Assembly (NCBI GenBank): GCA_947447375.1
Contig: CANFJB010000004.1
Location: forward strand, 1-64,000
Direction of reading: 5' to 3'
DNA length: 64,000 nt
Source: Bacteroidota bacterium
GTDB taxonomy: Bacteria > Bacteroidota > Bacteroidia > Flavobacteriales > Flavobacteriaceae
Each line of letters starts with the position of its first letter. Position 1 is the stretch's first letter. The notes under the pieces were generated by a model. The model had not been told where the DNA came from, did not search any database, and worked only from the letters and a program-made list of their open reading frames with translations. The position numbers and the translations under genes were made by a program. Shown here piece after piece: positions 1-64,000 of the stretch.

Positions 1-607
1 AATCGGTTATTCGTTGATTCGGTTAATCGGTTAATCGGTTATTTTTAAATCCGTTTAATCTGTGGTAATCTGTGGCAAGATTATTTGGTTATTTGTTGAT
101 TCGGTTATTTGTTGATTTGTTGATTCGGTAATTCGGTAATTTGTTGATTCGGTTATTTGGTTATTCGTTGATTCGGTTAAACGGTAATTTGTTGATTCGG
201 TTAATCGGTAATTCGTTGAATCGTTGAATCGGTTAATCGGTTATTTTTAAATCCGTTTAATCTGTGGTAATCTGTGGCAAGATTATTCGGTTATTTGTTG
301 ATTCGGTTATTTGTTGATTTGTTGATTCGGTAATTCGGTAATTTGTTGATTCAGTTATTTGGTTATTCGTTGATTCGGTTAAACGGTAATTTGTTGATTC
401 GGTTAATCGGTAATTCGTTGAATCGGTTATTCGGTTAATCGGTTAATCGGTTATTTTTAAATCCGTTTAATCTGTGGTAATCTGTGGCAAGATTATTCGG
501 TTATTTGGTTATTCGGTAATTCGGTTAATCGGTTAATCGGTTATTTGTAGATTCGGTTAAACAGTTAAACGGTTAAACAATTTATCGGTTAATCGGTAAT
601 TTGTTGA
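1..607. repeat. Octamer satellite array with higher-order units
   Basis: Almost the whole stretch parses into 8-base units of the form G[G/T]T[T/G/A]A[T/A][T/A][C/T], such as GGTTATTC, GTTGATTC, GGTTAATC and GGTTAAAC, kept in register. A 44-base module without that period (it reads ATTTTTAAATCCG, then TTTAATCTGTGG twice in variant form) interrupts it at 41-84, 243-286 and 453-496. Bases 41-242 and 243-452 are near-identical long units of about 200-210 bases, so there is a higher-order repeat. No coding potential was found. The same units recur at about 2140-2690, 8617-9040 and, inverted, 33541-33620. Confidence 0.9.
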
Positions 608-661
608 TTCGGTTATTCGTTAATCTGTGTCAAACAACCAACAACCAACAACCAAAATTCC

Positions 662-1060
662 TTTAACCGCAAAGTTCGCAAAGTTTTACGCAAGGGCGCA
701 AGGAATTACGAACTATAAGTTTTGATATTGTTATTGAAATTGAAATTGATATTGAGATTGAAATTGATATTGAGATTGAAATTGCCACGTCGTTCCTCCT
801 CGTAAAGACGTATCTACAAACATCAACTTTTTAACCGCAAAGAGCGCAAAGTTTTACGCAAGGGCGCAAGGAATTACGAACTATAAGTTTTGATATTGAT
901 ATTGATATTGATATTGATATTGTTATTGAATTTGTTATTGATATTGATATTGATATTGATATTGAATTTGTTATTGATATTGATATTGATTTTGATATTG
1001 ATTTTGAGATTGAGATTGAGATTGATATTGCCGCGACGTTCCTCCTCGCAAAGACGAACC
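662..1060. repeat. Duplicated module carrying GATATT hexamer arrays
   Basis: Two copies of one module: 662-815 and 829-1060. Each begins with a segment of about 70 bases (starting TTAACCGCAAAG and ending AACTATAAGTTTTG), continues with hexamers GATATT, GAAATT, GTTATT and GAGATT, and ends with a GTTCCTCCTCG-type motif followed by AAAGACG. The second copy has a longer hexamer run (about 888-1030). Open frames through it on both strands encode only I/N/L runs and are a by-product of the repeat. Confidence 0.85.
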
Positions 1061-1164
1061 AAAAACATTTCCACCAGTCCCTGCAATTTGTTCATAACTA
1101 AATTGAAAAAGCGTAATTTAATTTACTTTTATCTTTATTTTTATACTCTAAATCGACGCAGTTA

Positions 1165-1245
1165 GCGGTAACTACTCGAGGACTTGCATTTACAAACGCT
1201 CAAAATCGGGGTTCTAGCTTCATTTTTTGAGCTTTTTTTATACCT
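1165..1245. repeat. Degenerate copy of the 3-prime flank of the HU-like gene
   Basis: This stretch shares ordered blocks with 1534-1585: CTCG[A/G]GGACTT[G/A]CATTTAC, then a few variable bases, then CGGGGTTCTAGCTT. At 1534-1585 these blocks are the terminator arm and last codons of the HU-like gene. The upstream copy has no HU reading frame, so it looks like a leftover of a duplicated or deleted paralogue. The remaining bases to about 1510 hold no recognisable gene. Confidence 0.55.
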
Positions 1246-1510
1246 AAAATGACCTAAAACGGGTAATTTTAGGACTAAAAAAAACGGTTTATTAAGGCTA
1301 AAATCCCCATTTGTCCCAATTATTTTCTCTGTTTTTTCGAAAATACAACCTTGACTTTCCCTTTTGGAAGCCTTTTTTTGTTAAAAGGGAGTGTTTTTCA
1401 ATGGGACGGGACGAAGGTTTCACCGCGTCAGGACGCAATATCTGGCGGGTCAGGACGCGACAAAAGTCGCATCAGGTCACAGTGGCGAAAATTTTCGTTA
1501 AAAAAAGGGC

Positions 1511-1542
1511 AAAAAAAAGCCCCGAGCGCGGTATACTCGGGG
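1511..1542 (-). terminator. Terminator of the HU-like gene
   Basis: Perfect 7-bp stem CCCCGAG (1520-1526) with CTCGGGG (1536-1542) and a 9-base loop. On the minus strand it is followed by a run of T (1512-1518 read in reverse). It lies just past the stop of the minus-strand gene at 1578. Confidence 0.85.
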
Positions 1543-1577
1543 ACTTACATTTACTTAACGCAACTTAAAACGGGGTT

Positions 1578-1961
1578 CTAGCTTGCTTTTCGGTACGTTA
1601 AAATAGACAACATACTACGCAATTTTTTTCCAGGACGGAACAAAATGCGGTTGTTAACAATGTCGTTGGCCGACACTTCCTCTGGAGTGTCTTTGCCTCC
1701 AGAACTAATGCTTACCTGAAAGTTACCCAACTTCCCAAGTCGCACAATCCTACCCTGACTGAGTTCGCTAATAATGTTGTGTTCTAATGACATCAACACT
1801 GCATAGCAATCGGTATCGGTTAAGGTACTTTGATAGGCGATCATACCCGCTAGGGTTTCCATATCAACTTCGCCGTTATTGATAACAGCGGCATAATACT
1901 TCTCAGGAGCCAAAAGGTCTTGAGGATTCTTCCGTGGAAGGACTTTAAATTTTACTGCCAT
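1578..1961 (-). CDS. HU-like DNA-binding protein (Bacteroidetes HU/IHF type)
   Basis: A 127-residue protein starting MAVKFKVLPRKNPQD. It fits the HU-related family widespread in Bacteroidetes, which is longer than classical HU (about 90 residues) and begins with a MAVKYKV-like strand. The HU signature can be followed: a helical part around residues 35-60, the GRIVRLGKLGNFQVSISSGG segment around 70-90 matching the HU beta-saddle entry, and an arm ending in IL(F/Y)RPGKKLRSML, where HU has F+P.K. It should bind DNA without strong sequence preference. It stands alone between two satellite arrays, with its own hairpin terminator. Family assignment is firm; its role (nucleoid or repeat-associated) is unknown. 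Confidence 0.88.
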   Translation of the reverse strand: MAVKFKVLPRKNPQDLLAPEKYYAAVINNGEVDMETLAGMIAYQSTLTDTDCYAVLMSLEHNIISELSQGRIVRLGKLGNFQVSISSGGKDTPEEVSANDIVNNRILFRPGKKLRSMLSILTYRKAS

Positions 1962-2140
1962 GGCTAATAAATTTAAATTAACAAATTAAAATTTGTCTTA
2001 GTACGTGGAGGGATTGTCTAACTGACTTGTACAAAGATACGACCCATTTGAGGATATTAAATAGCGAAGTTATTCACAATGTAAGATAGTTTTTAACAAT
2101 AATTTATGATTAGACAACAGTTAAGTAATCAATTAACTAA

Positions 2141-2690
2141 CGGTTATTTGGTAATTCGGTAATTTGTTAATTTGTTGATTCGGTAATTCGGTAAATCGTT
2201 GAATCGGTTATTCGGTAATTTGTTAATTTGTTGATTCGGTTATTCGGTAATTTGTTAATTTGTTGATTCGGTAAATCGTTGAATCGGTTATTTGGTTATT
2301 TGTTGATTCGGTTAATCGGTAAATCGTTGAATCGGTTATTTGGTAATTCGTGGAATCGGTAAATCGGTTATTCGTTGATTCGGTTATTTGTTGATTCGGT
2401 TATTTGTTGATTCGGTTAATCGGTAAATCGTTGAATCGGTTATTTGGTTATTTGTGGAATCGGTTAATCGGTTATTTTTAAATCCGTTTAATCTGTGGTG
2501 ATCTGTGGCAAGATTATTCGGTTATTTGGTTATTTGGTTATTCGGTTAATCGTTGAATCGGTTATTCGTTGAATCGGTTAATCGGTTAAACAGTTAATCG
2601 GTTAAACAGTTAAACGGTTAAACAATTTATCGGTTAAACAGTTAAACAGTTTATCGTTGATTCGGTTAATCGGTTAAACAATTAGCAATT
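2141..2690. repeat. Second octamer satellite array
   Basis: Same 8-base units as at 1-607 (GGTTATTC, GTTGATTC, GGTAAATC, GTTGAATC, GGTTAAAC). It contains another copy of the 44-base module at 2473-2516, with one visible base change (GTGGTGATC for GTGGTAATC). Toward the end it shifts to AAACAGTT/AAACGGTT units. No gene is visible from 1962 to 2952; 1962-2140 is AT-rich and should hold the HU promoter. Confidence 0.88.
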
Positions 2691-2770
2691 ATCAATTACC
2701 AATTATCAATTATCAATTATCCATTATCAATTATCAATTATCAATTATCAATTATAAGTTATCAATTAAC
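2684..2770. repeat. Short heptamer array (TATCAAT units)
   Basis: About eleven 7-base units, mostly TATCAAT with single-base variants (TACCAAT, TATCCAT). This is the reverse complement of the ATTGATA unit that makes up the long array at 33191-33540, so both belong to one repeat family in opposite orientation. Confidence 0.8.
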
Positions 2771-2854
2771 ACCACTATTAGGAAGTTATCACTAGTTTTA
2801 CAAACTATTTATCAACAATTTGAATAATTTATTGAAAAAAAGTCAATAATCTTA

Positions 2855-2883
2855 TTGTGGTTTATATATATTTTTTACTTTAG
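2855..2883 (+). promoter_or_regulatory. Candidate promoter of the adhesin gene
   Basis: TTG at 2855-2857, an 18-base gap, then TACTTTAG at 2876-2883, one base off the Bacteroidetes -7 box TAnnTTTG. The leader to the ATG at 2953 would be about 65 bases. Confidence 0.45.
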
Positions 2884-2952
2884 CTCAAATTAATTAACGA
2901 TAAATTAATAATTTAATCATCATTTATACTATAAACTCAAAATACCAAAGTT

Positions 2953-5900
2953 ATGAAACCAACTTTACACTCCTTTTTAACTGCTCTAGGAAGCAAAATA
3001 ACTTCGTTTAAAAATTTAAGTGCCCTGGCCGTGGTACTGCTGCTGTTGAGTGGCGGCGCTTGGGGGCAGGTGACAGATTTATCCCAAGGTTTTGAAGGAG
3101 GCGTTATGCCACCAACCGGATGGTCAAATTTAAATGGCGGAACTGGAAATACATGGGGGATTTCAACTACATCATATTCAGGCACTAAAGCAGCATCATA
3201 TACATACAATATTACAAATGCAGCTAATGCACATTTAATTTCTTCAGGAGTTGCATGTTCTTCTGGAACTGTTTATACTATTACATTCTATACTAGAAGT
3301 TCTAGTTATGCTGAAAAAATTGGAGTAAAAGCTGGAACAACACAAAGTATTGCTGGAATGACATTAACCTTATTAGCCGCAACAACTATTAGTTCAAGTA
3401 GTTCAACCTATTATCAAATATCAATTACTTGGACTGCTCCTTCTACAGCAACATACTATTTTGATTGGAATTGTACTTCAGCAAAAAATCAGAATGTTTT
3501 ATATGTAGATGATATTTTAATTACTCATCCATCCCCTCCATGCTCGGGAACACCTGCGCCAGGAAATACAATTGCCTCAGTAAATCCGGTAGCAGGGGGT
3601 GCTACAACTGTCTTATCAACACAAAACTCCACGGGATCTGGAGCTACCTACCAATGGCAGTCATCAACGGATAATAGCACTTGGGCTAATGTCGCTTCAG
3701 CAGGGACTTCAGCTACCTATACTGCTACTCCAACTGCAGCAACTTATTATAGATGTAATGTTACTTGCTCAGGTAATACCGGAACTTCAAATTCGCTATT
3801 GGTTAATTTATCATATTGTTTCCCTACAGGCACAAGTACTACCTATTATATGACTGGATTTTCTACGACTGGAGGAATTAGTAATATTACAAATACTGGA
3901 ACTTCTTATGGCACTACTAATACAGGTTATAGCAATTACAGTAGCACAATCTCTTGTAGTCAATATCCTAATAGTGCTGTTAATTTTGCAGTAGCTTTAG
4001 CAGGAAATTCAACTACAAATACATATTCATATGGGGTGTCAATTTGGGTTGATTGGAATAACAATTTTACATTTGATGTTGGAGAAAAAATGTATAATTC
4101 GGCAGCATATGTTTATAGTGCAAGTGGTTCGTTTACTGTTCCTGCTGGAACTGCTGCTGGTTCCTACAGAATGAGAGTTTTAACAGATTATGATGCAACA
4201 AGTCCTGTTGCATGTTCTTATACAAGTTCCAATGGAGAAGCTGAAGACTATACTTTTACAGTAGTTGCTATACCTTCTTGTTCCGGCACTCCAACAGCAG
4301 GAACTATTTCCACTGCAAATCAAACATTATTAAGTGGAGCAACACCTTCGAATATAGTTGTAACAGGGTTTTCGGGAGATGCAGGAATTACTTTACAATG
4401 GCAAGAGTCTACTGATAATACTACATGGACAACTGTAATTGGCGGTTCAGGCGCTACAACCGCAACGTACACACCTCCAACTTTTGCAGGTACAACCATT
4501 TACTACCGTTGCAACGTAACGTGTACAAATAGTAGCCTATCTGCAGCAACGACTTCTGTGTCAATTAATCCTTGTCCAACATTTGCTTCAACCATATCAA
4601 TTAATGGTTTAACAGCAGTATCAGGAACTTCCTATCCAACGTTAACTGCTGCAATTTCTAGTTTGGCAATCTGTGGAATCACACAACCCACAATCTTAGA
4701 ACTTACTAGTAACTATAATTCAAGCGCAGAGACCTTCCCAATAACAATATCCGCCATTTCTGGCGCCAGTGCAACGAATACCCTAACAATAAAACCGGCA
4801 AGTGGTGTAACAGCAAGTATTAGTGGTAGTTCTGCATCTTCTATATTTAAATTGAACGGTGCAGATTACGTTACCATTGATGGTAGTAATAGCGGAGGTT
4901 CTGATAAAAGCCTCTCTATTTCAAATACAAATACGGGTATATCGTCTGCCATAGTTTGGGTTGCAAGTGCTTCTGCTTCTAACGGAGCCACTAATAACAC
5001 AATTAAAAATTGTAATATAGCTGGGAATGCTTCTACAACTACCTATTGCGGTATTGTTAGTAGCTCAGGCACAACAATAACTAATCCCGCAGACGCTGCT
5101 AACGTGAACAATACCTATACTAATAATACATTAAATACTTCTTGGAATGGGATTGCTTTGTTAGGTGTCGTGGGTAATGAGGCTAATAATACTATTACAA
5201 ATAATAATATAGGTTCTACTACTACAAATAACAAGATTGGATGTACAGGTATTTACGTTTCGAATCAAGCAAATTTTAACGTTTCAAATAATACAGTTTT
5301 TGGAGTTTCCTTTAGTGGGGCAAATTTTATTACAGGGATTTCAATTAATGGAACAATCTCAGGAGGTACTGTTTCGAAAAATAAAATTTCAGATATTAAA
5401 AATCCAAGCTCAACGGGATACCCTGCTTATGGGATAAATTTAAATTCAACTTCTATTCTAGCCAATGTTACTTTAAGTAATAATTTCATCTTTGATATTG
5501 CTGGTTATGGAAATGCTACTACTCGTGAATATAATGGACACGGAATAGTAATTTATGCTGGAGGTGGATATTCAATTTATAACAATACCGTTAATATGAA
5601 TACTAGCCAGTCTGTTGCTGCAAGAGCCTCAGCTTTATTTGTTCAATCGGGTTTAACAACATCAAATTCAGGAAATATAAACATAATAAATAATATATTT
5701 TCGAATACACAAACTACCAACGCAACTTCATCTGTTGCTATTTATAGTAGTTCTATAAATACTATTTATTCATCAATTAATTACAATAATTATTTTTGTT
5801 TAAATACAATAATTGGTGGGTATTACAACAGCACGGGTGGGCTATCAACAACAACAAGTTTTACTAGTTTAATGACTAATTTAGGTAGTACGGTAGGTAA

Positions 5901-8352
5901 TTTAAACGTTCTACCTTCCTTCACCTCTGCGACTGATTTGCATTTAACAACATCGGGCAACTGTAGTTTAAATAATGCAGGTACGCCTATTTCTGGCATC
6001 ACTACCGATTATGATGGAGCTACAAGAAGTACCACCACACCTGATATTGGTGCGGATGAGTTTACCGGAGATATTAACACTGCAGGAGCTGCAAGTTCAA
6101 CTCCTACTTTATGTAACAATACTATTTTAACAAATATTACTCATGCTACAACAGTTGCTACTGGAATTGGAACTGCTACAGGATTACCCACTGGAGTTAC
6201 TGCGGCATGGGCTTCTGACACGATTACAATTTCAGGAACACCATCTGCTACTGGAACTTTTAACTATACTATTCCTTTATCAGGTGGTACTTGCAGCGTA
6301 AATGCTACTGGTACAATAACCGTCAACCCATTACCAACCGCATTAGTACTAACAGGAAGTTTAACGTGTGCTGGAACTACAGGTTCTATTACATCAAGCA
6401 CATCAGTAATTGGAGTAGAATATCAATTGTATAATTCTAGTAATGCTCCTGTAGGAGCTGCGCTTTCAGGAACAGGTTCAGGATTAACTTGGTCTTCAAT
6501 AGCAATAGGAAATGGTTATTATGTAAAAGCTACCAATACAAGTACAACTTGTGTGTCTGCCAATAGCAATGCCGTTAACGTGGGTACGATTACAACTAAA
6601 ACATGGTTAGGAACAACTGACACTTCTTGGAATACCGCGAGTAACTGGTCTTGTGGCACCCTGCCTTCTTCTTCAGATGTGATTGTCATCAGTTCAGGGT
6701 CGCCTGTTTTAGACACTAACTTTACTGTAGGTTCTGGTGGTAGTTTAACCATTAGTGGTTCAGGAACTTTAACTATTAGTCCTACAAGTACCTTGACTGT
6801 AACCGGAACAGCTAACTTTGGTGGCAATTCCGTTACCATAAAATCTGATAGTAACGGTACTGGTGCAATTGGACAAGTTACCGGAACTTTAAGTAATGCA
6901 ACCAATGTTACTGTGGAAAGATACATCCCTAACCGACGAGCGTGGAGAGCATTAACAGCACCTTTAAAAGGAAGCAACTCAAGTGTATTTAGCCAATGGC
7001 AAAACAATGGTAATTCTACATTAACTGGTGTTGGAGTGGAGCTTTGGGGACCTGGAGGAACAGGTAGTACAGGTAATGGTTTAGCAGTGGGTCCTAATAA
7101 TTCTATTTTACAATATGATAATAGTGTAGCTGGGGCATGGACTCCAGTTACTGACACCAAATCAACTAACTTGTTTACCATTGGCGCAAACAATGCGTTT
7201 ATGTTATTCCCAACAGGTGGTTATGGAAGCGGAAACATATTTAGTTCTGCCAATGCTACAGCTACAACTTTAAAAGCTACTGGTCAGTTAATAACTGGTC
7301 CTGTAACATATACAAGTTTGCCTAGCGCAAGCCATACTTTGATAGGAAATCCTTATGCGAGTCCAATTGACTTAAATTCGATTTTAGACGCTAGCACAAC
7401 TCTACAAAAGTATTTCTGGGTTTGGGACCCTAATGGCGCCAATCAAGGAGCTTACAATACGTTTGATGCTTTAGCAAATACCTTTACTTTTACCGATTTG
7501 TCGTATTCAAATAGTACGGTTATTCAAAGTGGTCAGGCGTTTTTTGTAAAAGCCTTAACTGGTCAAACAGGTAGTTTTACCATTAATGAAAATAATAAAA
7601 GTAATGCTACAGTTACCAATGTGTTTAGAAATGGGACGACACCTGAATTATTCAGAGTTGGATTATACAAACAAGAAAACAACCTATGGTCTGGTCGTGA
7701 CGGTGCAATGACAGTTATTTTATCAGATGCAGATGCCAATCAAGCACAAAACAAATTGGCTAATGGTACAGAGAATATTGCCTTTGTTAAAAACGGAACC
7801 CTATTTGCCAGCGAGCACCACTTGCCTTTGGTAGCTTCTGATGTGTTGAATATCCGTGTTTGGAAAACGACTGCTGGGTCGAATTATAAATTGAAAATTA
7901 ATACCGAGCAATTCGCAATTACAAATTTAGATGCGACATTAGAAGATTTGTTTACCAATTCTAGAACGCCTCTTAACCTTGATGGTACTGCAGTTGAATA
8001 TCCATTTACCGTTACAACGGATGCTTTAAGTACCGGTGATCGTTTCAGAATTGTATTCCAAACATCGCTTTTAGGTTCTACTCTTCCAACAGCTAGCGGT
8101 TTCAGTATAATTCCTAACCCTGTAACTGGAGATTCGTTCCAAGTGAATTTAGGAACATTAGCAACAGGAACGTACACCTACTCTATTTATAATGCAATAG
8201 GTCAAGAAGTGGAAAAAGGAAGCATTAATAACGCTGCTCAAAATACTAACAATACAGTAAAATTCAGAGAATCTGCTGCTACGGGTATTTATATTATGAA
8301 AATTAAAGGAAGTGATAACTCGGTGTTTACCGCTAAAATTATTAAAAAATAA
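2953..8352 (+). CDS. Giant T9SS-secreted surface protein (GEVED, beta-helix, type A sorting domain)
   Basis: A 1799-residue secreted protein. Residues 1-39 are a Sec signal peptide ending GGAWGQ. A choice-of-anchor-J-like jelly roll (about 46-193, starting FEGG..P.GW and ending VDDILIT) is followed by an Ig-like segment with YQWQ..TDN (about 200-285) and a GEVED domain (about 300-437) with the calcium-type motif [12 protein letters not shown] and the signature GEAEDYTF. A second Ig-like segment leads to a right-handed beta-helix rich in NNTI/NNNI turns (about 560-1030), closing with DIGADEF. A late segment has [16 protein letters not shown] (about 1216). The tail (about 1716-1799) is a T9SS type A sorting domain: IIPNPV...YNAIGQEV...GIYIMKI...KIIKK. 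It is probably an adhesin or matrix-binding protein exported by T9SS; ligand unknown. The next gene starts 5 bases after the stop and is probably co-transcribed. Confidence 0.9.
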
Positions 8353-8357
8353 GAATC

Positions 8358-8555
8358 ATGAAAACAACAATAAAATCGATAGTTATAGCATTTTTGTTAT
8401 TTAGTAGTTCCCTGATTTACGCAGATGATCCTAATCCATTTGACCCAGGAGCAGATCCAGGAAATGTAACACCGATAAACGATTACATTGTCCCGATGCT
8501 AATTTTGGGAATTGCATTGAGTTTCTTCTTACTTAAAAAGAAAAAGACCGCATAA
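8358..8555 (+). CDS. Small exported protein with PID-CTERM-like tail
   Basis: A 65-residue protein starting MKTTIKSIVIAFLLFSSSL, with signal peptide cleavage likely after IYA. A short acidic D/P-rich mature part (DDPNPFDPGADPGN) is followed by PINDYIVPML, a hydrophobic span (LILGIALSFFLL) and a final KKKKTA. The order 'PI(D/N)DY, one membrane segment, basic end' resembles the short C-terminal signal that I recall being named PID-CTERM in flavobacteria; that naming is from memory. It follows the adhesin gene by 5 bases and ends at a terminator, so the two form an operon. Its job may be in handling or anchoring the adhesin, which is inference. Confidence 0.7.
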   Translation: MKTTIKSIVIAFLLFSSSLIYADDPNPFDPGADPGNVTPINDYIVPMLILGIALSFFLLKKKKTA

Positions 8556-8568
8556 CATATTTTAAATT

Positions 8569-8596
8569 AAAAACCACGTACTGCGTGGTTTTTTTT
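8569..8596 (+). terminator. Terminator of the adhesin operon
   Basis: AAACCACG, a short loop TACTG and CGTGGTTT, followed by eight or more T on the plus strand. It ends the two-gene unit 2953-8555. Confidence 0.85.
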
Positions 8597-8616
8597 GTTT
8601 CACAAAGATACGAGAA

Positions 8617-9040
8617 GGTTATTTGGTTATTTGTTGATTCGGTTAATCGGTTAATCGGTTATTCGGTTAATCGGTTATTTTTAAATCCGTTTAATCTGTG
8701 GTAATCTGTGGCAAGATTATTTGGTTATTTGGTTATTCGGTAATTCGTTGAATCGGTTAATCGGTTAATCGGTTAAACAGTTAAACAGTTAAACGATTAA
8801 ACAATTTATCGGTTATTTGGTTATTTGTTGATTCGGTTATTCGGTTAATCGGTTAATCGGTAATTTGTTGATTTGTGGATTCGATTAAACAGTTAAACGA
8901 TTAAACAATTTATCGGTTATTTGGTTATTCGTTGAATCGGTTAATCGGTTAAACAGTTAAACAGTTAAACGATTAAACAATTTATCGGTTAAACGATTAA
9001 ACAATTTATTGATTAAACAATTAAACAGAGGTAATCTGTG
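8617..9040. repeat. Third octamer satellite array
   Basis: Octamers GGTTATTT, GTTGATTC, GGTTAATC, AGTTAAAC and GATTAAAC, with the 44-base module at 8677-8720. It fills the space between two convergent terminators, where a tolerated insertion would be expected. No gene is visible. Confidence 0.88.
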
Positions 9041-9048
9041 GCTATAAA

Positions 9049-9076
9049 AAAACCACGCATTTAGCGTGGTTTTTAA
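9049..9076 (-). terminator. Terminator of the carboxypeptidase-regulatory-like lipoprotein gene
   Basis: AACCACGC, loop ATTTA, GCGTGGTT, with seven A before it (seven U on the minus-strand transcript) and TTTTT after it, so it can work in both directions. Confidence 0.85.
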
Positions 9077-9094
9077 TATCAAAAATTATCCAAC

Positions 9095-10852
9095 TTAATT
9101 ATCTCTAATAACGTGTGCAACACCTGTAATAGTATGCGAACCAGTTGAATTAGTATAAGTTCCATTAAATGTGATATCGATATATTGCCCTACCGCACCC
9201 ACACTACTTAAATTAAAGGAAACTGTGTTTACCGTTTGAACATTTATTGATCCAATATCAGCAGACGAAATTGAAAACATTGAAGTGGTATAGATTCCTG
9301 GTATATTGGTATTGCCATATAAATTAAATCCTTGCGTAGTATTTGGTGCAATTGTGTCGTATGCAGAAATCGACAATCCAGCAGCAGTGGTTCCTGAAGC
9401 TGTTCCTCTTCCAGATGCTGTAATATTTGCAATTATATATCTCACCGCATTAGTATCTATTCGATAAGAAATAAACTCCGAAATTGAATTACACGCTGTG
9501 ATATTCCCCACATTCGTAGTTGGACTAGTAAACGTAAAATTAATTGAATTGGTAGTTTGTAAGTTATCGTAATCGAAACCTTGTAAACTAAATCCAGTAT
9601 TGGTAGCGCTACAAACTAGCATTGTAAAACTAAAAGTACCATTGGTTACTGTTGCTAATTGGTTCTGGTTGCCGTAACGCATTAAAACATAGCCATTGGT
9701 AACATTTGTACCATCACATTTAAGAAGGTTTCCTTGAACTAAAGTCGATTGAATAGTTGAATTAGCAATAACTAAATTAGGCAAAGTGGTATCTGCAGAA
9801 AACGGCCCTATAGTAGTTGTGCTAACAATATTTCCACAAGAATCAAAAACTACCATCGTTAAAGTTTCATTTGCAGGAACTAATCCGCTAACTAAACCTT
9901 GACCATTTGTGGTGCCATTAACAGTGTAAGAATTGGTTGCTCTTCGTATTCCTACTCTCACATTTGCTAAAGGCGTAGCATTTGAATTTACCACTGTTAC
10001 CGATAATCTAACTGTTGGGAATTGAGCATCGCAGTTCCACCATGAAAAGTGAGAAACGGTACCTACATATTTTGTTCCTTGCTTAGTCGCAGCTCCTTCT
10101 TCTTTCCAATATCCTAGCGTTTCATCAAAATGCCAAAGTGGAATTGTTGTTGGTGAAGCCGATAATTGTGATGTAGCGATAGGCATTTCAATTTGTGCTG
10201 TGGTTGAAAGTTGCAATTTTTGTGATGCAGCACCTCGCAACTCAATATTCATCATACCATAAGATTCCAATACTCGCTCCTCACCGCTTGCATTTTGTGC
10301 CAATAACATTCCAGGCATTTTATCAACAGTAGTGGCGTCAGTTGGGTCTAAATGTTTCATTATAACACTTACCACACCAGAATAGGCCTGACCAGTTTCT
10401 GTTTTGAAATTACCATCAAAAGTTACTTTAGCACCATTTGCTAAAGAAATACTTCCCGTTGCACCTGAATTTACAGTACCTACAATAGTTCCTGATAATA
10501 GCGTAATTCTAACATTATTCATTCCATTAGTTGGAACTAAGGAGCGGGAACCATCTAGGTAGCCTGCTTTTTTTGCTGTTACAAATGCAAACTTATCTCG
10601 AACTGTTGCGTTATTGATGATAAAAACACCATTTACATCGGTTGTTGCTGTTTTATTTGCAACGGTAATAGCAACGTTAGAAACAGGATTATTGCTTTCG
10701 TCAAGAATTTGTCCTGTAAAATTTTTCGTTACTTCACTTCCAAAGTTTAATGGAGTAGCATTTGAATTTCCGTCAATTCCTGAATCACTACTACAATTGT
10801 TGAATAAAAAAGGAAATAACAAAACCAAAATTAAGAGTCTTTTTGAAGTCAT
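9095..10852 (-). CDS. Outer-surface lipoprotein with carboxypeptidase-regulatory-like domains
   Basis: A 585-residue protein with a lipoprotein signal ending LFNNC (Cys20) and an SSDSG stretch after it. Residues about 43-115 look like a carboxypeptidase-regulatory/Ig-like fold: FTGQILDESNNPVSNVAITVANK, then TTDVNGVFII. A second such fold is near 280-350 (VTVVNSNATPLANVRVGI). Between them are MLLAQNASGEERVLESYGMMNIEL and PLWHFDETLGYWKEEG, a layout I know from Bacteroidetes surface lipoproteins and distantly from animal CILP/FAM171-type extracellular domains. The C-terminal third is beta-rich and Thr/Asn-rich. No enzyme motif was seen. It is a single gene with a terminator after it and a TACATTTG box before it. 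Function unknown. Confidence 0.75.
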   Translation of the reverse strand: MTSKRLLILVLLFPFLFNNCSSDSGIDGNSNATPLNFGSEVTKNFTGQILDESNNPVSNVAITVANKTATTDVNGVFIINNATVRDKFAFVTAKKAGYLDGSRSLVPTNGMNNVRITLLSGTIVGTVNSGATGSISLANGAKVTFDGNFKTETGQAYSGVVSVIMKHLDPTDATTVDKMPGMLLAQNASGEERVLESYGMMNIELRGAASQKLQLSTTAQIEMPIATSQLSASPTTIPLWHFDETLGYWKEEGAATKQGTKYVGTVSHFSWWNCDAQFPTVRLSVTVVNSNATPLANVRVGIRRATNSYTVNGTTNGQGLVSGLVPANETLTMVVFDSCGNIVSTTTIGPFSADTTLPNLVIANSTIQSTLVQGNLLKCDGTNVTNGYVLMRYGNQNQLATVTNGTFSFTMLVCSATNTGFSLQGFDYDNLQTTNSINFTFTSPTTNVGNITACNSISEFISYRIDTNAVRYIIANITASGRGTASGTTAAGLSISAYDTIAPNTTQGFNLYGNTNIPGIYTTSMFSISSADIGSINVQTVNTVSFNLSSVGAVGQYIDITFNGTYTNSTGSHTITGVAHVIRDN

Positions 10853-10881
10853 AATGTCTTTGTTTTGAGGTTAATACCTAT

Positions 10882-10889
10882 CAAATGTA
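10882..10889 (-). promoter_or_regulatory. -7 box TACATTTG for the lipoprotein gene
   Basis: Read on the minus strand this is TACATTTG, an exact TAnnTTTG match, 29 bases before the start codon at 10852. Confidence 0.6.
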
Positions 10890-10901
10890 TAAATAATAAT
10901 A

Positions 10902-12974
10902 TTAATTGGACGGTTTTTCGTTTAAAATTTTACTTAAAATTAAGTTTTCTTCTTTCGGTAAATTGGGTAAAAGCTGTTCTAAATAAGTTCGAATGTTAGG
11001 ATTTTTCAATAATAAACGGATTTTATCTTTTCCAAATTTTGAAAATTGCCATCGGTAACTGGTCAATGAATTTACTAGGTTTGGAAGTACATTTTTGTCT
11101 TTATCATTAATGAAAAGTAAGTTTTCCATTGCATTTTGTCGAATAGAAGTTTCGAATTCAGGATTACAGTAATTCAATAATTCATCATAGAATTTTGCTT
11201 TGTCCGCCATTTGGTACTCTTTGGTTCCAAGCGCTACTGTCAGCCATAAAATTCTTAGATTCTTATCATTAAATCCTATCCATTCTTTTGAATTATCTAA
11301 AATTCTCTTTTGATCTTCAGGAAATTGAGCCCAAAACGTGCTCAATGAAATTTCTTTGGTAATATAGGAAGTGTCATTCAATAGCGATTCGAAATCCGAT
11401 TTAAACTCCAATGACACTTTCGGAGTGGTATTCGCAATTGCTTGTCGAACATTAATTTCGTTTGTTGCTAAAGCCAACATTAAAAGTTGCTTTTTTTCCT
11501 CAAATGGCACTTTTTCACACTGATAAATGATTTCTTCTTTTATTGGATAATAATCGTCGGAAATCATTGTTTTTTCGAATAATTCCCGCTTTTCAGCAAA
11601 AGGAATTGCTTTCATTCGTTTTATATCTAAAAGTGTTTTTATCGACTTGTTTTTAGATAATAATTGGATGGCATAATCATAATCGAATTTCGGATTTTCA
11701 AGCCATTTCTTTCTAAATGCTTCACAATCGTAATTAGATATTTTCTTGATTTCATTCAAAAAATCATCAGTAGTTACATTTTTAAAAGAGTATTTATTTA
11801 GATAGTTTTTAACTGCCTTTTGGAAAGTCTTAGAACCAATTTCTTCTCTTAAAATAAATAATAACCAAGCGCCTTTTTGATAATACGATAATGTACTTGC
11901 TTTTTCACTTAAAATTGGAATAGAATCCGTTTTTGATGCATTTCTCAACTGAATCGAAGTGTCAAATAGCTTTTTATAAAAATAATCATCCCCAAAAACT
12001 TCTTTTTCAGCTAATAAAGCATAATAAGTTGCAAAACCTTCTTGTAGCCAATGGTGTTTTCCCGATTGAGCCGTGATTAAATCGCCAAACCATTGGTGAG
12101 CCAATTCATGCGCATTTACATTTACATAATTCTTATCGTTAAAACCAATTTCATCAACCACAAAATCTCTTGAAAACAGGGTAGCCGAAGTATTTTCCAT
12201 ACCAGCATATAAAAAATCGCGAACGGGAACTTGCTTGTAAACTTCCCATGTATATTTTAAACCAATCTCTTTTTCGAAAAAATCAAATATGGTTTTAGAA
12301 TAACGATAAGTCGGTTCCAACTTACTAAAATCTTCTTTTTCGATATAATAAAATAAAGATTTCCCACTCTGCGACTGCTCTTCTTTAATTTCAAATTTGC
12401 CTATTGCAATCATCAAAAGATAGCTGCTCATGGGCTTTTTCATTCGGTAATTCCAAATAAAATTGTCTTGACTTGTAATTTTGTTTTCTAATTTTCCATT
12501 GGAAATAACTTGAAACTGATTGTTAAATTTGATATCCAAATTGAATATCAATTTCTCATTAGGATCATCAAAACTTGGAAACCAATTGCTCGTGTATTTT
12601 CCTTGACCTTGAGTCCATATTTGTAACTGCTCCCCTTTTCCTACAAAATACATCGCTTGTTTTGGTCGCGCCAAATAATTGAAAGTCAACTTGTTTTTAC
12701 CTGATTTATAACCTTCAAAAAGTAAGATTTGTTTTCTATTATTGCTGTATTTAACTTCGATATTATTAATTTTCAAATTGGTAAATTCAATATTCTGTGC
12801 ATCAATTTTTATAGTATCGATTGATTTGTTGATTATAAAATCATAGGTAACTTCTCCCGAAACTGATTTGTCCATTGGGTTGACTTCAATTTTACCTAAA
12901 ACTGAAGTAAAATCAACTGATTTTGATTGTTGTGCAAATGAAAATAAGGAAACAAATAAAAGTAAATATCTCAT
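10902..12974 (-). CDS. M1 family zinc aminopeptidase
   Basis: A 690-residue exported peptidase with signal peptide MRYLLLFVSLFSFAQQ. The catalytic signature is complete: H289-E-L-A-H293 and, after 18 residues, E312 (HELAHQWFGD ... HHWLQE). The substrate-anchoring loop appears as YAGMENTSA, equivalent to GAMEN. An N-terminal beta-domain carries YLARPKQAMYFVGKGEQLQIWTQGQG, and the C-terminal part is alpha-helical. It should remove N-terminal residues from peptides in the periplasm or outside the cell. The gene starts 3 bases after the DUF1697 gene, so the two are one transcript. Confidence 0.92.
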   Translation of the reverse strand: MRYLLLFVSLFSFAQQSKSVDFTSVLGKIEVNPMDKSVSGEVTYDFIINKSIDTIKIDAQNIEFTNLKINNIEVKYSNNRKQILLFEGYKSGKNKLTFNYLARPKQAMYFVGKGEQLQIWTQGQGKYTSNWFPSFDDPNEKLIFNLDIKFNNQFQVISNGKLENKITSQDNFIWNYRMKKPMSSYLLMIAIGKFEIKEEQSQSGKSLFYYIEKEDFSKLEPTYRYSKTIFDFFEKEIGLKYTWEVYKQVPVRDFLYAGMENTSATLFSRDFVVDEIGFNDKNYVNVNAHELAHQWFGDLITAQSGKHHWLQEGFATYYALLAEKEVFGDDYFYKKLFDTSIQLRNASKTDSIPILSEKASTLSYYQKGAWLLFILREEIGSKTFQKAVKNYLNKYSFKNVTTDDFLNEIKKISNYDCEAFRKKWLENPKFDYDYAIQLLSKNKSIKTLLDIKRMKAIPFAEKRELFEKTMISDDYYPIKEEIIYQCEKVPFEEKKQLLMLALATNEINVRQAIANTTPKVSLEFKSDFESLLNDTSYITKEISLSTFWAQFPEDQKRILDNSKEWIGFNDKNLRILWLTVALGTKEYQMADKAKFYDELLNYCNPEFETSIRQNAMENLLFINDKDKNVLPNLVNSLTSYRWQFSKFGKDKIRLLLKNPNIRTYLEQLLPNLPKEENLILSKILNEKPSN

Positions 12975-12977
12975 AAC

Positions 12978-13523
12978 TTATCGTTCTTCATATATTTTTA
13001 ATAACTGAGAAACTGTATTCCAATTTCTAATGGTAGCTGTCAAATTGAGTTTTTTCTCAATATATTTTTGATCCAATCTCGTTTTCCCTGCCCCAATATG
13101 GTATTTTATAAATATTCTAGTGTTATCAATTTGAACTTCATCTGGCTTGAACTGACTCATTTTTAAATCATTTATACTATCCGATTTTAATTCTTTAGAT
13201 ACAAAAGCAACATACAACTTTTTAGTGTCAACGTCTTTCTCTTTTAGAAAATTACAATTGGTAAAACACGCTTGTAAATCAGCTTTAGAAATTACAATTA
13301 TTGGTACATCATAACCAAAAACCCTATAAATTTCTTGCTTAATGACAAATGCAATTTTAGCTGGACTTTCTTCATCAGAATCCAAAAAAACATTTCCTGA
13401 TTGGATATAAGTTTGAACATTTTGAAAACCCATATTCTCAAGAGTATTTTTCAAAATGTCCATTTTAATCATGTTATGACCGGAAACATTAATTCCTCGA
13501 AGCAGTGCTAAATGGGTTTGCAT
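12978..13523 (-). CDS. DUF1697 family protein
   Basis: A 181-residue cytoplasmic protein starting MQTHLALLRGINVSGHNMIKM, the clear N-terminal signature of DUF1697, continued by TYIQSGNVFLDSDEE and the late motif IRNWNTV near the end. The length is normal for the family. No catalytic activity is established for DUF1697 and none can be inferred here. It is the promoter-proximal gene of a two-gene unit with the aminopeptidase, and divergent from recG. Confidence 0.9.
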   Translation of the reverse strand: MQTHLALLRGINVSGHNMIKMDILKNTLENMGFQNVQTYIQSGNVFLDSDEESPAKIAFVIKQEIYRVFGYDVPIIVISKADLQACFTNCNFLKEKDVDTKKLYVAFVSKELKSDSINDLKMSQFKPDEVQIDNTRIFIKYHIGAGKTRLDQKYIEKKLNLTATIRNWNTVSQLLKIYEER

Positions 13524-13541
13524 TAGTATTTATTTAAGTAT

Positions 13542-13549
13542 CAAAGATA
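13542..13549 (-). promoter_or_regulatory. -7 box TATCTTTG for the DUF1697-aminopeptidase unit
   Basis: Exact TAnnTTTG on the minus strand, 18 bases before the start at 13523. The divergent recG has TATCTTCG at 13626-13633, one base off the consensus. Confidence 0.6.
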
Positions 13550-13660
13550 TTGCCTTTGATTAATATATCACAACTTTCGTCAAATAAGTTCTAGAATCTC
13601 ATTTTCAAATTTGCAAACAAAAAGCTATCTTCGCTGTAAATAGTTCAAAGACTAAAAAAA

Positions 13661-15766
13661 ATGTCTCAATTGCTTCAAACTCCCATTGAATTCCTAAAAG
13701 GCGTTGGCCCCCAACGTGGAGAATTGTTGCGCAAAGAATTAGGCATTCATAAATATCTCGATTTAATCAATTTATATCCGTACCGCTACATTGACAGAAC
13801 TCGTTATTACAAAATCAACGAATTAGACAACAATAGCGTTGAAGTTCAATTGATTGGAAAAATAATCCACATTAAAACGGTTGAACCTGCAAAGGGTAAA
13901 AAAAGATTGGTTGCCACATTTGTAGATGAAACCGGGCAAATGGAGCTGGTTTGGTTTCAAGGTCATAAATGGATTCGAGAGAGTTTAGAATTAAATGTTC
14001 CGATAGTGATTTTTGGAAAATGCACCTCATTTGGGAATACATACAATATGGCTCATCCTGAAATTGAACTTTTGTCGGACCACGAAAAGAGTTTGCGTTC
14101 GGCAATGCAACCCGTTTATCCATCTACAGAAACGCTTACCAACAGAGGGATTACCAATAAAGTTGTGAATAAATTAATGCAACAATTATTTCTAGAAACG
14201 CAAAATTTATTTTCAGAAACACTTCCAGAATACTTACGAACCGAACTTAATTTAATTTCAAAAAAAGAAGCACTTTTCAATATTCATTTTCCAAAAAACG
14301 CTGAAATATTGGCGAAAGCCCAATTCCGATTGAAGTTTGAAGAGTTATTTTACATACAGTTGCATTTAATTACCAAGAATTTAGTTCGCAAACATAAAAT
14401 TAAAGGCCATGCATTTAATAAAGTAGGAAATTTATTTAGCGATTTCTATGAAAACCACTTGCCGTTTGAATTGACAAATGCGCAAAAAAGAGTTCTCAAA
14501 GAAATTAGAAATGACATGGGAAATCCGGCTCAAATGAATCGATTGTTGCAAGGAGATGTTGGGTCTGGAAAAACAATTGTGGCATTTATGAGTATGCTTT
14601 TGGCATTGGACAATGGATTTCAAGCTTGTTTGATGGCGCCTACAGAAATTCTAGCCAATCAACATTTTATTGGTTTGTCAGAATTGGCTAAAACAATGAA
14701 TATCAATATTAAAAAGCTAACTGGTTCATCAAAAACTTCAGAAAGAAAAATTATTCATGAGGAATTGGAAAACGGTGAATTACAACTATTAATTGGCACC
14801 CATGCTTTATTGGAAGAAAAGGTAAAATTTCAAAATTTAGGTTTAGCAATAATTGATGAGCAACACCGATTTGGAGTAGAACAACGTTCAAAATTGTGGA
14901 AGAAAAATGAAATTCCACCACACGTTTTAGTCATGACAGCCACCCCTATTCCAAGGACTTTGGCGATGAGTTTGTATGGAGATTTAGATATTTCATTGAT
15001 TGATGAGTTGCCGCCTGGCAGAAAACCCATCAAAACAGTCCATCGTTACGATAACAATCGTTTGAATGTAATGGCATTTGTAAACGATCAAATTGATTTA
15101 GGGCGACAAATTTATGTTGTATTTCCATTAATACAAGAGTCTGAAAAGATGGATTTTAAAGATTTAATGGACGGTTACGACACGATTTCAAGAGAATTTC
15201 CTTTGCCTAAATATGCCGTTTCAATACTTCATGGAAAAATGAAAGCGGCCGAAAAAGATTTTGAAATGAAACGATTTGCAGAAGGAAAAACCAACATTAT
15301 GGTTGCTACAACTGTTATAGAAGTTGGTGTTAATATTCCGAATGCTAGCGTTATGATCGTAGAAAGCGCAGAACGTTTTGGGCTTTCACAATTGCATCAA
15401 TTGCGTGGACGCGTTGGTCGTGGTGCGGATCAAAGTTATTGTATACTAATGACTTCCAATAAGTTATCAAACAATAGCAAAACTCGAATGGAGACTATGG
15501 TTCGAACCAATGATGGCTTTGAAATTGCAGAGGTCGACTTAAAACTTCGAGGCCCCGGAGACTTAATGGGGACACAACAAAGCGGCGTTTTAAACCTTCA
15601 AATTGCCGATTTAGTTAAAGATAGAGATATTTTAACCTTGGCTCGAAATTATGCAGTTAAAATATTAAAAGAAGACGCAGCTTTGGAAAAACCTATCAAT
15701 TCAATATTAAGAGAAGTATTTATGGAAATATCCAAACGAAAAAATATTTGGAATTACATAAGTTAG
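13661..15766 (+). CDS. recG: ATP-dependent DNA helicase RecG
   Basis: A 701-residue helicase that remodels stalled replication forks and branch-migrates Holliday junctions. The N-terminal wedge/OB region has IEFLKGVGPQRGELLRKELGI and an OB strand set around residues 60-130. Motif I is LLQGDVGSGKT (about 295-305), motif II DEQH, motif III TATPIPRT, and the helicase C domain shows ATTVIEVGVNIPNA and QLRGRVGRG. The C-terminal TRG-like region includes DLKLRGPGDLMGTQQSG. The length is standard for RecG. It stands 64 bases upstream of a T9SS cargo gene but is functionally unrelated to it. Confidence 0.97.
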   Translation: MSQLLQTPIEFLKGVGPQRGELLRKELGIHKYLDLINLYPYRYIDRTRYYKINELDNNSVEVQLIGKIIHIKTVEPAKGKKRLVATFVDETGQMELVWFQGHKWIRESLELNVPIVIFGKCTSFGNTYNMAHPEIELLSDHEKSLRSAMQPVYPSTETLTNRGITNKVVNKLMQQLFLETQNLFSETLPEYLRTELNLISKKEALFNIHFPKNAEILAKAQFRLKFEELFYIQLHLITKNLVRKHKIKGHAFNKVGNLFSDFYENHLPFELTNAQKRVLKEIRNDMGNPAQMNRLLQGDVGSGKTIVAFMSMLLALDNGFQACLMAPTEILANQHFIGLSELAKTMNINIKKLTGSSKTSERKIIHEELENGELQLLIGTHALLEEKVKFQNLGLAIIDEQHRFGVEQRSKLWKKNEIPPHVLVMTATPIPRTLAMSLYGDLDISLIDELPPGRKPIKTVHRYDNNRLNVMAFVNDQIDLGRQIYVVFPLIQESEKMDFKDLMDGYDTISREFPLPKYAVSILHGKMKAAEKDFEMKRFAEGKTNIMVATTVIEVGVNIPNASVMIVESAERFGLSQLHQLRGRVGRGADQSYCILMTSNKLSNNSKTRMETMVRTNDGFEIAEVDLKLRGPGDLMGTQQSGVLNLQIADLVKDRDILTLARNYAVKILKEDAALEKPINSILREVFMEISKRKNIWNYIS

Positions 15767-15830
15767 CTTAATTAAACGTATGTTTTTACAATAATTTATA
15801 TAAATTTACATTCAATTTTAAAACGCCAAT

Positions 15831-17936
15831 ATGAGTTTATTTTTTAATAAATTAGCTAGAAGATTATCTGTAATCGCTTTGTTATTTTCATTAACTATTT
15901 CGGCACAAAACGATTGTGTTGACGCTATATTTATTTGTGGTAACGCCAACTTATCTGGGCTTACAGCCAATGGAATTGGAGTACAAGAAATTAATCCTGG
16001 AAATGCTTGCGGTTTAGGTGAAAATAATAGTTTGTGGCTTAAAATTAAAATTAGAACTGGAGGGACTTTAGGGTTTACTTTAACTCCACAAAGTCCTAAT
16101 TTAATTGAAGATTTAGATTTTTGGATTTTCGGTCCAAATGTCACTTGTGGAAATTTAGGAACCGCCATTAGATGTTCCACTACTAATCCACTTCAAGCCA
16201 ATTTAACTGATAATTTAACGGGTTTAAGTAGTACCGAAATAGACGTTAGTGAAGGGCCCGGACCTGATGGTAATAGTTTTGTTCAATGGATGAATGTTTT
16301 AGATAATGAAACCTATTATATAGCGGTTGACAGACCTGTAGGTGTAAGTGCTTTTTCAATTTCATGGTCTGGAACTGCTACTTTTTTTCAAGCACCAACT
16401 ACTATAACAAAAATTGATTTTCAAAAATGTAGTTTACCTAATTTTCCTGGCGAAGCATTTTTTGATATGACCCCAAATACTAGTTTAGCCATTGGTGCTC
16501 AACCTAATTTAGTGGCTACTTATCATACCAGCTATAATGATGCAGTAACCAATACCAATGCAATTGCTAATCCCAACAATTTTAGGAATACCGCAAATCC
16601 GCAACAAATTTTCATCAGATTAAGTAATACTTTTACTGGTTGTTTTGCAATTACCGATTTTAATTTATCCGTTTTACCACCAACAATTAGTGCTTTTACT
16701 TACAATTCACCCATTTGTATTAACGATATAAATCCAATAATAATTCCTGCAACGGGATTTACAAATGGAGGAACATTTACATCAACCGCTGGATTGAGCA
16801 TTAACGCTGCTACGGGCGAAATTAATCTTGCTAATAGTATACCAGGAAGCTACCAAGTTACCTATACTTTAATTGCAAATCCGGCGATATGCCAAACCGC
16901 TTCAACTTCTAGTTTTACAATTGTAATAAATCCTCTTCCGAGTATTACATTAAATGCCGCAATTCCAACTTTGTGCTTAAATTCGGTAATCAACCCAATT
17001 GCATTTAATATTGGTGGTTTGGCAACAAATGCATCCATAACTTCGGGAAATTTACCCACAGGATTATCAGGGAATTATAACAATAATGTTTTTACGATTT
17101 CAGGAACACCTACAACGACAGGAACTTTTAATTTCACAGTTACAACCCAGGGCGGATGTGCTCCAGCAGCAGTTTATAATGGGACTTTGATTGTAAATAG
17201 TTTGCCAATAGTGACTTTACCACAAGATGGTTATATTTGTTTAGATGACGCTGGAAATTCACTTGGTAGCTACACTTTAATTGCCAATCTAAGTTCAGCA
17301 AGTCATACATTTGTTTGGTCAAATAGCGCTGGAATTATTGCAGGTCAAACTAGAAATAATTATCGAGCTACTCAACCAGGTCCTTATTCTGTTGTTGCTA
17401 CCAATAATATCACTGGCTGTTCCGCTACTGCAAATACTACTATTGATACTCATTTACCTCCTGAAATTGTTACTGCTGTAGTTTCTAATTATTTTTCGGA
17501 AATACAAACTGTTACTGTTAATGTAACACCTGCAGGAGTTTACGAATACAGATTAGATTTTAACCCGTACCAAGATAGTAATGTATTCACAAATTTATCA
17601 ATGGGAACTCATGACATATGGGTTAGAGATTTGTTTTACTGTGGAGTTAAAAAAATTACGGTTCAAATAATTGATTATCCAACTTATTTTACCCCAAATG
17701 GTGATACAATTCATGATACTTGGAATATTACTGAACTTAAAAATCAACCCAATTCCTATATTGACCTATTTGATCGATATGGAAAACTTATTAGACAAAT
17801 AAAACCATCAGGGCCAGGATGGGATGGTACCTATAATGGAAACCCTTTACCCGCAACAGATTATTGGTTTACAGTTTATTATTCAGAATTAGGTACTTTT
17901 CAGAAATTTAGTTCCCATTTTTCATTGGTTAGATAG
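15831..17936 (+). CDS. T9SS type B sorting domain surface protein
   Basis: A 701-residue secreted protein with signal peptide MSLFFNKLARRL...LTISAQ. The N-terminal module (about 27-185, NDCVDAIFICGNANLSGL, then DFWIFGPN and WMNVLDNETYYIAVDRP) is the pre-peptidase-like jelly roll common to flavobacterial gliding/adhesion cargo. Residues 190-600 are Ig-like repeats rich in Asn, Thr and Pro. The last about 85 residues are the type B (gliding-motility-associated, CHU_C-like) signal: YFTPNGDTIHDTWNI, IDLFDRYGKLI, GWDGTYNGNPLPATDYWF. It should be exported by T9SS and held on the surface; ligand unknown. It is monocistronic, with pheT starting 86 bases later. Confidence 0.9.
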   Translation: MSLFFNKLARRLSVIALLFSLTISAQNDCVDAIFICGNANLSGLTANGIGVQEINPGNACGLGENNSLWLKIKIRTGGTLGFTLTPQSPNLIEDLDFWIFGPNVTCGNLGTAIRCSTTNPLQANLTDNLTGLSSTEIDVSEGPGPDGNSFVQWMNVLDNETYYIAVDRPVGVSAFSISWSGTATFFQAPTTITKIDFQKCSLPNFPGEAFFDMTPNTSLAIGAQPNLVATYHTSYNDAVTNTNAIANPNNFRNTANPQQIFIRLSNTFTGCFAITDFNLSVLPPTISAFTYNSPICINDINPIIIPATGFTNGGTFTSTAGLSINAATGEINLANSIPGSYQVTYTLIANPAICQTASTSSFTIVINPLPSITLNAAIPTLCLNSVINPIAFNIGGLATNASITSGNLPTGLSGNYNNNVFTISGTPTTTGTFNFTVTTQGGCAPAAVYNGTLIVNSLPIVTLPQDGYICLDDAGNSLGSYTLIANLSSASHTFVWSNSAGIIAGQTRNNYRATQPGPYSVVATNNITGCSATANTTIDTHLPPEIVTAVVSNYFSEIQTVTVNVTPAGVYEYRLDFNPYQDSNVFTNLSMGTHDIWVRDLFYCGVKKITVQIIDYPTYFTPNGDTIHDTWNITELKNQPNSYIDLFDRYGKLIRQIKPSGPGWDGTYNGNPLPATDYWFTVYYSELGTFQKFSSHFSLVR

Positions 17937-17993
17937 TTAATAATTGGTGTTAAAAAAGCAATAAAAATCTTTCTTACTACAATTTGCAATCCT

Positions 17994-18001
17994 TATATTT
18001 G
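17994..18001 (+). promoter_or_regulatory. -7 box TATATTTG for pheT
   Basis: Exact TAnnTTTG, 20 bases before the pheT start at 18022. No good TTTG is seen at the usual distance upstream. Confidence 0.5.
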
Positions 18002-18021
18002 CATCATTATTAAAGAAAAAT

Positions 18022-20445
18022 ATGAAAATATCATACAATTGGTTAAAACAATTTATTAGTATCGATTTAAAATCGGAAGATGCTGCTGATGTATTGACCG
18101 ATCTAGGATTAGAAGTTGAAGGCGTAGAAAAATTCGAAAGTTTGAAAGGCGGATTAGAAGGAGTCGTGATTGGCCATGTGCTAACTTGCGTTCAACATAC
18201 AAATGCCGATAAATTGAAGGTAACGACTGTTGATATTGGATCTGGTGCTCCTATTCAAATTGTATGTGGTGCTTCCAATGTTGCTGTGGGACAAAAAGTT
18301 CCTGTTGCAACAATTGGCACAAAATTATACGATAAAGAAGGAGAATCATTTGAAATAAAAAAAGGAAAAATTAGAGGTGAAGAAAGCCACGGAATGATTT
18401 GCGCTGAAGATGAATTAGGTCTTGGTGACAGTCATGATGGTATTATGGTTCTTGATTCTAGTTTAGCTCCTGGCACTCCAGCTGCTAAAGTATTTAAAAT
18501 TGAAACAGACGAAGTTTTTGAAATTGGATTAACTCCAAATCGCGCTGACGCCATGAGTCATTGGGGCGTTGCGAGAGATTTACGTGCTGGTTTAATTCAA
18601 AGAGACGGAAAACAATACGAATTAATTACTCCATCTGTAAATAAATTTAAGGTAGATAAAAGAACATTCAAAGTTGATGTTAAAGTAAATAACCCAAAAT
18701 TGACTCCTAGATATTGTGGTATTACCATTTCAGGAATTACAGTTAAGGCTTCTCCAGAATGGCTAAAAAACAAACTAAAAGCTATTGGTTTAACACCAAA
18801 AAACAATATTGTCGATGTTACCAATTATGTACTTCATGAATTAGGACAACCTCTTCACGCTTTTGACGCATCAAAAATTAATGGAAATATTATTGTTGAC
18901 ACAGTTAAATCTGGAACAAAATTTACAACATTAGATGGAATTGAAAGAAGTTTGAATGAAGAAGACATCATGATTTGTGATACTCAAGGACCACTTTGTA
19001 TTGCAGGTGTTTTTGGAGGTTTGGATTCAGGAGTTTCTGAAACTACGAGTGCTATCTTTTTAGAAAGCGCCTATTTTAATCCGGTTTCAATTCGTAAAAC
19101 TGCTAAAAGACATGGTTTAAGCACCGATGCTTCATTCAGATTTGAAAGAGGAATTGATCCAGCTATTACTGATTATGCGTTAAAAAGAGCGGCCACATTA
19201 ATTTTAGAAGTTGCTGGTGGTGAAATTACTTCAGATTTAATTGACGTAAATAATACTAAAAATGGTGATTTTCCGGTGGTATTAAATTTTGAAAAAGTTA
19301 CCAAAATTATTGGTCAAGAAATTCCAAAAGAAACAATCAAGAAAATATTAGTTTCATTGGACATCAAAGTAACAAGCGTTTCTGATTCTAGTTTAGGGCT
19401 GATAATTCCAGCTTATCGTGTTGATGTTCAAAGAGAAATTGATGTAATTGAAGAGTTACTTAGAGTTTATGGTTACAACAATATCAATTTTACCAATAAA
19501 GTAAATGCGACAGTTTCCAAATCTGGTAGAACTGAGGATTATAAGGTTCAAAATGTTATTGGAAATCAATTGACGTCACTAGGATTTCATGAAATGATGG
19601 CCAATTCTTTGACCACTCCTGATTACATAAAATTGTCAGAAAATTTAAAAGAAGATTATAACGTACACATCCTTAATCCTTTAAGTAATGATTTGTCTGC
19701 AATGAGACAATCTTTGTTGTTTTCAGGATTGGAAGCCGTTTCATTTAATATTAATCGTAGAAACACCGATTTAAAGTTATTTGAATTTGGAAAAACCTAC
19801 CATAAATTACCATCTGGATTTGATGAACGAAAACACTTATCATTATTTACCACCGGAAATAGATTGGATGAAAGCTGGACAAACGCTCAAAAACCTTCTG
19901 ACTTTTTCTTGTTTAAAGGATACATCAATAATGTTTTATCGAGATTAGGAATTAATAATTTTATTACTAAACCTATTTCAAATGATGTTTTTGCAGAAGG
20001 AATCGCTTTTGCAAACGGCAATAACGTATTGGTTGAATTTGGTACCGTTAAAAAATCAATATTGAAACATTTCGATATTAAGCAAGAAGTTTTTTATGCC
20101 GATTTCGATTGGAATGCGGTATTAAAATCTATTTCAAACAAAATCAAATTTGTTGAAATTCCTAAATATCCTGAAGTTAGAAGAGATTTAGCTTTGCTTT
20201 TGGATGAGTCAGTTGCTTTTGAAGAAATTTATACCATTGCAAGGCAAACAGAGAAATCATTGTTGAAAGAAATTACTTTGTTTGACGTTTACGTAGGTAA
20301 AAATTTGCCAGAAGGCAAAAAATCATATGCGGTTAGTTTCACTATTCAAGATGATTCTAAAACATTAACGGATACTCAAATTGAAAAAATTATGAGTAAA
20401 CTTCAAAACAATTTCCAAACCCAATTAGGAGCGCAATTAAGATAA
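18022..20445 (+). CDS. pheT: Phenylalanyl-tRNA synthetase beta subunit
   Basis: An 807-residue beta chain of the (alpha-beta)2 enzyme that charges tRNA-Phe. Domains in order: the N-terminal MKISYNWLKQFI; an EMAP-like tRNA-binding OB domain (about 42-150, VIGHVLTCVQHTNADKL ... VCGASNV); B3/B4 editing domain (about 210-400, including ISGITV and GLSTDASFRFERG); B5 domain (about 405-475, VIEELLRVYGY); synthetase core (about 490-700); and C-terminal FDX-ACB domain (about 715-807, KYPEVRRDLALLLDE). The length is normal. The alpha subunit gene is not in the window, so the subunits are encoded apart, as is usual in Bacteroidetes. Confidence 0.97.
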   Translation: MKISYNWLKQFISIDLKSEDAADVLTDLGLEVEGVEKFESLKGGLEGVVIGHVLTCVQHTNADKLKVTTVDIGSGAPIQIVCGASNVAVGQKVPVATIGTKLYDKEGESFEIKKGKIRGEESHGMICAEDELGLGDSHDGIMVLDSSLAPGTPAAKVFKIETDEVFEIGLTPNRADAMSHWGVARDLRAGLIQRDGKQYELITPSVNKFKVDKRTFKVDVKVNNPKLTPRYCGITISGITVKASPEWLKNKLKAIGLTPKNNIVDVTNYVLHELGQPLHAFDASKINGNIIVDTVKSGTKFTTLDGIERSLNEEDIMICDTQGPLCIAGVFGGLDSGVSETTSAIFLESAYFNPVSIRKTAKRHGLSTDASFRFERGIDPAITDYALKRAATLILEVAGGEITSDLIDVNNTKNGDFPVVLNFEKVTKIIGQEIPKETIKKILVSLDIKVTSVSDSSLGLIIPAYRVDVQREIDVIEELLRVYGYNNINFTNKVNATVSKSGRTEDYKVQNVIGNQLTSLGFHEMMANSLTTPDYIKLSENLKEDYNVHILNPLSNDLSAMRQSLLFSGLEAVSFNINRRNTDLKLFEFGKTYHKLPSGFDERKHLSLFTTGNRLDESWTNAQKPSDFFLFKGYINNVLSRLGINNFITKPISNDVFAEGIAFANGNNVLVEFGTVKKSILKHFDIKQEVFYADFDWNAVLKSISNKIKFVEIPKYPEVRRDLALLLDESVAFEEIYTIARQTEKSLLKEITLFDVYVGKNLPEGKKSYAVSFTIQDDSKTLTDTQIEKIMSKLQNNFQTQLGAQLR

Positions 20446-20481
20446 CTAGAATTTATTTACTATTTTAACACATTACTATAG

Positions 20482-21990
20482 ATGAAAAAATTACTCTTTT
20501 TATTAGTCGTTTTATTTTCAATTAATTCTGCCAAAGCTCAAAATGCTTATGACATTAAAATTAATTTAAAAAATTGTAAGGACACTCTCGCCTATCTAAC
20601 TTTTTACCAATTTGATAAAAATATGATTGTTGATACATGTACTACAATCAAAAATGGTAAAATAGTATTCAATGGAAAAAAGAAATTATTAAAAGGAATT
20701 TATTCACTTGTAGGTCAAGGAAAAATAATCTATTTTGATTTCTTTGTTGATGATGAAAACCAAAATCTAGATATTTCTAGTGAATCTTTAACGAACTATA
20801 AGGAGTTGTTGCATTGTAATAACTCCAAAACCCAAAATGATTTCTTCGATTATATCAAATATTTTGAAGTTCAAAGACTTGATTTTGAATCTTATTTGAC
20901 AAAAACTAAAGGACTTAGCAAAAAAGATTCCACCGATTTCATGTCCAGCAAACAAAAAGCAATCAATGAAAATATAGAAAATTTTGAAAAGTCTTTTATA
21001 CTTAAAAACAAAGGGACTTTCATTAGTGATGCTTTGAATTTGAAAATTGAGAAATACTTAAAAGACATTCCAAAAGCTTCCAATGGTCGTCCTGATAGCA
21101 TTGCTGTTTATGATTATTATAAAAAACACTATTGGGATGGTGTTGATTTTAAAGAGGATGGATTAGCAAGAACTCCTTTTTTCCATGGTCGTTTATCTCG
21201 CTATTTTGATGGAGTTGTGATTAGAAATCCCGACTCGGTTGCTGTTGAAATTGACCGTATTATGAATCAAGCAAATGAAGGTTCAATAATGTACAAATTA
21301 TTATTGGCTCATTTTGTAAACAAATATGAAACTTCAAAAATTATGGGTTATGACAAAGTATTTGTTTACATCGTAGATAAATATTTTAAAACTGGAAAAG
21401 CAAAAGACATTTATAACGATGATAATATTGTAAATAACATTATAAATCGTGCAAATATATTACGACCGCTTTTACTTGAGGCTGTTGCCCCAGATTTACC
21501 AATGATACCTATAGAAAGTCATGAAAAAATAGCAAAAATGGGCTTTGAAAATGCCAAGACAAGTGAAGAAATGACGAAGATTTTCTATGCTAATGCTCCG
21601 GAAATAGAAAAATCGTTTTTAAAGCTTCATTCCATAAAAGCAAAATATACACTACTGGTATTTTGGGATGTAGATTGCAGCCATTGTCAAGTAGAAATTC
21701 CGAAATTAATCGATTTGTATCATCAATTACTGAAAGAAAAAATTGATGTAAAAGTATTTTGTGTTTACACTCAACAAGAATTTGATAAATATAAAAAGTA
21801 CGTTGATGAGAAAAAATTAGATTGGATAAATGTTTATGATGGAGTTCATTACAATAATTTGAAAGACAAATACGACATCTACTCTACTCCTGTTATTTAT
21901 ATATTGGATAAAGACAAGAAAATCAAAGCTAAAAGAATTGATGTAGATCAAATTAAAACCATCTTAACTGCTTTAGAAAAAGGTGAATAG
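20482..21990 (+). CDS. Periplasmic thioredoxin-like protein (DUF4369/DUF5106 type)
   Basis: A 502-residue exported protein with signal peptide MKKLLFLLVVLFSINSAKA. The N-terminal beta-domain (about 22-125; CKDTLAYLTFYQFDKNMIVDTCTTIKNGKIVF) matches the DUF4369 pattern found before TlpA-like domains in Bacteroidetes. A helical middle (130-360) resembles DUF5106. The C-terminal thioredoxin fold (about 365-500) keeps the redox pair C399-S-H-C402 in VFWDVDCSHCQVEIPKL and the cis-proline region STPVIYILD. It probably acts as a thiol-disulfide oxidoreductase in the periplasm; substrate unknown. It lies 36 bases after pheT and may be read from the pheT promoter. Confidence 0.85.
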   Translation: MKKLLFLLVVLFSINSAKAQNAYDIKINLKNCKDTLAYLTFYQFDKNMIVDTCTTIKNGKIVFNGKKKLLKGIYSLVGQGKIIYFDFFVDDENQNLDISSESLTNYKELLHCNNSKTQNDFFDYIKYFEVQRLDFESYLTKTKGLSKKDSTDFMSSKQKAINENIENFEKSFILKNKGTFISDALNLKIEKYLKDIPKASNGRPDSIAVYDYYKKHYWDGVDFKEDGLARTPFFHGRLSRYFDGVVIRNPDSVAVEIDRIMNQANEGSIMYKLLLAHFVNKYETSKIMGYDKVFVYIVDKYFKTGKAKDIYNDDNIVNNIINRANILRPLLLEAVAPDLPMIPIESHEKIAKMGFENAKTSEEMTKIFYANAPEIEKSFLKLHSIKAKYTLLVFWDVDCSHCQVEIPKLIDLYHQLLKEKIDVKVFCVYTQQEFDKYKKYVDEKKLDWINVYDGVHYNNLKDKYDIYSTPVIYILDKDKKIKAKRIDVDQIKTILTALEKGE

Positions 21991-22043
21991 TTAATTGACT
22001 ATTTATTTAACAAATATTAAATACTAATAGTTGAGTTAAAGAT

Positions 22044-22051
22044 TACTTTTG
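22044..22051 (+). promoter_or_regulatory. -7 box TACTTTTG for the ABC exporter gene
   Basis: Exact TAnnTTTG, 18 bases before the start at 22070; a TTGA at 22031-22034 is closer than usual for the -33 element. Confidence 0.5.
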
Positions 22052-22069
22052 CAAACAAACATCATATAA

Positions 22070-23854
22070 ATGGCTCGTTTCAAAGAAAATGATTTACCAA
22101 AATCAAAGCTTACAAAATCTTCTATAAGCAAAGCATTATTAATATTTAAATATGCTGAAAATCATAAATGGAAATTTTATGTAGGTTTAATTTTCTTATT
22201 ATTTACTGGTGGAACAGCGCTGGCATTTCCTAAATTAATGGGGCTATTAATTGATTGTGTTAAAAATAAAGACAACGAACAAGCCAATTTAATAGCTGGT
22301 GGATTACTTGTAATTCTTTTATTTCAATCGCTTTTCTCCTTTTTCAGATTGTCATTATTCGTCAATTTTACTGAAAATACTTTAGCAAATTTACGTTTGG
22401 CTTTGTATAGCAATTTGGTAAAATTACCAATGACCTTTTTCTCGCAAAAACGTGTTGGTGAATTAAACAGCCGAATAAGCTCCGATATTACTCAAATTCA
22501 AGATACTCTAACTTCAACAATAGCTGAATTTTTAAGACAATTTATTTTAATAATTGGTGGAATTGCATTGTTAGCCAGTGAGAGTTTTAAGCTTACTTTG
22601 TTAATGTTGTCTGTTGTTCCATTGGTTGCAGTTGCCGCAGTAATATTTGGTCGATTCATTAGAAAATATTCTAAGAAAGTCCAAGATCAAGTTGCAGAAA
22701 GTCAGGTAATCGTGGAAGAAACGATGCAAGGAATTAGTATTGTTAAGGCTTTCGCCAATGAATGGTACGAAATTGCACGTTATAATGGTAAGATTAAAGA
22801 AATTGTAAAAATTGCAATTAAGGGAGGGAAATTTAGAGGTTACTTTGCCTCTTTCATCATATTTTGTCTTTTTGGTGCAATTGTAGCAGTAGTTTGGTTT
22901 GGCGTTCGATTGAGTATTAGTGGGGAAATGAGCGTTGGACAATTAATATCATTTGTATTGTACTCCACTTTTGTTGGAGCTTCATTTGGAGGGATTGCAG
23001 AATTATATGCTCAAATTCAAAAAGCAGTTGGCGCAACAGAACGAGTTTTTGAACTTTTAGAAGAAACTCCTGAAAAAATTAACTCTTCTGAAATTGGTGC
23101 AGAAAAAATATTAAAAGGAAATGTGAGTTTCAAAAAAGTAGCTTTTTCTTATCCTTCAAGAAAAGAAATTCAAGTACTAAAAGACGTTAGTTTTAATGCT
23201 GATTTTGGTCAGAAAATAGCAATCGTTGGGCCAAGTGGAGCCGGAAAATCAACTATAGCCTCTTTATTATTAAGGTTTTATAACATAGAAGGTGGAGAAA
23301 TTACGATTGACGGAAAAAATATTTACGACTACGATTTAGAAACCCTACGTGGAAATATGAGTATTGTTCCCCAGGATGTCATATTATTTGGAGGAACCAT
23401 ACGTGAAAATATTGCTTATGGAAAACCAAATGCTACTGAAGAAGAAATTATTAAAGCAGCAAAACAAGCCAATGCCTACCAATTCATAAAAGGTTTTCCT
23501 GACAAATTTGAAACTATCGTTGGAGAACGTGGAATTAAACTTTCTGGAGGTCAACGCCAAAGAATTGCGATTGCTAGAGCATTATTAAAAAATCCAAGTA
23601 TCTTAATTTTGGACGAGGCAACTTCTTCATTAGACAGTGAAAGCGAAAAATTAGTACAAGAAGCTTTAGAAATTTTAATGGAAGGAAGAACAAGTATTAT
23701 AATTGCTCACCGTTTGTCCACCATTCGTTCTGCAGATCAAATAATTGTTTTGGATGAAGGAACGATAAAAGAACAAGGAACGCACCAAGAGCTAATTTCC
23801 TTGGAAAACGGAATCTATAAAAACTTGAGTAATCTTCAGTTTAATAACTTTTAA
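22070..23854 (+). CDS. ABC exporter, fused permease-ATPase (MsbA-like)
   Basis: A 594-residue half-transporter. Residues about 35-330 are a six-helix exporter membrane domain with the coupling-helix region VEETMQGISIVKAFANEWYE. The ATPase domain follows: Walker A GPSGAGKST (about 387-395), Q-loop IVPQDVILFGGTIRENIAYG, signature LSGGQRQRIAIARAL, Walker B ILILDEATSSLD, and H-loop IIIAHRLSTIRSAD. It works as a homodimer in the inner membrane; the family exports lipids, drugs or peptides, and the cargo cannot be told from sequence. It has its own promoter, with proline dehydrogenase convergent downstream. Confidence 0.92.
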   Translation: MARFKENDLPKSKLTKSSISKALLIFKYAENHKWKFYVGLIFLLFTGGTALAFPKLMGLLIDCVKNKDNEQANLIAGGLLVILLFQSLFSFFRLSLFVNFTENTLANLRLALYSNLVKLPMTFFSQKRVGELNSRISSDITQIQDTLTSTIAEFLRQFILIIGGIALLASESFKLTLLMLSVVPLVAVAAVIFGRFIRKYSKKVQDQVAESQVIVEETMQGISIVKAFANEWYEIARYNGKIKEIVKIAIKGGKFRGYFASFIIFCLFGAIVAVVWFGVRLSISGEMSVGQLISFVLYSTFVGASFGGIAELYAQIQKAVGATERVFELLEETPEKINSSEIGAEKILKGNVSFKKVAFSYPSRKEIQVLKDVSFNADFGQKIAIVGPSGAGKSTIASLLLRFYNIEGGEITIDGKNIYDYDLETLRGNMSIVPQDVILFGGTIRENIAYGKPNATEEEIIKAAKQANAYQFIKGFPDKFETIVGERGIKLSGGQRQRIAIARALLKNPSILILDEATSSLDSESEKLVQEALEILMEGRTSIIIAHRLSTIRSADQIIVLDEGTIKEQGTHQELISLENGIYKNLSNLQFNNF

Positions 23855-23945
23855 CGGCACAAGATTAAAATCTAAAAAACAACCACAAATTAAACTAATT
23901 GGAAGTAATTCGTGTAATTCGTGGCAAAAATAATGTGAATGAATA

Positions 23946-25115
23946 TTACTTTCCTTTTCTTCGATCTCTTTCTGCAGTAATCAATTTTAATTCACGGCTA
24001 GTTTGGCCAGCAACAGAGGTGTTTTCTTCTGCTCTTCGAATTAAATACGGCATCACATCACGAACAGGCCCAAAAGGCAAATATTTAGCATTGTTGTAGC
24101 CATTTGCAGATAAATTGTAACTTATATTATCACTCATTCCATACAATTGTCCGAACCAAATTCTAGAATCTTTTTTCTCAATATTCAATTCTTGTAAGTA
24201 TTCCATCAATTTATAAGACGATAATTCATTATGAGTTCCTGCGAAAATGGCCATTCTATCTATATTTTCAACCATGTAATGAATTGCAGCGTCATAATTT
24301 AAATCGGTTGCCTCCTTAGATTCACAAATTGGTGTTGGATATCCTTTCTCTTCAGCCCTCAAATTTTCCTTTTCCATATAGGCGCCTCGAACGATTTTCA
24401 TTCCAATATAAAAACCATCCGTTTTCGCTTGTTGGTGTAAATCCTTCAAATAATCCAAGCGGTCCCAACGGTACATTTGTAACGTATTAAAAATAATGGC
24501 TTTTCCTTTGTTGTACTTTTTCATCATTTGGGCAACCAAATCATCAGCTGCATCTTGCATCCAACTCTCCTCTGCGTCAATTAACAAAGGAACATTTTTT
24601 TGGTAAGCTTCGCTGCAAACTTTGTCAAAACGAGCAACAACACTATTCCATTCGGCTTTTTCAGATTCGGTTAGTTCAACTTTAGAACCTACTTTTTCAT
24701 ATAAATCCAATCTTCCAAAACCTGTTGGTTTAAAAACTGCAAACGGAATTGCCTCACGTTCTTTAGCAAATTCGATGGTTTTCAACGTCATTTTCAAAGC
24801 GGCATCAAATTGCTCCTCTTCTTCTTTACCTTCAACAGAATAATCCAAAACTGAAGATACCCCTTTGGTGAACATTTTGTCAACAACAGAAAGACAATCC
24901 ACTTCATTTACACCTCCACAAAAATGATCAAATACCGTAGCACGAATTAATCCTTCAACAGGCAAATGTGCTTTTAAAGCAAAATTTGTTACCGCAGTTC
25001 CAATTCTTACTAATGGTTGATTGTCAATCATTTTGAAAAGAAAATAGGCACGATCTAATTCGGTATCACTTTTTAATGAAAAAGCAACTTCAGTATTGTT
25101 GAAAATTTTATCCAT
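23946..25115 (-). CDS. putA: Proline dehydrogenase
   Basis: A 389-residue single-function FAD enzyme oxidising proline to pyrroline-5-carboxylate, passing electrons to quinone. Visible family features are MKIVRGAYMEKE, FAGTHNELSSYKLMEYL, WFGQLYGMSDNISYNLSANGYN, KYLPFGPVRDVMPYLIRRAEENTSV at the conserved end of the barrel, and IDAEESWMQDA earlier. I start the protein at MDKIFNNTEVAF (25115) rather than at the in-frame ATG at 25151, because a TATATTTG promoter box at 25135-25142 lies between the two. The second-step enzyme (P5C dehydrogenase) is not in the window. Confidence 0.93.
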   Translation of the reverse strand: MDKIFNNTEVAFSLKSDTELDRAYFLFKMIDNQPLVRIGTAVTNFALKAHLPVEGLIRATVFDHFCGGVNEVDCLSVVDKMFTKGVSSVLDYSVEGKEEEEQFDAALKMTLKTIEFAKEREAIPFAVFKPTGFGRLDLYEKVGSKVELTESEKAEWNSVVARFDKVCSEAYQKNVPLLIDAEESWMQDAADDLVAQMMKKYNKGKAIIFNTLQMYRWDRLDYLKDLHQQAKTDGFYIGMKIVRGAYMEKENLRAEEKGYPTPICESKEATDLNYDAAIHYMVENIDRMAIFAGTHNELSSYKLMEYLQELNIEKKDSRIWFGQLYGMSDNISYNLSANGYNNAKYLPFGPVRDVMPYLIRRAEENTSVAGQTSRELKLITAERDRRKGK

Positions 25116-25134
25116 TTGAATTTTAATAATAATG

Positions 25135-25142
25135 CAAATATA
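25135..25142 (-). promoter_or_regulatory. -7 box TATATTTG for proline dehydrogenase
   Basis: Exact TAnnTTTG on the minus strand, 19 bases before the ATG at 25115. It rules out the longer upstream start. Confidence 0.6.
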
Positions 25143-25217
25143 AGAACACAATACTGATTATTAATCAAAAATTACCTTATTTTGCATCATCAATTTACAC
25201 CAACAATTAATTAGCGA

Positions 25218-26285
25218 ATGCAGTCAATTAAAGCAAATGGATATTCAGTAATTTTCAATGAAGAAGGTTATAAAGAACTGAATAAACTGATTTCTGAAAA
25301 TAATTATTCTACCCTATTTATTATTGTAGATTCAATTACTAATGAAGTTTGTTTACCAAAATTACTTCCTTTAATTGAAACCGAAAGTCCAATTGAAATT
25401 ATAGAATTTGAAGCTGGAGAAAGCAATAAAAACATTGATACTTGTATTCAAATTTGGAATGTTTTAACTGAATTAGGCGCTGATAGAAAGAGTTTGATAA
25501 TCAATTTAGGTGGCGGCGTTGTTTCGGATCTTGGTGGTTTTGTAGCTTCGACCTTCAAAAGAGGAATTGATTTTATAAATGTTCCAACAACATTATTAGC
25601 GATGGTTGATGCTTCTATTGGTGGTAAAACAGGAATTGATTTAGGAAGTCTGAAAAATCAAATTGGTGTGATAAACAATCCCAAATTAGTAGTTATCGAT
25701 TCTGAATATTTGTTAACGCTTCCGCAAATGGAAATGCGTTCAGGATTAGCAGAAATATTGAAACATGGCTTGATATTTGACGCATCCTATTGGAAGCAAT
25801 TCTTAGATTTATCACAATTGGATTTTGCCGATTTTGATACAATTATATACGATTCAATAAAGATTAAAAATGAAATTGTAATGCAAGATCCTAATGAAAA
25901 AGGAATTCGAAAAGCATTGAATTTCGGACATACTTTAGGGCATGCAATTGAAAGTTATTTTATAGATAATCCAACAAAAAAGAATTTGTTACATGGCGAA
26001 GCAATCGCAATTGGAATGATACTGGAAAGCTATATTTCTATGATAAAGAAGCTAATTTCCAAAGAAGAATATGTTGAGATTAAATCAACCATTAAATCAA
26101 TATTTGAAGTGGTTAATTTTAATAAAAGCGACATTCAATCGATACTGGATTTACTAATTCATGATAAGAAAAATGAAAATGGTAAAATTAAATTTGTACT
26201 TCTTGATGGAATTGGCAAATTCACCATTAATCAAGAGGTTGAAAATGAAATAATTACATCTTCATTTGAAGATTATAAATTATAA
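25218..26285 (+). CDS. aroB: 3-dehydroquinate synthase
   Basis: A 355-residue NAD- and zinc-dependent enzyme converting DAHP to 3-dehydroquinate, step two of the shikimate pathway. The NAD-binding and substrate motifs are intact: LIINLGGGVVSDLGGFVASTFKRGIDFINVPTT, MVDASIGGKTGID, and the metal ligands in RSGLAEILKHGLI, NFGHTLGHAIES and LLHGEAIAIGM. The length is normal. Other aro genes are absent from the window. The next feature, a 59-residue frame, starts 55 bases downstream. Confidence 0.96.
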   Translation: MQSIKANGYSVIFNEEGYKELNKLISENNYSTLFIIVDSITNEVCLPKLLPLIETESPIEIIEFEAGESNKNIDTCIQIWNVLTELGADRKSLIINLGGGVVSDLGGFVASTFKRGIDFINVPTTLLAMVDASIGGKTGIDLGSLKNQIGVINNPKLVVIDSEYLLTLPQMEMRSGLAEILKHGLIFDASYWKQFLDLSQLDFADFDTIIYDSIKIKNEIVMQDPNEKGIRKALNFGHTLGHAIESYFIDNPTKKNLLHGEAIAIGMILESYISMIKKLISKEEYVEIKSTIKSIFEVVNFNKSDIQSILDLLIHDKKNENGKIKFVLLDGIGKFTINQEVENEIITSSFEDYKL

Positions 26286-26340
26286 AAAAAAAGTTCTGCA
26301 GTTTGTTATATAGAATTATTATTTTTTTACATTTGCTCCG

Positions 26341-26520
26341 ATGAATAAAAAACAAAATACCACCCACTTTTCACTCTCAAAAAACGAGACTTATATGGCG
26401 TTCCAAGCTTTATTGAATCGTTATTTTGGGCTAGTTGGTATCCTGTATTTTGACGAATTAAGGCATTCCATAATCAATGATGATGAACTTCAAATCATCT
26501 ACGCGAATATTCGAGTTTGA
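26341..26520 (+). CDS. Small hypothetical protein (59 residues)
   Basis: A short frame starting MNKKQNTTHFSLSKNETYMAFQ and ending IIYANIRV. I do not recognise it. A TACATTTG box lies at 26328-26335, with TTTG at 26302-26305, so the ATG is only 5 bases past the -7 box and the message would be leaderless. A second possible start is the Met at codon 19 (26395), giving 41 residues. It has no signal peptide or membrane segment; the middle (FQALLNRYFGLVGILYFDEL) could form one amphipathic helix. Gene status is plausible because promoter and frame agree, but unproven. Confidence 0.4.
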   Translation: MNKKQNTTHFSLSKNETYMAFQALLNRYFGLVGILYFDELRHSIINDDELQIIYANIRV

Positions 26521-26575
26521 AAATTAGATTTTATAAAGAAATAACACTTTTTAATTCTAATTTACTGATAAACAT

Positions 26576-27976
26576 ATGAATACAAAATATTCGGATTTAA
26601 TTAATCAAAATTATTATTTTCCTCAAGAAGAATTTAATCTTAATAAAGACAACCTACAATTTCATGATATTGATTTAATGAAATTGGTAGAACAATATGG
26701 TACGCCATTAAAATTCACCTATTTACCACAAATTTCCAACAACATAAAAAGAGCCAAAACTTGGTTCAAAAATGCTATGGATAAAAGTGATTACAAAGGG
26801 AAATATTACTTTTGTTATTGTACAAAAAGTTCTCATTTTGAATACATTATGAATGAGGCTTTTAAAAATAATATTCATATAGAAACTTCATCGGCATTTG
26901 ACATTAATATTGTTGAAAATTTGTTGCAATCTGGTAAAATAAACAAAAGTACCTACGTGATTTGTAATGGTTTCAAAAGAGACCAGTACATTGAAAACAT
27001 TGCACGAATTATCAATAACGGTCATAAAAATACCATTCCAATAATTGACAATTACGAAGAGTTGGATTTGCTTCAAGCATCAATAAAAGGAAAGTTCAAA
27101 ATTGGAATTAGAATTGCAGCCGAAGAAGAGCCTAAATTTGAGTTTTATACTTCTAGGTTGGGAATTGGATACAGGAATATTGTACCTTTTTACAAAAAAC
27201 AAATTCATGAAAATAAAAATTTGGAACTTAAAATGTTGCACTTTTTTATCAATACAGGGATCAATGATAACGCCTATTATTGGAACGAGTTAATTAAATG
27301 TATTAAAGTATATGTTTCCTTAAAAAAAGAATGTCCAAGTTTAGATAGTTTGAATGTGGGTGGAGGTTTTCCAATAAAAAACTCATTGGCATTTGAATAC
27401 GATTACCAATATATGATTGACGAAATTATCAATCAAGTGAAGATTGCTTGTGATGAAGCTGAAGTTGATGTTCCAAATATTTTTACTGAATTTGGATCGT
27501 TTACCGTTGGTGAAAGTGGTGGCGCAATCTACCAAGTTTTGTATCAAAAGCAGCAAAATGACAGAGAAAAATGGAACATGATTGACTCTTCATTTATTAC
27601 AACTTTACCTGACACTTGGGCTATCAATAAGCGTTTTGTAATGTTGGCTGTAAATCGCTGGAACGATACCTACGAAAGAGTTTTATTAGGCGGAATGACT
27701 TGTGATAGCGATGATTATTACAATTCTGAACAGAATATGAATGCCATTTATTTACCAAAATACAATAAGGAAAAGCCTTTGTATATTGGTTTTTTCAACA
27801 CTGGTGCTTATCAAGAAACCATTGGTGGATTTGGAGGTTTACATCACTGTTTAATTCCTGAACCAAAACATCTTTTGATAGATCATGACGAAAATGGTGA
27901 AATAAAAACTACTGTTTTTTCAGAACAACAAACTGCCGATGATGTGTTAAAAATATTAGGATATAACAACAAATAA
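26576..27976 (+). CDS. speA: Arginine decarboxylase (fold III PLP type)
   Basis: A 466-residue PLP enzyme of the alanine-racemase-like fold III decarboxylases. The likely Schiff-base lysine is K84 in YYFCYCTKSSHFEY. The phosphate-binding glycines appear as LNVGGGFPIKNS, and the active-site cysteine region as GGMTCDSDDYYN, followed by GFFNTGAYQETIGGFGGLHHCLIPEP. It is shorter than E. coli SpeA (about 650 residues) and matches the compact form I know from flavobacteria. It should make agmatine and CO2 from arginine. The deoxyhypusine-synthase-like gene follows after 159 bases with no agmatinase between. A related specificity (diaminopimelate or carboxynorspermidine) cannot be fully excluded, but the neighbour and the agu genes at the window end favour arginine. 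Confidence 0.8.
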   Translation: MNTKYSDLINQNYYFPQEEFNLNKDNLQFHDIDLMKLVEQYGTPLKFTYLPQISNNIKRAKTWFKNAMDKSDYKGKYYFCYCTKSSHFEYIMNEAFKNNIHIETSSAFDINIVENLLQSGKINKSTYVICNGFKRDQYIENIARIINNGHKNTIPIIDNYEELDLLQASIKGKFKIGIRIAAEEEPKFEFYTSRLGIGYRNIVPFYKKQIHENKNLELKMLHFFINTGINDNAYYWNELIKCIKVYVSLKKECPSLDSLNVGGGFPIKNSLAFEYDYQYMIDEIINQVKIACDEAEVDVPNIFTEFGSFTVGESGGAIYQVLYQKQQNDREKWNMIDSSFITTLPDTWAINKRFVMLAVNRWNDTYERVLLGGMTCDSDDYYNSEQNMNAIYLPKYNKEKPLYIGFFNTGAYQETIGGFGGLHHCLIPEPKHLLIDHDENGEIKTTVFSEQQTADDVLKILGYNNK

Positions 27977-28135
27977 GAATAATTGTGTAATAAAATACAA
28001 ATTCAATTCTATACTATTGTAGATATATAATTTGTACATTTTCATTAGAAAAAAAGTATAAAAAAAATAAAATTCAAATTGTTTATCAAATAATTAATTT
28101 GTTAATTTGAATCGAAAATAACTAAAAAACTAAAA

Positions 28136-29107
28136 ATGAGTAAAGGTCCTATAAGTCAGTTTATTGAGAAGTATTATCTGCATTTCAATTCTGCAACTGT
28201 TGTTGATGCAGCAAAAGCATACGAACAACAATTAGAAAAAGGAGCCAAAATGATGGTTACTTTAGCTGGTGCAATGAGTACTGCTGAAATAGGAAAAATC
28301 TTCGCAGAAATGATACGAAGAGACAAAGTTCAAATTGTTTCTTGTACTGGTGCAAATTTAGAAGAAGATATAATGAATTTGGTTGCTCACTCTCATTATG
28401 AAAGAGTTCCAAATTATAGAGATTTAACTCCTCAAGAAGAATGGGATTTAATGGAACGTGGATTGAATCGTGTTACAGATACTTGTATTCCTGAGCACGA
28501 AGCTTTTAGACGTTTGCAAAAGCATATCTACAAAATATGGAAAGACGCAGATGACAAAGGAGAACGTTATTTTCCGCATGAATTCATGTATAAATTGTTA
28601 CTTTCGGGCGTTTTAGAAGAATATTACGAAATAGATTTAAAAGACAGTTGGATGTATGCTGCTGCCGAAAAAAACCTACCAATTATTGTTCCTGGTTGGG
28701 AAGACAGCACTATGGGAAATATTTTTGCTTCCTATGTTATCAAAGGTGATTTGAAAGCATCGACGATGAAATCAGGAATTGAATACATGATTTATCTTGC
28801 AGATTGGTATCCGAAAAATAGTGAGAATGGTATTGGATTTTTCCAAATTGGTGGAGGAATTGCTGGTGACTTCCCAATATGTGTGGTGCCGATGTTGTAC
28901 CAAGATATGGAAATGCATGAAGTACCATTTTGGAGTTATTTCTGTCAAATATCTGATTCTACAACTAGTTACGGATCGTATTCTGGAGCAGTGCCAAATG
29001 AAAAAATCACTTGGGGTAAATTAGATATTAACACCCCTAAGTTTATTATTGAGTCGGATGCAACCATTGTTGCTCCATTAATTTTTGCTTATTTACTAGA
29101 TTTATAA
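28136..29107 (+). CDS. Deoxyhypusine synthase-like protein, candidate homospermidine synthase
   Basis: A 323-residue NAD-dependent aminobutyl-transferase homologue. Family features are MVTLAGAMSTAEIGKIFAEMIRR, VQIVSCTGANLEEDIMNL (NAD-binding), and the catalytic segment NEKITWGKLDI with K295, corresponding to the human enzyme-imine lysine K329, and E289, corresponding to E323. The segment after IGGG reads IAGDFP where, from memory, eukaryotic enzymes have a His pair, which would fit loss of the protein substrate. Bacteria lack the eIF5A target, and flavobacteria are known to contain homospermidine, so use of putrescine as acceptor is a good inference. An acidic protein gene follows after 9 bases. 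Confidence 0.82.
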   Translation: MSKGPISQFIEKYYLHFNSATVVDAAKAYEQQLEKGAKMMVTLAGAMSTAEIGKIFAEMIRRDKVQIVSCTGANLEEDIMNLVAHSHYERVPNYRDLTPQEEWDLMERGLNRVTDTCIPEHEAFRRLQKHIYKIWKDADDKGERYFPHEFMYKLLLSGVLEEYYEIDLKDSWMYAAAEKNLPIIVPGWEDSTMGNIFASYVIKGDLKASTMKSGIEYMIYLADWYPKNSENGIGFFQIGGGIAGDFPICVVPMLYQDMEMHEVPFWSYFCQISDSTTSYGSYSGAVPNEKITWGKLDINTPKFIIESDATIVAPLIFAYLLDL

Positions 29108-29116
29108 TATAATTTT

Positions 29117-29521
29117 ATGAGAAGAGTTATTGTTGATTACGCAAAACTAACCAATGAAATCTTGAACTTATTAGTCGAGAAATTTCCTGACGGATATGAT
29201 GATTCTAATATCATCCGATTTAAAAACCACAAAGACGAAACTATTGAAGCGGTAGAAGTTCGTACTGAAGATACCATTTACTTGGTTAAGATTAGCACTA
29301 AATTATCAGACAGACTAATCAATTTTGAAGATGATGATGATATTGTGGTGCCTTTGGACGCTATTAAAGGTATCGATTTGGATGATGATGTAGCGGCTGA
29401 TGATGAAGAAGAAGAGGTTGATAATACAAAAGATCCTGAAGGTTCAAATGATATTGACGATGACGATGATCATGATGCGGATGATATCGCTGACGAAGAT
29501 TCTGATGATGACGAAGAATAA
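29117..29521 (+). CDS. Conserved acidic protein of unknown function
   Basis: A 134-residue protein. Residues 1-90 look folded (RRVIVDYAKLTNEILNLLVEKFPDGYDDSNIIRFKN, then EAVEVRTEDTIYLVKISTKL); the rest is an Asp/Glu tail with almost no other residues. Similar proteins in flavobacteria are sometimes labelled DNA primase, but I see no primase motif (no TOPRIM, no zinc finger), so that label is not supported. It starts 9 bases after the deoxyhypusine-synthase-like gene and ends at a strong terminator, so the two share a transcript. The acidic tail could bind cationic polyamines or basic proteins, which is speculation. Confidence 0.72.
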   Translation: MRRVIVDYAKLTNEILNLLVEKFPDGYDDSNIIRFKNHKDETIEAVEVRTEDTIYLVKISTKLSDRLINFEDDDDIVVPLDAIKGIDLDDDVAADDEEEEVDNTKDPEGSNDIDDDDDHDADDIADEDSDDDEE

Positions 29522-29530
29522 TTGAAATAA

Positions 29531-29563
29531 AAAAAAGGAACTCAATCGAGTTCCTTTTTTTTA
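29531..29563. terminator. Bidirectional terminator
   Basis: GGAACTC, loop AATC, GAGTTCC (29537-29554), with eight A before and eight T after. It serves the plus-strand acidic-protein unit and the minus-strand DinB gene. Confidence 0.9.
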
Positions 29564-29573
29564 TTTTATTAAG

Positions 29574-30089
29574 TTAAAGATATCTTTCTGAAAATACTTT
29601 TTGATGGTGCTTTTGGTGACCAATAATAATAAAACCTATTGCTCTAACAGATACTTCCCTATTCGAAGCAATACCAATTTTAGTTAGTTGTTCTTGTGAA
29701 AAGCTATTGAATAACGATAATGTTGCTTGTCGAACAACAGCCATTTCAGTCAATAAACTTTGCAAACTTCTCTCTTTTCCATTTGAATTTGCAACGTAAT
29801 CATTTTCGTCAAATCCAGGTAATGGCGTTTTATCATTTCTTGAAATTCTTAGAGCTCTGTAACTAAAAACTCTTTCTGAATCGATCAAATGCTGAATAAT
29901 TTCTTTAATTGTCCACTTCCCTTCTTCATATTGATAATCAAATTTATCCATTGGAATGTTTTGAACAAACTTGATGAATTCGTGCAAGCAAATTTCTAAT
30001 TCTTCAATTAATTCAACATTATCGAGCGCTTCAATATAAGATTTATAAAAATCGGCATATTCATTAACAGGCAATTGATTGGATTTCAT
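29574..30089 (-). CDS. DinB family protein
   Basis: A 171-residue four-helix-bundle protein of the DinB/YfiT superfamily. The metal-site histidines are visible: H at IKEIIQHLIDSERVFSYRALRISR (helix 2) and the late pair in GHQKHHQKVFSERYL. The start is MKSNQLPVNEYADFYKSYIEAL. These proteins are often metal-dependent thiol or bacillithiol transferases; the substrate here cannot be told. Ends converge with the acidic-protein gene; the Lrp gene upstream is separated by a terminator. Confidence 0.85.
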   Translation of the reverse strand: MKSNQLPVNEYADFYKSYIEALDNVELIEELEICLHEFIKFVQNIPMDKFDYQYEEGKWTIKEIIQHLIDSERVFSYRALRISRNDKTPLPGFDENDYVANSNGKERSLQSLLTEMAVVRQATLSLFNSFSQEQLTKIGIASNREVSVRAIGFIIIGHQKHHQKVFSERYL

Positions 30090-30129
30090 AATTCAATTTT
30101 AAAGTTCAATTATTTAGATAGTCAAATTT

Positions 30130-30164
30130 ATAAAAAAAGCCCCAAGAATAAACTTGAGGCTTTA
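30130..30164 (-). terminator. Terminator of the Lrp/AsnC gene
   Basis: AAGCC.CAAG, loop AATAAA, CTTG.GGCTT with one mismatched pair. On the minus strand a run of seven U follows. It separates the Lrp and DinB genes. Confidence 0.75.
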
Positions 30165-30183
30165 AAATAGTTATTAATAAAAA

Positions 30184-30663
30184 CTACAAGCTTTTAAAAA
30201 TAGTATGCATTAAACGTTTTTTATCATTTAAACTTTCGTCTAATGATATCATTGTTTCTGTTCTATAAACACCTTCAATATCATCAATCATGAAGATAAC
30301 ATCTTTAGCGTGTTTAGTATCTTTTGCTCTAATTTTACAGAAAATATTGAATTTTCCAGTAGTGATATGTGCAACTGTAACAAATGGAATTTCATTAATA
30401 CGTTCTAAAACAAATTTAGTTTGTGAGGTATTATTTAAAAATACACCAACATAAGCGATAAATGAATATCCTAATTTTTCATAATCTAAAGTCAATGATG
30501 ACCCCATTATTATACCAGCATCTTCCATTTTTTTCACTCTAACGTGAACTGTACCAGCAGAAATTAATAATTTCTTAGCGATATCTGTAAATGGAACTCT
30601 AGTATTATCAATCAACATGTCTAAAATTTGATGATCTACTTCATCTAAACGGAACTTGCTCAT
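30184..30663 (-). CDS. Lrp/AsnC family transcriptional regulator
   Basis: A 159-residue regulator. The winged-helix HTH is in residues about 5-55 (LDEVDHQILDMLIDNTRVPFTDIAKKLLISAGTVHVRVKKMEDAGII). The RAM ligand/oligomer domain fills 70-150 (YVGVFLNNTSQTKFVLERINEI, AHITTGKFNIFCKIRAKDTKH). The length is typical. It probably forms an octameric DNA-wrapping assembly and responds to an amino acid. It lies upstream of DinB and downstream of the M14 peptidase gene on the same strand, but terminators make it a separate unit. Its targets are unknown. Confidence 0.93.
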   Translation of the reverse strand: MSKFRLDEVDHQILDMLIDNTRVPFTDIAKKLLISAGTVHVRVKKMEDAGIIMGSSLTLDYEKLGYSFIAYVGVFLNNTSQTKFVLERINEIPFVTVAHITTGKFNIFCKIRAKDTKHAKDVIFMIDDIEGVYRTETMISLDESLNDKKRLMHTIFKSL

Positions 30664-30722
30664 AAGTTTGTTTTTTTGTACTTTAATTTATTTAAATATA
30701 ATTATAAAAATTCTAAAAAAAA

Positions 30723-31880
30723 CTAATTTTTAATCAATCCGTTAACAAATTTTATACTTTTTCCTAAAGAAAATTCTGCTTTTTGGTCAATTTTCGGAAT
30801 ATTTATTTCTAAATCTTCGTATAAAGCTTCTTCAACATCGCACTCAAAATGACCTGAAAAACCTTCTAAATCCCCTATTGCAGCAGTATAAGCGTTGAAA
30901 ACTAATTGGTTGCCAATTAATTCTTCTTTAAACTGAAGTGCAAAATTGGTGATAATTTTGTTATTATCATAATTAATTTTGATATTTTTATAAATAAAAT
31001 CATAAAAACAGATTTTATTATGAGGAATATTCATGTAATCTTCGATTTTATTGCAAACTATATCGTTTTCGTAAATATTTTTCAAACCTTCAACTAACGC
31101 TATAAAAACAAATTTTCTAGTAAATTCGCGATCATAATCTCCTTGAAAATGTCCTGCCTCAATTAAAATAGTTGGTACATTTAAAAACTGAAAAGTATCC
31201 CCTACACAATTAATATTAAATGAATCATCAAAACGACCAACTTGATTTGGAATAAACTCTTGAAGTATGTTGTTCATCGAAACAATAACTTGAATCGCCT
31301 TGGTTCTAACTTCATTAATATCTCTATTTTCATTGTAAGCAGGTGCTAAAAAAGATACAGTCGCTGGTTTAATAGTGTCAGATTCAATACCGTAAATGGT
31401 TCTTTGATCGTGTAAATTATAGCAAAAATCAGGTTTAAAACTTTCAAAAGTACTTCGCAACAACTTACTTTCGGGTTGGGTTAAATTCTGAGCATCTCTA
31501 TTTAAATCAATTCCATTAGCATTTTCACGAGTATAAAGAAATGCCCCATCGGGATTTAACATTGGTAAACAACAAAAAGTGAATTCGCTTAATAAATTCT
31601 TAGCTAAATCTGAATTACCGTTCAATAAGTTTAGAAAATCAAATAGTGCCTTTGTAGTCGTGCTCTCGTTTCCATGCATTTGTGACCACAATAAAACTCT
31701 TATTTTTCCTGTTCCTAATTCATATTTATAAATGGATTTTCCGAGAACTGATTGTCCTAAAATTTGAACTTGATTATCAGAATTAAATTGCAACAATAAA
31801 GGCTCAATAGCATTCAAAGTGATATAACGCCCCTTTAAATTGGTTTCTAAATTCTGACTAAATAAATTCTCGTAATTCAT
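30723..31880 (-). CDS. M14 family zinc carboxypeptidase-like protein
   Basis: A 385-residue protein without an obvious signal peptide. Zinc ligands of M14 are visible as HGNE in LLWSQMHGNESTTTKALFDFL, and the substrate-side residues as NPDGAFLYTRENANGIDLNRDAQ, then FCYNLHDQRTIYG, giving the third ligand His. VPTILIEAGHFQGDYDREFTRKF is the likely catalytic-Glu region. It lies close to succinylglutamate-desuccinylase/M14 types seen in flavobacteria. It is probably a cytoplasmic carboxypeptidase; substrate unknown. It follows the acyltransferase gene by 34 bases on the same strand, so the two are likely co-transcribed. Confidence 0.85.
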   Translation of the reverse strand: MNYENLFSQNLETNLKGRYITLNAIEPLLLQFNSDNQVQILGQSVLGKSIYKYELGTGKIRVLLWSQMHGNESTTTKALFDFLNLLNGNSDLAKNLLSEFTFCCLPMLNPDGAFLYTRENANGIDLNRDAQNLTQPESKLLRSTFESFKPDFCYNLHDQRTIYGIESDTIKPATVSFLAPAYNENRDINEVRTKAIQVIVSMNNILQEFIPNQVGRFDDSFNINCVGDTFQFLNVPTILIEAGHFQGDYDREFTRKFVFIALVEGLKNIYENDIVCNKIEDYMNIPHNKICFYDFIYKNIKINYDNNKIITNFALQFKEELIGNQLVFNAYTAAIGDLEGFSGHFECDVEEALYEDLEINIPKIDQKAEFSLGKSIKFVNGLIKN

Positions 31881-31914
31881 ATTTCTATTTTATTAAATAA
31901 AAGTAAGCTTTCAA

Positions 31915-32466
31915 TTAAACGACATAACTATTTTCTGGAATTTTACCTGTAACTCCTTTAAAATGAAGTAATAAAATTTTTAAATCAGAGTCAATATCAC
32001 CAGTGGTATAAAATGGTTTGCCAAAATTAACTTCTTTATTACCGTAGTTAAAAGCCACCGGAATTATCGGGACATTGGCTTTTTCGGCTATATAATAAAA
32101 CCCTGTTTTTAATTCGGTTACTTTTTTTCGAGTTCCTTCTGGAGAAAGCCCCAAGCGAAATATTTTTCTCTTTTCAAATACTTGAGCAATAGAATCTACC
32201 ATATTCAATCCTCCTGTTCTATCCAAAGGCGCTCCTCCCATATATCGGAAATACCAACCTAAAAGAAATCCGAAAAGTTCTTTTTTTCCTAGCCAATTCA
32301 TTTCAACCCCAATTATTCCTCTAGCAAATAAACCTACAAAAAAGTCAAACCAACTTGTATGAGGGATTACAATTAAAATACATTTTTCAATTTTTTCATC
32401 GACTTCACCAACAATCTTCCACCCCATTAATCTGAAAAAAATGAATTTGTAAATGAGCTTTTTCAT
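31915..32466 (-). CDS. 1-acyl-glycerol-3-phosphate acyltransferase-like protein
   Basis: A 183-residue membrane-associated acyltransferase of the PlsC superfamily. The catalytic HX4D is HTSWFD; the acyl-acceptor block appears as GGAPLDRTGGLNMVDS, block III as LSPEGTRKKVTELKTGFYYIAEKANVPIIPVAF. It is shorter than PlsC (about 240 residues) and lacks a long N-terminal membrane anchor, like other small flavobacterial acyltransferases. It likely acylates a phospholipid or glycolipid precursor. It is the first gene of the unit with the M14 gene and divergent from the spermidine-synthase-like gene 59 bases away. Confidence 0.87.
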   Translation of the reverse strand: MKKLIYKFIFFRLMGWKIVGEVDEKIEKCILIVIPHTSWFDFFVGLFARGIIGVEMNWLGKKELFGFLLGWYFRYMGGAPLDRTGGLNMVDSIAQVFEKRKIFRLGLSPEGTRKKVTELKTGFYYIAEKANVPIIPVAFNYGNKEVNFGKPFYTTGDIDSDLKILLLHFKGVTGKIPENSYVV

Positions 32467-32505
32467 TCTTTATAATTTTTATGTAAAAGTAATATTAATC
32501 TCTTA

Positions 32506-32513
32506 TTTTTGAT
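32506..32513 (+). promoter_or_regulatory. -7 box TATTTTTG for the spermidine-synthase-like gene
   Basis: Exact TAnnTTTG, 12 bases before the TTG start at 32526, leaving a leader of only about 6 bases. Confidence 0.5.
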
Positions 32514-32525
32514 AAAAAAAGAACA

Positions 32526-33191
32526 TTGCTTAATAAATTACTTAGTTTTCTATTTCCAGTTACTATTTTTAAACAGAATTCCTCTGTAAGTAGCTCAATA
32601 GAAATCACTTGGAACAACGGCCAACTAGTTATGGATTCTAAGAATACCAATTATTCTTATGGAAGTTTGCAACGAATATTACGTCGCGGATTACAATCTA
32701 TAGGTTTTGAAAACATAAAAAACTTGGATTCTATTTTGGTTTTGGGAGTCGCTGGCGGTAGCGTAATCAAAACATTAGTCAATGAAATAAACTTTAAAGG
32801 TGAAATAACCGGAGTTGAAATCGATCCAGAAATCATTTCTTTAGCCAATAAATATTTCAATATAGATGAAATTCAAAATCTGACAATAATTATTGACGAT
32901 GCGAGTAAATTTGTTCAAAAAACCGATAAAACCTTTGATTTAATTATCATTGATATCTTTCAGGACAATTCCATGCCCGAATTTCTATTTGAATCTGAAT
33001 TTGTAGAAAAAACAATTTCGCTTATAAATCCTGGCGGATACCTACTCTTCAATACCATGATAAATTCTAAAGCCGATCTGGAAAGAAACAAACATTTTGT
33101 AAACCATTTCAATAAAGCAGAATTCACGACCTATACCCTACCAAAAGTGGAAGTTTATAATGAATTGATTGTCGTGAGGAGAGAAAGATAA
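32526..33191 (+). CDS. Spermidine synthase-like Rossmann protein
   Basis: A 221-residue class I SAM-fold protein. The nucleotide-binding loop is ILVLGVAGGSVIKTL, the ribose-binding acid is in GEITGVEIDPEII, and the later strand reads FDLIIIDIFQDNSMPEFL. The N-terminal strand pair (IEITWNNGQLVMDSKNTNYSYGSLQRIL) is that of the spermidine-synthase superfamily. The classic GGGDG is changed to GVAGG, so aminopropyl transfer is doubtful; a methyltransferase role is equally possible. The start codon is TTG at 32526, as no ATG fits the frame upstream. The stop sits at the first unit of the heptamer array. Confidence 0.78.
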   Translation: MLNKLLSFLFPVTIFKQNSSVSSSIEITWNNGQLVMDSKNTNYSYGSLQRILRRGLQSIGFENIKNLDSILVLGVAGGSVIKTLVNEINFKGEITGVEIDPEIISLANKYFNIDEIQNLTIIIDDASKFVQKTDKTFDLIIIDIFQDNSMPEFLFESEFVEKTISLINPGGYLLFNTMINSKADLERNKHFVNHFNKAEFTTYTLPKVEVYNELIVVRRER

Positions 33192-33540
33192 TTGTTAATT
33201 ATTAATTGATAATTGATAATTGATAATTGATAATTGATAATTGATAATTGATAATTGATAATTGATAATTGTTAATTGTTAATTGTTAATTGATAATTGA
33301 TAATTGATAATTGTTAATTGTTAATTGTTAATTGTTAATTGATAATTGATAATTGATAATTGATAATTGTTAATTGTTAATTGATAATTGATAATTGATA
33401 ATTGTTAATTGTTAATTGATAATTGATAATTGATAATTGTTAATTGTTAATTGTTAATTGTTAATTGTTAATTGATAATTGTTAATTGTTAATTGTTAAT
33501 TGATAATTGATAATTGATAATTGATAATTGTTAATTGTTA
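33191..33540. repeat. Fifty-unit heptamer array, ATTGATA/ATTGTTA
   Basis: Exactly 350 bases in perfect 7-base register: 50 units with no insertion or deletion. I count 27 ATTGATA, 22 ATTGTTA and one ATTATTA (unit 2). The two main forms come in runs (for example nine A-type units in a row at units 3-11, five T-type at 36-40). The array begins on the last base of the spermidine-synthase-like gene. It has no coding potential. Confidence 0.95.
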
Positions 33541-33622
33541 ATTGTTTAACTGTTTAATTGTTTAACCGAATTAACGAATTAACGAATAACCGAATAACCG
33601 AATAACCGATTCAACGAATTAA
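33541..33622. repeat. Octamer family in inverted orientation
   Basis: After the heptamers the sequence passes into TTTAACTG, TTTAATTG, then AACCGAAT and AACGAATT units, the reverse complement of the GGTTATTC octamers at 1-607. It ends just before the rpsA terminator. Confidence 0.8.
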
Positions 33623-33626
33623 TTCC

Positions 33627-33654
33627 AAAAAAAAATCCCCGCAAGTGCGGGGAT
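33627..33654 (-). terminator. Terminator of rpsA
   Basis: ATCCCCGC, loop AAGT, GCGGGGAT (33635-33654), with nine A on the plus strand before it, giving a U-run on the minus-strand transcript. Confidence 0.92.
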
Positions 33655-33673
33655 TTCATATAAAAATCAAGAA

Positions 33674-35446
33674 TTATTTTTTCTCGCTTTTTTCCATTTT
33701 AGCTTTTAATTCAGCTAACATATCGTTGTTGTCTCCTAATGTAGATGCTTGCGCATTAGCATTATTTGCAACAGCTTCAGTAACCGCTTTCACATTTTTC
33801 TCTTCTTCTTCACGGAAGATAGCAGTGTGAGAAGCAACTACTCTTTTAAATTCTTTGTTGAATTCAATTACTTTAAATTCAGCAGAATCTCCTTTTTTCA
33901 ATTTCTTACCGTCTTCTTTTTCAAGGTGACGTGTAGGAATGAAAGCAACGATATCATCACCAAATTCTACAGTAGCTCCTTTGTCAACAATTTCAGAGAT
34001 TTCACCGGTGTGGATAGTTCCAACAGCAAATGAATCTTCGTATTGATCCCAAGGGTTAGCAGTAGTTTGTTTGTGACCTAAAGATAATTTACGACCTTCA
34101 ACATCTAATTCTAATACTACTACATCTAATTTTTCACCAACGTTTACAAACTCAGATGGGTGTTTGATTTTCTTAGTCCAAGAAAGATCAGAAATGTAAA
34201 TCAATCCGTCAATTCCTTCTTCTAATTCTACAAATATTCCAAAGTTAGTAAAGTTTCTAACGATTCCTGTGTGTTTAGAACCTACAGGGTATTTAGCAGT
34301 GATATCTGTCCAAGGATCTTGCGTTAATTGCTTGATACCTAATGACATTTTACGGTCGTCTCTATCTAATGTTAAGATAACTCCTTCCACAATATCACCC
34401 ACTTTTACGAAATCTTGAGCTGAACGCAAGTGCGTAGACCATGACATTTCAGAAACGTGGATTAAACCTTCAACACCTTCAGCAACTTCGATGAAAGCAC
34501 CGTAATCAGCGATTACAACTACTTTACCACTTACTTTATCACCTACATTTAATTCAGCGTTTAAAGCATCCCATGGGTGAGCGTTTAATTGTTTCAATCC
34601 TAATTGGATTCTTGTTTTCTCATCATCAAAGTCAAGAATAACAACATTCAATTTTTGATCCAATTCTAATACTTCACTTGGGTGGTTAATTCTACTCCAA
34701 GAAAGGTCAGTAATGTGGATTAATCCGTCAACACCACCTAAGTCAATGAACACACCATAAGAAGTAATGTTTTTCACAATACCTTCTAATACTTGTCCTT
34801 TTTGTAATTGACCGATGATTTCTTTTTTCTGTACTTCAATATCCGCTTCAATAAGCGCTTTATGAGATACCACTACGTTTTTGAATTCGTGATTGATTTT
34901 CACCACCTTGAATTCCATCATTTTATTTACATAAACATCGTAATCTCTAATTGGTTTAACGTCAATTTGAGATCCAGGTAAGAATGCTTCGATTCCGAAT
35001 ACGTCAACGATCATACCACCTTTAGTTCTACATTTCACGAAACCATTAACAATTTCTCCTGTTTCATTTGCACTAATAACTCTGTCCCAAGATTTAATTG
35101 TACGTGCTTTTCTGTGAGACAATACCAATTGACCTGTTTTATCCTCACGGATATCAATTAATACTTCTACTTTGTCACCTACTTTTAAAGCTGGATTGTA
35201 ACGGAATTCGTTTAAAGAAATAACACCTTCCGATTTTGCGTTGATATCAACGATAACGTCTCTATCTGTAATACGAACAACAACACCTTCAACTACCTCT
35301 TCTTGATCAGTATCAATAAAAGTTTCAGAAACTAATTGTTCAAATTCTTGCAAGTTTTTTTCGTCAACGGCATCAATACCTTCTTCAAAGTTGTGCCAGT
35401 TAAATTCTGCTAAAAACTGCTCTTGTGATTTTAATTGTTCAGACAT
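33674..35446 (-). CDS. rpsA: 30S ribosomal protein S1
   Basis: A 590-residue protein starting MSEQLKSQEQFLAEFNWHNFEEG. It consists of six S1/OB domains after an acidic N-terminus: VVEGVVVRITDRDVIVDINAKSEG, GEIVNGFVKCRTKGGMIVDVFGIEAFLPGS, VLEGIVKNITSYGVFIDLGG, VSGKVVVIADYGAFIEV, HTGIVRNFTNFGIFVEL and HTGEISEIVDKGATVEFGD. It binds mRNA on the small subunit and is needed for initiation on weakly structured leaders, apt for a phylum that largely lacks Shine-Dalgarno use. The frame is open to 35596, but the promoter at 35567-35597 and family length set the start at 35446. The leader is about 115 bases and could bind S1 for feedback. Confidence 0.97.
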   Translation of the reverse strand: MSEQLKSQEQFLAEFNWHNFEEGIDAVDEKNLQEFEQLVSETFIDTDQEEVVEGVVVRITDRDVIVDINAKSEGVISLNEFRYNPALKVGDKVEVLIDIREDKTGQLVLSHRKARTIKSWDRVISANETGEIVNGFVKCRTKGGMIVDVFGIEAFLPGSQIDVKPIRDYDVYVNKMMEFKVVKINHEFKNVVVSHKALIEADIEVQKKEIIGQLQKGQVLEGIVKNITSYGVFIDLGGVDGLIHITDLSWSRINHPSEVLELDQKLNVVILDFDDEKTRIQLGLKQLNAHPWDALNAELNVGDKVSGKVVVIADYGAFIEVAEGVEGLIHVSEMSWSTHLRSAQDFVKVGDIVEGVILTLDRDDRKMSLGIKQLTQDPWTDITAKYPVGSKHTGIVRNFTNFGIFVELEEGIDGLIYISDLSWTKKIKHPSEFVNVGEKLDVVVLELDVEGRKLSLGHKQTTANPWDQYEDSFAVGTIHTGEISEIVDKGATVEFGDDIVAFIPTRHLEKEDGKKLKKGDSAEFKVIEFNKEFKRVVASHTAIFREEEEKNVKAVTEAVANNANAQASTLGDNNDMLAELKAKMEKSEKK

Positions 35447-35566
35447 GCTGATAATAAATTTGTATTCTGCATTTTCTCGAGTTTCGTAATGTGATAGAAA
35501 ACAACAGAAGTTGTTTGATTTAATTGATATTCCCGAATAGAAACTCTTACTCACTATAAGGGTTGG

Positions 35567-35597
35567 CAAAAGTAATTCTTTTTTATTTATTCGCAAA
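35567..35597 (-). promoter_or_regulatory. Canonical Bacteroidetes promoter of rpsA
   Basis: On the minus strand TTTG (35597-35594), exactly 19 bases, then TACTTTTG (35574-35567). This matches the housekeeping sigma consensus TTTG-N19-TAnnTTTG fully. Confidence 0.88.
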
Positions 35598-35783
35598 GTT
35601 TTTTCCAGAAAACTAAACCCTTAACTATCAATTATATAAATAAATAGTTTTTGGAGCGAATTGTCCTGGCATTTTTGGAATTGTAATTCCCGCTTTCGGC
35701 TCTATCTCTTCGCTTTGCTGCGAGGATACCGCCTTGATCGGGGCTAAAGAATCTTGATTTTTTTCTAGCCAGGAATTACCTCC

Positions 35784-35919
35784 GTCATTGCGAGCGGAAC
35801 GACCTCCTACAGTCATTGCGAGCGGAACAAAGTGCAGCGCGGCAATCTGTAGAAGCTCACGGGAACATCATGAGATTGCTTCGTTCCTCGCAATGACCTG
35901 CTTCGTTCCTCGCAATGAC
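35784..35919. repeat. REP-like inverted repeat cluster
   Basis: GTCATTGCGAGCGGAAC occurs at 35784-35800 and 35812-35828, and its near reverse complement GTTCCTCGCAATGAC twice at about 35883-35919. The block from CATGAGATTGCTTCG recurs at 37985 and 39729. Arms in opposite orientation would form a long hairpin in RNA or single-stranded DNA. The rest of 35600-36170 has no convincing gene. Confidence 0.75.
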
Positions 35920-36170
35920 AAATAATTAAAATAAAACTACACAATTCCAATAATTCTTTATAAGTTTACCCTGATTATAGACCAAACAATTAATTACATG
36001 CCAATTACCTACCTCTATTTTTGCGCACTCGCAACTCTCCTTTTTTACATTCACTATAAACCCTTTCTTAAAACCGCCCGTTTTGAGTTGGCTTTGCTAT
36101 GGAATAAACTCAGCCAAACTACATTTAAACAAGATTTAATTAATCCCACACCTATAAACGCCCAAATAAC

Positions 36171-36420
36171 GGGGTTGACCACGTTACAGACTCCATTAAC
36201 CACGTTCCAAACCCCGTTTATGTGGTTCCGAAGTACATTAATGGGGTTGTACAACGGGGTAAACGGGGTTTGGAACGTGGTAAATGCACTTACCTAACGT
36301 GGTAAACGCAGTTCGAGACGTGGTAAATGGGGTTGCGCAACGGGGTAAACGGGGTTCGGAACGTAGTAAATGCACTTACCTAACGTGGTAAACGCAGTTC
36401 GAGACGTGGTAAACGGGGTT
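36171..36420. repeat. 21/22-base tandem repeats with an inverted section
   Basis: From 36243 to 36420 the DNA parses into alternating units of 22 and 21 bases, each like GGGGTT.....ACGTGGTAAA[C/T], eight units long. Units 3-4 and 7-8 are the same pair (GCACTTACCTAACG... then GCAGTTCGAGACG...). Bases 36171-36235 hold the same units in reverse orientation. 36199-36220 is a perfect 22-base reverse complement of 36260-36281. Confidence 0.88.
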
Positions 36421-36483
36421 ATTTTAAACAGGAGAGCCGAAAACTAGAATAAAAAGTAAGAAAAATAATAAAAAATATAATAG

Positions 36484-36572
36484 TAGCGGCTATCTACCCA
36501 AATATGGGTTGATAAACGAAAGTTTATAGCGGGTATATACAAGTTAGCGGTCAGCTTCGAAAAACGAACCGC
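36484..36572. other. Fold-prone element upstream of the 22-residue-repeat gene
   Basis: Three consecutive hairpins: ACCCA/TGGGT with loop AATA (36496-36509), ATAAAC-GAAA-GTTTAT (36512-36527), and GCGGT...ACCGC (36547-36572) enclosing a TTCG/CGAA pair. AGCCGAAAAC stands at about 36429 and 36586, and a related inverted repeat (GCCGAACCG / CGGTTTGGC) closes the region at 37902-37926. It could be a folded recombination site or a structured leader; it matches no RNA family that I can name. Confidence 0.45.
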
Positions 36573-36627
36573 AAACGGGGAAAGCCGAAAACCGAAAAGA
36601 GTAAGCAAAACTTATAATTTAAAAAAA

Positions 36628-37077
36628 ATGAAAAAAATTATCTTAATCTTGGTTATTACTTTAACCACAATTGCTGTAAATGCACAATCAAGCCAAAAGT
36701 ATAACAGTTATTTAGGCAGAACAGAATTTTTTGATTCAAGCGGAACTTTGATTGGTTATGCGAAAGAAAATACATACTTAAATAGAATTGAGTATTATGA
36801 TGCAAGTGGAAATCTAATAAAATATGAAAAGCAGAATGAATATTTAAATAGAACTGAAACTTATAATTCAAATGGAACTCAACAAGGTTATGAAAAAACA
36901 AATTCATATTTGAACAGAAATGAAACTTACGACCAAAATGGTAATCAACAATTAACTAAAAAATGGAATGACTATCTGAAAAGATATGAAGTTTATGATG
37001 CACAAGGTAATATGAAAGGTTACTATAAGTATAATTCATACCTTGATAAATGGGAATATACTTCAGGTTCATATTAA
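36628..37077 (+). CDS. Secreted protein of 22-residue tandem repeats
   Basis: A 149-residue exported protein: signal peptide MKKIILILVITLTTIAVNAQ, then five and a half copies of a 22-residue unit with consensus N-x-YLNR-x-E-x-YD-x-x-GN-x-x-GYEK. Units begin at YNSYLGRTE, NTYLNRIE, NEYLNRTE, NSYLNRNE, NDYLKRYE and NSYLDKWE. The pattern is reminiscent of short beta-hairpin repeats (YD or MORN-like) but matches none exactly. There is no anchor and no T9SS tail, so it is probably periplasmic or released. It lies 44 bases before an unrecognised gene, within repeat-rich accessory DNA. Function unknown. Confidence 0.72.
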   Translation: MKKIILILVITLTTIAVNAQSSQKYNSYLGRTEFFDSSGTLIGYAKENTYLNRIEYYDASGNLIKYEKQNEYLNRTETYNSNGTQQGYEKTNSYLNRNETYDQNGNQQLTKKWNDYLKRYEVYDAQGNMKGYYKYNSYLDKWEYTSGSY

Positions 37078-37121
37078 CAATATAGCATAATCACTATATA
37101 ATTGTTAAATAGTAAATCCAA

Positions 37122-37892
37122 ATGATACAACGAGAGATAATAAATAAAAAAACAGGCGAAAAATTAATAATGTTTGAAGATGGTGATTTTGAATATGAAA
37201 AGCCAATTAAACATTATGGTGACGGATTTATAGTAAAACAAATGGTATTAAATGGAATACCAAATGAAGAACTTAACGGTGACAAAAAACCAACAGAGAA
37301 AAGTGAACAAATATTTATTAAAGCAACAGTTCAATGGCAAAAAATGCTTCAAGAGTTTAAAGCTGTAGAAGTGCCAAATGGTTTTTTAAATTTATTGGGA
37401 ACAACCAAGAAAACAGAACAAGAAAATTTATTAAAAGGACAAGTTCTGACGCCTGATATTTTAATGGGGTTGATGATTAGGTCCGAAGAATTAGGCTATA
37501 CTTTAAGTCAGTATTCATCTGAATATTCTCAAAAAGGAGTTGATTTATCAAAAATGCCGTTTGCTTATCGAGTAAAAGAAAATGGAGAAGTCCAAACTTT
37601 TGGAAAAACAGAACTTTCAGATGGACAATTGAAGCAAGCAATTGAACATAGAAAAGTGAAAGTTGCGAAAATATTGGACAAAAACGATCAATGGCATTGC
37701 TTCTTCGCAACCTTTAAAAGTTTACGTGGTGAAGAAACTTGGCTTGGAGAAAAACAACCTCATTATCATTATATTTCTAACGCATTTGGTATTGAAAGAG
37801 CAGAAGTAATAAATCAAATTAAATCTGAAAAATATAAACTTGGAAATTTACCACACATAAAATTGGAAGATTATGGAAAACAACCAAAATAA
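37122..37892 (+). CDS. Hypothetical protein, 256 residues
   Basis: I do not recognise this family. The protein is soluble, without signal or membrane segments, starting MIQREIINKKTGEKLIMFEDGDFEYEKP. The middle (FLNLLGTTKKTEQENLLKGQVLTPDILMGLMIRSEELGY) is helical. The C-terminal part (about 185-256) carries conserved-looking aromatic, Cys and His residues: DQWHCFFATFKSLRGEETW, then GEKQPHYHYISNAFGIERAEVINQIKS. HYHY could bind a metal. It ends 9 bases before the inverted repeat at 37902-37926. Together with the repeat-protein gene it looks like an acquired small gene cluster. Confidence 0.62.
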   Translation: MIQREIINKKTGEKLIMFEDGDFEYEKPIKHYGDGFIVKQMVLNGIPNEELNGDKKPTEKSEQIFIKATVQWQKMLQEFKAVEVPNGFLNLLGTTKKTEQENLLKGQVLTPDILMGLMIRSEELGYTLSQYSSEYSQKGVDLSKMPFAYRVKENGEVQTFGKTELSDGQLKQAIEHRKVKVAKILDKNDQWHCFFATFKSLRGEETWLGEKQPHYHYISNAFGIERAEVINQIKSEKYKLGNLPHIKLEDYGKQPK

Positions 37893-37901
37893 AGAAAAGC
37901 C

Positions 37902-37926
37902 GAACCGCTAACATCGGTTTGGCAAT
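37902..37926. repeat. Inverted repeat after the 256-residue gene
   Basis: GCCGAACCG, 7-base loop CTAACAT, CGGTTTGGC: nine pairs with one mismatch, or a wobble pair in RNA. There is no T-run after it, so it is not a standard terminator. CTAAC next to such a stem recalls folded cassette recombination sites; that is only a resemblance. Confidence 0.5.
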
Positions 37927-37951
37927 ATGGCCCCCGCTAGCGCGAGCGTCT

Positions 37952-38012
37952 CGCTCGTGCCCACAAGCAAAAAACTGTAAACCTCATGAGATTGCTTCGT
38001 GCCTCGCAATGA
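37952..38012. repeat. 61-base direct repeat, copy 1
   Basis: Starts CGCTCGTGCCCACAAG, ends CCTCGCAATGA. It differs from copy 2 at 39696-39756 in two bases. The tail is the REP-like unit also seen at 35866-35897. A separate hairpin ATGCTGAA-CTTGT-TTCAGCAT follows at 38025-38045, with a near copy at about 61722. Confidence 0.8.
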
Positions 38013-38096
38013 GGGTGTACTTGTCATGCTGAACTTGTTTCAGCATCTAACAAAACAATCGAAAGGTCAAGACTATACAATAAAACGATTATGATA

Positions 38097-38166
38097 ATTT
38101 AATAATTTGAATGCAGTCAAATATAAATGCAACTACAATCATTTAATAATATAACTGCAGTCAAAT
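38097..38166. promoter_or_regulatory. 26-base direct repeats, possible operator
   Basis: 38097-38122 and 38141-38166 agree in 23 of 26 positions: ATTTAATAAT, four variable bases, then [A/C]TGCAGTCAAAT. They are 44 bases apart, four helical turns, so on the same face. They lie upstream of a TACATTTG box at 38270-38277 and the membrane-protein gene at 38404. Otherwise 37930-38403 holds no gene. Confidence 0.5.
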
Positions 38167-38403
38167 TAAAGTTTCGTCAAGACCAAGGAGTATTTGTTCG
38201 CTTATTAGATTCAAATTGTGTACAGAGTCAACTAAAAAATCTTGTTTACGATATGTAAGAATCTTTTATTACATTTGAAATAAATAATTAAGAAACTAAC
38301 TTTCCGCCAATCTTACAGAATAAGTTTGATAATTGAGTGTTTGTAGTGATTATAAGTAGCTGGCTACAATTTTTAAGGAAACGAAATTAAAAATAAAATA
38401 TTT

Positions 38404-39336
38404 ATGTTTGAAGGGCTAAAAAATGGATGGGATGTAATTAATGCATCAATAAAGGCTTTTTTAAAAAACCCAATTCTATTGGTACCCTTGCTTTTCGTTT
38501 GGTTAATATATGCTCCAACGGTGATCTATTTTAAATGGCATTTTGATTGGGATAGCTATAGTACAGCAACCTCAATGCTAATTTTGTATATTATAATATT
38601 CTGTTTTGCATTAATGCTAACTCTTTCATGCTCTGTTTTATTAGAACTTATTCAACAAAAAGAAAATGGAAAAGAATTTAATCTGATGAATTCTTTAGTG
38701 GAAACATGTACAAAAAATATAATTCAAATACTTGTTCTCTCCATTTTTTGGTCGCTAATATGGTTTTTACTAACGGTATTAGAAATGATTTTTAGTAAAA
38801 AGAAAAGCTCCAGTGATACTGAAGAAGAAAGTGCAGAAAATGTTGCGCAAACACTTGCAGGTGGCGAAGATTTTTCTATTTGGTCTTTGACTTTTGACGC
38901 TTTAAAAAAAGGAATTAGAATGATCGTATTTTTAATTATGCCTGCTTTTGCATGGGAGGATTTAAGTACTGGAAAATCTTTAAAAAGAGGGATGTCAATA
39001 TTTAAATCTAGGATATCCGAATTTGTGGCAGGTTATACTCTTTCCTATTTAGCGGGTGTAATTGTATTTTTTCCTCCCTTTATTATGTTTTATTTGAGTG
39101 GAAAACTAAAAATAGATTTTCCGGATTGGAGTTGGGTTGTTTGTATTATTTACATTGCTTTTGCATGGAGTTACACCATTTATTTAGAACAAATGTTTAC
39201 GGCAGAATTATATTTATGGCACTTGAAATATGAAAACGAAGTTAAATTAGCTGAAAAAGAAGGTAGACCAATTCCCAATTTTAGTAGTGTCGAAAGACCT
39301 TCTGTTTTAGACGATAAACCAGATCTGATATTTTAA
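38404..39336 (+). CDS. Integral membrane protein of unknown function
   Basis: A 310-residue protein with about six hydrophobic spans: IKAFLKNPILLVPLLFVWLI, LILYIIIFCFALMLTLSC, IIQILVLSIFWSLIWFLL, MIVFLIMPAFAWEDLS, a pair around LSYLAGVIVFFPPFIMFYLS, and WVVCIIYIAFAWSYTIYL. The first residues (FEGLKNGWDVINASIKAFLKNP) resemble the start of DUF6159-type membrane proteins; that link is from memory. An acidic/serine-rich loop (KKKSSSDTEEESAENVAQ) lies in the middle, and the C-terminus is cytoplasmic and charged. The next gene starts 42 bases later. Function unknown. Confidence 0.7.
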   Translation: MFEGLKNGWDVINASIKAFLKNPILLVPLLFVWLIYAPTVIYFKWHFDWDSYSTATSMLILYIIIFCFALMLTLSCSVLLELIQQKENGKEFNLMNSLVETCTKNIIQILVLSIFWSLIWFLLTVLEMIFSKKKSSSDTEEESAENVAQTLAGGEDFSIWSLTFDALKKGIRMIVFLIMPAFAWEDLSTGKSLKRGMSIFKSRISEFVAGYTLSYLAGVIVFFPPFIMFYLSGKLKIDFPDWSWVVCIIYIAFAWSYTIYLEQMFTAELYLWHLKYENEVKLAEKEGRPIPNFSSVERPSVLDDKPDLIF

Positions 39337-39378
39337 TAAATGAATATCTCTAAACTTAATTTTATATAATTTTTAAAT

Positions 39379-39651
39379 ATGAAAAAATTTATGCTTAATA
39401 TCCAATTGGAAGAATTGGATACTGAAACAAGAATGAAACTACTCCCAAGAGAACAAGAACTTGTAAAAGAATTGGAACAAAATGGCACCATTGTAGATAA
39501 CTTTATTAAACTTGATATGTCAGGGATTTTTATTGTAATGATGGCTATTGATCAGGAAGATGTGCATTCTAAACTATCCGTTTTGCCTTATTACCCCTAT
39601 ATGAAAATTGAAATTATTCCTGTGAGAATCGTGAATAGTGTAAATCAATAG
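39379..39651 (+). CDS. Muconolactone isomerase-like small protein
   Basis: A 90-residue protein with the layout of the muconolactone delta-isomerase/YCII-like dimeric alpha-beta barrel: an N-terminal strand (KKFMLNIQLEEL), a long helix (ETRMKLLPREQELVKELEQNG), a strand pair (FIKLDMSGIFIVMMAIDQED), and the typical end LSVLPYYPYMKIEIIPV. No catechol pathway gene is nearby, so the isomerase reaction is not implied; these folds serve many small-molecule roles. It is probably co-transcribed with the membrane protein. Confidence 0.72.
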   Translation: MKKFMLNIQLEELDTETRMKLLPREQELVKELEQNGTIVDNFIKLDMSGIFIVMMAIDQEDVHSKLSVLPYYPYMKIEIIPVRIVNSVNQ

Positions 39652-39695
39652 CAACAGCAATGGCAATGGCAATGGCAATGGAAATGGAAATTCCT

Positions 39696-39756
39696 CGCTC
39701 GTGCCCATAATCAAAAAACTGTAAACCTCATGAGATTGCTTCGTGCCTCGCAATGA
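39696..39756. repeat. 61-base direct repeat, copy 2
   Basis: Matches 37952-38012 except for two bases. It is preceded by six-base repeats of GGCAAT/GGAAAT type at about 39654-39691. With copy 1 it brackets the two-gene unit 38404-39651. Confidence 0.8.
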
Positions 39757-39820
39757 CAAATCAGGGTTGAATTCAGATTAACAAAGCATAGGTTAATTTA
39801 TATTGACAAACGTAATTACA

Positions 39821-39890
39821 TAGCCCCGGTAGTAGCGGCATCCTGTTGTGGCGGGGTTCGCCACAAGAGATATAGCGAATGACGGGAGGG
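39821..39890. repeat. Folded extragenic element TAGCCCCG...CGGGAGG, copy 1
   Basis: Starts TAGCCCCGGTAGTAGCGGC, has a perfect central hairpin TTGTGGCG-GGGTT-CGCCACAA (39846-39866), then ATAGCGAATGACGGGAGG. The outer CCCCG can pair with CGGGA. A diverged copy with the same frame is at 56433-56491. I recall similar elements between genes in many flavobacteria. Confidence 0.6.
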
Positions 39891-39925
39891 ATTTTCTTGA
39901 AGAATTAAAAGCGAGTACTTCAAAA

Positions 39926-39961
39926 TAAAAAACCCATTAAAAAATACATTCTAATGGGTTT
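39926..39961 (-). terminator. Terminator of guaB
   Basis: AAACCCATTA (39930-39939) with TAATGGGTTT (39952-39961); on the minus strand the stem is followed by a U-run. Confidence 0.85.
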
Positions 39962-39992
39962 AGCTTTATGATATTAGGCTTTCGACCTACAA

Positions 39993-41465
39993 CTATCTAG
40001 AATAATTGGGAGCTTCCTTAGTAATCGTTACATTGTGCGGATGACTTTCGTTGATACCGCTAGCGGTAATACGAACAAATCGGCCTGTATCTTGTAATGT
40101 AGGAATGTCTTTTGAACCGCAATAACCCATTCCAGCTCTTAAACCTCCAATAAATTGTTGCATACTTTCATTTAATTCTCCTTTATAAGGAACACGACCT
40201 ACAATTCCTTCAGGAACTAATTTCTTAACGTCGTCTTCAACATCCTGAAAATAACGGTCTTTTGAACCTTCTTGCATCGCTTCAACAGAACCCATTCCTC
40301 GGTACGATTTGAATTTACGACCTTCAAATATGATAGTTTCACCCGGTGATTCTTTTGTTCCTGCTAATAATGATCCTAACATTACACAATCGGCACCCGC
40401 TGCGATTGCCTTTGGAATATCACCTGTATAACGAATTCCACCATCAGCAATTACTGGAACTCCAGATCCCTTTATCGCTGCAGCAACTTCTAATACAGCT
40501 GAAAATTGAGGAAATCCAACACCTGCAACTATTCTAGTCGTACAAATAGAACCTGGGCCAATACCTACTTTTACACCGTCTGCACCATTTTCAACTAAGT
40601 ATTTTGCCGCTTCAGGAGTAGCTATATTTCCAACAATAACGTCTAATTTTGGGAATTTTGCTTTTACTTCTTTCAATACATTAACCACCCCTTGCGTGTG
40701 TCCGTGAGCAGTATCTATAATTATAGCATCAACACCAGCATTGACTAAAGCTTCCGCTCTTTGAACAGCATCGCCCGTAACTCCAATGGCAGCAGCGACT
40801 CGCAAACGACCAAAAACGTCTTTGTTGGCGATAGGTTTTTGTGTTAATTTAGTAATATCTCTAAATGTTATAAGACCTACCAATTTATAATCGGCATCTA
40901 CAACTGGTAATTTTTCAATTTTGTTTCCTTGCAACACTACTTCTGCTTGCTCTAAGGAAGTTCCCTCGGCAACGGTAACCAAATTTTCTGAAGTCATTAC
41001 TTCAATAATAGGTCGTGAATTGTTTTTCTCAAAACGCAAATCACGATTGGTTACAATTCCTTTCAAGGTTTTATTTTCATCTACAATTGGAATTCCACCA
41101 ATACCAAATTCTTTCATTGCATTTTTCGCATCTGAAACAGTTGAAGTTAGCGGTAATGTTACAGGGTCGATAATCATTCCTGATTCTGCACGTTTTACTT
41201 TTCTAACTTTCGCAGCTTGTTGCTCAATCGTCATATTTTTATGTAAAACGCCAATTCCACCTTCTTGCGCCATAGCAATTGCCATAGCACTTTCAGTTAC
41301 AGTGTCCATTGCAGCAGATACTATAGGTACATTTAAAGTAATGTTACGAGAAAATTTTGTTTGAATACTAACTTCTCTTGGGAGAACATTAGAATAATTA
41401 GGAACTAATAATACGTCATCGTAAGTTAATCCTTCGCCAATAATTTTTGTGTTGTGTGCGATCAT
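39993..41465 (-). CDS. guaB: IMP dehydrogenase
   Basis: A 490-residue enzyme oxidising IMP to XMP with NAD, the first committed step to GMP. The barrel start is [18 protein letters not shown]; two CBS domains are inserted at about 95-205; the catalytic loop is [19 protein letters not shown] with the active cysteine; [30 protein letters not shown] binds phosphate, and the flap has [10 protein letters not shown]. The start [12 protein letters not shown] (41465) is chosen over an in-frame ATG 27 bases upstream because the TATCTTTG box at 41490-41497 would leave no leader for the longer form. Next to HMG-CoA lyase and pyrD but with its own promoter and terminator. Confidence 0.97.
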
Positions 41466-41489
41466 TGCAATTTGTAGTTGAATTGCGTG

Positions 41490-41497
41490 CAAAGATA
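41490..41497 (-). promoter_or_regulatory. -7 box TATCTTTG for guaB
   Basis: Exact TAnnTTTG on the minus strand, 24 bases before the ATG at 41465; it lies between the two possible starts. Confidence 0.6.
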
Positions 41498-41562
41498 GTA
41501 AATAATATTAGATATGTCAAATATTAAGATTCCTAGCTATAGTTTGAATTGCTTCAAATGAA

Positions 41563-42426
41563 TTAATGAAATTCACCAAACAACTTTGTTGCTTCATTGT
41601 AGGCACTTTCAAAACTCATCGGACTAGTATTGGTTTGCTCTTTATTTGAAGTAAAGAAGGATAGTAATTTTTCTGTCGGCATATTTCCTGTAAGCGTATC
41701 TTTCGCCATTGGACATCCACCAAAACCTTGAATGGCGCCATCAAATCGGCGGCAGCCAGCATTATAAGCAGCGTCCACTTTTTCAAACCATTTTTCAGGA
41801 GTAGTATGAAGGTGCGCACCAAATTCAATTTTAGGATATTTAGGAATTAAATTGGAGAATAAATACTGAATTACTTCAGGAGTTGAGCTTCCAATTGTAT
41901 CGGAAAGCGATAGAATTTTGACCCCTCGATTGGCTAAATTTTCTGTCCAATTACACACAATATCAATATTCCAAGGATCACCATACGGATTCCCAAATCC
42001 CATTGATAAATAGGCTACGACTTCTTTATTCGTTTTATCAGCAATTTCTAGAATCTCGTTCAGAGTCACCAATGATTCATCGATAGTTTTATGAGTATTC
42101 CTCATTTGAAAATTCTCAGAAATAGAAAATGGAAAACCCAAATACTGAATTTCTTTATGTGCTGATGCGGCAATTGCTCCTTGAGTATTGGCAATAATAG
42201 CGAGTAATTTACTATTGGTTTGTGATAAATCCAGTTGCGCCAAAACTTCGGCTGTATCTTGCATTTGGGGAATGGCTTTTGCAGATACAAAACTTCCAAA
42301 ATCAATGGTATCAAACCCTACGCGAAGCAACGATTGAATATAAGCCACCTTCCTAGCAGTTGGAATAAACGATTTTATTCCTTGCATAGCATCACGAGGG
42401 CATTCTATTATTTTAATTGGATCCAT
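41563..42426 (-). CDS. Hydroxymethylglutaryl-CoA lyase
   Basis: A 287-residue TIM-barrel enzyme splitting HMG-CoA into acetyl-CoA and acetoacetate, the last step of leucine breakdown. Motifs: IKIIECPRDAMQGIK at the N-terminus (metal Asp and catalytic Arg), SLSDTIGSSTPE, the metal-binding GAHLHTTPE, and the catalytic cysteine in FDGAIQGFGGCPMAKD. The length is normal for the bacterial form. A TATATTTG box at 42432-42439 lies only 5 bases before the ATG, suggesting a leaderless message. Other leucine-degradation genes are not in view. Confidence 0.94.
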   Translation of the reverse strand: MDPIKIIECPRDAMQGIKSFIPTARKVAYIQSLLRVGFDTIDFGSFVSAKAIPQMQDTAEVLAQLDLSQTNSKLLAIIANTQGAIAASAHKEIQYLGFPFSISENFQMRNTHKTIDESLVTLNEILEIADKTNKEVVAYLSMGFGNPYGDPWNIDIVCNWTENLANRGVKILSLSDTIGSSTPEVIQYLFSNLIPKYPKIEFGAHLHTTPEKWFEKVDAAYNAGCRRFDGAIQGFGGCPMAKDTLTGNMPTEKLLSFFTSNKEQTNTSPMSFESAYNEATKLFGEFH

Positions 42427-42431
42427 TGGCT

Positions 42432-42439
42432 CAAATATA
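42432..42439 (-). promoter_or_regulatory. -7 box TATATTTG directly before the HMG-CoA lyase start
   Basis: Exact TAnnTTTG on the minus strand, 5 bases from the start codon at 42426. Transcription would start at or next to the ATG. Confidence 0.55.
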
Positions 42440-42477
42440 GAGAAAATGCGGGAATTCAGGAAGAAGAATCAAATAAA

Positions 42478-43503
42478 TTAACGCGAAACCGATTCTATTA
42501 TTTTTTTGTTTATGGCTTTCACCAATGCTGGCCCTTCGTAGATAAATCCAGTATAAAGTTGGATCAAACTAGCTCCAGCCTCCAATTTTTCAATAGCATC
42601 TTGGGCAGAATGAATACCTCCTACTCCAATAATCGGGAAAGACTTATTGCTTTTTTCAGATAAAAATCGGATTACTTCAGTTGATCTTGAAGTTAACGGT
42701 TTTCCCGACAATCCTCCTACTTCGACTTTATTCTCAGATTGCAATCCTTCCCTGGAAATAGTGGTATTGGTAGCAATTACTCCAGCAATTTTGGTTGTTT
42801 TTACAATGTCGATAATATCCAATAACTGCTCGTCTGTCAAATCGGGTGCAATTTTTAGTAAAATTGGTTTTTGTATTGGTCGAGCGGAATTTAGGTCTTG
42901 CAAGGTTTGCAATAATTTAGTTAAGGGTTCTTTTTCTTGAAGTTCTCTTAAATTGGGTGTGTTGGGAGAACTTACATTTACCACAAAGTAATCTACATAA
43001 TCATAAAGTGCATCAAAGCAAATTACGTAATCAACAACCGCATTTTCATTTGGCGTAAGCTTATTTTTACCAATGTTACCACCAATTAAAACACCTTTAT
43101 TTTGCTTTAATTTTTGAATAGCTGCATCAACGCCTTTATTGTTGAAACCCATTCTATTGATAATTGCGCCGTCTTGTTTTAAACGGAATAATCTCTTTTT
43201 AGGGTTCCCATCTTGCGATTTAGGAGTTAATGTTCCTATTTCAATAAAACCAAATCCAAAATTAGAAAGTTCATTATAAAGTACTGCATCTTTGTCGAAA
43301 CCAGCAGCTAATCCAACACGGTTTTTAAATTTTAAACCAAATACTTCCGTTTCTAATCTTTTATCATCAACTACATAAATGGCTCTGAAAATACTTGAAA
43401 CACCAGGTATTTTTGAAACAAAGCGAATAGCAGAAAAAGTAAAATAATGTACTTTTTCGGGGTCAAACCAAAAAAGTAAAGGGCGAATTAAAAGTTTGTA
43501 CAT
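42478..43503 (-). CDS. pyrD: Dihydroorotate dehydrogenase (quinone), class 2
   Basis: A 341-residue membrane-associated flavoenzyme oxidising dihydroorotate to orotate with quinone. The N-terminal helix ([27 protein letters not shown]) marks class 2. FMN and substrate motifs: [44 protein letters not shown], and the catalytic-serine segment [45 protein letters not shown] binds phosphate. The promoter box TACTTTTG is at 43524-43531. It is 51 bases upstream of the HMG-CoA lyase gene on the same strand. Confidence 0.96.
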
Positions 43504-43523
43504 GATTGTGCTGTTGTGAGCTA

Positions 43524-43531
43524 CAAAAGTA
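43524..43531 (-). promoter_or_regulatory. -7 box TACTTTTG for pyrD
   Basis: Exact TAnnTTTG on the minus strand, 20 bases before the ATG at 43503. Confidence 0.6.
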
Positions 43532-43584
43532 AAGAATAGTTTTAATTAAATTAAATCTACCTACAATAAATTGAGAAATTTCTA

Positions 43585-43614
43585 TTTGTAAAAGCATTTA
43601 AATTATTACATTTG
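43585..43614 (+). promoter_or_regulatory. Promoter of the PIG-L/symporter operon
   Basis: TTTG at 43585-43588, 18 bases, TACATTTG at 43607-43614. The TTG at 43612, which opens the reading frame, is part of this box and cannot be the start codon. Confidence 0.8.
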
Positions 43615-43641
43615 AAGCTAAAGCAAATAATGATTACAATA

Positions 43642-46137
43642 ATGAAAAAACCGAGTTCAATACTGCTGTTAATTTTCTTCTGTTTTACACAAATATCATT
43701 TGGACAACAACCTGTAAAACCCAATTCAGCAGTCATTTATAACCAAATTGAAAAGCTAAATTTCTTAGGATCGGTATTGTATATTGCCGCACATCCCGAC
43801 GATGAAAACACCAGATTAATATCTTATTTGTCCAATGAGAAAATGGCCAGAACCGGTTATTTATCATTAACACGCGGTGATGGAGGACAGAATTTAATTG
43901 GTCCCGAATTACGTGAACAGTTGGGTGTGATTCGAACACAAGAATTGCTTGAAGCAAGAAAAATTGATGGAGGGGAACAATTTTTTTCTCGCGCTAATGA
44001 TTTTGGATACTCTAAAAACCCTGACGAAACGCTGCAAATTTGGAATAAAGACCAAGTTTTAAGCGATGTAGTTTGGGCAATTAGAAAATTCCAACCCGAT
44101 GTGATTATCAATCGTTTTGATCATCGTTCTCCGGGGACAACCCACGGGCACCATACCGCTTCTGCCCTATTGAGTGTAGAAAGTTTTGATTTAGCCAACA
44201 ATGTAAATGTATTCCCAAATCAATTAAAATGGGTTAAACCTTGGCAACCAAAAAGACATTTTTTTAATACATCATGGTGGTTTTATGGCAGTAAAGAAAA
44301 ATTTGATGCCGCTGATAAAACTAATTTATCTTCTTTACAAATAGGTGTTTATTATCCTACAATTGGGAAATCAAATCAAGAAATTGCGGCTTTAAGTAGA
44401 AGTAGTCATGAATCACAAGGATTTGGAAGTACCGGAAGTCGTGGGGAAGAAATAGAATATTTAGAATTTCTAAAAGGGACTTCGTTAAACGATAAGAACA
44501 ATATTTTTGATGGAATAGATACTACTTGGAATCGTGTGAAAGGCGGAACTGCTGTTGGCGAATTAATACAAAAAATAGTAAAAGAATACGATTTCAAAAA
44601 CCCATCATTAAGCATTCCGAATTTGGTGAAAGCCTATTCGATGGCTCAATTATTGGATGACGAACATTGGAAAACAATTAAATCCGATGAAATAAAAAAG
44701 GTAATTACTGCTTGTTCAGGTTTGTACCTTGAAGGTGTGGCTGAAAATCAAACAGCAACTCCAAATAGTACTTTAAATGTAAAAATTGAAGTAATAAACA
44801 GAAGTTTAAATTCAATGGTTCTTAAGAGTATTGTCTCCATGCCAGAAGGAAAAAACACGAATATTAATAGCGAATTAAAAAATAACATTGCTATAAATAA
44901 TAATCTTACAATTCAATTACCAGAAACGGTAAACTATACCAATCCTTATTGGTTAAACCAAAAAGGAACTGTTGGAATGTATACTGTAAACGAACAACAA
45001 AACATTGGATTTGCTGATGTAATTAGAGAAGTTAAATTGGTATTTAATATTGAAATTAATGGAATTACGATTCCTTTTGAGCGAAATGTAATTTATAAAT
45101 ACAACGATCCTACCAAAGGAGAAATTTACAATCCGTTGGATATTGTTCCTGAAATAACAACCTCAATAATCGATAAAGTCGCCTTATTTAATTCGGGTAA
45201 ATCAAAAACGATTGGAGTTAAGATTAAAGCTGGAAAAGAAGCAGCGAGTGGAATTTTGAAATTGGACCTTCCTGCAAATTGGAAAGTGAATCCGAACGAA
45301 ATCTCATTTGCCTTGAGCAAAAAAGGGGAAGAACAAATTGTGAATTTTGAAGTATTTCCTCCGAAAAATGCAGATGAAATTACAGCAAAAGCAGTTGCGA
45401 TTATTAATGGGAAAATATTTGATAGAGAGCAAATTAATATTAATTACGAGCATATTTCAAAGCAACAAATACTAAGAACCTCAGAGGCAAAATTCATTAA
45501 ATTGGACATCAAAACGGGTAATCAAAAAATCGCTTATTTAATGGGTGCAGGCGATGAAGTTCCAAAAAGTTTAAAACAAATGGGATATGAAGTTACAGAA
45601 ATTAATCCGATTGAAATTTCGAAAGAAAAACTGGCTAATTTTGATGTTTTGATAACAGGAATTAGAGCTTACAATACCGTTAAAGAACTAAAATTTAAGC
45701 AAGAAATTCTTTTGGATTTTGTGAAAGAAGGGAAAACCATGATCGTTCAATACAATACAACGGATGAATTAGTGACTAAAAATATTGCACCTTTTCCTTT
45801 GAAAATTTCTAGGGACCGCGTAACAGAGGAAAATGCAGCAATTCGATTTTTAGTTCCCGAACATCCTGTTTTAAATTATCCTAACAAAATTACTTCTAAA
45901 GATTTTGAGGGTTGGAAACAAGAACAAGGATTGTATTATCCAAATGAATTTGACGCTGCTTTCACTCCTATTCTATCTTCAAATGACAAAGGGGAAACTC
46001 CTAAAAATGGCGCATTATTGATCGCCAAATACGGAAAAGGAAATTACATTTATACGGGTTTGAGCTTTTTTAGAGAATTACCAGAAGGAGTTTCTGGAGC
46101 GTACCGATTGATTTCTAACTTAATTTCAATAAAGTAG
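43642..46137 (+). CDS. Exported PIG-L family deacetylase-like protein
   Basis: An 831-residue protein with signal peptide MKKPSSILLLIFFCFTQISFG. The N-terminal domain (about 45-300) is LmbE/PIG-L: the zinc motif AAHPDDEN (H51, D53, D54), LSLTRGDGGQNLIG, and the later metal-ligand segment HRSPGTTHGHHTASALL. The family removes acetyl groups from N-acetylglucosamine-type sugars. The C-terminal 500 residues are beta-sandwich-like and end in a glutamine-amidotransferase-like fold (FDVLITGIRAYNTVKELKFKQEILLDFVKEGKTMIVQYNT). The start is set at 43642 (ATG at 43630 is possible) because the promoter box covers 43607-43614. A 35-residue membrane protein and a sodium symporter follow without gaps, suggesting uptake of a released sugar. 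Confidence 0.88.
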   Translation: MKKPSSILLLIFFCFTQISFGQQPVKPNSAVIYNQIEKLNFLGSVLYIAAHPDDENTRLISYLSNEKMARTGYLSLTRGDGGQNLIGPELREQLGVIRTQELLEARKIDGGEQFFSRANDFGYSKNPDETLQIWNKDQVLSDVVWAIRKFQPDVIINRFDHRSPGTTHGHHTASALLSVESFDLANNVNVFPNQLKWVKPWQPKRHFFNTSWWFYGSKEKFDAADKTNLSSLQIGVYYPTIGKSNQEIAALSRSSHESQGFGSTGSRGEEIEYLEFLKGTSLNDKNNIFDGIDTTWNRVKGGTAVGELIQKIVKEYDFKNPSLSIPNLVKAYSMAQLLDDEHWKTIKSDEIKKVITACSGLYLEGVAENQTATPNSTLNVKIEVINRSLNSMVLKSIVSMPEGKNTNINSELKNNIAINNNLTIQLPETVNYTNPYWLNQKGTVGMYTVNEQQNIGFADVIREVKLVFNIEINGITIPFERNVIYKYNDPTKGEIYNPLDIVPEITTSIIDKVALFNSGKSKTIGVKIKAGKEAASGILKLDLPANWKVNPNEISFALSKKGEEQIVNFEVFPPKNADEITAKAVAIINGKIFDREQININYEHISKQQILRTSEAKFIKLDIKTGNQKIAYLMGAGDEVPKSLKQMGYEVTEINPIEISKEKLANFDVLITGIRAYNTVKELKFKQEILLDFVKEGKTMIVQYNTTDELVTKNIAPFPLKISRDRVTEENAAIRFLVPEHPVLNYPNKITSKDFEGWKQEQGLYYPNEFDAAFTPILSSNDKGETPKNGALLIAKYGKGNYIYTGLSFFRELPEGVSGAYRLISNLISIK

Positions 46138-46139
46138 TA

Positions 46140-46247
46140 ATGAGTGAAAATGAGAATAAATTGTGGAAGAAAAATTACACTTGGGTGTTGATTGCAAATG
46201 CGATTTACATCATATTTTACTTTATTATTATGCAACTATTTTCCTAA
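46140..46247 (+). CDS. 35-residue single-span membrane protein
   Basis: A short gene starting MSENENKLWKKNYTWVLIAN and ending FIIMQLFS. A charged N-terminus precedes one hydrophobic span (WVLIANAIYIIFYFIIM), predicted N-in by the lysines. It begins 2 bases after the PIG-L stop and ends 3 bases before the symporter ATG, which is translation-coupled spacing. Small one-span partners encoded just before sodium:solute symporters are known in other bacteria (for example for acetate and pantothenate carriers), so an accessory subunit is a sensible inference. It is too short for most gene callers. Confidence 0.68.
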   Translation: MSENENKLWKKNYTWVLIANAIYIIFYFIIMQLFS

Positions 46248-46250
46248 AAT

Positions 46251-47960
46251 ATGCAACAAATTGATTGGATAATACTCGTAATCACCCTTCTTTTCATCGT
46301 TATTTATGGTGTTTGGAAAACAAAAGGCAGTACTAAAAATGTAAAAGATTACATTTTAGGAAACAATGAAACTCCGTGGTGGACGGTTGGACTTTCGGTG
46401 ATGGCAACTCAGGCGAGCGCGATTACTTTCCTTTCTACACCTGGTCAAGCGTACCATGACGGAATGGGATTTGTACAGGTTTATTTTGGTTTACCGTTTG
46501 CAATGGTGGTAATTAGCATGACTTTCATTCCCATTTATCACAGGCTGAAAGTATTTACAGCCTACGAATATTTAGAACAACGATTTGACTTAAAAACGCG
46601 TTCTTTAGCCTCAATTTTATTTTTGGTGCAACGAGGTTTAGGAACTGGAATTACCATTTATGCTCCTTCTATTATTCTATCAACGATATTAGGTTGGAAT
46701 TTAACGCAATTGAATATTATCATTGGTACATTGGTCATAATTTACACTTTTTCGGGCGGTACTAAAGCGGTAAACGTGACGCAAAAACACCAAATGTTTG
46801 TAATAATGTTTGGTATGATTTTAACTTTTTTCTTAATCTTACATTTATTACCAAACGATATGACTTTTGGAAATGCGCTTCATATTGCTGGTGCAAATGA
46901 CAAAATGAATATCGTAGATTTCTCATTTGACCCTGAAACTCGTTATACTTTTTGGAGTGGAATTACTGGAGGATTTTTCCTAGCACTCTCCTATTTTGGT
47001 ACCGATCAATCCCAAGTAGGTCGTTATTTATCGGGAAAATCAATAAAAGAAAGCCAAATGGGATTGATTATGAATGGATTTCTAAAAGTCCCAATGCAGT
47101 TCTTTATCTTGCTTATTGGGGTGATGGTTTTTGTGTTTTTCCAATTCAATCCCGTTCCGTTAAATTTCAATCCAAATAATAAAATCGTAATTGAAAAGTC
47201 TATTTACAAAGAAGAATATCAGAATTTAGAAAAACAACTTTCTGATTTATCTGAAGAAAAAAAGGAGTTTAACCTTTTGTATATTGATCATTTGAATCAG
47301 AATTACGATAATCCGATTCTGAGAAAAAAACTTACTGCTTTGTCCAATAAAGAAAATGATTTGAGAGATCAGGCGAAAGAATTAATTTCAAAAGCAGATC
47401 CAAAAGCAGAAACAAACGATAAAGATTATGTTTTTATTAATTTCATTTTAAATTATTTACCGAAAGGATTAATCGGACTTTTATTAGCGGTAATTTTATC
47501 TGCCGCCATGTCGTCAACAGCTTCAGGTTTAACCGCATTGGCATCTACAACGGCAATTGACATTTATAAACGAAATTTAAAAGAAGAAAAATCGGATAAA
47601 CATTATGTAAATGCCACCAAGGTTTTTACAGTGTTTTGGGGAATTGTAGCAATTCTTTTTGCTTGTATAGGAACTTTATTTGAGAATTTAATTCAGCTCG
47701 TAAATATTATTGGATCTATTTTCTACGGAACTGTTCTAGGGATTTTCTTGGTTGGTTTTTACATCAAATACATTCGTGCAAAAGCCATTTTCTGGGGAGC
47801 AATTGTCACACAGTTAATGATATTCTATATTTTCTACTTGGATATTGTGAGTTTCCTTTGGTTGAATTTTATTGGCGCAATAATGACTATTATAATTGCA
47901 ACTTTGCTTCAGTTCTTTCTTTTTAGAAACCAAAAAGAAGCTTTAGAAAGTATTGAATAA
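46251..47960 (+). CDS. Sodium:solute symporter (SSS family)
   Basis: A 569-residue inner-membrane carrier with about 13 spans. Family features: the first span QQIDWIILVITLLFIVIYGVW, then YILGNNETPWWTVGLSVMATQASAITFLSTPGQAYHDG (conserved sodium-site region), and AVILSAAMSSTASGLTALASTTAIDIYKR (second sodium-site serines). A hydrophilic coiled-coil-like insertion of about 75 residues (about 310-385; EEYQNLEKQLSDLSEEKKEF) is extra compared with typical members and seems characteristic of the Bacteroidetes type. The substrate is likely a sugar or sugar derivative given the PIG-L protein in the same operon; this is inference. Confidence 0.92.
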   Translation: MQQIDWIILVITLLFIVIYGVWKTKGSTKNVKDYILGNNETPWWTVGLSVMATQASAITFLSTPGQAYHDGMGFVQVYFGLPFAMVVISMTFIPIYHRLKVFTAYEYLEQRFDLKTRSLASILFLVQRGLGTGITIYAPSIILSTILGWNLTQLNIIIGTLVIIYTFSGGTKAVNVTQKHQMFVIMFGMILTFFLILHLLPNDMTFGNALHIAGANDKMNIVDFSFDPETRYTFWSGITGGFFLALSYFGTDQSQVGRYLSGKSIKESQMGLIMNGFLKVPMQFFILLIGVMVFVFFQFNPVPLNFNPNNKIVIEKSIYKEEYQNLEKQLSDLSEEKKEFNLLYIDHLNQNYDNPILRKKLTALSNKENDLRDQAKELISKADPKAETNDKDYVFINFILNYLPKGLIGLLLAVILSAAMSSTASGLTALASTTAIDIYKRNLKEEKSDKHYVNATKVFTVFWGIVAILFACIGTLFENLIQLVNIIGSIFYGTVLGIFLVGFYIKYIRAKAIFWGAIVTQLMIFYIFYLDIVSFLWLNFIGAIMTIIIATLLQFFLFRNQKEALESIE

Positions 47961-47967
47961 TAATAAT

Positions 47968-48612
47968 TTAAGGAGATAATCGATCTATTTTCCAAGAAAA
48001 ATCATCTTGCAATTGGTATCTAATTCGGTCATGAAGTCGGTTTGGACGACCTTGCCAAAATTCAACTTCAACAGGTTTAATTAGGAAACCTCCCCAAAAT
48101 TCTGGTCGCATGATATCCTTACCTTGGTAATCCAATTCCATTTGTTTTAATTTATCTTCTAATGTTGATCGTGACGGAATTACCTCACTTTGATTGGAAA
48201 CTATGGCACCTAATTTACTTCCGTCAGGTCTAGAATCAAAGTAACCATCGGAAATATTGGTTGGTGTTTTTTCGGCGATACCTTTAATAATAACTTGACG
48301 TTCCAATGAATGCCAAAAAAATGACAGACAAACATTTGGATTATTGGTGATTGCTTTTCCTTTCTCGGAGTTATAATTGGTGTAAAAAATAAATCCTTCT
48401 TCAGAGTATTTTTTCAATAATACGACCCTCGATTTAGGAAATCCATCCAATCCAATTGTCGAAACCGTCATCGCGTTTACCTCATCTATTCCACCAAAAT
48501 CTTCCACTTCATGAAACCATTTGTGAAACAAATTAATAGGATCTTCTGGAATTGAAGTTTCCAAAAGGGCACTCTTCTCATATGATTTTCGGTAATCGCT
48601 TAAATCTTCCAT
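47968..48612 (-). CDS. pdxH: Pyridoxamine 5-phosphate oxidase
   Basis: A 214-residue FMN enzyme making pyridoxal phosphate from PNP or PMP. Motifs: DGFPKSRVVLLKKYSEEGFIFYTNYNSEKGK (FMN), LSFFWHSLERQVIIKG, YFDSRPDGSKLGAIVSNQSEVIPS, and the C-terminal substrate-binding FWQGRPNRLHDRIRY with final WKIDRLSP. The length and motif order are standard. It ends 8 bases from the convergent symporter gene; 78 bases separate it from rnz upstream on the same strand. Confidence 0.97.
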   Translation of the reverse strand: MEDLSDYRKSYEKSALLETSIPEDPINLFHKWFHEVEDFGGIDEVNAMTVSTIGLDGFPKSRVVLLKKYSEEGFIFYTNYNSEKGKAITNNPNVCLSFFWHSLERQVIIKGIAEKTPTNISDGYFDSRPDGSKLGAIVSNQSEVIPSRSTLEDKLKQMELDYQGKDIMRPEFWGGFLIKPVEVEFWQGRPNRLHDRIRYQLQDDFSWKIDRLSP

Positions 48613-48690
48613 TGAATGTAATTTAGATTTTAGATAGTAGATTTTAGAAATTGATTCTAAAATAATGAATCTAAAATAATTGATTTATTT

Positions 48691-49596
48691 TTAAAACTCA
48701 AAACTTTTTCCATCATCTGCCAAAAGCACTTCTGGGAAAATGGTTAGCGCTTCTTCTTTAAACAAATTGATAGTATCGTATCGAGTAGAATAATGTCCTA
48801 ATATCAATTGTTTTACATTGGCTTTCAAAGCAATTTTTGCAGCTTGTTTGGCTGTACAATGCATTGTTTTATGAGCCAATTGCTCTTCTGAATCTAGAAA
48901 TGTAGATTCATGATACAAGACATCCACATTTTCAATTATCGGAATTATGTCTTCATTATAAGCGGTATCGGAACAAAAAGCATAACTTTTAGTTGGAATT
49001 GGGTCAAAGGTCAATTTTTCGTTTTCAATCACCCGACCGTCATCTAAAGTTATGTCTTTACCATTTTTTATTTTCTGATAATAACAAGTTTCTATTTCGA
49101 AGTTTTGAACCGCATCCATATTTAATTTACGATCTCCAACTTTTTCTTGGAATAAGAATCCATTAGTGTAAACTCTATGTTTCAAGGGAATTGTTTTCAC
49201 AAATACTTTGTCGTCTTCGTAAATAATTTCACTTTTATCTGAATTCAATTCATGAAAATACAAACCGTAATTTGTCCATGAATTGGATAATTTTAACTGT
49301 AATTTGATTACTTCTTCTATTCCTTTTGGTCCATAAATATGCAAATCGGTGGTTCTATTCAACAACATAAAAGTAGAAACCAAACCCACTAAACCATAAA
49401 AATGATCGCCATGTAAATGAGAAATAAATATGTGATTAATTTTAGAAAAACGAATTTTATTCTTTCGCAATTGAACCTGCGTTCCTTCACCACAATCAAT
49501 TAGAAAAAGACGATTTCTGATTTCTAAAACTTGCGAAGTTGGATTAGTAATTGTTCGTGGTGTTGCAGCATAGCAACCAAGTACAGTTAGATTCAA
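48691..49596 (-). CDS. rnz: Ribonuclease Z
   Basis: A 301-residue zinc endonuclease that trims tRNA 3-prime ends. The metallo-beta-lactamase core begins MNLTVLGCYAATPRTITNPTSQVLEI; the metal motif is HIFISHLHGDHFYGL; other ligands appear in AFCSDTAYNEDI, LYHESTF and ILGHYSTRYDT. The flexible arm lies around 150-200. The length is normal for the short form. It lies 68 bases after the STAS-like gene on the same strand, at the end of the pyrR-pyrB cluster. Confidence 0.96.
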   Translation of the reverse strand: MNLTVLGCYAATPRTITNPTSQVLEIRNRLFLIDCGEGTQVQLRKNKIRFSKINHIFISHLHGDHFYGLVGLVSTFMLLNRTTDLHIYGPKGIEEVIKLQLKLSNSWTNYGLYFHELNSDKSEIIYEDDKVFVKTIPLKHRVYTNGFLFQEKVGDRKLNMDAVQNFEIETCYYQKIKNGKDITLDDGRVIENEKLTFDPIPTKSYAFCSDTAYNEDIIPIIENVDVLYHESTFLDSEEQLAHKTMHCTAKQAAKIALKANVKQLILGHYSTRYDTINLFKEEALTIFPEVLLADDGKSFEF

Positions 49597-49664
49597 TTTT
49601 GAGTTTATTCGTTAATTTGGTAATTCGTAAAAAGTAGTTTGTTTTCGATGAAACAATTACACTT

Positions 49665-49997
49665 CTAAAATCCTAAATCTCTTTCAATTTCGTCCATATC
49701 AATAATATCGTGGGCTTCTAAAACGGAAGGAACAACAACTAATGATTTAGGAACAGCATTAAAATCGATGTTTTCAGCAACAATGACAAACGATTTTTTT
49801 CCTTTACAATGCATTTTAGACATTTCAGTAAAAGCTTTGATAGATTGAATTGAAATTGATTTATCGTGAGTTACATCCAAAATCAAATTCTGGTTTTTAT
49901 AACTTTCGTGTTGGTTGGTGATATTATCTAAAAATAATTGGAAATCTCCCTGAGTATCTTTTAAAACTGTGGTGTGTCCTTTTACAAGTACTTTCAT
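49665..49997 (-). CDS. STAS-like conserved protein
   Basis: A 110-residue protein starting MKVLVKGHTTVLKDTQGDFQLFLDNI. The alternation of strands and helices, with LILDVTHDKSISIQSIKAFTEMSKMHCKGKKSFVIVAE, looks like a STAS/anti-sigma-antagonist fold, but the phosphorylatable-serine motif is not clear. It is sometimes named after ribonuclease Z in databases because of its place next to rnz; it has no nuclease motif. Its ATG directly abuts the pyrB stop codon (49997/49998), so the two are translated together. Role unknown. Confidence 0.7.
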   Translation of the reverse strand: MKVLVKGHTTVLKDTQGDFQLFLDNITNQHESYKNQNLILDVTHDKSISIQSIKAFTEMSKMHCKGKKSFVIVAENIDFNAVPKSLVVVPSVLEAHDIIDMDEIERDLGF

Positions 49998-50924
49998 TTA
50001 TTGAATTTTTGAAGCCAGTAAATAGATTACAGCCATTCGAACCGCCACTCCATTTTCCACTTGATTTAATATCAACGATTGATTAGAATCGGCAACTTCA
50101 GAAGTAATTTCAACTCCTCGGTTTATTGGCCCAGGATGCATAATTACGATCTCTTTATTTATTGAATCCAACAAGGTTTTATCCAATCCATATTGTTGGG
50201 CGTATTCTCTAGTTGAAGGGAAAAAATTTACATCCATTCGTTCGTTTTGAACTCTTAGCATGTTAGCTAAATCACACCATTCCAATGCTTTGCGTAAATT
50301 TGGTTCTACCTTTACTCCAAGTGACTCAATGTGTCTCGGTATAAGCGTTTTTGGACCGCAAACTTTCACTTCTGCACCTTGCATTTGCAAAGCATAGATA
50401 TTTGAAAGCGCTACACGAGAGTGCAAAATATCGCCAACAATCACAACTTTTTTACCTGCAACTTCTCCTAGTTTTTCTCGAATCGAATAACTGTCTAAAA
50501 GAGCTTGTGTTGGATGTTCGTGTGCTCCATCTCCAGCGTTAATAATACTCGCTTTTACATTTTGAGATAAAAAGTGGGCTGCGCCAGGATTAGCATGTCG
50601 CATTACTACCATATCCACTTTCATAGAAAGGATATTGTTTACTGTATCAACTAGGGTTTCTCCTTTTTTTACTGAGGATTGAGCGGCAGAAAAACTAATT
50701 ACATCAGCAGAAAGTCTTTTTTGAGCTAATTCAAATGATAATTTAGTTCTGGTGCTATTTTCGAAGAATATATTAGCAATTGTAATGTCGCGCAAGGAAG
50801 GAACTTTCTTAATTGGGCGATTGATTACTTCTTTAAAATGATCGGCGGTTTCAAAAATAAGGTCAATATCATTTATGTTGATATTTTTAATTCCTAATAA
50901 ATGATTTACACTTAATTCGCTCAT
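49998..50924 (-). CDS. pyrB: Aspartate carbamoyltransferase catalytic chain
   Basis: A 308-residue enzyme joining carbamoyl phosphate and aspartate, the first committed step of pyrimidine synthesis. The carbamoyl-phosphate site is FFENSTRTKLSFE, followed by SSVKKGETLVDTV, GDGAHEHPTQALLDSYSI and the aspartate-side MHPGPINRGVEI. The regulatory chain gene pyrI is not beside it, so the trimer alone may be active. It lies 11 bases after pyrR and is part of the same transcript. Confidence 0.97.
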   Translation of the reverse strand: MSELSVNHLLGIKNININDIDLIFETADHFKEVINRPIKKVPSLRDITIANIFFENSTRTKLSFELAQKRLSADVISFSAAQSSVKKGETLVDTVNNILSMKVDMVVMRHANPGAAHFLSQNVKASIINAGDGAHEHPTQALLDSYSIREKLGEVAGKKVVIVGDILHSRVALSNIYALQMQGAEVKVCGPKTLIPRHIESLGVKVEPNLRKALEWCDLANMLRVQNERMDVNFFPSTREYAQQYGLDKTLLDSINKEIVIMHPGPINRGVEITSEVADSNQSLILNQVENGVAVRMAVIYLLASKIQ

Positions 50925-50935
50925 TTTTATACTAT

Positions 50936-51484
50936 TTATTTACTATTTGTTGGTATTAAATACACTGCATCTTCGCCATCTTGCTCGTTCCAGCATACCT
51001 TTACTTTTTCATCATTAATCGCGTCTACTTGACGACCACGGTAATCAGGTTGAATCGGTAAGTCACGACTAAATCTACGATCAATTAACGTTAAAAGCTC
51101 AATAGATGCTGGTCTTCCGAAAGATTGAACTGCAGTTAATGCCGCACGGATACTTCTTCCTGTGTACAAAACATCATCTATAAAAATTACTTTTTTATTT
51201 TCAACTAAAAAATCAATTTGGGTTTTATTTGCTTCTAATTGTTTGTCGTTTCTTCTGAAATCATCTCTAAAAAAGGTAATATCCAAATACCCTAAAAGGA
51301 TATTAGAAATTTTGTATTCGTTTTCTAAAAGTGATTTTAATCTTTCTGCCAAAAAAGTTCCACGAGGCTGAATACCAATAAGAATAGTTTCTGAAAAATC
51401 TAAATGTTTTTCAATCAATTGACAAGCCAAACGATGAAGAATGATATTGACTTCTTTGGAAGTAAGCAATATTTTTTGACTCAT
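50936..51484 (-). CDS. pyrR: PyrR regulator / uracil phosphoribosyltransferase
   Basis: A 182-residue PRTase-fold protein. The PRPP motif is KKVIFIDDVLYTGRSIRAALTAV; the segment GYLDITFFRDDFRR and the end VDAINDEKVKVCWNEQDGEDAVYLIP are typical of PyrR. It starts at MSQKILLTSKEVNII (51484); a TATATTTG box at 51509-51516 gives a leader of about 20 bases. Such a short leader leaves no room for a PyrR-controlled attenuator before pyrR, so it may act mainly as a uracil phosphoribosyltransferase or on another site. Confidence 0.93.
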   Translation of the reverse strand: MSQKILLTSKEVNIILHRLACQLIEKHLDFSETILIGIQPRGTFLAERLKSLLENEYKISNILLGYLDITFFRDDFRRNDKQLEANKTQIDFLVENKKVIFIDDVLYTGRSIRAALTAVQSFGRPASIELLTLIDRRFSRDLPIQPDYRGRQVDAINDEKVKVCWNEQDGEDAVYLIPTNSK

Positions 51485-51508
51485 ATTGAAGATTTTTGTT
51501 TGGTTATG

Positions 51509-51516
51509 CAAATATA
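51509..51516 (-). promoter_or_regulatory. -7 box TATATTTG for the pyrR-pyrB unit
   Basis: Exact TAnnTTTG on the minus strand, 24 bases before the pyrR start at 51484. Confidence 0.6.
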
Positions 51517-51587
51517 TAATTTTTTTATAGATTTTAACATCGATTGAATAAGAACTGAAAAATATTTTAATTCATTTACTATCAAAA

Positions 51588-51612
51588 AAAACTCCCGATT
51601 TCTCGAGAGTTT
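51588..51612 (-). terminator. Terminator of the ABC-F gene
   Basis: AAACTC.CGA, loop, TCG.GAGTTT with one mismatch; the minus-strand product ends in a run of seven U. Confidence 0.75.
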
Positions 51613-51623
51613 GCTATTATTAA

Positions 51624-53324
<1,701 letters not shown>

Positions 53325-53367
53325 TTAATTTAACTAACTATTAACACCTAAATTGAATTGGTCTAAA

Positions 53368-53375
53368 TATTTTTG
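53368..53375 (+). promoter_or_regulatory. -7 box TATTTTTG for the thioredoxin-fold lipoprotein
   Basis: Exact TAnnTTTG. It lies 11 bases before the ATG at 53387 and 23 before the one at 53399, which favours the latter as the true start. Confidence 0.5.
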
Positions 53376-53386
53376 TAAGTATTGCA

Positions 53387-54802
53387 ATGAATATTAATAT
53401 GTCTAATTCTACCTTATTAAGAATTTTTTCGCCGCTATTTTTTCTTTCCTTACTGTCTTGTAACAAAGATTTTAAGAAGGACGATTATAGAGCTTATTTT
53501 GGTGGAGAAGTTATTAATCCAACCAATAGATTTATTTATTTTTCTAAAGATGGAGTTGTAATTGACACTATTCCACTTCAAAAAGACAATACTTTCTTCG
53601 TTCAATTTGATTCTTTAGCACCGGGAATGTACACTTTTAAGCACGATCCAGAATACCAATATGTTTATTTTGACAAGAATGACAGTATTATGGTTCGTTT
53701 GAATTCAAACAATTTTGATGAATCAATAATTTTTTGTGGTCGTGGAGATGCAAAAAATAATTACTTAATGGAGTCTTATTTAAAAGACGAAGCAGAAAAG
53801 GAAAAAATGTTTGATGTTTTTGATTATGATTTCACAAAATTTAACGCTAACATAGATTCTACCTACAATAAAAACAAGAAAAGTTATTTATCGCATAAGA
53901 AAGATATCAATTGGAGTAAGGAGTTTGATTTATTTGCGAAAGCAGAATTGGATTTTAATTATTATTCTAAAAAAGAGCTGTATCCAATTATTCATAAGCT
54001 AAGAACGGACGAAGATGTTTATGAAAAATTACCTGCAAAATATTACAGTTATAGAAAAAACATCGATTTTAATAATGTAGAATTATCTACTTATACTCCA
54101 TTTGTAGTTTATTTATCTCATTTATTAAATAATGTCGGTTCTGTAAAATACCACAATCATTTCTCGGATGTTGATTTAGCCTTAACAACCAACATCAATA
54201 AATTGAATATTGCTGATACTTTAATTCGGAATGAAAAAGTAAAAAATAGCATTCTTAATAATATTGCTTTCTCCTATTTATTAGAAGATCAAAATATGGT
54301 GAACAACCAAAAGTTCTTGGATATTTATAGAAAATACTCAACCGACAATAGTAGTAAAAACGAAATTCTAAAAATTGAAAACGCAATTAAACTTCTGAAA
54401 GTAGGAAATGAATTACCAGAAGTAAATTTAGTTAATAAAGAAGGAAATACTGTTTCGTCGAAGTCTATTATGAATAAAAAGACGGTATTGTTTTTCTGGA
54501 CTAAAGAAGCTGTAACACATTTAGCTGCAGCACATAAGAAAGTATTAGCCTTTAAATTACAGCACCCAGAATACCAATACATCGCAGTAAATTTAGATGA
54601 AGACCAGAAAAGTTGGATTGATTTATTGACCAATTATAAGTTTGATGGAATTCAAGAATACCGTTGTGCCAATTTTGAGGATGTGAAAAATAAATGGGCA
54701 ATTACCAAAATTCATAGAACTTTGATTTTAGATGGAAATGGCAAAATAAAAGATGCGTTCACCAATCTCTTTGAAGTTAAATTTGCTGATAAATTGAAAT
54801 AA
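53387..54802 (+). CDS. Thioredoxin-fold lipoprotein without redox cysteines
   Basis: A 471-residue lipoprotein (467 if it starts at 53399); the signal ends LFFLSLLSC. The N-terminal DUF4369-like beta-domain (YFGGEVINPTNRFIYFSKDGVVIDTIPL, FFVQFDSLAPGMYTFKH) and helical middle match the layout of the gene at 20482. The C-terminal thioredoxin-like domain (about 345-470; VGNELPEVNLVNKEGNTVSSKSIMNKKTVLFFWTKEAVTH) has TKEA at the place of CxxC (after W371), and no cysteine nearby. The cis-Pro position also seems lost (ITKIHRTLILD). It is probably a non-catalytic, perhaps structural or substrate-binding relative. It is a single gene with terminator. Confidence 0.82.
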   Translation: MNINMSNSTLLRIFSPLFFLSLLSCNKDFKKDDYRAYFGGEVINPTNRFIYFSKDGVVIDTIPLQKDNTFFVQFDSLAPGMYTFKHDPEYQYVYFDKNDSIMVRLNSNNFDESIIFCGRGDAKNNYLMESYLKDEAEKEKMFDVFDYDFTKFNANIDSTYNKNKKSYLSHKKDINWSKEFDLFAKAELDFNYYSKKELYPIIHKLRTDEDVYEKLPAKYYSYRKNIDFNNVELSTYTPFVVYLSHLLNNVGSVKYHNHFSDVDLALTTNINKLNIADTLIRNEKVKNSILNNIAFSYLLEDQNMVNNQKFLDIYRKYSTDNSSKNEILKIENAIKLLKVGNELPEVNLVNKEGNTVSSKSIMNKKTVLFFWTKEAVTHLAAAHKKVLAFKLQHPEYQYIAVNLDEDQKSWIDLLTNYKFDGIQEYRCANFEDVKNKWAITKIHRTLILDGNGKIKDAFTNLFEVKFADKLK

Positions 54803-54819
54803 GATAACTTACAAATAAA

Positions 54820-54850
54820 AAAGCGGTACTGATAACGGTACCGCTTTTTT
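54820..54850. terminator. Bidirectional terminator
   Basis: AAAGCGGTAC (54820-54829) with GTACCGCTTT (54838-54847), A-run before and T-run after. Shared by the lipoprotein gene and the convergent transaldolase gene. Confidence 0.9.
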
Positions 54851-54866
54851 TTATACTTAAATGATT

Positions 54867-55523
54867 TTATTTATTCCCTTTTTCAAAGTCAGCGATAAAC
54901 TGGGCTAGGCCAATATCTGTCAACGGGTGTTTAAGCAATCCTAGGATAGCAGAAAGTGGGCCAGTCATTACATCGGCACCAATTTTAGCGCAATTCACAA
55001 TGTGCATTGTATGACGAACAGAAGCGGCTAATATTTGAGTTTCAAAACCATAATTGTCATAAATCAATCTGATTTCCTCAATTAAAGCCAATCCATCTGT
55101 TGAAATATCGTCTAATCTACCTACGAAAGGCGAAACATAGGTTGCTCCCGCTTTTGCAGCCAAAATAGCTTGTCCAGCAGAAAAAACTAAGGTAACATTG
55201 GTTTTAATTCCTTTATCAGAAAAATACTTACACGCCATGATTCCTTCTTTTGTCATAGGTAATTTCACGACAATTTGTGGATGTAAATCAACTAATTCTT
55301 CGCCCTCGCGAATCATTCCATCATAATCAACTGCATTTACTTCGGCACTAACATCGCCATCAACGCTATTGCAAATGTCAACGTAATGTTTTAGGATGTT
55401 ATTTTTTCCCGTAATTCCTTCTTTTGCCATTAAAGAAGGATTGGTGGTAACGCCATCAAGAACTCCAAGAGCTTGCGCGGCTTTAATTTCATTTAGGTTT
55501 GCTGTATCGATAAAAAACTTCAT
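54867..55523 (-). CDS. Transaldolase / fructose-6-phosphate aldolase family
   Basis: A 218-residue short transaldolase (TalC/FSA group). It begins [36 protein letters not shown], and the Schiff-base lysine is in [12 protein letters not shown]. Later come [32 protein letters not shown] and [26 protein letters not shown]. The size fits the small subfamily that replaces classical transaldolase in the pentose phosphate pathway in many Bacteroidetes; aldolase activity on fructose 6-phosphate is the alternative. It is transcribed from the side of the SDR gene, 40 bases apart. Confidence 0.93.
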
Positions 55524-55563
55524 AATTGAGTGTTTTTAAGTTAGAATGTTAGTTTATGCTAAG

Positions 55564-56367
55564 TTACAATTTATAATGATTCATTAGTATTTTTTCATAG
55601 ACTTTATCGGGTAAAATTCTCTTTAAAACGATGGAAAACTTTTGAATGAAACTTCCCACTTTGTAATGAATTTTTGGGTTGGTTGAATTGATAATATCAA
55701 ATATAGCTTCGGCCATTTCGATAGGATTATTTCCGCTATCTACTTGGTCGTTCATCATTTTTAGAGTTGCACCATAAGAATTTTCATAATCTGATCCTTT
55801 TATTACTGGCGCATGAAAACGTCCTGCAGCAATATTAGTTGCGTAATCTCCTGGAGCAACATTTGTAACGTTAATTCCAAATGGTTTAACTTCCATACTT
55901 AAAGATTCGGTGATTAATTCTAACGCCCCTTTTGATGCAGAATATATTCCGCGGTACGGCAATCCCATGTAACCTGCAATGGAGGTAATGTTGATAATTA
56001 AACCCGATTTTTGAGCGCGCATTTGTGGCAAAACGGCTTTCATTACTTCTATAGGACCAAAGAAATTGGTTTCGAAATTATTTTTTATTTCTTGAGATGG
56101 TATTTCTTCGATTGGACCTGTAATTCCAACACCCGCATTATTAATTACAATATCTATAGTTCCAGAAAGTTCAATTACTTTTTTTACGGTATTTTGGATT
56201 GAATCGGTATTTCGAACGTCTAATTCTAATAATGGAAAGACAGAATTTCTAACATTGTCAGGGTTTCTACTCGTTCCATAAACGATAAAACCTTTGTAAT
56301 GTAAAAATTCGGCGATAGATTTTCCTATTCCTGAAGAAGCGCCTGTTATTAAAACTACTTTATTCAT
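55564..56367 (-). CDS. Short-chain dehydrogenase/reductase
   Basis: A 267-residue classical SDR. The cofactor loop is VLITGASSGIGKSIAEFL, the adenine-ring motif is VINNAGVG, the catalytic Ser is in NITSIAGYMGLPYRGI, and the Y-x-x-x-K is YSASKGALE. YGTSRNPDNV after strand 2 (Ser-Arg) suggests NADPH. The hydrophobic C-terminal part (KVGSFIQKFSIVLKRILPDKVYEKILMNHY) could touch the membrane. The substrate is unknown. It may be the first gene of a unit with transaldolase. Confidence 0.9.
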   Translation of the reverse strand: MNKVVLITGASSGIGKSIAEFLHYKGFIVYGTSRNPDNVRNSVFPLLELDVRNTDSIQNTVKKVIELSGTIDIVINNAGVGITGPIEEIPSQEIKNNFETNFFGPIEVMKAVLPQMRAQKSGLIINITSIAGYMGLPYRGIYSASKGALELITESLSMEVKPFGINVTNVAPGDYATNIAAGRFHAPVIKGSDYENSYGATLKMMNDQVDSGNNPIEMAEAIFDIINSTNPKIHYKVGSFIQKFSIVLKRILPDKVYEKILMNHYKL

Positions 56368-56432
56368 AAACGAATTGTTTTAGAATGTAAATATAGTTAA
56401 TTCTGATATTTGGAAAACTGAAAGTACAAAAT

Positions 56433-56491
56433 TAGTCCCGATTGCAGTGAAAATCCCACGCTTTTTTGCGTGGATTGCAGCGGAAAGCGGG
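56433..56491. repeat. Folded extragenic element TAGTCCCG...GCGGG, copy 2
   Basis: TAGTCCCGATTGCAGTG, then ATCCCACGC-TTTTTT-GCGTGGAT as a central hairpin, then TGCAGCGGAAAGCGGG. The outer CCCG and CGGG can pair. The frame is the same as at 39821-39890 with a different central hairpin. It lies between the SDR and SRP RNA genes. Confidence 0.6.
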
Positions 56492-56561
56492 TGTGAAAGC
56501 GAGGGAAAGTAGGATTGAATTACTCCAAAAAAAAATCCTCCGAATGGAAGATTACTTGATT

Positions 56562-56661
56562 AAAAAAAGGCAAGCGACCTACATCGCATCGCTCAACCAC
56601 TTACCCTTGCTACGTTCCCATCCTGGGGGATTTTGCAGGAGCAGATCGTGTAGGACTTGCC
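56562..56661 (-). ncRNA. ffs: Signal recognition particle RNA (small bacterial type)
   Basis: On the minus strand the RNA (about 56661-56569) starts GGCAAGTCCTACACGATC and ends GATGTAGGTCGCTTGCC, which pair as a long terminal stem. The apical core reads CCCCCAGGATGGGAACG then TAGCAAGGG: the GGAA tetraloop, with CAGG and AGCA on opposite sides of the symmetric loop that binds Ffh. The final stem is followed by a run of seven U (56562-56568), so the terminator is built in. The length of about 93 bases fits bacterial 4.5S RNA. The promoter is the palindromic element just upstream. Confidence 0.88.
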
Positions 56662-56662
56662 G

Positions 56663-56695
56663 TTGCAAATATACAATTAATTTGTATTTTTGCAA
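56663..56695. promoter_or_regulatory. Near-palindromic divergent promoter (ffs / glutaminyl cyclase)
   Basis: GTTGCAAATATACAA and TTGTATTTTTGCAAC are nearly exact inverted copies around TTAA. Read leftward: TTGC, 18 bases, TATATTTG (56673-56666), 4 bases before the SRP RNA. Read rightward: TTGC (56663-56666), 18 bases, TATTTTTG (56685-56692), for the gene at 56748. Each -33 element overlaps the opposite -7 box. Confidence 0.8.
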
Positions 56696-56747
56696 CTCAA
56701 TTATATAAACTTTTGTGTTGTAACTTCACCCACAAATAAAACTCATT

Positions 56748-57797
56748 ATGAAAAAATATAACCTTCTCTCAATCATTTTATTAGGCTCAATTTTTGTAGG
56801 TTGCAACGGTTCGAAATCGGCTACTGAAAAATATTTTAGTTTTGACGAAAGTAATTTTAAAAGCGAATACAATAATGACGACAGTGTTTCGCTGCGTTTA
56901 TTGAATGGTGAAAATAAAAAAATCGATAGTATTGTTTACTTTGTTAATGACAAGAATATTGGTTCGAAAAAGAATTTGGACAACCTAACTTTTAGCTTAA
57001 AAGATCAGAAATTGGGGTATCAAAATTTGAAGGCCTTAGTTTATTTTGAAGGTGAAAACCAAGAAATAACTTCTCGCATAGAATTGGTTTCGAATGTGAC
57101 TCCGAAATTATTGAACTATAAAATTGTGAATACGTTTCCTCATGATACTTCTTCTTTCACTGAAGGTTTAGAGTTTTTTAGAGATACTTTATTTGAAGGA
57201 ACGGGACTTCGTGGATTTTCGAAATTATTGAAAACAGATTATAAAACAGGGAAAATTTACAAATCGTTAAAATTAGACGATATATATTTTGGTGAAGGAA
57301 TTACCTTTATCAATAATAAATTATTTCAACTGACTTGGGAAGAAAAAACGGGATTTATTTACAATGTTGATACGTGGAAACTGGAAAAAACTTTTGCATA
57401 TGATAAACCAATTGAAGGTTGGGGTATGACGAATGATGGAAAAGTTATCTACGAATCAGATGGAACAGAGAAAATTTGGAAAATGGATCCAGCGACTCAA
57501 AAAATGATTGATTATGTAAATGTTTATTCTGGAAGCAGCAAGATAAAAAGCGTTAATGAGTTGGAATACATCAACGGAAAAATTTACTGTAATATTTGGC
57601 AAAAAGACGCTATTGCTGTTGTAAATCCTGAAAATGGTAAAGTAGAAGCGATTATTAATTTGGCTGGCTTACGCAAATTTATAAAATATGCTGAGGCGGA
57701 AGTTTTGAATGGAATTGCTTATAATCCGAAAACGAAAACCATATTTGTTACAGGAAAAAAATGGGAGAAACTATTTGAGATTACCGTCTCTGAATAA
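56748..57797 (+). CDS. Glutaminyl-peptide cyclotransferase lipoprotein
   Basis: A 349-residue lipoprotein (signal ending GSIFVGC, Cys19) of the five-bladed propeller glutamine cyclotransferase family. After an N-terminal beta-domain (about 30-120) the enzyme part begins YKIVNTFPHDTSSFTEGLEFFRDTLFEGTGLRG, the most typical family motif, and goes on with YFGEGITFINNKLFQLTWEEKTGFIYN, GWGMTNDGKVIYESDGTEKIW and INGKIYCNIWQKDAIAVVNP. It converts N-terminal glutamine to pyroglutamate on exported proteins. T9SS cargo often has N-terminal Gln after signal cleavage, so it may act on proteins such as those at 2953 and 15831 (inference). The promoter is shared with ffs. Confidence 0.92.
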   Translation: MKKYNLLSIILLGSIFVGCNGSKSATEKYFSFDESNFKSEYNNDDSVSLRLLNGENKKIDSIVYFVNDKNIGSKKNLDNLTFSLKDQKLGYQNLKALVYFEGENQEITSRIELVSNVTPKLLNYKIVNTFPHDTSSFTEGLEFFRDTLFEGTGLRGFSKLLKTDYKTGKIYKSLKLDDIYFGEGITFINNKLFQLTWEEKTGFIYNVDTWKLEKTFAYDKPIEGWGMTNDGKVIYESDGTEKIWKMDPATQKMIDYVNVYSGSSKIKSVNELEYINGKIYCNIWQKDAIAVVNPENGKVEAIINLAGLRKFIKYAEAEVLNGIAYNPKTKTIFVTGKKWEKLFEITVSE

Positions 57798-57809
57798 AAA
57801 TTAAAGCAT

Positions 57810-57838
57810 AAAAAAACCGCCTTGTTTTCACAAGGCGG
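57810..57838 (-). terminator. Terminator of proteorhodopsin gene 1
   Basis: CCGCCTTG, loop TTTTCA, CAAGGCGG, with A-run on the plus strand giving a U-run for the minus transcript. It is homologous to the terminator at 59586-59613. Confidence 0.9.
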
Positions 57839-57860
57839 CATATGTAATTGAGGGGCCTAA

Positions 57861-58586
57861 TTAGTCTTTTTGAGAATTTTGAGCCAAGTTGTAAATTACA
57901 AGACCAAATCCAATTTTGTTGATTGCATCTGCGATGTTGTAAGCTACGTCAACACTTCCTTTTCCAAGGATATTTGTGTACCATCCGTCAGTTCCTAACA
58001 TGTATCCTAATGGATAAATAGCCCAACCAACTAGTACGAACCAGCAAAGAATTTTGTGTGCAGCCAATACGTTTCCTCCAGCAGCAGCAGCTAATTTAGA
58101 AGCGCTTCCTAACCAGATTTCATAAGCTATTACAAAATAAGCCAATCCAGAGATTCCTCCCCATAATGCAGCTTGATCAGTGAATACCGTTTCTCCTAGG
58201 TAACCAGTAACTAACATTACAACTGACAAGAAAATCATTTTCCATAATAAATCAGTTTTTGCACCTGCAACTTTTAGTATTAAGTAAAACTCAACACACA
58301 TTAAAGGCACAGTAAGTACCCAATCCACATATCTGAAGAATGTTGGTGATTCTTGGAATTCAGACCAATACTCTTTCATGTAGAAATAGTGTACTGCTGC
58401 AATAAAGGTAATTAAACCTGAAACTAATACAGAAGTACGCCACTTTTTATCAAATTGACTTAATGATAAAAAGAAAAATGCAGATGCAGCCATCATAGCC
58501 ATACATCCAACAAAGAAAGTAAATCCTACATAATCAGTAGGTGCTAACTTTCCAATCAAACTCGGGTTAAACATAAAATTTGTCAT
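57861..58586 (-). CDS. Proteorhodopsin, copy 1 (green-type, proton pump)
   Basis: A 241-residue seven-helix light-driven proton pump. Key residues: proton acceptor D88 in RYVDW, T92, and proton donor E99 give the DTE motif of proteorhodopsin pumps; D220 and the retinal lysine K224 lie in IADAINKIGFGL; H66 matches the His that tunes the acceptor. M96 at the spectral-tuning site predicts green absorption, as in marine flavobacteria. It differs from copy 2 in 9 residues (4, 7, 112, 134, 136, 174, 205, 237, 240), none in the retinal pocket. It is divergent from blh across a 127-base region with TTGTTTAA boxes. Confidence 0.97.
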   Translation of the reverse strand: MTNFMFNPSLIGKLAPTDYVGFTFFVGCMAMMAASAFFFLSLSQFDKKWRTSVLVSGLITFIAAVHYFYMKEYWSEFQESPTFFRYVDWVLTVPLMCVEFYLILKVAGAKTDLLWKMIFLSVVMLVTGYLGETVFTDQAALWGGISGLAYFVIAYEIWLGSASKLAAAAGGNVLAAHKILCWFVLVGWAIYPLGYMLGTDGWYTNILGKGSVDVAYNIADAINKIGFGLVIYNLAQNSQKD

Positions 58587-58620
58587 AATAAAATTGGTTA
58601 AAATTGGTTAAATATTTATT

Positions 58621-58673
58621 TTGTTTAATCAAATGTATAAAAAGTTAAACAATAAAAAAAATATTTTGTTTAA
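58621..58673. promoter_or_regulatory. TTGTTTAA operator between proteorhodopsin 1 and blh
   Basis: Three exact half-sites: TTGTTTAA (58621-58628), its reverse complement TTAAACAA (58645-58652) and TTGTTTAA (58666-58673). The first two form a perfect 8-base inverted repeat with a 16-base gap that holds TACATTTG (minus strand, 58637-58630), the -7 box of the rhodopsin gene. The third lies before the probable blh promoter (TATTTTTA, about 58685). A dimeric regulator could control both genes. Confidence 0.6.
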
Positions 58674-58713
58674 TTTTTTTTTATTATTTTTAGACAATAA
58701 TTAAAAAACGATT

Positions 58714-59586
58714 ATGAAATATTTCAATTTCGCAATAGTAGCAAGCTTTTTTTGTTTGTGGCTTGATTCTTTACTATCAAATGATGCTCAAATAATTGTT
58801 GGTTTTATTTTGATTTTAACGTTTGGAATTCTTCATGGCGCGAACGATTTACTTCTAATTAAGAAAATAGATATTAATAAGGAGCAAATATCATTTCAAA
58901 AAACACTACTCTATTATATAATAGTCGTTGGTTTAGGATCGCTATTATTTTGGATAATCCCTTGGTTTGCTCTTTTACTCTTTATTATTGTAAGTGGTTA
59001 TCATTTTGGAGAACAACAATGGGAAAATTTAGAAAAAAGTTCGTTGTTTAAGCTATTCGAGTTTACCTATGGTTTATTTATTCTAATGTTACTATTTAAT
59101 TTTAACATTAAAGAGGTTCAAGAAGTGATACATAATATTACGTCAATAGTTGTCCCTGAGAATTATTTTACTAATGGATTAATAATTAATAGTGTAGCTT
59201 TGGTTGCTTTAGGAATTTACTTTTCAAATAAGTTGGTAGAATTTAAAAACAGATGGATGCTTGAAACTTTTTATCTATTAGTATTCACTGTCATATTCCG
59301 AGTTTCTAGTTTGATATGGGGATTTGCCATTTATTTTATCATTTGGCATAGCATTCCTTCAATAATCAATCAAATAAGTTATTTAAATGGAGAAGTGAGT
59401 TGGAATAATTTTAGAAAATACATTTGTTCCGCATTTCTGTATTGGGTAATTTCATTAATTGGAATTGCTACCTTATATTTATTATTTAAAGATATTGAAA
59501 TTTTTAACGCCTTATTTTTCTCTTTCCTGGCTGCAATTACTTTTCCACATGTTTTAGTTATATTTATTCTATTTAAAAAGAAATAA
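58714..59586 (+). CDS. blh: Beta-carotene 15,15-dioxygenase, Brp/Blh family
   Basis: A 290-residue membrane enzyme cleaving beta-carotene into two retinals, the chromophore of the adjacent rhodopsins. Family motifs with iron-ligand histidines: LTFGILHGANDLLLI, IIVSGYHFGEQQWENL, YFIIWHSIPSIINQI and ITFPHVLVIFILF. About eight hydrophobic spans. The lycopene cyclase and other crt genes that supply beta-carotene are not in the window. It is divergent from rhodopsin 1 and convergent with rhodopsin 2, which lies 51 bases beyond the stop. Confidence 0.93.
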   Translation: MKYFNFAIVASFFCLWLDSLLSNDAQIIVGFILILTFGILHGANDLLLIKKIDINKEQISFQKTLLYYIIVVGLGSLLFWIIPWFALLLFIIVSGYHFGEQQWENLEKSSLFKLFEFTYGLFILMLLFNFNIKEVQEVIHNITSIVVPENYFTNGLIINSVALVALGIYFSNKLVEFKNRWMLETFYLLVFTVIFRVSSLIWGFAIYFIIWHSIPSIINQISYLNGEVSWNNFRKYICSAFLYWVISLIGIATLYLLFKDIEIFNALFFSFLAAITFPHVLVIFILFKKK

Positions 59587-59613
59587 AAAAACCGCCTTGT
59601 TTTCGCAAGACGG
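59586..59613. terminator. Terminator between blh and proteorhodopsin gene 2
   Basis: CCGCCTTG, loop TTTTCG, CAAGACGG with one mismatched pair. The A-run makes it a good terminator for the minus-strand rhodopsin; the plus side has only a short T stretch. It shares more than 20 bases with the terminator at 57810-57838. Confidence 0.85.
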
Positions 59614-59637
59614 TTTAATTTATATTTTAAAAGCTAA

Positions 59638-60363
59638 TTAATCGTTTTGAGATTTTTGAGCTAAGTTGTAAATTACAAGACCAAATCCAATTTTGTTGAT
59701 TGCATCTGCGATGTTGTAAGCTACGTCTACACTTCCTTTTCCAAGGATATCAGTGTACCATCCGTCAGTTCCTAACATGTATCCTAATGGATAGATAGCC
59801 CAACCAACTAGTACAAACCAGCATAAGATTTTGTGTGCAGCTTGAACATTTCCTCCAGCAGCAGCAGCTAATTTAGAAGCGCTTCCTAACCAGATTTCAT
59901 AAGCTATTACAAAATAAGCCAATCCAGAGATTCCTCCCCATAATGCAGCTTGATCAGAGAATAAAGTTTCTCCTAGGTAACCTGTTACTAACATTACTAC
60001 TGATAAGAAAATCATTTTCCAAAGCAAATTAGTTTTTGCTCCTGCAACTTTTAGTATTAAGTAAAACTCAACACACATTAATGGCACAGTTAATACCCAA
60101 TCCACATATCTGAAGAATGTTGGTGATTCTTGGAATTCAGACCAATACTCTTTCATGTAGAAATAGTGTACTGCTGCAATAAAGGTAATTAAACCCGAAA
60201 CTAATACAGAAGTACGCCACTTTTTATCAAATTGACTTAATGATAAAAAGAAAAATGCAGATGCAGCCATCATGGCCATACATCCAACAAAAAAGGTAAA
60301 TCCTACATAATCAGTAGGCGCTAACTTTCCAATCAAACTTGGAATAAACATTAAATTTGTCAT
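59638..60363 (-). CDS. Proteorhodopsin, copy 2 (green-type, proton pump)
   Basis: A 241-residue paralogue, 232 of 241 residues identical to copy 1, with the same D88/T92/E99, M96 and K224. Changes are at the termini, in loops and at helix edges. DNA identity is also high and goes on through the terminator downstream and about 20 bases upstream of the ATG (AATTGGTTAA), where it stops. So this is a recent duplication or gene conversion with a separate regulatory region. Copy 2 has no TTGTTTAA inverted repeat and a much longer possible leader. Confidence 0.97.
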   Translation of the reverse strand: MTNLMFIPSLIGKLAPTDYVGFTFFVGCMAMMAASAFFFLSLSQFDKKWRTSVLVSGLITFIAAVHYFYMKEYWSEFQESPTFFRYVDWVLTVPLMCVEFYLILKVAGAKTNLLWKMIFLSVVMLVTGYLGETLFSDQAALWGGISGLAYFVIAYEIWLGSASKLAAAAGGNVQAAHKILCWFVLVGWAIYPLGYMLGTDGWYTDILGKGSVDVAYNIADAINKIGFGLVIYNLAQKSQND

Positions 60364-60545
60364 AATTAAAATTGGTTAATTGGTTTTCTTACTCGTAAGG
60401 CTTTTCGGTTCCGCCCCGTTGTTTAAAGTAGTTTCTGGACTCCACTAACATTACAAAATTAATAAAATAATTGTTAATATTATATCAAACTTAAATAATT
60501 TTAATTAAATTGATAATTGTGAATGTAAAAAGTTATCAAATATAT
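60364..60545 (-). promoter_or_regulatory. Long, partly GC-rich leader of proteorhodopsin 2
   Basis: Minus-strand boxes TATATTTG (60544-60537) and TAAGTTTG (60493-60486) are exact TAnnTTTG matches, far from the ATG at 60363, so the leader would be about 120-170 bases. Bases 60386-60440 are notably GC-rich for this genome: GGCGGAACCG and a perfect CTTAC-GA-GTAAG hairpin (60389-60400) follow each other. A single TTAAACAA half-site is at 60426-60419. No known riboswitch was recognised. Confidence 0.45.
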
Positions 60546-60586
60546 ATTTATGAAATTGTTAATAACTACATTTTATAACAAAAAAA

Positions 60587-60612
60587 ACGAACTTTTTTAA
60601 GTTCGTTTTTGA
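60587..60612 (-). terminator. Terminator of purC
   Basis: AACGAACTT, loop TTTT, AAGTTCGTT with an A-run before it, giving the U-run on the minus transcript. Confidence 0.88.
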
Positions 60613-60651
60613 GTATATCGCAATAAAAATCCTATTACTATAAAGAGAAGT

Positions 60652-61602
60652 TTACTTTTTGGACAAATAATCTAATACGTTTTTTTCAATTCTACTATTG
60701 ATGTCAGAAATATCAGCTTTAATGAATTTTTCACCGATAATATTTTCAAATAATTCAATATAACGATCAGAAACCGTTTGAATGTATTCATCAGTCATAT
60801 TTGGAATCTTTTGTCCATCTTTACCTTGAAATCCATTTTCTATCAACCAACGTCTTACAAACTCTTTAGAAAGTTGTTTTTGCTCTTCGCCATTGTCTTG
60901 GCGTTCTTGGTAACCATCTGCATAAAAATAACGAGAAGAATCGGGAGTATGAATTTCATCTATCAATACAATTTTCCCGTCTTTGGTTTTCCCAAATTCA
61001 TATTTGGTATCTACCAATATCAATCCACGGCTAGCAGCAATTTCAGTTCCTCGTTGAAATAAAGCACGAGTATATTTTTCTAATACCAAATAATCTTCTT
61101 CAGATACAATTCCCTTTGCTAAAATGTCCTCACGAGAAATATCTTCATCGTGTGCTCCATTATCTGCTTTGGTTGATGGAGTAATTATTGGTGTTGAAAA
61201 TTTATCATTTTCTTTTAACCCTTCAGGCATTGCAACCCCGCACAACGTTCTTTTCCCAGCAGCATACTCACGAGCAGCATGACCAGAAACATAACCACGA
61301 ATTACCATTTCCACTTTAAAAGGCTCACATAAATGTCCGATTGCCACATTTGGATCTGGAGTTGCAATTAACCAATTCGGAACAATATCCTGAGTTAATT
61401 CCATGAATTTAGTCGCAATTTGATTTAAAATCTGACCTTTATAAGGTATTCCTTTTGGCATTACCACATCAAAAGCTGAAAGTCTATCGGTGGCAACCAT
61501 AACCAATAAATCGTTATTGATATTGTATACTTCGCGAACTTTTCCGTGGTAAACTGACTTTTGGTAAGGAAAATTAAAATTAGTGGTAGTAATTGTATTC
61601 AT
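60652..61602 (-). CDS. purC: Phosphoribosylaminoimidazole-succinocarboxamide synthase
   Basis: A 316-residue enzyme ligating aspartate to CAIR in purine synthesis. Motifs: [13 protein letters not shown] (ATP loop), [89 protein letters not shown]. The length fits the long (yeast-like) form used in Bacteroidetes. It starts at [15 protein letters not shown], with a TACTTTTG box at 61632-61639. No other pur genes are adjacent. Confidence 0.97.
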
Positions 61603-61631
61603 TTAATTGTGTTGTTTGTTGTTGTGTACTG

Positions 61632-61639
61632 CAAAAGTA
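61632..61639 (-). promoter_or_regulatory. -7 box TACTTTTG for purC
   Basis: Exact TAnnTTTG on the minus strand, 29 bases before the ATG at 61602. The rest of 61640-61970 has no gene; it holds a copy (about 61716-61746) of the hairpin repeat TCATGCTGAACTTGTTTCA first seen at 38024. Confidence 0.6.
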
Positions 61640-61976
61640 GATTGTTTTATAGAAGAAAGCAAAATAGGAAGTGATTTAATTGAAAAATCTTTGTTTTGCT
61701 TAATCTACTATCCTGACTTGTCATGCTGAACTTGTTTCAACATCTAAATGAAATTGAAATAAAATCAATTAAAATCTGTTTATCTAAGTCAAAAAAACTC
61801 CTAAATCAAAACCACCAATTACAAGAATTTTCTCAAATTTCTTTAGAAACAAAATGCAATTCTATTAACTTATAAAGTTTAACTACTGATTGAGGATTTT
61901 AAAATCTAATGCTTCATTCGACTTTAAGACTTTTGACTTTCGACATATTTTTTTAAGTACTATTTATAAAAATAAC

Positions 61977-61984
61977 TATTTTTG
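61977..61984 (+). promoter_or_regulatory. -7 box TATTTTTG for aguB-aguA
   Basis: Exact TAnnTTTG. The TTG at 61982 that opens the reading frame is inside this box, so the start is the ATG at 62003, 18 bases after it. Confidence 0.65.
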
Positions 61985-62002
61985 CAGTCTAAAATTTTAG
62001 CT

Positions 62003-62890
62003 ATGGCAAATAACAAATACAAAATAGCGGTTGTACAATTAAACTTGAACGATGTTGCCGAGAACAACCTTAAAAAATGTTTGTCTTGGGTTCGTGAGGC
62101 AGCAAAAATGGGTGCCGAAGTGATCTCGTTACCTGAATTATATAGCAGTCATTACTTTTGTCAAAGTGAAGATGTCGATAATTTTGCTTTAGCGGAACCC
62201 CTTTACAGTACTTCGTTTGTGGCTTTTAGCGCTTTGGCAAAAGAATTGGGCGTGGTAATTATTGTTCCTTTTTTTGAGAAAAGAATGGCTGGAATTTACC
62301 ATAATAGTGCCTATATTATAGATACCGATGGATCGGAAGCGGGATTGTACCGTAAAATGCACATTCCAGATGATCCTCATTTTTATGAGAAATTCTACTT
62401 TACCCCTGGCGATTTAGGTTTTAAAGCTTTTCCAACTAACAAAGGGAAAATTGGAACGCTAATTTGTTGGGACCAATGGTTTCCTGAAGCGGCTCGTTTA
62501 ACGGCTTTGCAAGGTGCTGAAGTGTTGTTTTATCCAACAGCTATTGGTTGGCATCCATTGGAAAAAGAAGAATATGGTGAAAACCAACACGGTGCATGGA
62601 TGAATGTTATGAAGGGACACGCTGTTGCAAATGGCGTTTATGTTGCTGCTGCCAACAGAATTGGTTTGGAACAATATTTACCAAACACTTCGGGGATTGA
62701 ATTTTGGGGATCCTCATTTATAGCTGGACCACAAGGAGAAATATTGGCGCAAGCTTCACACGATAAAGAAGAAATTTTGATTGCAGAAGTCGATTTGGAC
62801 TTACAAGAAAATGTTCGTCAGAATTGGCCGTTTTTACGTGATAGAAGAATTGATGCTTTTGAAGACATTACTAAAAGAGCCATAGAATAA
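62003..62890 (+). CDS. aguB: N-carbamoylputrescine amidase
   Basis: A 295-residue nitrilase-superfamily amidase producing putrescine, CO2 and ammonia from N-carbamoylputrescine. The Glu-Lys-Cys triad lies in ISLPELYSSHYFC, YRKMHIPDDPHFYEKFYFTPGD and GTLICWDQWFPEAARL. GENQHGAWMNVMKGHAVANGVYVAAANRIG is the conserved AguB segment and separates it from other nitrilases. It starts at MANNKYKIAVVQLNLND. The stop TAA overlaps the ATG of aguA by one base, so the two are coupled. Confidence 0.95.
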   Translation: MANNKYKIAVVQLNLNDVAENNLKKCLSWVREAAKMGAEVISLPELYSSHYFCQSEDVDNFALAEPLYSTSFVAFSALAKELGVVIIVPFFEKRMAGIYHNSAYIIDTDGSEAGLYRKMHIPDDPHFYEKFYFTPGDLGFKAFPTNKGKIGTLICWDQWFPEAARLTALQGAEVLFYPTAIGWHPLEKEEYGENQHGAWMNVMKGHAVANGVYVAAANRIGLEQYLPNTSGIEFWGSSFIAGPQGEILAQASHDKEEILIAEVDLDLQENVRQNWPFLRDRRIDAFEDITKRAIE

Positions 62891-63927
62891 TGACAAATTC
62901 AAGACGATTTCCTGCAGAATGGGAAAAGCAACAGGGAATTTTACTTTGTTTTCCTCATAACGGTAACGATTGGCCCGGAAAATACGAGGCGATTCAATGG
63001 GCGTTTGTAGAATTCATCAAAAAAGTAACCAAATTTGAAGAGGTTGTTTTGGTTGTTTCCGATGAAAAATTGAAAGCCAAAGTTATCGGAATGCTTGAAA
63101 TTGCAGAAGTTAATATCAAATCAGTTTCATTTATTATACATAAAACAAATAGAAGTTGGATGCGTGATTCTGGTCCAATTATTGTAAAAAACGGAACTAA
63201 AAGAGAAGCATTGGACTTTAATTTTAACGGTTGGGCAAAATACAACAACTATCAATTGGACAAATGGGTTCCAAGGATGGTAGCAAAATTTTTAGATATT
63301 CCGGTCCAACAAGTTACTTATAAAGGAAAACCCGTTATTGTTGAAGGTGGCGCGATTGAAACCAACGGAAAAGGAACGCTAATTACTTCTGAAGAATGCT
63401 TGATGCATCCTACTATACAAGTTAGAAATGAAAATTTTACCAAAGAAGATTATGAAGCTGTTTTCAAAGAATACCTTGGAATTACCAATGTTATTTGGCT
63501 AGGAAACGGAATTGAAGGCGATGATACTCATGGCCATATTGATGATTTATGTCGTTTTGTAAATGAAAATACAGTGGTTACCATTGTAGAATCTGATAAA
63601 AAAGATAGCAATTACCAACCGTTGCAAGACAATTTAAAAAGGCTGCAAAACGCGAAATTAGAAAATGGGAAACCATTAAACATTGTAGAATTACCAATGC
63701 CAAAAAGAATTTATTTTGACGGGATTGTTTTACCTGCAAGTTATGCTAATTTTTTAATATTAAATAAATGTGTGTTGGTCCCAACTTTCAACGATTCTAA
63801 TGATAGAGTGGCGTTGAATATTCTCGCTGATTGTTTCCCAGATCGCGAAATTATAGGAATTAGCGCTATTGATTTAATTTGGGGATTTGGAACGCTACAT
63901 TGTTTAAGTCAGCAAATTCCAGCTTAA
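62890..63927 (+). CDS. aguA: Agmatine deiminase
   Basis: A 345-residue pentein-fold enzyme converting agmatine to N-carbamoylputrescine and ammonia. Motifs: RRFPAEWEKQQGILLCFPHNGNDWP, SWMRDSGPIIV, VIVEGGAIETNGKGTLITSEECL, GDDTHGHIDDLCRF with the catalytic Asp/His, and the nucleophile C338 in GTLHCLSQQIPA. The length is typical. With the arginine decarboxylase at 26576 and aguB it completes arginine to putrescine. The last 73 bases of the window show no further gene. Confidence 0.96.
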   Translation: MTNSRRFPAEWEKQQGILLCFPHNGNDWPGKYEAIQWAFVEFIKKVTKFEEVVLVVSDEKLKAKVIGMLEIAEVNIKSVSFIIHKTNRSWMRDSGPIIVKNGTKREALDFNFNGWAKYNNYQLDKWVPRMVAKFLDIPVQQVTYKGKPVIVEGGAIETNGKGTLITSEECLMHPTIQVRNENFTKEDYEAVFKEYLGITNVIWLGNGIEGDDTHGHIDDLCRFVNENTVVTIVESDKKDSNYQPLQDNLKRLQNAKLENGKPLNIVELPMPKRIYFDGIVLPASYANFLILNKCVLVPTFNDSNDRVALNILADCFPDREIIGISAIDLIWGFGTLHCLSQQIPA

Positions 63928-64000
63928 GAAAATTAAACAAAAAGTTAGATCTAATAAATTTTTACTTTAACTTTTTAAACCACGATTAAAATTAAATAAT

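Follow-up and report, generated by a model that had tools for sequence, protein, structure and literature searches.

The window, that is the whole analysed stretch of 64,000 nt of contig CANFJB010000004.1 (the G000 locus), carries two minus-strand proteorhodopsin genes, PR1 and PR2, flanking the plus-strand gene blh (Table 1). Both products contained the Bac_rhodopsin domain, the retinal lysine and the D/T/E triad, which we take to be the mark of a proton pump, and both are predicted light-driven proton pumps; the best solved relative of PR1 was 9jov. The preliminary description of this DNA had reported that the two products differ in nine of 241 residues, that the pump and tuning residues and the terminators are common to both copies, and that similarity ends about 20 bases before the ATG, and all of this agreed with the coordinates and alignments obtained here. 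The nine changes are F4L, N7I, D112N, V134L, T136S, L174Q, N205D, N237K and K240N, and D88, T92, E99, K224 and M96, the last presumably the colour-tuning position of green proteorhodopsin, are identical. At the DNA level 41 of 726 nt differ, 29 of them in codons that are synonymous and 12 in codons that encode another residue. Upstream, the likeness is limited to about 20-25 nt before the ATG, and downstream each gene ends at a hairpin with a T-run, of which the one after PR1 probably acts as a terminator.

Table 1. Features of the PR1-blh-PR2 region, with positions in the window
Feature	Position	Strand	Basis or remark
Hairpin with T-run after PR1, terminator-like; PR1 is convergent with a glutamine-cyclotransferase-like gene	57808-57838		94% alike to 59583-59613
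PR1, proteorhodopsin copy 1, 241 aa	57861-58586	-	Pfam Bac_rhodopsin, 2e-40
Inverted repeat TTGTTTAA-N16-TTAAACAA, operator-like, overlapping the PR1 promoter	58621-58652		Exact site
PR1 putative -7 box TACATTTG (flavobacterial TAnnTTTG)	58630-58637	-	Read from the sequence
Inverted repeat TTGTTTAA-N16-TTAGACAA, operator-like, facing blh	58666-58697		One mismatch
blh, beta-carotene 15,15'-dioxygenase (retinal synthesis)	58714-59586	+	PF15461, 4.4e-39; TIGR03753, 181 bits (cut-off 95)
Hairpin with T-run between convergent PR2 and blh	59583-59613		PR1 type, unlike the post-X hairpin
PR2, proteorhodopsin copy 2, 241 aa; slot of gene X in relatives	59638-60363	-	Pfam, 9e-41; synteny
Short start flank between RNA and PR2 ATG	60364-60381	-	PR type, not X type
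DUF805 RNA, Rfam RF03081, clan CL00115	60382-60450	-	72.8 bits, E 1.3e-12
Upstream box GTTATTAA-N19-TTGATAAC holding TATATTTG, putative -7 box	60532-60566	-	Conserved
Hairpin after purC, likely terminator	60588-60607	-	Read from the sequence
purC-like gene (named from its sequence), upstream flank of the slot	60652-61602	-	Synteny

The putative -7 box of PR1 follows the flavobacterial consensus TAnnTTTG as given in PMC9723704. It lies within an operator-like inverted repeat, which had earlier been noticed as common to PR1 and blh and proved to be exact at PR1 and to carry one mismatch at blh. Two sites of the form TTGTTTAA-N16-TTAAACAA were seen in the window, against 0.02 expected from window shuffles. 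The 2.39-Mb genome contained two places with the exact sequence, one at PR1 and the other in the folE operon, and four places with the exact 16-nt spacing and at most one mismatch, against none for the reversed-pattern control; looser site patterns gave no excess over reversed controls. A variant of the site was found at the gene of a CarH-like MerR regulator that heads crt, and one of the four places (G000:C9:70433) is without a clear pigment link, its neighbours being what we take to be a uvrA-like gene and a gene for a secreted-protein-like product. The site pair was present in 68 of 76 blh-PR intergenic regions (shuffles: mean 5.2, largest 15), in keeping with a flavobacterial PR-blh divergent pair whose promoter is conserved across the genus, and in none of the 14 PR2 or X leaders examined (18 known). 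In the TIGR03643 test the sites were found at no fewer than 6 of 30 loci, a floor because several start codons were placed too far downstream. This rare site recurs at blh, the folE operon and the crt regulator, and its distribution gives good support, for PR1, to the earlier proposal of a link between one copy and retinal supply.

The regulator gene (G000:C4:118857), which lies outside the window, generated hits on MerR_1 (PF13411, 3.2e-13) and B12-binding_2 (PF02607, 6.5e-11). The motifs W-x(9-11)-EH and ExHxxG were present at 30 of 30 regulator loci, and the stricter DxHxxG at 0 of 30, the loci being the 30 best among those of the 106 genomes that gave a match; W-x9-EH with E/DxHxxG are the cobalamin motifs of CarH-type regulators. 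The protein thus resembles the CarH/LitR-type MerR repressors in its MerR head, its B12-binding_2 domain and both motifs, and also in that its gene heads crt and that the site overlaps the regulator's own start. It differs from them in scoring 65.6 bits against the cut-off of 400 of the NCBIfam CarH equivalog NF052513, for which reason it is named CarH-like only, and in having no PF02310 match at E ≤ 1 among the matches listed. Its candidate sites would also extend to PR and blh, and a light or B12 response is only predicted. The TTGTTTAA sites co-occur at these genes; the CarH-like protein may bind them and would then be released by light.

The region upstream of PR2 is of another kind. A likely terminator follows purC in all seven PR2-type loci aligned, and PR2 is therefore probably a separate transcription unit; the GTTATTAA-N19-TTGATAAC box, of which the same or near copies occur in X-type and PR2-type loci, may be its promoter. 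The region in which copy 2 had earlier been given a long leader and promoter boxes of another kind was found to hold a DUF805 RNA, a motif that reportedly goes back to Weinberg 2017. The match covers positions 1-68 of the 68-position model and scores 72.8 bits, where the gathering score is 51.1 bits. It is the only RF03081 match found in the genome, and 18 nt separate it from the start codon of PR2; of 11 RNA-family matches at the locus, the 10 others fell under their own gathering scores. The RNA consists of one stem and two interlocked short helices. In an alignment of 31 sequences, 30 of them distinct, the helices were paired in 98.2% of cells versus 14-50% in slid controls, and the covariation score was 0.267 versus 0.140 in shuffles, a value reached by 0 of 500. 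Four pairs were changed on both sides, a number reached by 56 of 500 shuffles, in contrast to two other measures that no shuffle reached, and one of the three helices had no such change. The paired helices are thus conserved. The minimum free energy fold of the PR2 leader lacked the expected structure (z +1.8), pseudoknots being outside this kind of folding.

DUF805 RNAs occur in several copies in many genomes, before unrelated genes: 113 hits precede 50 unrelated protein clusters, and a DUF805 protein lies downstream in only 1 of 51 representatives scanned. The start codon follows the RNA by 11-20 nt in 110 of the 113 hits and by 22-30 nt in three. A search for a promoter at a constant spacing upstream of the RNAs gave none, and no trigger was found among the matches listed. 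The RNA of the window thus resembles other members of the motif in its full-length match, in helices that pair as in relatives and in its position just before a start codon, and is distinctive in preceding the gene of a light-driven ion pump. Among six PR2-type genomes, the RNA differs from that of the window by 1-8 of 67-69 nt, whereas the DNA upstream of it differs by 29-49 of 201-202 nt; the RNA was therefore kept after the swap described below. The RNA is a structured cis element and a putative regulator of PR2. It had been suggested earlier that one copy is perhaps constitutive or otherwise controlled, and for copy 2 the second alternative can now be made concrete as control through an RF03081 RNA that in relatives precedes another gene.

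In relatives, the slot between the RNA and blh-PR1 is occupied by gene X, which encodes a 271-aa membrane protein unrelated to PR. The order purC-RNA-X-blh-PR1 was found in L114 and G014:C134, RNA-X-blh-PR1 in L117, G043, G159, L154 and G028, and purC-RNA-PR2-blh-PR1 in G000 and G014:C29. X-type and PR2-type loci resemble each other in the DNA ahead of the RNA. PR2 has a start flank and a terminator of its own and occupies the position of X, behind the RNA and upstream DNA of X. A Pfam search of X at E ≤ 1 gave a below-cut-off hit only and NCBIfam gave none, and an AlphaFold2 model from five sequences had a pLDDT of 36. Between C134 and L154 X is 85% alike and blh 56%, and between C134 and L117 the values are 64% and 73%. 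X seems to move between lineages, and from the comparison of C134 with L154 it may have re-entered the slot.

Divergence in sister genomes, a check proposed with the preliminary description, was then compared. The dS between PR1 and PR2 was 0.21 in G000 and 0.25 in G014 (124 codons), versus 0.60-0.66 for PR between G000 and G014; the PR of L120, which has a 15-aa insert, was left out. Over the first 372 nt, 23 sites were alike within genomes versus 0 between orthologues, and a PR tree with a PR2 clade of four was rejected (lnL difference 99.8). The 3' signature AACGAT-stop-TTAGC is common to PR2 of G000 and G014, and among 79 other PR ends scanned its single occurrence was G014's own PR2; a near copy was found in G035 at a PR end adjoining a cyclotransferase gene. 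Because the gene bodies resemble each other more closely inside each of the two genomes than across them, and the 3' signature links the PR2 copies, one replacement followed by gene conversion is favoured. The earlier suggestion that conversion keeps the copies nearly identical is thus favoured by within-genome dS and site counts, and falls short of proof. The dS between PR2 of G000 and PR2 of G137 is 0.19, lower than that between the two G000 copies, and conversion would therefore not be recent in the window's clade. Short 5' pieces gave a mixed picture, G193 PR2 being closer to G000 PR1 (0.15) than to G000 PR2 (0.29). An exact 147-nt agreement between G137 contigs was dropped as evidence, since the overlap is exactly 149 nt and may be the assembler's.

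The strongest competing account is that X was replaced by PR twice, independently in the lineages of the window and of G014, with little or no later conversion. Copies from one genome cluster in the PR tree, the X-type loci G014:C134, L114 and G159 lie beside G014's PR2-type locus, and the purC proteins of G014:C29 and L114 are 99.4% alike; on these observations two parallel replacements fit equally well. The pairing of the two G014 copies has moderate support (89/83), the within-genome dS values are similar (0.21 and 0.25), and the two junctions contain short matches, AACC and CGGTTTTTTTTAT, by which the same swap could have been guided twice. Against this, the 3' signature common to PR2 of both lineages is missing from 78 of the 79 other PR ends, the junctions are alike, and X appears mobile enough to have re-entered the slot. 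We regard parallel replacement as possible, though unlikely.

Less likely still is a simple dosage duplication, in which the leader is incidental, both genes have the same expression and selection acts on copy number. The unchanged pump and tuning residues and the preserved near-identity would suit it, but the RNA is much more strongly conserved than the DNA ahead of it, and the 14 PR2 and X leaders examined lack the site pair of PR1.

Six other assemblies (G014, G137, G193, G035, G086 and G353) also carry PR behind purC and the RNA, and of these only G014 (C29) has, beside PR2, both blh and the beginning of another PR. In the other five, PR2 is cut off by the end of the contig (in G353, by the end of the stretch examined) and blh was not found in the bins. 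A repeat breaking the assembly would give such bins, and we infer two PR copies in these five. That PR2 is an assembly or binning artefact, the refutation envisaged earlier, is hardly credible, for although PR is truncated and blh missing in the sister bins, the window's 184-kb contig runs through the locus, PR following purC and the RNA recurs in six other assemblies and the copies differ at 41 nt.

The reading that we prefer, and consider fairly probable, is that a PR duplicate replaced X and took its RNA leader, with two-route control and later conversion. A duplicate of the resident PR would have taken the place of the unrelated X beside blh, bringing its own short start flank and terminator and taking over the upstream DNA and DUF805 RNA leader of X, and PR1 would have stayed in the ancestral divergent PR-blh promoter. 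The 16-nt-spaced TTGTTTAA/TTAAACAA sites would define a CarH-like MerR regulon with crt and the folE operon, so that in the first route transcription would be coupled to the synthesis of pigment and retinal, and light or B12 state would probably lift the repression. In the second route the folded leader would act as the gate, most probably on the initiation of translation. The gene bodies would since have been homogenised by gene conversion, the control regions staying apart. As the PR1 site recurs at blh, folE and crt and the 14 PR2 and X leaders examined are without the pair, the earlier idea of one pump in two control circuits is supported at the level of sequence. One circuit would be a pigment regulon, probably of light/B12 type, and the other an orphan RNA leader.

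The locus shares PR1 and blh with the flavobacterial PR-blh pair and departs from it in a second, near-identical PR beyond blh under another leader. Dokdonia PRO95 (PMC3587595) and SAR11 IIIa (PMC10030771) also have more than one rhodopsin gene per genome; unlike these, with PR and XR-like types or two orthologous clusters, the present genome has one pump split by control region. Further work on the regulation of flavobacterial proteorhodopsin is called for in PMC3587595. With one pump behind two leaders in a single cell, the locus is a paired experiment set up by nature, and it points to a regulator and a site as candidates for the control of PR, blh and crt. An orphan RNA family would gain a target with an assayable product and a route by which to seek its trigger. 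More tentatively, and with some doubt, the DUF805 RNA may be a portable control slot, a leader and homology seam for the exchange of downstream genes, which the pump has entered; if so, one organism would hold pigment-coupled and RNA-gated versions of the same pump.

The two proteorhodopsin copies (PR1 and PR2) differ at nine residues and 41 nt in pairwise comparison, carry identical pump and tuning positions, end in terminator-like hairpins that are 94% alike, and share no upstream likeness beyond about 20-25 nt 5′ of the ATG. The preliminary description (9 of 241 residues, same pump and tuning residues, alike ends, unrelated upstream DNA) was accurate on these points. The PR2 N-terminus MTNLMFIPS was found in all five window-clade genomes translated, while PR1 of the window's genome reads MTNFMFNPS. 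A close relative, with blh 88% alike to the window's, carries a proteorhodopsin in which 15 residues are inserted after YWS (L120:994-1761).

Features of the proteorhodopsin region and associated sites
Feature	Position	Strand	Remarks
PR1	57861-58586	-	241 residues; beside blh
Inverted repeat TTGTTTAA-N16-TTAAACAA	58621-58652		exact; overlaps PR1 promoter
Inverted repeat TTGTTTAA-N16-TTAAACAA	58666-58697		one mismatch; faces blh
blh	58714-59586	+	between PR1 and PR2
PR2	59638-60363	-	241 residues; other side of blh
DUF805 RNA (RF03081)	60382-60450	-	full length; 72.8 bits, gathering score 51.1
Lone TTGTTTAA half-site	60419-60426		in RNA linker
Upstream box GTTATTAA-N19-TTGATAAC			encloses TATATTTG, fitting the flavobacterial -7 box (putative); conserved in PR2-type loci
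MerR gene	~55 kb past window's end		299 aa; variant site overlaps its start
PR1-type site, exact	G000:C11:76378-76409		L201/L207, outside window; before TIGR03643-SDR-folE operon
PR1-type site, one mismatch	G000:C9:70433-70464		L371, outside window; uvrA-like/secreted-protein-like intergenic

The long leader previously ascribed to PR2 was confirmed and could be specified by an Rfam scan of 57000-62000 as a DUF805 RNA, the sole match found in the 2.39-Mb genome (95.7% complete). RF03081 was matched in 182 of 299 genus genomes, in 152 above the cut-off. In a 31-member alignment, 98.2% of cells were paired in the 5-bp stem and two interlocked 3-bp helices, compared with 14-50% in slid controls, and neither the covariation score nor the count of cells altered on both sides was equalled in 500 shuffles. 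Four of 11 pairs were altered on both sides, a count equalled by 56 of 500 shuffles; one interlocked helix had no such pair in this alignment, and the MFE fold of the window's PR2 leader lacked the helix structure (z +1.8). The RNA is conserved among PR2-type genomes (RNA before PR), differing from the window's at 1-8 of 67-69 nt in six of them, compared with 29-49 of 201-202 nt of upstream DNA. The letters of TTGTTTAA in the RNA linker also occur in G137, G193 and G086, and are absent from G014, G035 and G353.

The 113 located RNA matches (111 distinct) lie 11-20 nt from the start codon in 110 cases and 22-30 nt in three, and the proteins encoded 3′ of them form 50 clusters. A DUF805 protein was found in one of 51 cluster representatives scanned; others, among the first 25 of 33 families, have matches to mechanosensitive-channel, NmrA-like, scramblase and leucine-rich-repeat families. 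No fixed-distance conserved base was found upstream of the located matches. The compact fold lies near the start codon, with no space for a terminator between, which suggests that the leader would control translation start. A literature search, with limited coverage of subscription journals, found no paper on the triggering signal. One locus (L090, G081:C3) carries three tandem DUF805 RNAs about 0.9 kb apart, each followed by a short protein gene.

PR lies behind the RNA in seven assemblies, the window's counted, and blh with a second PR is visible only in the window's genome (G000) and contig C29 of G014, where the second PR is cut at the contig end. blh was not found in the other five, which fits repeat-broken assembly; two copies may be present there. 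A pattern search of the best 80 of 524 named PR loci placed the RNA immediately ahead of PR at two, L113 (G014:C29) and L122 (G137).

The inverted repeat said to be common to the PR1 promoter and blh was recovered at both (Table). At ≤1 mismatch the N16 pattern occurs at four places in the genome, compared with none for the reversed control, the others being a TIGR03643-SDR-folE operon (exact) and an intergenic region between what we take to be uvrA-like and secreted-protein-like genes, possibly tied to light repair; looser patterns gave no enrichment over reversed-pattern controls. Genus-wide, 68 of 76 intergenic regions between PR and blh contain the pair (≤1 mismatch per half, spacer 13-19 nt; shuffles: mean 5.2, max 15). 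It was absent from all 14 PR2 or X leaders inspected (18 are known) and present before TIGR03643 genes in 6 of 30 stretches (shuffles: 0.14, max 2), several start codons there being placed too far downstream. In several relatives, e.g. G002, G007, G010, G029, G045 and G047, 8-9 kb separate the TIGR03643 gene from the CarH-like gene described below.

The MerR gene heads a cluster with a phytoene-desaturase-like gene, a phytoene-synthase gene and one more, presumably crtZ. Among its best 30 relatives, from 106 of 121 genomes with a match, TTGTTTAA at ≤1 mismatch precedes all 30 and is exact in 23 (mono-shuffle means 7.8 and 0.45). In the protein itself, MerR_1 and B12-binding_2 domains were recognised, and all 30 relatives contain W-x(9-11)-EH and ExHxxG, which we take to be cobalamin motifs. 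As it falls far under the NCBIfam CarH cut-off, we call it CarH-like. It may bind the PR1-type sites and answer to light. In a Chryseobacterium, of the same family, carotenoid synthesis is reported to be induced by light (PMC7064467).

In relatives, the slot of PR2 is filled by X, a membrane-protein-like gene of 271 aa that matched no Pfam or NCBIfam family and is present in 8 of 299 genomes. The order purC-RNA-X-blh-PR1 (purC being presumably the upstream gene's name) was found in G014:C134 and L114, and RNA-X-blh-PR1, with purC unseen upstream within the sequence available, in L117, G043, G159, L154 and G028. In G002 (L160, G002:C32), RNA and X lie downstream of PR1 and not beyond blh; X therefore accompanies PR in more than one gene order. 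PR2 occupies the X position in the window and G014:C29. X-type loci (RNA before X) have an identical or near copy of the upstream box, and DNA 5′ of the RNA is alike in both types, while the bases before the PR2 ATG and its terminator are of PR type; a PR copy therefore appears to have replaced X behind X's upstream DNA and RNA, in this direction because X fills the slot in the wider set of relatives. Among the six PR2-type genomes of the 299-genome set (G353 lies outside this count), only G014 has X; its PR2-type and X-type contigs both carry purC, and it is probably a mixed bin. X is 85% identical between C134 and L154 versus 56% for blh, and 64% versus 73% between C134 and L117. X thus seems to move between lineages, and the X-type neighbours of G014 may therefore be re-entries.

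The suggestion that gene conversion keeps the copies alike was partly borne out by the proposed comparison of synonymous divergence. PR1 and PR2 are separated by a dS of 0.21 in G000 and of 0.25 in G014 (124 codons), compared with 0.60-0.66 between these genomes, whose flanks are more diverged (purC 1.36, blh 1.85, near saturation). Over the first 372 nt of PR, likeness within genomes was seen at 23 sites and likeness between orthologues at none, and uniting the four longest PR2 sequences in one clade was rejected (lnL difference 99.8). Against this, PR1 and PR2 of G014 pair with moderate support (89/83), short 5′ pieces in the window's clade give mixed signals, and PR2 of G000 is closer to that of G137 (dS 0.19) than to its own PR1; within this clade the picture appears older. 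The PR2 3′ end AACGAT-stop-TTAGC is common to G000 and G014, the latter being the one match among 79 PR ends scanned; G035 has a near copy at its other PR end. One replacement of X with subsequent gene-body conversion would account for both the tree and this 3′ end. Parallel replacements of X in separate lineages would account for the tree and leave the shared 3′ end unexplained; we consider them rather unlikely, retaining some weight because purC is upstream of X in few loci (G014:C134, L114) and the short-segment signals are mixed. The fuller explanation, a PR copy in X's RNA-led slot, a pigment-linked PR1 and later conversion, is probably correct.

A literature search for duplicated PR turned up a case in SAR11, with two orthologous clusters (PMC10030771). 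The pump as such and its pairing with blh are ordinary. What is unusual, judging from sequence, is a second pump copy that has a conserved orphan RNA for a leader, the original still being under a pigment-linked site.
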